In this document: in pieces, positions 1 through 26,635 of the stretch
Position numbering within the stretch: position 1 is the first letter of the stretch
Layout: each line of letters starts with the position of its first letter
IMG/VR virus record: IMGVR_UViG_3300048828_000356
Coordinates: 1-26,635 of that record
DNA from: a virus
Length of the DNA stretch: 26,635 bases
Strand: one strand, 5' to 3'
Notes under the pieces: generated by a model
Databases searched by the model: none
Seen by the model: the letters and a program-made list of their open reading frames with translations, nothing else
What the model was told of the DNA's origin: nothing
Made by a program: the position numbers and the translations under genes

Positions 1-212
1 GCGAAGTGTCCATCGAATTCATCTTTGAACCATTGGAATTCAGCATTTATTGATTTTGCTCTTAGGAATTCTTCTACTCGATTATCACCATTTTTGGAAT
101 CGTATAGAACTACGATTTCATCTTCATGTCTTTTATGTTTTAAAAGAAATGGTATGAGTTTTTGTATTTCTACAAACTCATTACATACTGTAATTGCGTA
201 ACTTATTTTCAT
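1..212 (-). CDS. GT2-like glycosyltransferase, N-terminal part (cut by window edge)
   Basis: Only the first 70 codons are present; the reading frame stays open to base 1, so the C-terminus lies outside the window. The protein begins MKISYAITVCNE, followed by a helix and then DEIVVLYDSKNGDN. This is the usual opening of a GT-A (family 2) glycosyltransferase: a beta strand ending in the nucleotide-binding T-x-C/Y-N-E segment, then a second strand carrying D residues. The ATG at 210-212 lies 17 bases downstream of a strong Bacteroidota-type promoter (230-261), which supports this start. Two further glycosyltransferases lie just upstream (848-3564), so it probably belongs to a sugar-transfer group acting on virion, DNA or cell-surface glycans. 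The substrate cannot be told. The family call rests on the N-terminal motif alone. Confidence 0.7.
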   Translation of the reverse strand, partial: MKISYAITVCNEFVEIQKLIPFLLKHKRHEDEIVVLYDSKNGDNRVEEFLRAKSINAEFQWFKDEFDGHF

Positions 213-229
213 ATTGTTGTATTATATAA

Positions 230-261
230 CTAATATACGAAAAATTATTCATTTAAACAAA
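230..261 (-). promoter_or_regulatory. Bacteroidota-type promoter before the GT2-like gene
   Basis: Read on the minus strand the site is TTTG (258-261), 20 bases, then TATATTAG (230-237), with TTTTTCG directly before the -7 box. This fits the TTTG/TAnnTTTG -33/-7 consensus of Bacteroidota housekeeping sigma factors. The start codon lies 17 bases beyond the -7 box. A 23-base segment (229-251) is identical to part of the promoter at 5458-5489. Confidence 0.75.
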
Positions 262-298
262 CATTATCGTATATTTTTTTGTGTTCACTATCACTGCC

Positions 299-321
299 AA
301 CTATCTGATTATCAGTTAGTT
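299..321. other. Imperfect palindrome (possible hairpin) at a gene end
   Basis: The 23 bases pair end to end (AACTA...CTGAT / ATCAG...TAGTT) with one A-A mismatch. The palindrome overlaps the stop codon (312-314) of the unknown gene at 312-848 and lies upstream of the promoter at 230-261. No U-tract follows on the minus strand, so it is not a standard rho-independent terminator. It could be an RNA stem protecting a 3' end or a protein-binding site. The rest of the 213-311 gap holds only the promoter and AT-rich sequence. Confidence 0.3.
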
Positions 322-848
322 AAGTTATTACCTTCATCGTTACGTTTTCTTTCAGCGGCATCTGCTTCCAACTTTCTTCTTTTCTCTCTCGTATCAACCT
401 TATCAAAGTTACCGTAATTGTAATTTACTACTTCAATACTTTTAAGTTTTAAAAGGTCAAATGTTCTATATGCTTCCCTCAAATCAGGGTCAGATTTAAT
501 TTCTGATGTATAGAACGCCTTAGAATTCTCATTTATTTGAATCTTTGCTAAATCTAATTTTTTAACTTTAGATGCGGTGGATACTACTTCATCATTTAAT
601 CTTGCCATTTCCAAAATATCAGTTAAAGATAAATTATCCAAAGATAATCCATGTAGTTTAGCTTTTGAATCTGCTACTCTTGGCCATTTAGGTTGTAATA
701 CAAATACCATATACCTTTTTAAATCTCCGTCTTTAGTTTTGTATCTAAACTTAATCATCTGCCCTCTTTCTATCTTACCCCTAAGTACAGGAGTGGCATC
801 TGATGTTTTTCTTAAATGTGAATTGTAATATCCTTTTTTGTTTGCCAT
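312..848 (-). CDS. Conserved-looking phage protein of unknown function
   Basis: A 178-residue protein whose function I do not recognise. The N-terminal half carries a beta-rich segment, GQMIKFRYKTKDG...RYMVFVLQPKWP, then KLHGLSLDNLSL. This resembles a small SH3-like barrel followed by the 'hydrophobic-L-x-P-x-W ... HGL-x-L' pattern I associate with uncharacterised myophage proteins. The middle has FYTSEIKSDPDLREAYRTF. The C-terminus is very basic and acidic (TREKRRKLEADAAERKRNDEG), probably a charged helix. There is no signal peptide or membrane segment. The ATG overlaps the stop of the upstream glycosyltransferase by one base (TAATG), so the two are probably translationally coupled. A structural or assembly role is possible but unproven. 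Confidence 0.75.
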   Translation of the reverse strand: MANKKGYYNSHLRKTSDATPVLRGKIERGQMIKFRYKTKDGDLKRYMVFVLQPKWPRVADSKAKLHGLSLDNLSLTDILEMARLNDEVVSTASKVKKLDLAKIQINENSKAFYTSEIKSDPDLREAYRTFDLLKLKSIEVVNYNYGNFDKVDTREKRRKLEADAAERKRNDEGNNLTN

Positions 849-2176
849 TATTTAACTTTCTTTAATTTAGGTAAATTTATCTTAGGTTCAGTTTTGGATT
901 TCTTTTTTAATTTAGGTAAAGTTAACCCAACTGATACAGGAACTTCATCCGCTCCTTTTAAATAAGTATCTAGCAACTCTTCCATTTTTTCAAATGAGAA
1001 GTTATCTTTTGTATATTGTCTATGTTTTCTAGATTTCTCCAAATAAGGTTTGTAGTTTTTAAACATATCTTTCATAGTTCCACCAGCTACAGAATAATCA
1101 ATTGTAAACCACTTAGAATCCTCTAATAAGAACTTACTTGATGCTGATTTATGTACATTATCCATCGTACCTGTAATACAAGATACATAATCAGGATTTA
1201 AGAAATCCATATGACCACTAAAAGCTGATACTACCATTGGTTTACCACTAATAGTTGCTTCTAATAAAGGTCTACCAAATCCTTCACCTCTCGTAAATGA
1301 AACGTGAGCTTTTACCTTTGGGTGATTATATAATGCGTTTATTTCCCAATCACTTAAATCTGAATGTAATAGATATACATTAGGTAATCTCCCACCTATT
1401 GATTTTTTATAATTAGTGATTAGTGTTCTGATTCTATCTCTATCAGGTAGTGAAGTACCACCACCACTTGTTTTTAAAATCAAAGCAGGTGGATTCTTTT
1501 TATCTTTAAATGCATGTAAGAATGTCCAAACCAATCCACTTACATTTTTTCTATCTTGTTGGAAATCTCCATTTAACCAATGCCCTACAAATAAGAAACA
1601 AAATGATTCTTTAATATCTTTAAGAGCTTTATCAACTCTTTCTTCAGATGGTGCTTTATTATCATATACTTCTAAATCAACACCTTCAAATAAAACTTCA
1701 ATATCAGTTTCTAATTGTAATTTACCAACCAACTTCCCACTATTCTCTTCTTTCTTATCAAATACAGTATTAGTAGAAACTCCTTTTGTAAAGTTAGAAG
1801 ATACCAATACTTTATCCATTCTATTCATACCCTCTAAACATTCAGCAGGCATTACAGTTGTTTCAACACCAGCGGTTACACCAATATTGTATTTACCTAC
1901 AGGATGAAATTCATTTGGAACAGTTATCTGAATCCAAACATCAGGTTTAGGTTCACCCTCTTTTTTTGGAATATATATCTTTTCTAACAAATCATCATCT
2001 TCACCTTGTTTCAATGCATCCATTGGACAATTACCCCATCTTTGAGATAGTATCTTTACTTCCCAATCAGGTCTTACTGACATCAGAGCTCTTACGAAAT
2101 CTCTACTTCTTGAACCATACCCACTCCTCGTAGATATTGGACAACTAATTACACATACTTTTTTTATATTTTCCAT
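848..2176 (-). CDS. GT4-family glycosyltransferase
   Basis: A 442-residue GT-B-fold glycosyltransferase of the GT4 type. The N-terminal Rossmann domain opens with KVCVISCPISTRSGYGSRSRDFVRAL. The C-terminal nucleotide-sugar domain has FLFVGHWLNGDFQQDRKN (about 194-211; R209/K210 fit the phosphate-binding basic pair), LILKTSGGG (232-240), and the E-x7-E signature RGEGFGRPLLEAT with E298 and E306. The last 25 residues are a lysine- and proline-rich tail (LPKLKKKSKTEPKINLPKLKKVK region). The start overlaps the end of the next upstream glycosyltransferase by 13 bases, so both are in one operon. It probably transfers a sugar from a nucleotide donor, but donor and acceptor are unknown. Phage targets could be DNA bases, virion proteins or host surface glycan. 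Confidence 0.88.
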   Translation of the reverse strand: MENIKKVCVISCPISTRSGYGSRSRDFVRALMSVRPDWEVKILSQRWGNCPMDALKQGEDDDLLEKIYIPKKEGEPKPDVWIQITVPNEFHPVGKYNIGVTAGVETTVMPAECLEGMNRMDKVLVSSNFTKGVSTNTVFDKKEENSGKLVGKLQLETDIEVLFEGVDLEVYDNKAPSEERVDKALKDIKESFCFLFVGHWLNGDFQQDRKNVSGLVWTFLHAFKDKKNPPALILKTSGGGTSLPDRDRIRTLITNYKKSIGGRLPNVYLLHSDLSDWEINALYNHPKVKAHVSFTRGEGFGRPLLEATISGKPMVVSAFSGHMDFLNPDYVSCITGTMDNVHKSASSKFLLEDSKWFTIDYSVAGGTMKDMFKNYKPYLEKSRKHRQYTKDNFSFEKMEELLDTYLKGADEVPVSVGLTLPKLKKKSKTEPKINLPKLKKVK

Positions 2177-3564
2177 AACACTATATCTTTTTTAGGTGAA
2201 TAATTTTTTAATGTGGTATCTATTGCTTCAATGAATCTCTCACCCATTAGTTTTGAGGTCATACCAGCTTCTTTTGATTTCATCCACTCTGAACCTTCCA
2301 ATCCACACTCAACTCTTCTATCTTCTTTAGTATCATACCACTGTCTGATTGCTTTAGATACATCTTCATATGAACATCTGTCATCAAAGATGTATGGAGT
2401 TGGTGGTGAACCTTGTAATGAACGGTTAGTTGGCCATACAGGAATCACCCAACTACCCCAACTTAAATTTTGTGGTAACTTCTTTTTATCATGTAACGAA
2501 CCTAACTCAACATATTGGTCGGCAGTGATATACTTACCATCAATAGTAAAATTACATTGGTCTTGTAATCCACCTGTAACATTAACAATGATTGGTGTTC
2601 CTGCATTTACAGATTCACAACTGGCCAATCCGAATCCCTCATTAGATGCAATATTAAGATTAACATCACACATATTATATAATATATTCAAATCATCAGT
2701 ACTAAATGTAGAATGTGTAAATTGTACATCATAGTCAGGACAAATATTTTCAATAACCTGTACCAAATCAGTTCCATTTGAATCTACTGGTTGTGTATGT
2801 AACATCAATAAACAGTTATCTGATTGTTCTTTTGTTAATCCATCACAAAACTCTTTATATGCGAGTATAACATCACCTGGACTTTTTCTTCTGATATTAC
2901 GATTGTTCCATAATGCTATGAAGTCTTTATTCTCTGGAACGTTTAGTTTAGTTCTCATATCTAAGATGGCCTCTTTACCTTCTTTTGTATGTTTGATTGG
3001 TTTGAATTTTTCAGATGTACCATGTGGAATATATTTCATTTGCCAATCTTTATAATCCATACCATATTTTTTCATAACCCTACGATTAATACCGTATGTT
3101 TGTTTTGAGATACTCATAAGTAAATCACAACTTCCATAGAACGGAGCGTTCCACATTGGGTCTGGTAAATCATCCCATATGTTTAGATACATAATTGGAA
3201 CGTGTTTACGGATTTCATCTTCCATATTATACAACCATCCCCAAAAACGTGGGTCTGTAAAATGTAATATGGCATCAACAGGTTCATTAATTAAAATGTT
3301 TCTAATTAATTCAGGATTACCATAACCACTTGATGGTATAATTCTAACAGATGCATCTTCTATTCCTGCTTCTTTTTTTACATCATCAGATACATCGAAG
3401 AACTTCCCCTCATCAGGATGTTTCACCGCCGCTCCAACTTGTAACCAATCGTATTTATGTGCTGTATGGAGTACCATCTCCTTAGACATAGTAGCGATAC
3501 CACTATGTAATCTTAAATCATCTGATAACAGAAGTATAAGAGGTTTCTTCTTTTGTTTACTCAT
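2164..3564 (-). CDS. GT4-family glycosyltransferase
   Basis: A 466-residue GT-B glycosyltransferase. The N-terminal domain starts PLILLLSDDLRLHSGIATMSKEMV, with the glycine-containing acceptor-side loop. The interdomain region has the GT4 hallmark YIPHGTSEKFKPI (about 178-190). The C-terminal domain shows WNNRNIRRKSPGD (219-231, phosphate-binding R/K) and the E-x7-E motif NEGFGLASCES, with E309 and E317. It is of the same family as its downstream neighbour, with which it overlaps by 13 bases, but the two are clearly diverged and not a recent duplication. The leader is GAAATAAGTTATG, an A-rich start without a Shine-Dalgarno site, as elsewhere in this genome. Substrates cannot be inferred. Confidence 0.88.
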   Translation of the reverse strand: MSKQKKKPLILLLSDDLRLHSGIATMSKEMVLHTAHKYDWLQVGAAVKHPDEGKFFDVSDDVKKEAGIEDASVRIIPSSGYGNPELIRNILINEPVDAILHFTDPRFWGWLYNMEDEIRKHVPIMYLNIWDDLPDPMWNAPFYGSCDLLMSISKQTYGINRRVMKKYGMDYKDWQMKYIPHGTSEKFKPIKHTKEGKEAILDMRTKLNVPENKDFIALWNNRNIRRKSPGDVILAYKEFCDGLTKEQSDNCLLMLHTQPVDSNGTDLVQVIENICPDYDVQFTHSTFSTDDLNILYNMCDVNLNIASNEGFGLASCESVNAGTPIIVNVTGGLQDQCNFTIDGKYITADQYVELGSLHDKKKLPQNLSWGSWVIPVWPTNRSLQGSPPTPYIFDDRCSYEDVSKAIRQWYDTKEDRRVECGLEGSEWMKSKEAGMTSKLMGERFIEAIDTTLKNYSPKKDIVLWKI

Positions 3565-3594
3565 AACTTATTTCTTTTGTAATAAATATAATAA

Positions 3595-3990
3595 TTAATT
3601 TATATAATTGACTTTTTTACTAAATCTTTCTAACATCTTTTCAAAGTGTTTTTGTTCTGATGGTTTGATACCACCAAAGTAAAACAATTTATCTGCGTGT
3701 TTCACAACACAATCATACTGATGTAACGTTTGGGTTGGGTGAAATGGTTTAGAATAATATTCATCACTCATACCACTATATAAGTTTCTAACTGTATGAG
3801 CTGGATTGTATTCAGTATATCTAAATCCAAACTCTAATGCATACTTTCTTATATATTTCTCACCACCATTTTTATTACCTCTCGTTATAATATTAACATC
3901 AGTTCCTAATTTTTCTTTTATTGTGTACAGAAACTCTCTTAACTTTCTAACGTTCTCATACTTCGGTGAGCTCAGTATTGCTACGTTCAT
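3595..3990 (-). CDS. SLOG/DprA-like (DUF2493-type) nucleotide-binding protein
   Basis: I place the start at the ATG at 3988-3990, giving 131 residues. The frame stays open upstream to 4125, but that part only shadows the transglycosylase gene. The protein opens MNVAILSSPKYENV (Rossmann-like first strand) and has IITRGNKNGGEKYIRKYALEFGF at about 35-56. This matches the 'R-G-x-x-x-G-G-(D/E)...A...G' pattern of the SLOG superfamily (YspA/DUF2493, related to DprA and lysine-decarboxylase-like proteins). HADKLFYFGGI (98-108) is the later strand. Members are thought to bind or hydrolyse nucleotide-type ligands. The start overlaps the end of the transglycosylase by 35 bases. Family call is moderate; function is unknown. 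Confidence 0.65.
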   Translation of the reverse strand: MNVAILSSPKYENVRKLREFLYTIKEKLGTDVNIITRGNKNGGEKYIRKYALEFGFRYTEYNPAHTVRNLYSGMSDEYYSKPFHPTQTLHQYDCVVKHADKLFYFGGIKPSEQKHFEKMLERFSKKVNYIN

Positions 3991-4489
3991 CTTTTTGTTG
4001 TTTTTTAAGTTGCTTTTGTACCCGTTTCCAATATCTTTTTGTAAGACTTTTCTTAAACCAGTTCGGACCACCATTCCAAGCTCGTGCGATTTCTTCATAT
4101 GTACTATTTTTGTTGTGATATCCATTCACAATGTGAAACATTTCAATTGATTTCTCTCTACTCCATCTATCCTCTAATGTATATTCTAATTCAGATTTCT
4201 GAATCTTTAATATACGATTTACCTCTCTAACCATAATTGGTCTGATTTGTAAACATCCTACCGCTTCCTCTTTTTTACAATAAGCAGAATCATTACCTAC
4301 ACTCTCAACCATAATCATCGCTTGAATCAATGGGTCAACATCTAAGGTATATGTTGGTTTTACGAATGTGGGTTCAACTACTTTCACCTCAATCTTAGTT
4401 GGTTCTATTGGTTCAACTTCGATTAGATGTGGTTGTGTACCACCCAATCCTAACGAAACAGGTAGTAATAATAACATTAACTTTCTCAT
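3956..4489 (-). CDS. Lytic transglycosylase-like (SLT) muramidase, probably exported
   Basis: A 177-residue protein with a hydrophobic N-terminus (MRKLMLLLLPVSLGLGG, residues 1-17) that looks like a signal peptide or membrane anchor. A proline/valine/glutamate-rich linker follows to about residue 50. The SLT domain has the catalytic glutamate in IMVESVGNDSAY (E62), then VGCLQIRP (77-84, the 'GLMQI' position) and ARAWNGGPNW (135-144, the 'AYNAG' position), ending in a basic YWKRVQKQLKKQQK helix. It should cleave the glycan strands of peptidoglycan, for lysis or DNA entry. Its ATG overlaps the stop of the upstream nuclease (ATGA). An export signal on a lysozyme-like phage protein suggests a signal-dependent endolysin, but a host-like periplasmic enzyme is also possible. 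Confidence 0.82.
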   Translation of the reverse strand: MRKLMLLLLPVSLGLGGTQPHLIEVEPIEPTKIEVKVVEPTFVKPTYTLDVDPLIQAMIMVESVGNDSAYCKKEEAVGCLQIRPIMVREVNRILKIQKSELEYTLEDRWSREKSIEMFHIVNGYHNKNSTYEEIARAWNGGPNWFKKSLTKRYWKRVQKQLKKQQKDERSNTELTEV

Positions 4490-5433
4490 ACTTTATGTCT
4501 ATTTTCTTTTGGGCATTTATCGTAATCATTCTTAAACGGACACCATTTACAATTCTTATTGTTCTTACCAGCCATAGCAGGATACTCTGATTCGGTTCTG
4601 TATGAACCATCTTCATTGAATGAGTTTCTAACGAAATCTTCGAAACTCTTAGTAATCTTATTTAAGGTAGGTTTACCACTAGCAGGTTCAAATGTTTGTA
4701 CTCTCTTCTGAGCGAACATCATCCCTTCCATCAACCTACGTTTTACGATAAAGTACTTTGTACTGATTTTATCAATTGGATAACCATATTGTTCTGATAA
4801 AAACTTTTTATATAGAACTAACTGAGCCGTTTTGGTTTTATCCGCCTTCTGCCATTTGTTCCAACCTTGTGTGGATGTTTTGATATCCCAAATCTGTAGT
4901 TTGTTTTCGTATGTATCTTCGAATACTAAATCTAAGAACCCCATCATATATACATTATGTGATTCTAATGCCTTAGAGTATATTGGTAATTCGATAGCCA
5001 CCAATTTCATATGACGGGTATTGAAGTAATCCAAACGATTCTTTGTAACGAAGTTTAAGATATTGATTCCATCTTCTAAGAACTCTTCCATCTGAGATGG
5101 GTTACTGAATTCTACAGATGTTTGGTCTCTCATCTTTTTATACTCAACAACCATACTTTCGTATAACATCTTACCTAAATCTAACTCACCAGCTTCTTTA
5201 GGAGATTTGTTATACAGTACATCTAACCACTCTTGTAGTGTTTCATGCATCGCAGTCCCAAATACAAGATGTATGGATGGGTCGAATGTTCGGAGTCCAT
5301 CCATATAGTTCAACTTCCATTGATGAGGACAGTTGGCATACATTGTATATTGGGAATACGATACTTTTTTATCAGTAGGTTGTGGTTCTCTTACCCCAAG
5401 TCTAAAGACATTATTTATCTTTGTGTCTTTCAT
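4486..5433 (-). CDS. PD-(D/E)XK exonuclease with Cas4/AddB-like 4Fe-4S cysteines
   Basis: A 315-residue RecB/Cas4-type nuclease. The N-terminus has YSQYTMYANCPHQWKLNYMDG with C35, followed by FGTAMHETLQEWL (H63). The catalytic core is GFLDLVFED (D168), then IWDIKTSTQGW (D183 and K185) and QLVLYKKF (Q204 with L-Y), in the order H...D...D-x-K...Q-xx-x-Y. The C-terminus has CKWCPFKNDYDKC (C295, C298, C307). One N-terminal plus three C-terminal cysteines is the Fe-S cluster layout of AddB and Cas4. It probably trims DNA ends in recombination or host DNA degradation. The gene follows its own promoter (5458-5489) and is translationally coupled to the transglycosylase. No cas1 or cas2 gene is nearby, so a CRISPR role is not supported. 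Confidence 0.87.
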   Translation of the reverse strand: MKDTKINNVFRLGVREPQPTDKKVSYSQYTMYANCPHQWKLNYMDGLRTFDPSIHLVFGTAMHETLQEWLDVLYNKSPKEAGELDLGKMLYESMVVEYKKMRDQTSVEFSNPSQMEEFLEDGINILNFVTKNRLDYFNTRHMKLVAIELPIYSKALESHNVYMMGFLDLVFEDTYENKLQIWDIKTSTQGWNKWQKADKTKTAQLVLYKKFLSEQYGYPIDKISTKYFIVKRRLMEGMMFAQKRVQTFEPASGKPTLNKITKSFEDFVRNSFNEDGSYRTESEYPAMAGKNNKNCKWCPFKNDYDKCPKENRHKV

Positions 5434-5457
5434 ATAGTTATATCTATTATTACAGTA

Positions 5458-5489
5458 CTAATATACGAAAAATTATTCAATATACCAAA
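5458..5489 (-). promoter_or_regulatory. Bacteroidota-type promoter before the nuclease gene
   Basis: On the minus strand: TTTG (5486-5489), 20 bases, TATATTAG (5458-5465), preceded by TTTTTCG. The ATG of the nuclease is 24 bases past the -7 box. Bases 5457-5479 are identical to 229-251 in the promoter before the GT2-like gene. It starts the transcription unit running from the nuclease to the left, after a 75-base gap. Confidence 0.75.
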
Positions 5490-5508
5490 TTTTAATGTTA
5501 TTAAATTG

Positions 5509-5811
5509 TTAAGTTTTTGGAGTATATAAATTATACTTTAAGGTTAACTCATCACCTTCTTTGATGTCTACTAAAGTTCTAATGTGGTAGTTACCACTTT
5601 TCTGTACATCTATTTGTAAGTTAGGAGTTTCACTATGGTTGATAAAACCACCTAATGGTGTTCTAATGAATCCATTTTCTGATGCAATATCAATAATATG
5701 TGTTAATCCTAAATCTGTATCAGATTTAATATCTTCTACTGCGAATAAACCCAATCCTTCAATCCCAGATTGTTTGATTGTTACTTCCTTTGGAAGTGGT
5801 CTATAAGTCAT
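5509..5811 (-). CDS. SET-domain protein (putative protein lysine methyltransferase)
   Basis: I choose the ATG at 5809-5811 (100 residues). The frame is open further upstream, but that stretch overlaps the end of the neighbouring gene and has no SET character. Visible SET motifs are GIEGLGLFAVEDIKSDTDLG (17-35, the G-x-G S-adenosylmethionine turn), GGFINHSETPNLQ (54-66, the N-H-S-x-x-P-N pseudoknot motif) and EGDELTLKYNLY (85-96, with the conserved G-(D/E)-E-L and tyrosine). It is a minimal SET domain without pre- or post-SET cysteines. It should methylate lysine in a protein, but the target is unknown; candidates are ribosomal or nucleoid proteins of the host or the phage's own histone-like protein (7239-7409). 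It starts five bases after the Nmad1-like gene. Confidence 0.85.
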   Translation of the reverse strand: MTYRPLPKEVTIKQSGIEGLGLFAVEDIKSDTDLGLTHIIDIASENGFIRTPLGGFINHSETPNLQIDVQKSGNYHIRTLVDIKEGDELTLKYNLYTPKT

Positions 5812-5815
5812 ACGA

Positions 5816-6226
5816 CTACTTCGCCCATTTTTTACGTTGTACAATCTGAGAGATAATTCCATATACTGATAAATCTTCATAAGTATCTTGAATGTTCTCA
5901 CCAACCTCATCTGGTTGTCCTAATACAACTAATTGTTTTAATCTCTGAATCTTATCATTCTTTCTGAACCATAACCCAACTAAAGATAATTTTATATCTT
6001 CATCAGATTCTAAATTAGTTCCAACTGAGATATTACCTGGTCCGTAATTCCTTTGTTTCTTACAAAAGGTTACATACATCTCATCTAATATCTTTTTGAA
6101 CTCCTTTGTAGTTTCAGGATATAATCGTTCACAATATTGAATTGCGTTTTCTTTCTTATCTTCCTTAATAGTTCTTTCTCCATTGTGAACTACTTTTGTT
6201 TTTGCCTCTCTTAGTATTTCTGCCAT
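5816..6226 (-). CDS. DUF1599 / Nmad1-like protein (nucleotide-modification associated)
   Basis: A 136-residue protein. The key segment is FCKKQRNYGPGNISVGTNLESDEDIKLSLVGLWFRKNDKIQRLKQLV (about 54-99), then QPDEVGENIQDTYEDLSVYGIISQIV. The YGPGNIS, R-x-N/K-DK-x-x-RL and D-T-x-x-D-L-x-x-Y-x-x-I elements match the DUF1599 family as I know it. Comparative genomics has linked that family to base-modification pathways (Nmad1). It is mostly helical and acidic in these motifs, reminiscent of MazG-type all-alpha nucleotide pyrophosphatases, so it may bind or hydrolyse a (modified) nucleotide. It lies directly upstream of the SET gene and 25 bases after the small acidic protein. Family call is fairly firm from motifs; biochemical role is inference. 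Confidence 0.75.
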   Translation of the reverse strand: MAEILREAKTKVVHNGERTIKEDKKENAIQYCERLYPETTKEFKKILDEMYVTFCKKQRNYGPGNISVGTNLESDEDIKLSLVGLWFRKNDKIQRLKQLVVLGQPDEVGENIQDTYEDLSVYGIISQIVQRKKWAK

Positions 6227-6251
6227 ATTTTATATTTAATATTGTTTTAAA

Positions 6252-6539
6252 TCAAACTTCTATTACTTTTTCTTCCAATGCCTTTGGTAGTTCAACTTCA
6301 ATTAGATTTTTTAATTCATCAGGACTATCTGCAAATAATTCTATTGGAAAATCCGAATATTTAACCATCTCTCCTTCTACATTGTACTGAACTTCATATA
6401 TACCATAGATGTAGTCACCATCCTCAATTGGTACTTTTACTACTCTATAGTTCCAATAAGATGGGTCGTTAGGAAAGTCCAACCCTAACTCTAATTGATT
6501 TGGGTCTACTGACCCGGAATCTAATGTTTCTTCACTCAT
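6252..6539 (-). CDS. Small acidic protein of unknown function
   Basis: A 95-residue, strongly acidic protein that I do not recognise. The N-terminal 25 residues are low-complexity acidic (SEETLDSGSVDPNQLELGLDF). A beta-rich middle follows (YWNYRVVKVPIEDGDYIYGIYEVQYNV), then EGEMVKYSDFPIELFADSPDELKNLIEVELPKALEEKVIEV. The core 'W-x-Y-R-V-V-K ... Y-G-I-Y-E-V-Y-Y' resembles small proteins seen in T4-like marine phages, but I assign no function. Its ATG overlaps the gp62 stop codon as ATGA, so it is translationally coupled to the clamp loader small subunit. A replication-associated accessory role is possible from position only. Confidence 0.75.
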   Translation of the reverse strand: MSEETLDSGSVDPNQLELGLDFPNDPSYWNYRVVKVPIEDGDYIYGIYEVQYNVEGEMVKYSDFPIELFADSPDELKNLIEVELPKALEEKVIEV

Positions 6540-6967
6540 TTTAATAATTTTTTACTTTCTTTTTCTGTTAAACCGTATTTCATAAGAATGTTTATAATAT
6601 CATCTTTGGATAGGATATCTAAATAGTCAATAACTTCTCTCTGTGATACTCCGTACCAATTAGATAAATGTAATAACATTTCTTTATTATGTTTACCCGT
6701 TCCTTTACCTTTGATGTACTTATCAAACGTCTTTTGTTTAGGTAGGTAATCAAAATATACCTTGTAAACATCTCTTGCAGATAACAACCCAATGGTGTAT
6801 TTCTGTAGGATGTTTACAATAGGTAATAAATCTGTATTCATACTTAACCATCTATTAATTATGAAAGGTGAAAAGGTCTTCTTATCCATATCAGATAATG
6901 AATTCCAACTCACTTTCTTTTCCTTAATACCAGATAGGTGTTCGAATATAGTTTTTGCTTTTGCCAT
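6536..6967 (-). CDS. 62: Clamp loader small subunit, gp62-like
   Basis: A 143-residue protein that matches the short marine T4-like form of gp62. It starts with a helix (TIFEHLSGIKEKKVSWNSLSDMDKKTFSPFIINRWLSMNTDLLPIVNILQ), where 'FSPFIINRWLSM' is the recognisable segment. It continues with VYFDYLPKQKTFDKYIKG and a C-terminal helical part ending LTEKESKKLLK. With gp44 it would form the 4:1 clamp loader that opens gp45 around primed DNA. It is shorter than T4 gp62 (about 187 residues), as in marine relatives. In T4, 62 sits directly beside 44; here a zinc ribbon and a histone-like gene lie between them. The start overlaps the zinc-ribbon stop by one base (TAATG). Confidence 0.8.
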   Translation of the reverse strand: MAKAKTIFEHLSGIKEKKVSWNSLSDMDKKTFSPFIINRWLSMNTDLLPIVNILQKYTIGLLSARDVYKVYFDYLPKQKTFDKYIKGKGTGKHNKEMLLHLSNWYGVSQREVIDYLDILSKDDIINILMKYGLTEKESKKLLK

Positions 6968-7236
6968 TAAGGTAATAGTTCTTTAGGTAAAAACTTCTCC
7001 GATACATTCCCACACTCTGCACATCTAACTACAGGAATCGGTAACATTGATTTTTGTCCATTCGGTGATTGAACCGCTGGAACTTCTTTAAACATTGTTA
7101 CTTCTTCCCAAAAGATAGAATCACAATTCTCACAATGTACCGTTGGTAACTTTGTGGGGTCTAACTTCATTTGGGCCTGTGGTGGTCCTTGTTTAGAACC
7201 ACCCATACCGATTACTTTTCCTTTACCTTTTCCCAT
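6967..7236 (-). CDS. Small zinc-ribbon protein
   Basis: An 89-residue protein with a glycine/lysine-rich N-terminus (GKGKGKVIGMGGSK), a short linker and one zinc ribbon formed by C35-x2-C38 and C72-x2-C75. The sequence context is TVHCENCDSIFWEE ... VVRCAECGNVSEKFLP. Small zinc ribbons of this layout are frequent in T4-like phages near replication genes, without known function. It probably binds one zinc ion and a nucleic acid or protein partner. It lies between the histone-like gene and gp62, with a one-base overlap to gp62 and two bases from the stop of the histone-like gene. Confidence 0.8.
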   Translation of the reverse strand: MGKGKGKVIGMGGSKQGPPQAQMKLDPTKLPTVHCENCDSIFWEEVTMFKEVPAVQSPNGQKSMLPIPVVRCAECGNVSEKFLPKELLP

Positions 7237-7238
7237 AC

Positions 7239-7409
7239 TTACTTATTTTCTTCTACAGATACTTTTCTGTATTCAGTTACTAACTTTTTTACTTCTCCAA
7301 TAGCTTTTCTAGCTCTACCTTTAGATGCTTTAGTTGTACCATTGTGTTCTGTTTCGAATGTTTCAAATAAATCTTTTATTTGTTCGAATAGTTGTTGTGA
7401 TGTTGCCAT
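7239..7409 (-). CDS. Histone H1-like (HC1-type) small basic protein
   Basis: A 56-residue gene beginning at the ATG at 7407-7409 and ending in TAA at 7239-7241. The protein starts MATSQQLFEQIKDLFETFE and continues EHNGTTKASKGRARKAIGEVKKL, ending VTEYRKVSVEENK. This matches the helical N-terminal part of Bacteroidota histone H1-like Hc1 proteins, which run 'LxxLIxxFExDFEKF...GNKAAGTRVRKxMQELKxLAQEIR'. The long lysine/alanine tail of cellular members is missing. A short purine stretch (AAAAAAGGAAAACGTT) before the ATG contains AAGGA, one of the few Shine-Dalgarno-like leaders in this window. It could bind DNA or act as a competitor of host nucleoid proteins. It sits between gp44 and the zinc ribbon in the replication operon. 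Confidence 0.75.
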   Translation of the reverse strand: MATSQQLFEQIKDLFETFETEHNGTTKASKGRARKAIGEVKKLVTEYRKVSVEENK

Positions 7410-7432
7410 AACGTTTTCCTTTTTTAAATTAA

Positions 7433-8362
7433 TTATTGTTTTATATCGATTATTATTTCTAGCAACATTGCCATAATATTAATCTCTTTATCTACTACAG
7501 ATGTATCTTTATACTGTGCATCTGCAATCTTCAGTATTGTATTACCCACTTTACCATTTGCGTAATCATCTACATTATCATACATAAATCTGTAAAATGG
7601 AGTAAAATCTTTAACCTTTGAATCAGCTATCACTTTTCTAACGGATGTAAATGTATCTTTTACACTTCCATTCGATTTTAATAAGTTTAAAACTTCATCC
7701 ATATAGTTTGCTTGAATTGTTGATGTTTTATCAATCTTCAACTCACCTTTCACTACTTGTCTTTGAGCGGCATTGAGAACTCTACGAATATCAGGATACC
7801 CACTATTCACTAAAGTTACCAAATCACCCATCTCATACTTCACTTCTTCAGTATCTAAGATATGTTTCATTCGGATTGCCACCTCTTTCTTAGATGGTGG
7901 TGTAATTCCAAATGTTTGACATCTACTCTGAATCGGGTCAATCACTTTCTCTACATAGTTACAAGTCAAAATGAATCTTGTAGATGTTGAGAATGTTTCC
8001 ATTAGATTACGAAGTGCCGCTTGTGCATTTGGTGTTAGATAATCAGATTCATCTAAGATGATAACCTTCCATTTTCTAAAACCAATTGTTGCTGCAAATC
8101 CTCTAATCTTATCTCTTACTGCATCTACTGAGTTTTCATCAGAAGCATTTATATACATAACATCACAATCAATCTGATTTGTTATGATTTTTGCTAATGT
8201 TGTTTTCCCAGTACCTGCCTGTCCATAAAGAAGTAGATGTGGTACATCTTCATTCTCTATATAAATTTTTACTTTTTCTAAGATATGTTCATTACCAACA
8301 TATCCTTCTAATGTATCGGGTCTGTACTTCTCTACCCATAATGTGTTTTCTTTTCTTATCAT
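7433..8362 (-). CDS. 44: Clamp loader ATPase large subunit, gp44-like
   Basis: A 309-residue AAA+ ATPase. It opens LWVEKYRPDTLEGYVGN, the classical RFC/gp44 entry. Walker A is GQAGTGKT (47-54), Walker B is IILDE (101-105), and IQSRC (144-148) is the clamp-loader SRC motif carrying the arginine finger. The C-terminal third is a helical collar domain. It matches T4 gp44 (319 residues) in length and would pair with gp62 to load gp45. The gene starts three bases after the stop of methyltransferase 1 with leader AAAAAATAAGAAATG. In T4 the order is 62-44-45 read in the opposite sense, so the set is conserved but rearranged and interrupted. Confidence 0.95.
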   Translation of the reverse strand: MIRKENTLWVEKYRPDTLEGYVGNEHILEKVKIYIENEDVPHLLLYGQAGTGKTTLAKIITNQIDCDVMYINASDENSVDAVRDKIRGFAATIGFRKWKVIILDESDYLTPNAQAALRNLMETFSTSTRFILTCNYVEKVIDPIQSRCQTFGITPPSKKEVAIRMKHILDTEEVKYEMGDLVTLVNSGYPDIRRVLNAAQRQVVKGELKIDKTSTIQANYMDEVLNLLKSNGSVKDTFTSVRKVIADSKVKDFTPFYRFMYDNVDDYANGKVGNTILKIADAQYKDTSVVDKEINIMAMLLEIIIDIKQ

Positions 8363-8365
8363 TTC

Positions 8366-9997
8366 TTATTTTTTATGAAATACAAATATTGGTTCAAATT
8401 TGTATGATTTACCATCATACTCTACTGCATTTTTAATTCCACTCTTAGATGGGTCTAATCCAACCATTCGTGTCATTAACATTTTCAATCTACCTTTATA
8501 CTCACATCCTAATTCTTCTAAGATATCAATTGAATCTTGTTCCAATGGATAGTAAGTACTTTCACCTATTTTGATATCAGCAATATTCCATAGAATATAT
8601 CTATCATTCTTTAGATACTCATATATTGTAGTTAGAGTTGGTTTAAGAAAATTATCTCTCCAATCCTCATACTCTCCATATGCTCTAAATGATTGTTTTT
8701 CATCTTGTGAATACTGTTCTCTATTAAAGTAAGGTGGTGATGTAAATGATATATCTAACTTACCCTTATACTTTTGAAACTCAGGATTGTTTTGAATCAA
8801 CTCAGAACCATCTTGGAATATTTCAAATGTATTTGATTGTGATTTAACATCAAAAAATGATGTAAGTTTATCTGAGAAGTCATCAACACAATTTTTGTTG
8901 TAGAAGTTTGCAACATACTCATATCTTGTGATACCTAACTCATCAATGAAATTATCAGGATTAGGGTCTGTACCGATATAGTGTGTTTTCTTTCTACTAC
9001 TCATTGCTCCTATGATTCTACCACCCCAACCTGCAGATGAATCGTAAATATGTAACGGTTCATCGGTATCGATATGTGATGTGTAGTTTTCATAAATCCA
9101 CTTCGCAGTTAATGCTGGGAAGTTTACCGCAGGTTGTCCACAACTTAGTCTGAATACTTGGATAATCTTTGGAAATATTCCTACTTCCTTTTCATACCAA
9201 CGTATCTGATAAACATAATCTGTAGTTGTTCCCGCTTCGGATGTATGTGATGATTCGATTCTATCAATATTAGATAACTGAGTTTTGTTTAGATAACCAT
9301 CATCTTTTAATTTCTGAACCTGTTCAGATGTAAGGTATAAGTTCTTTGAACCTATGTATTCTTGATTAAACGTACCATAGTTATCAATAGTACGTGTCTT
9401 AACTTTTGAAATCCAAATATCAAAACCTTTCCACCTTCCATTGAACACTTTACCATTATGAGCATCTTTAATGAAATCAATAGCACCCTGTCCATTCCAA
9501 AAAGAATTTTCATCTTTCTTATCAACTATTGAACGAGACCAAGAATACATTGAATCTCTCTTAACCGCTCGTTTCATAATTCTAACAAACTTTTCTTCTA
9601 AATCTGGTTCTGAGAAGTGGTCATATATAGATAACCCACCATCTGCAGATTTACCTGTAGAAATCTTAGTTTTCAACATTGTTGGAAAGAATTGATTTAC
9701 TACCGAAGCATCTTTGTTAAAATTCTTAATAATACCTAATGATAAATCATCCCCACTTAAATCCTTTTCCCAATAATCAGCGGGATTAGATTTAAGTTTT
9801 TTAAACTTTGTAATAATACCATCCTCATTCCTACCAATCACAGGTGGTGTTCCAAATACATCCCACTGCTCAGTAACTTCTTTTCGTAAAGTTCTGGCCC
9901 AATCAGTAAACTCATCATCAGTCATTTGTAGTAACTGATGATAAGTTGTGTTTGATTGAAATTTGGAAAATTGTGACCGTTCGTAAAAATGATTCAT
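8366..9997 (-). CDS. SPPY-type DNA/nucleic-acid amino-methyltransferase 1
   Basis: A 543-residue Rossmann methyltransferase. Motif I is IYDSSAGWGGRIIGA (317-331), followed by YIGTDPNPDNF (340-350). Motif IV is FTSPPYFNREQYS (418-430), and ILWNIADIKI (468-477) follows. S-P-P-Y is the catalytic signature of enzymes methylating exocyclic amino groups (N6-adenine or N4-cytosine), and motif I precedes it. The first ~280 residues have no recognisable motif and may recognise the target. The same core (D-x-SAGWG-x-R; FTSPPYF-x-x-E-x-YS-x-D-x-x-QS; W-x-x-x-FL-x-x-TL-x-x-I; NIAD) recurs in the gene at 14543-15772, so they are paralogues. It lies between gp45 and gp44 with gaps of two and three bases, interrupting the replisome operon. 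No restriction partner is seen. Confidence 0.87.
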   Translation of the reverse strand: MNHFYERSQFSKFQSNTTYHQLLQMTDDEFTDWARTLRKEVTEQWDVFGTPPVIGRNEDGIITKFKKLKSNPADYWEKDLSGDDLSLGIIKNFNKDASVVNQFFPTMLKTKISTGKSADGGLSIYDHFSEPDLEEKFVRIMKRAVKRDSMYSWSRSIVDKKDENSFWNGQGAIDFIKDAHNGKVFNGRWKGFDIWISKVKTRTIDNYGTFNQEYIGSKNLYLTSEQVQKLKDDGYLNKTQLSNIDRIESSHTSEAGTTTDYVYQIRWYEKEVGIFPKIIQVFRLSCGQPAVNFPALTAKWIYENYTSHIDTDEPLHIYDSSAGWGGRIIGAMSSRKKTHYIGTDPNPDNFIDELGITRYEYVANFYNKNCVDDFSDKLTSFFDVKSQSNTFEIFQDGSELIQNNPEFQKYKGKLDISFTSPPYFNREQYSQDEKQSFRAYGEYEDWRDNFLKPTLTTIYEYLKNDRYILWNIADIKIGESTYYPLEQDSIDILEELGCEYKGRLKMLMTRMVGLDPSKSGIKNAVEYDGKSYKFEPIFVFHKK

Positions 9998-9999
9998 TC

Positions 10000-10713
10000 T
10001 TATGATTGTATTTGTACTAAGTAATAATCTGAAATGTAAGAATCAACTTCGAAGTGAAGGTGGGCCAACCCATCTGTTGAAATCTTTAAACTTGCTGTTT
10101 TTGCGTCTCTGTTAGAATTTAGGATTTCTTTTAGGAAATCAGCAGAGAATGAAATAGGTGATACATCTCCATCACATTTACAATCTACATCAATAGAAAT
10201 TCTGTTTGTGTTTATATTGGAATGTCCAATGATAATTTGTCCTTTACCACCCTTACACTCAAATGTAAAGTTCTTTTCATCTGCCAAAGCACCTTTTGCT
10301 TTGTTGAATCTTGTGATAAATGTAGAATCAATTGTAACATCTACATTAAAGTTAGGTAGTTGTTTCAAATCTGGTACTACAGGAATAACAGATAAATCAG
10401 CCAACATATAAGTTGCAGATGTCCCTTTATCTGATATATTAAGTGATGTTGTTTTACCCTCAACTTTAGTAGTTGATAGCTCAATATCATTTTCTAATAC
10501 TGATAACATCTTTGTGAACTTTGTGGTATCGTACACACCATAACTACCTTGTTCAAAATCAAATTCTGATGTTGATACTGTTCCCAACACAGATTTATCA
10601 TCTGATATAAAAGATGTAGTTAAGGTAGTTCCCTCTACATCCCACTTTACTGATTCGATAAGTCCAGAAAGATTATACTTTTGAACGAATCTGTTAATAC
10701 GGTTTTTTTCCAT
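10000..10713 (-). CDS. 45: Sliding clamp, gp45-like
   Basis: A 237-residue protein of T4 gp45 size (228). It opens with NRINRFVQKYNLSGLIESVKWDVEG and is almost all beta strand and short helix. It includes FEFEQ-like FDFEQGSYGVYDTTKFTKMLSVL (about 51-74), typical of the clamp's first domain. The second domain has FITRFNKAKGAL and FSADFLKEILNSNRD (about 187-203), and the tail LHFEVDSYISDYYLVQIQS resembles the clamp C-terminus. It forms a trimeric ring giving gp43 processivity and, in T4, mobile activation of late transcription. The gene follows gp43 and its own promoter (10752-10783), which is separate from that of gp43, so it can be expressed independently. Confidence 0.88.
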   Translation of the reverse strand: MEKNRINRFVQKYNLSGLIESVKWDVEGTTLTTSFISDDKSVLGTVSTSEFDFEQGSYGVYDTTKFTKMLSVLENDIELSTTKVEGKTTSLNISDKGTSATYMLADLSVIPVVPDLKQLPNFNVDVTIDSTFITRFNKAKGALADEKNFTFECKGGKGQIIIGHSNINTNRISIDVDCKCDGDVSPISFSADFLKEILNSNRDAKTASLKISTDGLAHLHFEVDSYISDYYLVQIQS

Positions 10714-10751
10714 AATTTACTGTTTTTTACTTATTATTAATTATTGTTATA

Positions 10752-10783
10752 CAAATATACAAAAACTTTTTGAATTATCCAAA
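10752..10783 (-). promoter_or_regulatory. Bacteroidota-type promoter before the sliding clamp gene
   Basis: On the minus strand: TTTG (10780-10783), 20 bases, TATATTTG (10752-10759). It is the only one of the seven with a perfect TAnnTTTG -7 box. The -33 box begins directly after the gp43 stop codon (10784-10786), and the ATG is 38 bases past the -7 box. Bases 10754-10785 are identical, over 32 bases, to 19045-19076 before the asparagine synthetase gene. Confidence 0.8.
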
Positions 10784-10785
10784 TT
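10754..10785. repeat. 32-base exact repeat, copy 1 (gp45 promoter)
   Basis: These bases are identical to 19045-19076. The repeat covers most of the -7 box, the 20-base spacer and the -33 box, plus two bases beyond. Conservation of the AT-rich spacer, not only the boxes, suggests recent copying or a constraint such as a regulator site. Confidence 0.9.
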
Positions 10786-13300
10786 AAAATCCAAAAAATT
10801 GTGATGCCTTTTTTAAATTAGGAGATGGCTTCTCCCATTTCATTGCTAAGTAGAAATCATCTAATTTGTTTTCTAACTCTTTTTGCCAGATTAACTCATA
10901 ATCTATATACTCTTTTACTAAATCTAAAATCTCAGGTGGGTCGTTGTAACCAGTCATTCCAACTGAATCTAATCCTAACGGATTATTCTTTAGATATACC
11001 CACTTAATCTTATCACCATCTTTCATCGGTTCATATTTGTAAGGTACTTTATAGTAATTAAGTAATTGATTGTATGTTAAGGCGGCCTTTACGTGAGCTG
11101 GTGTACCCTTTTGAAATTCACCAATTGCCTGTTTCTTAAAGGTGTATTTACTCATACCCTTAACTGCTGAATTCTTTGCGATATCAATGAAGTTTCGTTT
11201 AGTCATCTCATCTCTCTTAGTTAAGATATACTCATCTATATTAGTTTTATCCTCATCTTTAAGAATATCCATTAGTACGTTTTCCATCACTTCCTTAAAG
11301 TATGTTGGGAATGAACTACGTTTAACATCAAGTCCTTTCACATCTAACTTGTCACAAGGTACTGTGTTATCGTTGATAATCCATTGCGCGTATCTTTTCT
11401 TTGATACCCAAAACCCACCTTTGGCAATAGTTTCTTGTTTGATATCAAATCTATGTGAATGGATATTAAACATTTTTAATGCCATAGCATCATACACCTT
11501 ATTGATATGTCCCTCAACCTCTTTAGCAACTGATAGAATTGCTGGAATCATTTGTTCATCTGAGTTTACATCAATGTTAGGATTCCTTGCCTTTACCAAT
11601 GGAGTTGCTTCATAGAATACAGAATCAGTATCAACATAGATGTTGTAATCTTTTTCTTCTCCAATGTTTTTACTATAGTATTGATTAGCAATCTTCTCAG
11701 TTGTTTTAATTACGGTTTGACCTGTAAGTGTTACTGCCTCAGCATTATCAATATCATAGAATCTGAATGATGGTAATCCCAATACTCCGTAAAGGGAATT
11801 CAACATAATCTTTTGTACCAACTGTCTTTGAGCAAAAAACTTATACTTCTCATCATTACCAGCTTTACCAAACTTCTTCATTTGGTCTTTATACTCTACC
11901 CTCTTATCAAACCATACATTAAGAATCTCAGGTATGATACCAACCTTATCCGTTCTATAAAGTACACCGTTAGAAGCTACTGATAGTTTCTGCTGGTCTA
12001 TAAAACTCATAAAGTTTTCTTTTGGTATTGGGTTGGATTCATTACCCTCATTATCTATGATTGAATAACTTTCTAACTCACCTTTCATATGAGATTCAGC
12101 GGAATATCCTTTTACCTTACCCATCTTAGTTTCAGGTGAGATATTGATACTCATAATGATTGATGGATATAGTGATGTTAAATCTAAATCATAAACCCAT
12201 TTGTAAAGACCTGGTTTTGGTTGTTTTACATATGCTCCGATGAATTTATCTTCACCATCAGAACCATCATTATTCCTCAACGCACGTCGTGGTTTATTAG
12301 GAGCTACCCTACCATTCCTTCTTAGGAATGTTAATATCGCACCCTCTAACCATTTCGATGAGAATAAGAAATCCTCATAGAAAACGTGTCCTGCGTGACA
12401 GATTGCTCTGGCCAAATCGATGAACTGTAGTTTCTTATCCATATCCACTACCAACTCAACATCAACTAAGTTATACTCACAAAACTTTTCAATATCATCT
12501 CTGAATAATTGGTCTAAGTTTCCATCATACTCAATCTTACCTCTACTCAACTCTTTTTGTGCCACCGTATCTAAACGATAATTAGGAAGTTGTGTATATG
12601 TAAAGTTCTTATAAAGTGCGATGTAATCTAATGCGGATACACCTGCGATGATATATCTCTTACGATATTTGTTCCAATGAACTTTACCGATTGGTGATAA
12701 TCTATTTGCTTGTTTAGTACCTAATACTCTTTTCAATCTGTTGTAAAGATAAGTAACATCAAAGAAATCAATATTCCACCCAGTGATAATAGTTGGTGAA
12801 ATCTCTTCCCAAGCATTTACAAAAGCGATTAACATATCCTCTTCGGTTCTGAATGAACGAACCTTAGCTCCTTTGATAGTTTTGTTTATTTCTTCTCCAT
12901 CACTAATTACATATACGTGATAATCGTTAGTCGCTGAATCGTGGAATGCTACAGATGTCATAGTATTCTTTGCCTCATCTGTATCAGGTAAACCACTATT
13001 CATTTCCACCTCAATATCAAATGTTAAGGTAACGTGTCCTACTGATACTTCATCAGAATCACCATACTCATCTATAAGGAATCTAGTAACCTCATTTACA
13101 TCTGATTCATAAAGTGTGAGATTATCTTCTTTATTCCAAAAGTTAATCTTCTTTAACCTCTCACCGTATATAGATTCATGTGAACCATTTCCATCTCTGT
13201 AATATGCGTAGTTTCTGTACTTCTTTGTAAAGTAACCTTTCATATCATCCCAACAATGGATGATTCCTTCATTCTTCTCGTAATATAAATTTTGATACAT
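10784..13300 (-). CDS. 43: Family B DNA polymerase, gp43-like
   Basis: An 838-residue replicative polymerase, slightly shorter than T4 gp43 (898). The proofreading domain has Exo I FDIEVE (D95, E97), Exo II GWNIDFFDV (N176, D178) and Exo III YNLVDVELV (Y276, D280). The polymerase domain has motif A DLDLTSLYPSI (371-381), motif B around QKIMLNSLYGVLG (496-508) and motif C YVDTDSVF (555-562; D557 and D559). All catalytic carboxylates are present. The extreme C-terminus ends NLKKASQFFGF, which looks like the clamp-binding peptide of this family (hydrophobic FF near the end). It follows its own promoter (13324-13355) with a 23-base distance to the -7 box, and no regA gene lies beside it. Role: genome replication. 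Confidence 0.97.
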   Translation of the reverse strand: MYQNLYYEKNEGIIHCWDDMKGYFTKKYRNYAYYRDGNGSHESIYGERLKKINFWNKEDNLTLYESDVNEVTRFLIDEYGDSDEVSVGHVTLTFDIEVEMNSGLPDTDEAKNTMTSVAFHDSATNDYHVYVISDGEEINKTIKGAKVRSFRTEEDMLIAFVNAWEEISPTIITGWNIDFFDVTYLYNRLKRVLGTKQANRLSPIGKVHWNKYRKRYIIAGVSALDYIALYKNFTYTQLPNYRLDTVAQKELSRGKIEYDGNLDQLFRDDIEKFCEYNLVDVELVVDMDKKLQFIDLARAICHAGHVFYEDFLFSSKWLEGAILTFLRRNGRVAPNKPRRALRNNDGSDGEDKFIGAYVKQPKPGLYKWVYDLDLTSLYPSIIMSINISPETKMGKVKGYSAESHMKGELESYSIIDNEGNESNPIPKENFMSFIDQQKLSVASNGVLYRTDKVGIIPEILNVWFDKRVEYKDQMKKFGKAGNDEKYKFFAQRQLVQKIMLNSLYGVLGLPSFRFYDIDNAEAVTLTGQTVIKTTEKIANQYYSKNIGEEKDYNIYVDTDSVFYEATPLVKARNPNIDVNSDEQMIPAILSVAKEVEGHINKVYDAMALKMFNIHSHRFDIKQETIAKGGFWVSKKRYAQWIINDNTVPCDKLDVKGLDVKRSSFPTYFKEVMENVLMDILKDEDKTNIDEYILTKRDEMTKRNFIDIAKNSAVKGMSKYTFKKQAIGEFQKGTPAHVKAALTYNQLLNYYKVPYKYEPMKDGDKIKWVYLKNNPLGLDSVGMTGYNDPPEILDLVKEYIDYELIWQKELENKLDDFYLAMKWEKPSPNLKKASQFFGF

Positions 13301-13323
13301 TAATTATTTTTTAGTTCTTTGAT

Positions 13324-13355
13324 ACAATATACGAATTATTTTTTAAATTACCAAA
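13324..13355 (-). promoter_or_regulatory. Bacteroidota-type promoter before the DNA polymerase gene
   Basis: On the minus strand: TTTG (13352-13355), 20 bases, TATATTGT (13324-13331), preceded by ATTCG. It lies in the 57-base gap between the 2OG oxygenase and gp43. The -7 box departs from TAnnTTTG at the last two positions. Bases around the -7 box (AATAATTCGTATATTG) are shared with the gp41 promoter. Confidence 0.72.
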
Positions 13356-13357
13356 TT

Positions 13358-14536
13358 TTATAGTAATGCATCTAAATGTTTTTGTTCACATTCTATATCC
13401 ATAATAATGTGGAATCTGTAGTTATCAGATTTGTTCTCTACCCAATGTGGTTTTCGTTTATCCATATAATAATAGTTACCAGTCTTCAATCTATGGTCGA
13501 TTTCCTCACCATCCAATTTAAGTTGAGTAAATACACAATCATCATCTACCTGAATTGGATAATGAATTCTTAAAGATTGTCCTACTTTTGGGCCATTCTT
13601 AGTTTTATACCCCCAACTATCGTTACCTCTATCAGTATGCCTCATAATTAATCCATTCTTAGGTTCTACTCTCGTTATAACCAACCACGTACATTTACCT
13701 ACTTCAGTAATTGTATCAACAACCTTTTTTAGTTTAGGTAAACTTTCTAATATTTTCCAATCAGTTTCAGATTCAGGTCTAATAGGAACTATCTCAATAG
13801 TGTACCAAGTCTTTTCAGGACCACCATAATTTCCATTAATACCATCGTATGACCAAGGGTTTATTGCATCTTGATAACTCTTTACCTCTTCCACCAACTC
13901 AGCACATTCAGATTGAGTCAATGATTGAAAATTCATTTTCTTAATAGTAATATCTTCGTATTCGGAAACACCAGGTTGATATTTACTACCAATGTAGTAT
14001 ATCCCCCTAACTTCAGAACCAACTGCAGTAATCTTAGAGGATAACCACTTCGCACCCATCTTCTCCATTACTAACTTATCTGATGGTAATTCCATATTAA
14101 TTTCTGTAAACCAAATATCAATTGGGTCTACATCTATAAATTTGTTATATGAATCTGTACGATGTGTATAGATGTGTTCAATCATATCATCCAAGTATTC
14201 TGTTTGATATGCAAATCTGGTTATCTGTAAATCACCCATTTGGATAGTTCCAACGATATCATCTGCAAAATCTTTTATACCTCTTTTACCTTTTGATTTC
14301 TTCATAAAATAGGCCCATAACAAATTCCCATCATTATCTTTTTTAGTGTAGTATTCACCATTTTCATTAGAATCAAATATGTTCTTCCAATTAACTTTTT
14401 TGAAAGGGTCTAAGTTCTTTTCTTTAGTTGCGATTGGTTGATTCTGATGTTGTGTTGGTACATCATAATTTTGAAAGAAGTTTGCTTCAATCTTTAACTG
14501 TTCTTTTATTGTGTCTTTTATATCTGCCGTTTTCAT
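13358..14536 (-). CDS. 2-oxoglutarate/Fe(II) oxygenase, aspartyl/asparaginyl hydroxylase-like
   Basis: A 392-residue protein whose C-terminal part (about 240-385) is a double-stranded beta-helix dioxygenase. The iron-binding facial triad is MRHTDRG (H300, D302) and KPHWVEN (H364). SDNYRFHIIMDIE (370-382) carries R374, the likely 2-oxoglutarate salt-bridge residue. VGQSLRIHYPIQVDDDCVF and LKTGNYYYMD are typical of the aspartyl/asparaginyl beta-hydroxylase branch. The N-terminal ~235 residues are an additional region; WFTEINMELPSDKLVMEKMGAKWL with GIYYIG weakly recalls an acetyltransferase (GNAT) strand-helix-strand, but this is uncertain. The substrate could be a protein side chain, a base or a small molecule. 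It starts six bases after methyltransferase 2 and is probably cotranscribed with it. Confidence 0.82.
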   Translation of the reverse strand: MKTADIKDTIKEQLKIEANFFQNYDVPTQHQNQPIATKEKNLDPFKKVNWKNIFDSNENGEYYTKKDNDGNLLWAYFMKKSKGKRGIKDFADDIVGTIQMGDLQITRFAYQTEYLDDMIEHIYTHRTDSYNKFIDVDPIDIWFTEINMELPSDKLVMEKMGAKWLSSKITAVGSEVRGIYYIGSKYQPGVSEYEDITIKKMNFQSLTQSECAELVEEVKSYQDAINPWSYDGINGNYGGPEKTWYTIEIVPIRPESETDWKILESLPKLKKVVDTITEVGKCTWLVITRVEPKNGLIMRHTDRGNDSWGYKTKNGPKVGQSLRIHYPIQVDDDCVFTQLKLDGEEIDHRLKTGNYYYMDKRKPHWVENKSDNYRFHIIMDIECEQKHLDALL

Positions 14537-14542
14537 ATTATT

Positions 14543-15772
14543 TTATTTTTTCCAAATCCACACAGGTTCACAAAATGTTTTACCTACGTTTTCATCGTGT
14601 TTTCTCAATTCTTCTTCTGTATATCTGTGTCTATCTTCTTCGATAACCAAACCAGCTCCTACAGAACCAGGTCTTTTGGCCATTTCCATACCTAAACAAC
14701 CTTCGTAAGTACCACCCAACGATTTAATAAAATCATTCATTGGATTTGTGATTTCTAAGTACTTTCGTTCACCACCCGATGAACCATATACATCTGCAAT
14801 GTTTATCGCCATATAACCACCTTTTTTGATTGATGGCCATATTCTTTCTAATGTTGCGTGTAAGAAGTTCTTATTCCATTCATCGATTGTTTTATATCTA
14901 ATCCAACTTTGAGTATCATCATATGAATATCTTTCTACTGAGAAATACGGTGGTGATGTGAATACCATATCAAAATGATTCTCATATGGAGTAAAATCAA
15001 AATCCTCAGCAGGTGTACAATGGAACTCCCACTTTTTATCTTCTTCAAAGAATCCTAAATGTTTGTTATAGAACTCACCTTGCATTTGATATAATGGATG
15101 ATTCTCTTTACGTGGGTCTAACCCAACATAATGTTTAGTGTTTGATGCACCCATAAATCCAGCGAATCTATCACCCCAACCTGCACTAAAATCTAATACG
15201 TTCTCAGAACCCATCATCTCATAGAATACCTTCGCAACATTTGGTTTGAATGCTGAACATATATACTTTCTTAAACTTAAACAAACTCTTAGTTCGTTTC
15301 TTGTTACCTTTGGGAACTTTAGAGAATATAACCCACCCATAAGTGTTACCATAAACTTTCTCGTTTCCCAAGTTCTCTTTGGACCAGGTGATACCGTTCC
15401 ATCTACACCCCAACGGTTTTCTTGTTGAAAGTAGTTTGATGCATTGTTACCTGTATTCAATCTACGGATGTATTGTGGTTTACCTCTAAAGGTTAATGAA
15501 TACGTTGATTCACTTGCCTTTCTCTGAAACCACTCATCTTCTCTAAGTAATTCATTCCACCTAATACCTTTAAGTTTCATAAAATCTTTGTATGCATCCA
15601 ACTCAGATAATTCTGCAGTTGGTAGTTCGTAATCCATAAGGATATCAGCTAAACATTCCTTTACTTCATCCTTCGGAAATGTTTCTTTGATATAAGTCCA
15701 TTGTTCTTCGTTGATTGCGAAGTATGGCTCCATATCTTTAAATTGTTCAAAATACTGTTTAATTTCACTCAT
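14543..15772 (-). CDS. SPPY-type DNA/nucleic-acid amino-methyltransferase 2
   Basis: A 409-residue paralogue of the methyltransferase at 8366-9997. Motif I is NVLDFSAGWGDRFAGF (191-206), then YVGLDPRKEN (215-224), motif IV FTSPPYFSVERYS (271-283) and AINIADVYG (322-330). Shared features between the copies are D-x-SAGWG-x-R, the DP after the second strand, FTSPPYF-x-x-E-x-YS, the D-x-x-QS-x-x-x-Y linker and NIAD. It has a shorter N-terminal region, with a possible target-recognition part at about 60-170 (RGKPQYIRRLNTGNNASNYF region). The enzyme should methylate an exocyclic amino group. It has a near-leaderless promoter (15778-15809). No restriction endonuclease is adjacent, so protection or signalling is more likely than restriction. 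Confidence 0.87.
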   Translation of the reverse strand: MSEIKQYFEQFKDMEPYFAINEEQWTYIKETFPKDEVKECLADILMDYELPTAELSELDAYKDFMKLKGIRWNELLREDEWFQRKASESTYSLTFRGKPQYIRRLNTGNNASNYFQQENRWGVDGTVSPGPKRTWETRKFMVTLMGGLYSLKFPKVTRNELRVCLSLRKYICSAFKPNVAKVFYEMMGSENVLDFSAGWGDRFAGFMGASNTKHYVGLDPRKENHPLYQMQGEFYNKHLGFFEEDKKWEFHCTPAEDFDFTPYENHFDMVFTSPPYFSVERYSYDDTQSWIRYKTIDEWNKNFLHATLERIWPSIKKGGYMAINIADVYGSSGGERKYLEITNPMNDFIKSLGGTYEGCLGMEMAKRPGSVGAGLVIEEDRHRYTEEELRKHDENVGKTFCEPVWIWKK

Positions 15773-15777
15773 AACGT

Positions 15778-15809
15778 CTAATATACAAAATTATTTTTAA
15801 TTATACAAA
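15778..15809 (-). promoter_or_regulatory. Bacteroidota-type promoter before methyltransferase 2
   Basis: On the minus strand: TTTG (15806-15809), 20 bases, TATATTAG (15778-15785), with TTTTG before the -7 box. The -33 box lies inside the last codons of the PLP enzyme. Only five bases separate the -7 box from the ATG (15770-15772), so the transcript would begin at, or one to two bases before, the start codon if the usual spacing holds. Confidence 0.72.
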
Positions 15810-16633
15810 TATTTTCCACCTATATTCCAAAAGAGAATATCACCATCTATTTGCTCTATATTGTTTTCTAACCAATGCCATTGTTTTATATCCCAAAACT
15901 GATTACATGGAAATGGTGTTTCATACCAATCCATTCTATCATCAAAATCGTATTCTGATTTACGAATATCAATTGGTAATTGTCCTAATCCGTTTTTAAT
16001 TAACATTTTACTAATAGAACTATTTGATGATACACAAGTTGTATAAATCTTTCTATCGGTGTTTGGCCAAAATTCTTTTAATTCTTCCTCAAAAAAACCT
16101 TTTGCTAATCCTGAAAGTGATACACCACTTCCACTTGAAACTATCAGATTTTTAAAATGTTTATATGGTTGAATTCTATTTTTTAGATAATCTTTATAAA
16201 AATTATGGTCAAATGCATATGGTAACATCTGCCACCCCTCTTCTCTTGCTTGTTTTTTAAGAGCATTATACATAATGGCCATCATATTAGGTCGTATGGG
16301 GTTAAACTTACAGTTAGGGTAATTCTCTTTAACCTCACTTAGTAATTGTTTTGATATTTTTTTAGAATCTGGATGTGAATAATGAAATTCTATACCCAAA
16401 TCTTCACATACGGCAGCAAGTGTCCACCCACTCCAACTTCCATCTACTGATAAGTGGGTTAGTGGTTTAGATTTATCAACGTATTTATCTACCAATTCGT
16501 AAATAGCGGCCATTTTACCCCAAGGTGGTAAATTAGTACCATCACCCATAAGGTCATCTCTCTTTACCCAAACACTTCTACCCTTTATAGTATATTCTTC
16601 TAACGGTGTATCTTTATTTAACCCTAAAACCAT
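15797..16633 (-). CDS. Fold-type-II PLP-dependent enzyme (ACC deaminase / D-cysteine desulfhydrase-like)
   Basis: A 278-residue, compact member of the TrpB/ACC-deaminase superfamily (usual length about 330). VWVKRDDLMGDGTNLPPWGKM (21-41) matches the 'lwvKREDL...GGNK' entry, with K40 as the likely PLP Schiff-base lysine. LSVDGSWSGWTLAAVCEDLG (61-80) corresponds to the 'GGxQSNHT' substrate loop, although the S-N is replaced by S-G. VSSGSGVSLSGLAKGF (165-180) is the phosphate loop. ILFWNIGGKYLYN at the end corresponds to the 'hTGG' terminus. The substrate is unknown; deamination, elimination or beta-replacement of an amino acid is possible. The start overlaps the dehydrogenase by 10 bases, so the three metabolic genes 19024-15797 are one operon. 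Confidence 0.8.
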   Translation of the reverse strand: MVLGLNKDTPLEEYTIKGRSVWVKRDDLMGDGTNLPPWGKMAAIYELVDKYVDKSKPLTHLSVDGSWSGWTLAAVCEDLGIEFHYSHPDSKKISKQLLSEVKENYPNCKFNPIRPNMMAIMYNALKKQAREEGWQMLPYAFDHNFYKDYLKNRIQPYKHFKNLIVSSGSGVSLSGLAKGFFEEELKEFWPNTDRKIYTTCVSSNSSISKMLIKNGLGQLPIDIRKSEYDFDDRMDWYETPFPCNQFWDIKQWHWLENNIEQIDGDILFWNIGGKYLYN

Positions 16634-17478
16634 AAATTATCTAATCTTTTTAAATGTGGGTCTTTAACATTATTATCTAAACAATTATCTATAATCTTTT
16701 TAAGATTATCTGCGAACTCCACATTAACATAACCACCTAACTTACCTTTAGAATCTTTGGGTTGATTATACTCCCACGATGTATGTTCATAGTATCTTAT
16801 ATTTTTTTGTGATACTAATGTACTTCGTATATCTGATGATAACATATCAAAATGTCCTACCTTTAGTTTACCTGATGATGAAAACTCTAACAACCCACCA
16901 TTATCAATCACATCACCTCTGGCGATAGATATAATAGTTACTTCATTCTGAATCTTAGAAAATAAAGTTCTATTAAAGTAATTTTTAGTATTTTTATTAA
17001 GAGGCATTGTAATAACAATAGTTTTACAGAACTTTAAATATCTATCAATCTCTTTTTGTTCTGTTTTACTATTCACTACATTGAAATTACCAATTCTACT
17101 TTGAACTTCTTTTGAAATAGAACCATTCCCAAATATTAGAATTGCATCATCATCTGTAATCTTATTACAAATCCATTCACCACAAGGTTTAGCGGTTGGT
17201 GCTGTTGCAACTACACCCACATTTCGTTTTCTACATTCTTCGATATTAACTGTATCAACACCATGTGCTCTACAGACTACCCATTCTAAGTTTTTATATC
17301 TATCTAATGTTACTTTACCTACTTTACTGAATTTTGTAGATATTAACTTTATGTTATCTACATTTTCAGTATCAACCTTACCATAAGCACCTAATACATT
17401 AGCTGATGGAAATCGTTCTAATACGACTGGTGTTATGTCCGATTTGTCTTTTAATATAATGTTTTGGTATTTCCCCAT
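16624..17478 (-). CDS. D-isomer 2-hydroxyacid dehydrogenase-like oxidoreductase
   Basis: A 284-residue NAD(P)-dependent dehydrogenase of the D-2-hydroxyacid family, a little shorter than usual (310-330). NLEWVVCRAHGVDTVNI (63-79) is the family 'GvDnid' segment. DAILIFGNGSISKEVQSRIG (111-130) is the Rossmann loop, with G-N-G replacing G-x-G. TIVITMPLNKNTKNYF (153-168) and TIISIARGDVIDNGGLLEF (181-199) include the catalytic arginine R187. YYEHTSWEY (229-237) has the catalytic histidine H232. The usual 'EP' acid after 'DV' is not obvious (FDMLSSD, 210-216), so activity may be altered. No other internal ATG exists near the start, so the 80-base overlap with the end of asnB appears genuine. The substrate is unknown. 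Confidence 0.8.
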   Translation of the reverse strand: MGKYQNIILKDKSDITPVVLERFPSANVLGAYGKVDTENVDNIKLISTKFSKVGKVTLDRYKNLEWVVCRAHGVDTVNIEECRKRNVGVVATAPTAKPCGEWICNKITDDDAILIFGNGSISKEVQSRIGNFNVVNSKTEQKEIDRYLKFCKTIVITMPLNKNTKNYFNRTLFSKIQNEVTIISIARGDVIDNGGLLEFSSSGKLKVGHFDMLSSDIRSTLVSQKNIRYYEHTSWEYNQPKDSKGKLGGYVNVEFADNLKKIIDNCLDNNVKDPHLKRLDNLWF

Positions 17479-19024
17479 TTACAAATAATTTTTCAAATAT
17501 TGATTCTAACTTTTCTTTTTCTTTTTTGAGATAATCAGTATGTGCTCCAACTTGGAATGTTTTTTTCTTTCTCCATAGTAACTCATCTGAAATCTCACCT
17601 TCAAATGCCTTTCTAAGCACATACTTCATAATTTTACCACTACCACCATTTTCATCTCTATACTTAGTTGGTATTCGTAATCCGAAATCAATCAACTTTT
17701 TGTTTAAAAATGGTGTTCTTAGTTCTACCTTACCACCATACATCATTGCTTTGTTGGTTCTAATAAGGTTTGTTTTATGTAGATTATTTAATAAATTAAC
17801 TCTACGCTTATGATAATCTAATGGAACTGGCCAACAGAATCTAAACACATCACCATATGATGCAAATATCTCATCTGAACCCTCTCCACCGAATACTACC
17901 TTATAACCTTTATCTCTAACTTCCCAAGATAAAAATAGTTGAGCTACTGATGGAGATATCTGAGTCCACTTGTGTGTTTCAGATGCCCATATGGATTCTT
18001 CTAAATAATTTTCAACATCAGATTTTGTTATGTTAACTTCATGTAGTTTAATTCCGAACTCTTTTGATGCGATTCGGGCATAGTGTAAATCATCTTTTCT
18101 TTTTAGATTCTTTTCACTTTGTACATTAACAACAAAAGATTCTATATTTGGTATTTTTTTAGAAAGTAGATATGTAATTACAGTAGAATCAATACCACCA
18201 CTTAGTATAGTACATACAGGTACATCAGCTATTAATTCATCATCAACTGCTTCTTCTAAATACTTTCTAAATTGTTTTGCATAATAATCAATTCCCATAT
18301 CCTCACCCTCAAATTCCACTAACTGTTCATCGGTTGTTGGATAATATTCAGGAGTTTTAAAAGAGAAATACTGTGTTTTGTTTAATATCCCCAATTTATT
18401 ATATGTTATGAATGTACCAGGTTCTACTATATTTATGACTTCTTTATTTTTAAAATCAGAATTAAATTTAGAACCTTTATCTATATTATAATATGGTAAA
18501 TTCAATGAAGTGGTTAATCCCTTTATCTCAGATGAGAAAGCAATGTACTGACCATCGAAGTAGTAGTACAATGGTAATCTACCAATAAAATCTCTACCTA
18601 AAGTTAGATTGTCTTCTTCTTTATCATAAAATGCAAATGAAAACATTCCTTCGATTTCATTCAACATCTCTGTGAGATTATCTTTGTATTCTATTAAAAA
18701 ATATAATAATAATTCTGAATCAGAACTATCTGTTTTGAATTCATACTTCTCTCTTAGAGATTTATCAAATTTTTCAAATGTAGATTTCCACAACTCACCA
18801 TTAAATGCCAGATAATATCTACCATCCGATGATATCAATGGTTGGTTTGCGGATTCTGATAAATCTTGGATTGATAATCTGTTATGGGTCATATACATAT
18901 ACCCATCATTTGTTTTAAATTCAAAAATAGTATTACCATCCGTTCCTCTATGAAACATAGATGTTAATCCATTTTCTACTTCGCCAATATCTCCAAAGAT
19001 ATTACCACCTAATATACCACACAT
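17399..19024 (-). CDS. asnB: Asparagine synthetase B-type glutamine amidotransferase
   Basis: A 541-residue two-domain enzyme. The glutaminase domain starts with Met-Cys (C2, the nucleophile) and has FHRGTDG (24-30), HNRLSIQDLSESANQP (47-62), FNGE (74-77) and RDFIGRLPLYYY (144-155). The synthetase domain has the PP-loop LSGGIDS (274-280), GGEGSDE (379-385), VELRTPFLNKKLIDF (433-447) and RKKKTFQVG (485-493). All expected motifs are present, so it should make asparagine from aspartate, glutamine and ATP, or amidate another acid. The start must be at 19022-19024, since C2 has to follow Met. A nearby out-of-frame ATG sits four bases upstream. Promoter 19043-19074 drives it. Phage-encoded amidotransferases can also modify other substrates, so the exact reaction is open. 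Confidence 0.9.
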   Translation of the reverse strand: MCGILGGNIFGDIGEVENGLTSMFHRGTDGNTIFEFKTNDGYMYMTHNRLSIQDLSESANQPLISSDGRYYLAFNGELWKSTFEKFDKSLREKYEFKTDSSDSELLLYFLIEYKDNLTEMLNEIEGMFSFAFYDKEEDNLTLGRDFIGRLPLYYYFDGQYIAFSSEIKGLTTSLNLPYYNIDKGSKFNSDFKNKEVINIVEPGTFITYNKLGILNKTQYFSFKTPEYYPTTDEQLVEFEGEDMGIDYYAKQFRKYLEEAVDDELIADVPVCTILSGGIDSTVITYLLSKKIPNIESFVVNVQSEKNLKRKDDLHYARIASKEFGIKLHEVNITKSDVENYLEESIWASETHKWTQISPSVAQLFLSWEVRDKGYKVVFGGEGSDEIFASYGDVFRFCWPVPLDYHKRRVNLLNNLHKTNLIRTNKAMMYGGKVELRTPFLNKKLIDFGLRIPTKYRDENGGSGKIMKYVLRKAFEGEISDELLWRKKKTFQVGAHTDYLKKEKEKLESIFEKLFVNGEIPKHYIKRQIGHNTSRIRTISIS

Positions 19025-19042
19025 ACATAACTATTTATTTTA

Positions 19043-19074
19043 CTAATATACAAAAACTTTTTGAATTATCCAAA
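19043..19074 (-). promoter_or_regulatory. Bacteroidota-type promoter before the asparagine synthetase gene
   Basis: On the minus strand: TTTG (19071-19074), 20 bases, TATATTAG (19043-19050), with TTTTTG before the -7 box. The -33 box is next to the stop codon of thioredoxin (19077-19079). The start codon is 18 bases past the -7 box. Bases 19045-19076 are identical to 10754-10785 before gp45. Confidence 0.75.
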
Positions 19075-19076
19075 TT
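19045..19076. repeat. 32-base exact repeat, copy 2 (asnB promoter)
   Basis: Identical to 10754-10785. The copies part at the bases directly outside the promoter: the -7 box ends TTTG at gp45 and TTAG here. The copy therefore moved as a promoter unit without neighbouring coding sequence. Confidence 0.9.
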
Positions 19077-19316
19077 TTATCTAACTTCATTTAGATAAAT
19101 CTGTTTCTGTTGAACTCCTACAAATCGCTTAACTTCGGTAACACCATCTACCAATATAACTGTTGGGATGTTTCTAACACCGTATTTTTGGGCTCTTTCA
19201 TAATCTAAATCAACATCAATCTTTTCTACTGAGATTTGAGATGATACTTCATTCATAATAGGTGATAAGCTCTTACAAGGGCCACACCATTGTGCTGAAA
19301 AATATAAATATTTCAT
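19077..19316 (-). CDS. Thioredoxin-like protein
   Basis: A 79-residue, short thioredoxin-fold protein. It starts MKYLYFSAQWCGPCKSLSP with the active-site WCGPC motif at residues 10-14 (C11, C14). VEKIDVDLDYERAQKYGVRNIPTVILVDG (30-58) contains the cis-proline region (NIPT) and the following strand. It lacks the first strand and helix of full-length thioredoxins (about 105 residues). It probably reduces the phage ribonucleotide reductase, whose genes lie directly upstream. Its ATG overlaps the stop of the small zinc-ribbon gene as ATGA. Confidence 0.9.
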   Translation of the reverse strand: MKYLYFSAQWCGPCKSLSPIMNEVSSQISVEKIDVDLDYERAQKYGVRNIPTVILVDGVTEVKRFVGVQQKQIYLNEVR

Positions 19317-19423
19317 TCTTTCTTCCTTCTTTTAGTTAAACAATCTATACAACTTTCTGTGACTGGTAAACATATTGGAATTTCTTTTCCACAACGTTTA
19401 CATACTTTTTTAAATTTACCCAT
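19313..19423 (-). CDS. Very small zinc-ribbon protein between nrdA and thioredoxin
   Basis: A 36-residue protein with four cysteines in a C-x2-C and C-x2-C arrangement: C8, C11, C25 and C28 (VCKRCGKEIP ... SCIDC), plus a further C18. Both ends are lysine/arginine-rich. Its ATG (19421-19423) overlaps the nrdA stop region by eight bases and its stop (19313-19315) overlaps the thioredoxin ATG, so it is nested tightly in the nrdA-thioredoxin unit. Single zinc-ribbon fit is clear; a role in thiol or metal handling next to NrdA and thioredoxin is inference. It might be a chance ORF, but the coupling at both ends and the cysteine pattern argue against this. Confidence 0.72.
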   Translation of the reverse strand: MGKFKKVCKRCGKEIPICLPVTESCIDCLTKRRKKE

Positions 19424-21188
19424 CACAACTTAAACAATCAGGGTCCATCGCTTGTTGAGCAATATCACCTCTTAATACTGATTCGGTTCGAGTGTAGTAT
19501 AAAGTTTTTACACCTTGTTTCCACGCTTCCATATGAACTGTGTTCATCCACTTCGGAGTTGCCTCTGATGGGAATGCTAGGTTCAATGATACCGATTGGT
19601 CTATGTATTGTTGCCTAACACCCGCTTGTCTAACTAACTCTAATTGGTTAATCTCTTTGAATGTTTTAAATACATCTTTTACTTTATCACACTTAGTGGT
19701 ATCAATCTCACTATCTATTTCAGTTAGTTTACCATCACAATATACCCATTTATCTAATTCTTTAATATCTTGTACAGAACCACCATCAGCTAATATCTTA
19801 TCCCAAGTATCTTTGTTATTGATACCCACTTTTCTAAGTGCTTTTTCTAATTCTCTATTTTTTCTAATGAACGTACCTTTTGCGGTTTGTTCCGTAAATA
19901 CGTTTGCCGCCCAAGGTTCAATACCCGGTGAAACGTTACCTGCTAACTTTGAGTTGGATACAGTAGGTGCAACTGCTCTTAGGTGAGTATTTCTCATACC
20001 ACTATCTTTACACCACAATGGTTCACCTAATTCTGCACCCATATCTCTACTTGCTCTTTCGGATTCAATCTTTAATTGAGAAAAGATTCTACGAGTTTCA
20101 AACTGAGCTGGTAGTGAATCAAATGGAATACCTTTTTGTTGTAGATATGTATGCCATCCTAATACACCTAATCCTAATGCTCTACCCTTTTCTGCAGAAC
20201 GTACTGCGTTTTCGAATCCTCTCATATTCTTAGCTCTTTGTAAGAACTCTGATAGGATACCATCTAAGAACCAAGTTGCAGTATAGATTAAATCGGTATG
20301 TTTCCACTCATCGTACTTTGATAGATTAAGTGAAGATAAACAACAAACGAATGAATGTGATTCATCTGTATGTAATGTAATCTCAGAACATATGTTAGTC
20401 ATATGAACTTTCAATCCATTGTTTTTGTATTGTTCAGGATTCTGTTTGTTGATGTTACCTTTGTACATCACATATGGTTCACCAGTTGCCTTTCTCTTTT
20501 GAAGTACCTTACCCCATTTTCTACGAGCTTCCGAATCACCATCTTCTAATCTTCTCATAAACTTATCACCAACAACCACACATTGATGTAAATTCAAACA
20601 TTGTCTGTTTACATCACCTTTAGGTTCTCTGATTTCAATCCACTCATCAAAATCATCGTGGTCGATGTTAAGGTTAACTGATGCCGCTCCTCTTCTCACA
20701 GAACCTTGATTGGTAGCGAGAATTGTTGAATCATAAATCTTAGCGAATGGAACAACACCATCGGATGTTCCGTTTTGAGTAATATTAGAACCTGCTGGTC
20801 GAATCATATTCAATCCAACACCTACTCCACCACCATGTTTGGCGAGTAACATCATTTCTAAATTCTTAGTACCGATATCTTGAATAGAATCGGCTACATC
20901 AATTCCAAAACAACTGATAGGTAATCCTCTATCAGTACCAGTGTTTGATAAAACAGGAGTTGCTAAGTTTAACCAACCCTTCCAAATGTAATCGAAGAAC
21001 TTTGTTGCCATTTGAGGTTTACCCAATCTTCGAGCGGCTGTTGTTGCTACTCTCCAATATGCATCTTTAGGTTTTTCACCTTCAAGTAAGTATCCCTTTG
21101 ATATTGTCTTAACGTAGATTTCTGTATTTGCCCAAGATGGAAAATCTACGTCTATTTCCCAATCAAATTCAGCTCCAAAGTTTTTCAT
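19416..21188 (-). CDS. nrdA: Class I ribonucleotide reductase large subunit (NrdA)
   Basis: A 590-residue catalytic subunit, compact compared with E. coli NrdA (761). There is no N-terminal ATP-cone, so overall-activity regulation by dATP is probably missing. LATPVLSNTGTDRGLPISCFG (75-95) carries the first redox cysteine C93. GGGVGVGLNMIRPAGSNI, MTNICSEITLHTDESHSFVCCLSSLNLS and PTVSNSKLAGNVSPGIEPW are the family's active-site and substrate-loop segments. The end DPDCLSCDG has the C-terminal redox pair (C585, C588) that passes electrons from thioredoxin. It converts ribonucleotides to deoxyribonucleotides for phage replication. The start overlaps the mazG-like stop as ATGA, and the small zinc ribbon and thioredoxin follow. 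Confidence 0.95.
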   Translation of the reverse strand: MKNFGAEFDWEIDVDFPSWANTEIYVKTISKGYLLEGEKPKDAYWRVATTAARRLGKPQMATKFFDYIWKGWLNLATPVLSNTGTDRGLPISCFGIDVADSIQDIGTKNLEMMLLAKHGGGVGVGLNMIRPAGSNITQNGTSDGVVPFAKIYDSTILATNQGSVRRGAASVNLNIDHDDFDEWIEIREPKGDVNRQCLNLHQCVVVGDKFMRRLEDGDSEARRKWGKVLQKRKATGEPYVMYKGNINKQNPEQYKNNGLKVHMTNICSEITLHTDESHSFVCCLSSLNLSKYDEWKHTDLIYTATWFLDGILSEFLQRAKNMRGFENAVRSAEKGRALGLGVLGWHTYLQQKGIPFDSLPAQFETRRIFSQLKIESERASRDMGAELGEPLWCKDSGMRNTHLRAVAPTVSNSKLAGNVSPGIEPWAANVFTEQTAKGTFIRKNRELEKALRKVGINNKDTWDKILADGGSVQDIKELDKWVYCDGKLTEIDSEIDTTKCDKVKDVFKTFKEINQLELVRQAGVRQQYIDQSVSLNLAFPSEATPKWMNTVHMEAWKQGVKTLYYTRTESVLRGDIAQQAMDPDCLSCDG

Positions 21189-21487
21189 TCTTTTATAAAC
21201 ACTCCATTTTCAGTTTTCCCTTTTCTATCTTTAATTTCATTCCATGCAGCTTCTAAACATTCTGTAGGATGTAATCCTAACTGCATTGATAGTATAATTA
21301 ATGTAACGAATGAATCTCCGATTCCATCTACTATCTCATCTTTATCGTCTTTAAGGAGAGCTCCGGCTGTTTCACCGACTTCTTCCAAAACTTTCAACAT
21401 CTGTTTAGGGGCATTATCTTTTACTAAGATACCTTTATCATCTGCCCATCCGATTACGTTTGTAATCAATTCATCAAAATTATTCAT
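21185..21487 (-). CDS. MazG-like nucleotide pyrophosphohydrolase
   Basis: A 100-residue all-alpha protein of the MazG/dUTPase-like superfamily. KVLEEVGETAGALLKDDKDEIVDGIGDSFVTLIIL (32-66) carries the E-E-x-x-E metal site (E35, E36, E39) and D54-x-x-x-D58. DRKGKTENGVFIKE at the C-terminus is typical of phage MazG-like proteins. It probably hydrolyses nucleoside triphosphates to monophosphates, cleaning up or shifting nucleotide pools; an effect on (p)ppGpp has been suggested for some phage MazG proteins but remains uncertain. It is placed between nrdB and nrdA, with ATGA coupling to nrdA. The leader AAAAAAATAAGTTATG is the usual A-rich type here. Confidence 0.87.
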   Translation of the reverse strand: MNNFDELITNVIGWADDKGILVKDNAPKQMLKVLEEVGETAGALLKDDKDEIVDGIGDSFVTLIILSMQLGLHPTECLEAAWNEIKDRKGKTENGVFIKE

Positions 21488-21509
21488 AACTTATTTTTTT
21501 ATTATTATT

Positions 21510-22505
21510 TTACCAAATATCGTTGAAATCTTCACCTTCATTTGCCTTAGAGTAATCTGTAGGTCTTACTGCGAAGAAATCTGTATGTGTTGTTCCACCT
21601 GTTAAATGGTAGAACCAATCTAAATTAGATGCTTTAGTATCATCAAATTCAAATGTAGGTTCGTAACCTAATTCTTTTAATTTCTCATTACCTCTTTTAG
21701 AGATAAATTCTTTTAGATTCTCTGATTTTAGATTTTCTAAATCACCCATCTCAAACATCTTATCAATGAATTTGTGTTCCATCTCAACCATATATTTCGC
21801 CGCTTGAGTAACATCATCCTTTACTTCATTAAACAATTCAGGATACTCATTACACATTTCTCTGAATAATTGACATCCCATTTTAGAATGAAGAGATTCA
21901 TCTCTAACACTCCACTTCATTTGCTGTCCGATTCCTTTCAGAAGATTTCTCATCTGAAAAGAATACAGAACTGCAAAACTACTATATAAAGATACACCTT
22001 CTGCAAATGCTGAGAATATCGCTAATGAACGGGCCACTTCTTTTCTTGCAATAGGATTCTTCTGTAAATCCTCATGTGTCCAATCTGCCGAAGTAGCGGT
22101 TAGGAATTCAAATTTTTCTGCAATTGCAGGTTCGTGTAGGAAAGCCTCAAAATCTTCTAAACCTAATGATTCGTTTAGATATGAGTAAGCTGTGGCGTGT
22201 ATTGTTTCTTGTGAACCAAACATCATCGCCATTTGTTTAATTTCATGTTTAGGAAACCATTTGGTTACCATTGTTGTCCAATAATCAGATACAGCACATT
22301 CCGTTTGAGCAAATCCTAATAGGATATTACCCACTAAGTGTTTTTCGGATTTATTTAAATTTTCGTTCCAATCCTTTAAATCACCTTGCATTGGTATTTC
22401 GGTATGTAACCAAAATGCTTGTGCTTGTTTTAACCAACCTTCTGTATAATAGTGTGGATATTCAAATGGTTTGAATGGTACTCTCTCTTTAAATAACTGT
22501 GTCAT
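21510..22505 (-). CDS. nrdB: Class I ribonucleotide reductase small subunit (NrdB)
   Basis: A 331-residue di-iron radical subunit. Metal ligands fit AQTECAVSDYW (E69), SQETIHATAYSYL (E100, H103), AFAEGVSLYSS and RDESLHSKMG. The tyrosine seven residues after E100 (Y107) sits where E. coli NrdB has the radical Y122, so a tyrosyl-radical class I enzyme is expected. The tail ends ANEGEDFNDIW, an acidic peptide that should dock to NrdA. It pairs with nrdA, with the mazG-like gene between them. No clear promoter precedes it: the 54-base gap to gp41 is AT-rich without a TTTG box, so it is probably read through from gp41. Confidence 0.95.
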   Translation of the reverse strand: MTQLFKERVPFKPFEYPHYYTEGWLKQAQAFWLHTEIPMQGDLKDWNENLNKSEKHLVGNILLGFAQTECAVSDYWTTMVTKWFPKHEIKQMAMMFGSQETIHATAYSYLNESLGLEDFEAFLHEPAIAEKFEFLTATSADWTHEDLQKNPIARKEVARSLAIFSAFAEGVSLYSSFAVLYSFQMRNLLKGIGQQMKWSVRDESLHSKMGCQLFREMCNEYPELFNEVKDDVTQAAKYMVEMEHKFIDKMFEMGDLENLKSENLKEFISKRGNEKLKELGYEPTFEFDDTKASNLDWFYHLTGGTTHTDFFAVRPTDYSKANEGEDFNDIW

Positions 22506-22559
22506 ATTTTTACCTTTTATTGTTATAATTCTGTTCTGTTGGGTTATAATATATATGGA

Positions 22560-23918
22560 TTAAAAATCAATATCTTTATTCATTTCATTATATTTTTGTA
22601 ACAAATTCTTTCTCACTAACTCACCCCCATTGTTCATATCCTTTTGGGTTTTTTTACCATCAATGGAATCATCATTGTAGATATCAATCCTACCATTACT
22701 CATATTAGCTTTTGAAGGTAAAGTCATCCCATCAGGCCCAAATCTATTTTTTATTACGTGCCATCTACCTGTACCTGCTAATTTATCTTCAATCTTCCTA
22801 CTGAGTGATACTACGAAGTCTGCAGTCATCAATTTTGAGAATGAACCAGCTATAGAAGTACCAGTAATAACATCATCATTTGCCCCACTACGATTAATCT
22901 GAGATGCTGTAAATAGTGGAACTTCGTATTCACCTGCAATACCTCTTAAACCCTCTACAATCTCTTCTAACTCTTCGTGTCGTTCTTTTCTACTATTACC
23001 TTTTAACAAATCAGCATAATCTACGATAATCAAATCTGGATTCTTACCTTGTAGTTTAAGTTTATCCAAAGATGCTCTCATAGTATTCAATCCTGCGGAT
23101 TTAGTTGGCCAATGTTTTACGATAATATCACCACTTAATCCCTCTACTTGAGTTCTAACATCATCTAAATTAAATTTAAGATTAGGTACAGCGATTCCAG
23201 TCAATACTGAATCATATCTCTGTCCTACATAACCTTCATTAAGTTCTAATGTATAGTGAACTACTGTTTTACCTTTTTTGGCGGCCGCCATACCCACATT
23301 TACCAATGCCCACGATTTACCAATACCTGGTGGAGCGGCGAACATTATCAATTCACCTTTACCAAAACCACCATCTACTAATTCATCGATTGCATCCCAA
23401 CCAGATGGTATTACATTTCTAACTGTGGATTGATATCTTTCAATGATGTTTTCTTTATACTCATGTCCAACATCAGTATCTTGTCCAGCTTTCATCGCAT
23501 CATCTATCTTAGATTTGATTACATCGAATTTACCATCACTCAATAAATCTACAGATTCTAAGATAGCGTTTTTGAAAGTTTGATTTTTACAGAACTCTAA
23601 AGATTGTTCTTTAACGTACTCTAAATCATCTGATTCTAAACCATTCCAAACTTGTTTTAGGTTATCTACTATAGATTGTTTGAGAACATCTCTCTCAACC
23701 TTATCTACTTCGTTTTTAAAGACATCTAAGGTTGGTAGTTGTGAAAAGTTATCAAAGTGAGATAATGTTTTTGTTACTATCCATTCATTAGCATCTGAAT
23801 CAAACATCTCAGGTTTAAGGATATCATACATTTGTTGTAAGAATATCCTATCTGATAATAGAGATGAAAGTATCTTTATCTGAAATGATGTACCAAATTT
23901 GTTTCCGAATTTATCCAT
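22560..23918 (-). CDS. 41: Replicative DNA helicase, gp41/DnaB-type
   Basis: A 452-residue hexameric helicase. The N-terminal helical domain (1-150) is followed by the RecA-like core. VPSGWDAIDELVDGGFGKGELIMFAAPPGIGKS-type Walker A lies at 195-202 (APPGIGKS). Walker B is LIIVDYADL (296-304), TASQINRSG (337-345) contains the sensor glutamine, and IKNRFGPDG (389-397) is the arginine-finger region. Length and motif order match T4 gp41 (475). It unwinds DNA ahead of gp43 on the lagging strand. No gp59 loader or gp61 primase gene is in the window. The ATG is only six bases beyond the -7 box of the promoter at 23925-23956. Confidence 0.95.
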   Translation of the reverse strand: MDKFGNKFGTSFQIKILSSLLSDRIFLQQMYDILKPEMFDSDANEWIVTKTLSHFDNFSQLPTLDVFKNEVDKVERDVLKQSIVDNLKQVWNGLESDDLEYVKEQSLEFCKNQTFKNAILESVDLLSDGKFDVIKSKIDDAMKAGQDTDVGHEYKENIIERYQSTVRNVIPSGWDAIDELVDGGFGKGELIMFAAPPGIGKSWALVNVGMAAAKKGKTVVHYTLELNEGYVGQRYDSVLTGIAVPNLKFNLDDVRTQVEGLSGDIIVKHWPTKSAGLNTMRASLDKLKLQGKNPDLIIVDYADLLKGNSRKERHEELEEIVEGLRGIAGEYEVPLFTASQINRSGANDDVITGTSIAGSFSKLMTADFVVSLSRKIEDKLAGTGRWHVIKNRFGPDGMTLPSKANMSNGRIDIYNDDSIDGKKTQKDMNNGGELVRKNLLQKYNEMNKDIDF

Positions 23919-23924
23919 ATTGTA

Positions 23925-23956
23925 CCAATATACGAATTATTATTGTAACTACCAAA
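23925..23956 (-). promoter_or_regulatory. Bacteroidota-type promoter before the gp41 helicase gene
   Basis: On the minus strand: TTTG (23953-23956), 20 bases, TATATTGG (23925-23932), preceded by ATTCG. The -33 box directly follows the rnh stop codon (23957-23959). Six bases separate the -7 box from the ATG at 23916-23918, implying a very short or absent leader. Sequence around the -7 box is shared with the gp43 promoter. Confidence 0.72.
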
Positions 23957-24997
23957 TTATTTTCTAGTTTGTTTTGAATATTTATCCAAATCACCCCAAG
24001 AGTTTACTAACCACGTTTCTACATTCTTAAATGCAGTATATAGTTTATCAACCATAAACTCTTTTTTGAATCCAAAAGAATTTAATCCGTTGATTGGTGA
24101 ATCAATGATATTTCGTACATTTGATGTAATCGATGAACCCATTATTGGTTCTGATAACTGCATTAAATCGTAATTTAATTTCAAAGTATCGGTATGTTCC
24201 AATATTTTGTTTTTCAGTTTCTCATCATCCAATTGAGATACCCTTTCGAATAAGGTATCTAATGTTAATCCATCCGATTGAAGGAAATCTAATTTGTTTA
24301 TTAGTGTTTTTGGTCCGATACCCTTTACACCAGGAATATTATCGGATTTATCACCATCAAAAATTCTATAATATACTAAGTTTTTTGATGGAACTCCATA
24401 TAACTCTTTTACATCCTCTTTATGCATCCATTTCTTCTTAGTTGGTAGATATACTGAAATTCTATCATCCACCAATTGTAAGAAATCCTTATCAGAGGAA
24501 ATTATCATAACTTCTTTTTTAAATATATGTTTGGCAGCGTATGCCATAATATCATCTGCTTCAATGTAATCAATGTAACACAAATCAACAGGTAAGAACT
24601 CTAAGTATTTGATTAACGTATTAAAGTTACGTTTCATAGATTCTGCCTGGTCTTCTAAATCCTCATAACCAACCAATCTATTAACTTTGGTTAATCCTGT
24701 TCTACCTTCTTTGTATCCCTTATACATCTTCTTTCTACGTTGAGAACCACCCTTACCATCAAAAACTACCAACACTCTAGTTGGTTTGTTCTTACGAATA
24801 AGAGCGCCGAGGGATAACAGACAACCTGTTACCCCACCGACATGCTCTCCATCATCATTCAGAGTTGGAACTGCTCCAAAACATCTGATGAACAAATTCA
24901 ATCCATCTACAATCATAACTTTATCATTAACATTCCTTTTAGGAGTTTCTGATAGTTTATTAAACATTTCTTTGTAATTAGATTTCGTGTCCTTCAT
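23957..24997 (-). CDS. rnh: 5'-3' exonuclease / RNase H (T4 Rnh-like, FEN family)
   Basis: A 346-residue PIN-domain nuclease of the flap-endonuclease family. Acidic residues fit VMIVDGLNLFIR (D31), LVVFDGKGG (D80), YIEADDIMAYAA (E146, D148, D149) and ISSDKDFLQL (D169, D171). The helix-3-turn-helix DNA-binding part is FDGDKSDNIPGVKGIGPKTLINKL (214-235, including D217 and D219). It should remove RNA primers and flaps during Okazaki-fragment processing. The start overlaps the end of uvsX by 20 bases. An internal ATG at residue 11 is possible, but the first ATG is coupled to uvsX and is preferred. Confidence 0.92.
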   Translation of the reverse strand: MKDTKSNYKEMFNKLSETPKRNVNDKVMIVDGLNLFIRCFGAVPTLNDDGEHVGGVTGCLLSLGALIRKNKPTRVLVVFDGKGGSQRRKKMYKGYKEGRTGLTKVNRLVGYEDLEDQAESMKRNFNTLIKYLEFLPVDLCYIDYIEADDIMAYAAKHIFKKEVMIISSDKDFLQLVDDRISVYLPTKKKWMHKEDVKELYGVPSKNLVYYRIFDGDKSDNIPGVKGIGPKTLINKLDFLQSDGLTLDTLFERVSQLDDEKLKNKILEHTDTLKLNYDLMQLSEPIMGSSITSNVRNIIDSPINGLNSFGFKKEFMVDKLYTAFKNVETWLVNSWGDLDKYSKQTRK

Positions 24998-26102
24998 CGA
25001 GTTTTGTTGTATCTGTATTTGCGTTCTCAGTTGCTTCTTTGTATCCTAAGATATATGCATCACAGATTTGTTTATACATTTGTTCCTTTACCTCTGGTCT
25101 ATCTTCTAAGATTTTAGTAAAACCTTTTGCTTGGAATTTAATCTCTTCTCCAGTTGATTCATCAACCCAAGTATACCAAGCACCACTTACTGTTACCAAC
25201 TTATATGTTTTCATAGTATTTAACCACGAGCCATATCTATCGATACCTCTATCAAAGTAGATTTCAAAATCAACTGCTCTTAGTGGTGGGCCCATTCTGT
25301 TCTTAATGACCTGAACTCTAGTCTTAATACCAACAGTTTGTTCTACACCCCCAACTTTAGAATTGAGTTTACCCATTTGTTTCATTCTTAATCTACAAGA
25401 TGCGTGAAAACCTAACGCTTTCCCACCTGATGTAGTATAAGGGTCTCCAAAGGATACTCCCATTCTAACTCTAAGTTGATTTGTGAATACAACCAATATT
25501 CTCTCTCTACCAATAAGATTTGTAATCTTTCTCATTGCTTTTGAGATAATGATTGCTTTTTGGGTAGCATAACCAGCTTGGTCATAATCAGCTGCCAATT
25601 CTACTTTAGTAGTTGCCGCCGCAACTGAATCAACTACTATTGTTACCAACCTATCGTTATCAGATTTTCTAACTGATTCGATAATTGAATCCATAGCATC
25701 AAAGATATCTTCTACTGATTCTAAAGGTACATAAAGTAACTTTTGAGTATCAACACCTAATGCTTCTAAGAATTCTTGATTGATTGCGTTCTCCGTATCA
25801 ATATACACTGCCAATCCACCCTTCTTCTGAGTGTTTGCTAATGTATGTGCTGATAACAGAGATTTACCACTCGCTTCTAAACCAGTAACCTCTACAATTC
25901 GTCCGACAGGAAATCCACCATTAGGTCGATTTGATATTGCTAAATCTAACATATCATCTCCAGTCGACACCCACTCAGTTAAGTCGGTGGGTGTCTGTTC
26001 GGAGCCATCTAAGAAATAAGCAACTTTCGCTTGTCCTTTGAACTTTTTATTAAGGTTATCAGCTAAAATCGATGATAATTCATCTCGATTTGTTTTAGCC
26101 AT
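24978..26102 (-). CDS. uvsX: RecA-like recombinase, UvsX
   Basis: A 374-residue strand-exchange ATPase. Walker A is GLEASGKS (74-81), closer to RecA's GPESSGKT than to T4 UvsX. YIDTENA (100-106) carries the catalytic glutamate E104. VTIVVDSVAAATTKVELA is Walker B, and FTNQLRVRMGVSFGDPYTTSGGKALGF contains loop L1/L2-type residues, with the sensor glutamine in TNQLR. It forms filaments on gp32-bound single-stranded DNA for recombination and replication restart. It sits between gp32 and rnh, with 12 bases to gp32 and a 20-base overlap to rnh. The leader TTAAAATAAGTTATAAATG is A-rich. Confidence 0.95.
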   Translation of the reverse strand: MAKTNRDELSSILADNLNKKFKGQAKVAYFLDGSEQTPTDLTEWVSTGDDMLDLAISNRPNGGFPVGRIVEVTGLEASGKSLLSAHTLANTQKKGGLAVYIDTENAINQEFLEALGVDTQKLLYVPLESVEDIFDAMDSIIESVRKSDNDRLVTIVVDSVAAATTKVELAADYDQAGYATQKAIIISKAMRKITNLIGRERILVVFTNQLRVRMGVSFGDPYTTSGGKALGFHASCRLRMKQMGKLNSKVGGVEQTVGIKTRVQVIKNRMGPPLRAVDFEIYFDRGIDRYGSWLNTMKTYKLVTVSGAWYTWVDESTGEEIKFQAKGFTKILEDRPEVKEQMYKQICDAYILGYKEATENANTDTTKLDEGHEI

Positions 26103-26114
26103 TTATAACTTATT

Positions 26115-26635
26115 TTAATTATTGAATAAATCTTCAAATGCATCTTTTACATCTGAATTTGTTGAATTACTCGCAACCGCCTGTGGTTGTGAAGTTGATT
26201 GAGTAGTGTTTTGAGTAGGTTGAGTTTCCTCTTCCTTATTATCCTCACCAACAGTACCATGTTCCATCCAAGTTTCCAATAAACCTTTCATATCATCATA
26301 TGAGTATTTTTTGAACATACCTGGTAATTCAATTTGGTCTTTTACAGATTCTAAAACGTTTTTATCTTCTGTAATTGGAGTTTGGTTTGGTTTAACTCTG
26401 ATATAAGTTTCAGGATAGTTCTTACCTAACTCTTTAGCGGTTTTAAACTCAACAGTAATATCTCTACCACTAGTCGGGTCTGTTAAATCACCATAATCTG
26501 GGTCTGCGAAGAAAGCAAGTAGTTCTTGATACACAGTTTTACCAAATCCCCAAAATTTGATTCCTTCAGATTCCTCACCTCTTACTAATACAGGAACATA
26601 AGTTCTCATTTTAGGAGTAAGTTGTTTTGAAAGAT
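26115..26635 (-). CDS. 32: Single-stranded DNA-binding protein, gp32 C-terminal part (cut by window edge)
   Basis: The frame is open to the last base and codes for LSKQLTPK before the internal Met, so this is a 3' fragment of about 173 codons. MRTYVPVLVRGEESEGIKFWGFGKTVYQELL and DPDYGDLTDPTSGRDITVEF match the OB-fold core of marine T4-like gp32. A serine/threonine/glutamine-rich linker follows, then the acidic tail DVKDAFEDLFNN, equivalent to the C-terminal protein-interaction tail of gp32. It binds ssDNA cooperatively and recruits UvsX, gp43 and loaders. The N-terminal cooperativity domain and zinc site, if present, lie outside the window. Twelve bases separate its stop from uvsX. Confidence 0.88.
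   Translation of the reverse strand, partial: LSKQLTPKMRTYVPVLVRGEESEGIKFWGFGKTVYQELLAFFADPDYGDLTDPTSGRDITVEFKTAKELGKNYPETYIRVKPNQTPITEDKNVLESVKDQIELPGMFKKYSYDDMKGLLETWMEHGTVGEDNKEEETQPTQNTTQSTSQPQAVASNSTNSDVKDAFEDLFNN

Follow-up and report, generated by a model that had tools for sequence, protein, structure and literature searches.

A recurring five-gene cassette of T4-like phages with a probable role in DNA base hypermodification

The window analysed here is the 26,635-base record IMGVR_UViG_3300048828_000356, a T4-like phage fragment whose five adjoining metabolic genes raise the question of whether they act together and, if so, on what. All five are on the minus strand with an ATG start (5/5), in the order AsnB, DHG, PLP, MT1, OG, and a second methyltransferase is a possible outlying member:

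17399..19024, minus strand: AsnB-type ligase with a glutamine amidotransferase domain (AsnB, P0001, 541 aa; PF00733/PF13537)
16624..17478, minus strand: D-2-hydroxyacid-dehydrogenase-like protein (DHG, P0002, 284 aa; PF02826/PF00389)
15797..16633, minus strand: fold-type-II PLP enzyme, relative of phage M6 gp52 (PLP, P0003, 278 aa; phrog_7093)
14543..15772, minus strand: SPPY amino-methyltransferase-like protein (MT1, P0004, 409 aa; motifs and fold)
13358..14536, minus strand: 2OG-Fe(II) oxygenase, Asp/Arg hydroxylase family (OG, P0005, 392 aa; PF05118)
8366..9997, minus strand: second SPPY methyltransferase, possible outlying member (MT2, P0006; phrog_12517, phrog_498)

AsnB and DHG overlap by 80 bases and DHG and PLP by 10, which, together with the gene order, confirmed an earlier note on this DNA. 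The remaining gaps measure 52 bp (trx-AsnB), 24 bp (PLP-MT1), 6 bp (MT1-OG) and 57 bp (OG-gp43). Judged by conservation, the 80-base overlap is coding, because the DHG residues K10, D11, K12, D14 and V19, all located within it, are invariant across relatives.

The same note had proposed that the genes form one pathway, and a search for the set in other phages supported this, since the set recurs in unrelated settings. PLP was found in 76 retrieved viral loci (certain contigs being counted twice), in all of which it abuts or overlaps the preceding cassette gene. Elsewhere OG lies inside the operon, in the order AsnB-DHG-OG-PLP-MT2; OG homologues are located between DHG and PLP in L093-L102, and MT2 homologues directly after PLP in L093-L097 and before ThyL in L109. 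ThyL is a thymidylate-synthase (TS)-family protein that stands in the place of DHG in sister phages, with the arrangement ThyL-AsnB2-PLP seen in about 38 loci. No record was found to contain both DHG and ThyL, ThyL being absent from DHG-type records of up to 202 kb (which may be fragments), and at least 4 switches between the two were counted on the PLP tree. In 6 loci, AsnB is replaced by a stand-alone ligase of 308 aa without a glutaminase domain. The five genes are thus a real recurring set, forming a short operon that is common among uncultivated T4-like phages. Outside this set, DHG relatives numbered 0 among 50,697 phage records, and two degenerate patterns retrieved no PLP relatives from 84,980 bacterial and archaeal genomes. 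Matches of TAL effectors to the DHG profile were discarded as a repeat artefact of a single short motif.

We consider it probable, with real room for doubt, that the set is a horizontally exchanged phage cassette for DNA base hypermodification, the base probably being cytosine. The earlier suggestion of a nucleic-acid modification is favoured, short of proof, because PLP belongs to the M6 family, DHG is exchanged for a cytidylate-hydroxymethylase-like ThyL, and one ligase variant resembles CmoY.

PLP had no Pfam match and was assigned through phrog_7093 (9.5e-25) and through M6 gp52 (tblastn 2e-8, 29% identity across 74% of its length). The enzyme keeps its Schiff-base lysine, K40, as an invariant residue. 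By homology, it is distantly related to its PLP counterpart in the M6 thymidine-hypermodification cassette, a protein that we take to act as a decarboxylase. In M6, the phrog_7093 member sits in a hypermodification block near genes for ADDT, a radical SAM protein, HMUDK and hmdU synthase (PMC9476957). Both systems lie among replication genes, and the M6 genome likewise encodes a TS-family pyrimidine hydroxymethylase. The M6 block differs in having no annotated AsnB-type ligase, DHG or OG, and the ThyL of the sister phages carries a cytosine rather than a uracil signature. Profiles for the 5-hmdU DNA kinase HMUDK (PF18723) and the amino acid:DNA transferase ADDT (PF18724) found neither in 8 records including a 169-kb relative, although these records may be fragments.

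The exchange of DHG for ThyL brings in a protein with a cytosine signature. The best solved relative of ThyL is a CMP 5-hydroxymethylase (1.8e-7), and the nucleophile C151 and D182 (TS position 177) are conserved in 15/15 sequences, His212 being invariant as well. An Asp at TS position 177 is the hallmark of enzymes specific for cytosine (PMC8670742, PMC5175136). ThyL thereby shares the nucleophilic Cys, the cytosine-specific Asp and the His of the dCMP/CMP 5-hydroxymethylases (T4 gp42, MilA), but differs from them at the TS Asp169 position (Arg, or Ala in two) and the TS Tyr209 position (Gly or Arg) in an HMMER alignment; the window type itself has no ThyL. Because of these substitutions, ThyL may use a donor other than methylene-folate. 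Three phages encode a full ThyA alongside ThyL. In several loci PRA-PH lies before ThyL, as in cytosine-modified contigs; the carbamoyltransferase systems for 5-hydroxymethylcytosine that MetaGPA uncovered (PMC8670742) likewise have a TS-family gene adjoining PRA-PH in phages with modified cytosine, but use a carbamoyltransferase where the cassette has an amide ligase and a PLP enzyme. If the repeated exchange is a guide, two unrelated enzymes should arrive at one common intermediate.

The ligase bears on whether the genes could instead supply amino acids or one-carbon units for replication, AsnB making asparagine, DHG resembling phosphoglycerate dehydrogenase, and PLP a serine/threonine dehydratase or D-cysteine desulfhydrase. 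AsnB exceeds the curated cut-offs of PF00733 (1.5e-53) and of the GATase profile PF13537 (1.6e-27) as well as that of the TIGR01536 asparagine synthase (283.6 against 267.1), and the glutaminase Cys2 and the glutamine-binding residues R49, N75, G76, E77 and D102 are invariant. DHG, which exceeds the cut-offs of PF02826 (2.5e-13) and PF00389 (4.9e-7), is indeed similar to phosphoglycerate dehydrogenase and glyoxylate reductase, and the PLP model (AF2, pLDDT 93.7) is closest in fold to D-cysteine desulfhydrase (Z 23.5, rmsd 2.7, 264 aligned). Against this, where E. coli AsnB has the acceptor motif ETYDVTTIR, the window AsnB has ETHKWTQIS: the aspartate-site residues T322, T323 and R325 of the E. 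coli enzyme correspond to T, Q and S in the window family, and AsnB2 of the ThyL-type cassettes is likewise altered at the positions aligned with Thr323 and Arg325. DHG keeps R187 and H232 as invariant residues but has no Glu at the usual catalytic Glu position, and alternation with ThyL would be unexpected for supply genes. Simple amino-acid metabolism had been put forward as an equal alternative; with the aspartate-site motif lost and AsnB exchanged for a ligase without glutaminase, it is now less likely, and we judge a supply role quite unlikely. One ThyL-AsnB fusion (L079, 710 aa) has no AsnB N-terminus, Cys2 included, possibly through a deletion or an assembly error, and was therefore left out of the evidence.

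For base hypermodification, a further comparison is with phage S-B43, where CmoA-CmoX-CmoY makes 5-glycylcarboxymethylcytosine and CmoY amidates 5-carboxymethylcytosine in phage DNA (PMC12783734). The stand-alone ligase (c15 variant) matches CmoY at 2e-5, and from this and PF00733 the cassette ligases are predicted to be ATP-dependent amide ligases of the same asparagine-synthetase type. In both systems some ligases have a glutaminase domain and others lack it; a ParB-like partner is a further shared feature, on the cassette side in L109. The S-B43 C5-methyltransferase has SPPC and Arg350, whereas the cassette methyltransferases carry SPPY, and PLP, DHG/ThyL and OG are additional. The Cx-SAM synthase CmoA (TIGR00740) was found in none of 14 records of up to 289 kb, some of which may be fragments. 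On sequence grounds, our best reading is that enzymes of phage base hypermodification are combined here in a new way, probably to act on cytosine; the mix of an M6 PLP enzyme with a CmoY-like amide ligase was undescribed in the literature searched.

MT1 carries DFSAGWGDR and TSPPYF, with a core invariant among 31 homologues; it matched padloc MTase_II (1.7e-8) and, weakly and below cut-off, PF01555 (1.5e-4), and its structure model gave a generic SAM-methyltransferase fold only. OG exceeds the cut-off of PF05118 (6.9e-7) and keeps the HxD...H motif and the 2OG-binding Arg (H300, D302, H364 and R374 invariant). Its Asp/Arg hydroxylase family would suit the same chemistry acting on RNA or protein (a tRNA wobble base, a ribosomal or virion protein), as would a SET-domain gene detected by Pfam search at 5509-5910 and the CmoA/CmoB-type chemistry known on tRNA (PMC12783734). 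We hold such a target to be very unlikely: the families matched by the SPPY methyltransferases are those of DNA methyltransferases, relatives of ThyL act on pyrimidine nucleotides, and the cassette neighbours are nrdAB, thioredoxin and polymerase genes, with nuclease genes in some relatives. The Nmad1-like gene previously cited in favour of nucleic-acid modification (5816-6226) is a weak match, reaching only E 0.0011 against PF07659, below the Pfam cut-off.

AsnB-like amidotransferases are known from O-antigen clusters, and the genes could serve surface- or virion-glycan synthesis, AsnB amidating a uronic acid, DHG and PLP making an amino-acid or sugar substituent, and glycosyltransferases acting as partners. 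By reading, glycosyltransferase-like ORFs lie at 848-3564. The surface-glycan linkage that the earlier note had named as a counter-test was present in one lineage, L093-L099, where the cassette directly follows genes for UDP-glucose dehydrogenase, a cytidylyltransferase and an NDP-sugar epimerase, and was not seen in the other lineages examined: L098, L101 and the trx-gp43 loci showed no sugar genes adjoining the cassette, and the sole match in the tested flanks of L102 was a pyrimidine-dimer glycosylase. A glycan role would give no reason for DHG to be exchanged for a cytidylate-hydroxymethylase-like protein, nor for the SPPY methyltransferase to be a constant member, and we regard such a role as unlikely.

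If the cassette modifies DNA, we infer its substrate, product and step order, and what DHG and OG do in it, as follows. A carboxylate- or amino-acid-bearing handle would first be added to the base or its nucleotide, by ThyL in sister cassettes and in the window type by an equivalent step or precursor from DHG, sometimes with OG; searches for ThyL, CmoA, ADDT and HMUDK recognised no handle-installing enzyme in the window type, in records that may be fragments. AsnB would then activate the carboxylate with ATP and form an amide with ammonia from glutamine, on the model of its relative CmoY, which uses glycine on 5-carboxymethylcytosine. PLP could next remodel the amino-acid-like side chain, as a relative of M6 gp52, after which OG would hydroxylate it and the SPPY enzyme would work on the DNA. 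More tentatively, the product may be a new class of hypermodified cytosine with an AsnB-amidated carboxylate or amino-acid handle, the handle being made by either of two interchangeable routes, a TS-fold enzyme with a non-folate donor or a hydroxyacid dehydrogenase (plus oxygenase).

Hypermodified bases protect phages against restriction and other nuclease-based defences, and new DNA chemistry can be drawn from them. Restriction-type nucleases adjoin the cassette in L005 and L061, the only loci where a profile identified nucleases among the variable genes that separate PLP from MT1; most of these variable genes matched nothing in Pfam or PADLOC. One contig, binned as Ignavibacteria, carries SPPY MTase-ThyL-ligase-radical SAM with a ParB-like gene upstream.

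All five genes that the earlier note had read as a possible undescribed modification pathway are present on the minus strand of this 26.6-kb virus record where it had placed them, flanked by the genes for thioredoxin and gp43 DNA polymerase: an AsnB-type ligase (AsnB), a D-2-hydroxyacid-dehydrogenase-like protein (DHG), a fold-II PLP enzyme (PLP), an SPPY methyltransferase (MT1) and a 2OG-Fe(II) oxygenase (OG). The overlaps reported for AsnB/DHG (80 bases) and DHG/PLP (10 bases) were confirmed, and the remaining intergenic gaps measure 24, 6 and 57 bases. AsnB, DHG and OG score above Pfam cut-offs. MT1 matches PF01555 weakly, yet its DFSAGWGDR and TSPPYF motifs are clear, and PLP matches phrog_7093 (9.5e-25) and no Pfam family. 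A SET-domain protein (PF00856, 4.5e-10; window 5509-5910), unusual for a T4-like replication block, overlaps the Nmad1-like gene.

We searched IMG/VR with PLP, with ThyL (a thymidylate-synthase-family protein of sister phages) and with a DHG profile, yielding 76 loci that hold PLP, some contigs having been fetched twice. The gene set, which the earlier note had proposed to seek in other phages, recurs in these loci in several orders, and PLP overlaps the preceding cassette gene in all of them except two with a 1 bp gap. Orders seen commonly are ThyL-AsnB2-PLP, preceded or followed by MT1 (AsnB2 being the AsnB of ThyL-type cassettes), ThyL-c15-PLP-MT1 (c15 being a stand-alone ligase), AsnB-DHG-PLP(-MT1) and, away from the replication block in loci L093-L099, AsnB-DHG-OG-PLP-MT2 (MT2 being a second SPPY methyltransferase); in L102, L098 and L101, SPPY methyltransferases and an HD-domain gene accompany DHG-OG-PLP. 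OG was present in 6 of the 23 records searched for it, all DHG-type, and in L093-L099, L102, L098 and L101 it sits between DHG and PLP (37-72% identity to the window OG). Since these orders recur and OG lies inside DHG-type operons, all five genes belong together, OG being an optional member.

A ThyL profile found no match in 13 DHG-type records (longest 202 kb), nor did a DHG profile in 8 ThyL-type records (longest 289 kb); the DHG profile did match its three controls. On the PLP tree the DHG/ThyL state changes at least four times, likewise when only well-supported branches are counted: L087 (DHG) is nested in a clade of ThyL type, and the ThyL loci L006, L038 and L041 stand beside L003 (DHG). 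This mutual absence and repeated switching point to, rather than prove, functional equivalence or alternative supply of the same intermediate. DHG is related to glyoxylate reductase and to phosphoglycerate dehydrogenase but lacks the usual Glu.

ThyL (232 aa, PF00303) has as its best solved relative the CMP 5-hydroxymethylase MilA (1.8e-7), ahead of thymidylate synthases. All 15 ThyL sequences compared share Cys151, Ser172, Asp182 and His212, and Asp182 aligns (HMMER) with MilA Asp186, a position conserved among cytosine-using enzymes (PMC5175136); an Asn177-to-Asp change switches the substrate of thymidylate synthase (TS) to dCMP (PMC8670742). By the HMMER alignment, ThyL has other residues where TS has Asp169 and Tyr209, suggesting that the donor may be other than methylene-folate. 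ThyL does not serve as the thymidylate synthase of these phages, since genomes G015, G016 and G017 carry a separate full ThyA (1e-90 to 1e-95). Immediately upstream of ThyL, L004, L006, L007, L009 and L011 have a PRA-PH gene, a pairing that occurs in cytosine-modified contigs (PMC8670742). L079:6001-8133 encodes an in-frame ThyL-AsnB2 fusion without the AsnB N-terminus (Cys2), either a true fusion or an assembly/deletion artefact. One relative of 169 kb, which has a GroEL gene too, carries a methylglyoxal-synthase-like gene ahead of a truncated, possibly interrupted or decayed ThyA with a 72-aa open frame (L022:19719-20000 and L023:1-305; G004:C1:119719-120305).

The window AsnB exceeds the TIGR01536 cut-off and has a complete set of glutaminase residues. 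E. coli ETYDVTTIRAS aligns with ETHKWTQISPS in the window AsnB and EYPSTVQMEVG in AsnB2, so that T323 and R325, which we take to be part of the E. coli aspartate site, are lost in both. Six loci have c15, a 308-aa synthetase domain, in place of AsnB; its phage relatives include S-B43 CmoY (2e-5), which joins glycine to 5-carboxymethylcytosine in DNA (PMC12783734). The window AsnB fits a second cluster of CmoY-type ligases, in which a glutaminase domain is present and ammonia use has been proposed (PMC12783734). In L109, a contig binned as Ignavibacteria, an SPPY methyltransferase, ThyL, a c15-like ligase and a radical SAM gene stand in a row downstream of a ParB-like gene; L109:5345-10975, including the CmoY-like ligase, is possibly a bacterial or integrated modification island.

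The predicted PLP model (pLDDT 93.7) is of fold type II, with D-cysteine desulfhydrase (Z 23.5, rmsd 2.7, 264 aligned) and ACC deaminase as its nearest structures; Lys40 is invariant in 50 sequences. Among annotated phages, relatives occur only in the M6/YuA group and Bordetella phages (24-29% identity). The M6 enzyme is reported to act as a decarboxylase. Its gene adjoins ADDT, radical SAM, HMUDK and hydroxymethylase genes, and the M6-like cassette has been described with a PLP enzyme (PMC9476957). One domain of an 810-aa viral protein (BFVD A0A1P8VV91) is structurally very like PLP (Foldseek 8.8e-13).

Gene linkage, DHG/ThyL exchange, protein families and active-site residues are observed, and we consider it reasonably probable that the cassette modifies DNA. 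A carboxylate- or amino-acid-bearing group would be put on a pyrimidine, probably cytosine; AsnB would amidate it, PLP, plus OG where present, would tailor it, and the SPPY enzyme would act on DNA. In the window type no handle-installing enzyme was recognised, and DHG may supply a keto- or aldehyde-acid precursor. By analogy, the cassette may work like known phage hypermodification systems. However, the kinase and transferase of the M6 type were not found in the cassette records, which are incomplete, and compared with the CmoA-CmoX-CmoY type no CmoA was found and SPPY replaces SPPC, so that membership of either is not established. Our literature search found no paper describing this gene combination. 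Amino-acid supply, which the earlier note had ranked equally, seems unlikely, and modification of RNA or protein more so. A role in glycan synthesis is doubtful, its main support being the UDP-glucose dehydrogenase, cytidylyltransferase and epimerase genes that precede AsnB in L093-L099 (tested on L097).

Around the cassette, MetK (S-adenosylmethionine synthetase) is encoded at L001:4737-5789 and L012:7459-8601, and a SAM-lyase-like gene at L068:9613-10242. A type II restriction enzyme and a Dam-like methyltransferase occupy the variable slot after PLP in L005 (10916-12491); the slot contains a GmrSD/HNH protein in L061 (7293-8783) and, in other relatives, several large proteins of no named family. 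The T4-like viral contig L005 also encodes a TonB-dependent-receptor-like (SusC-type) protein (1959-4742), pointing either to a Bacteroidota host or to chimerism of the contig.
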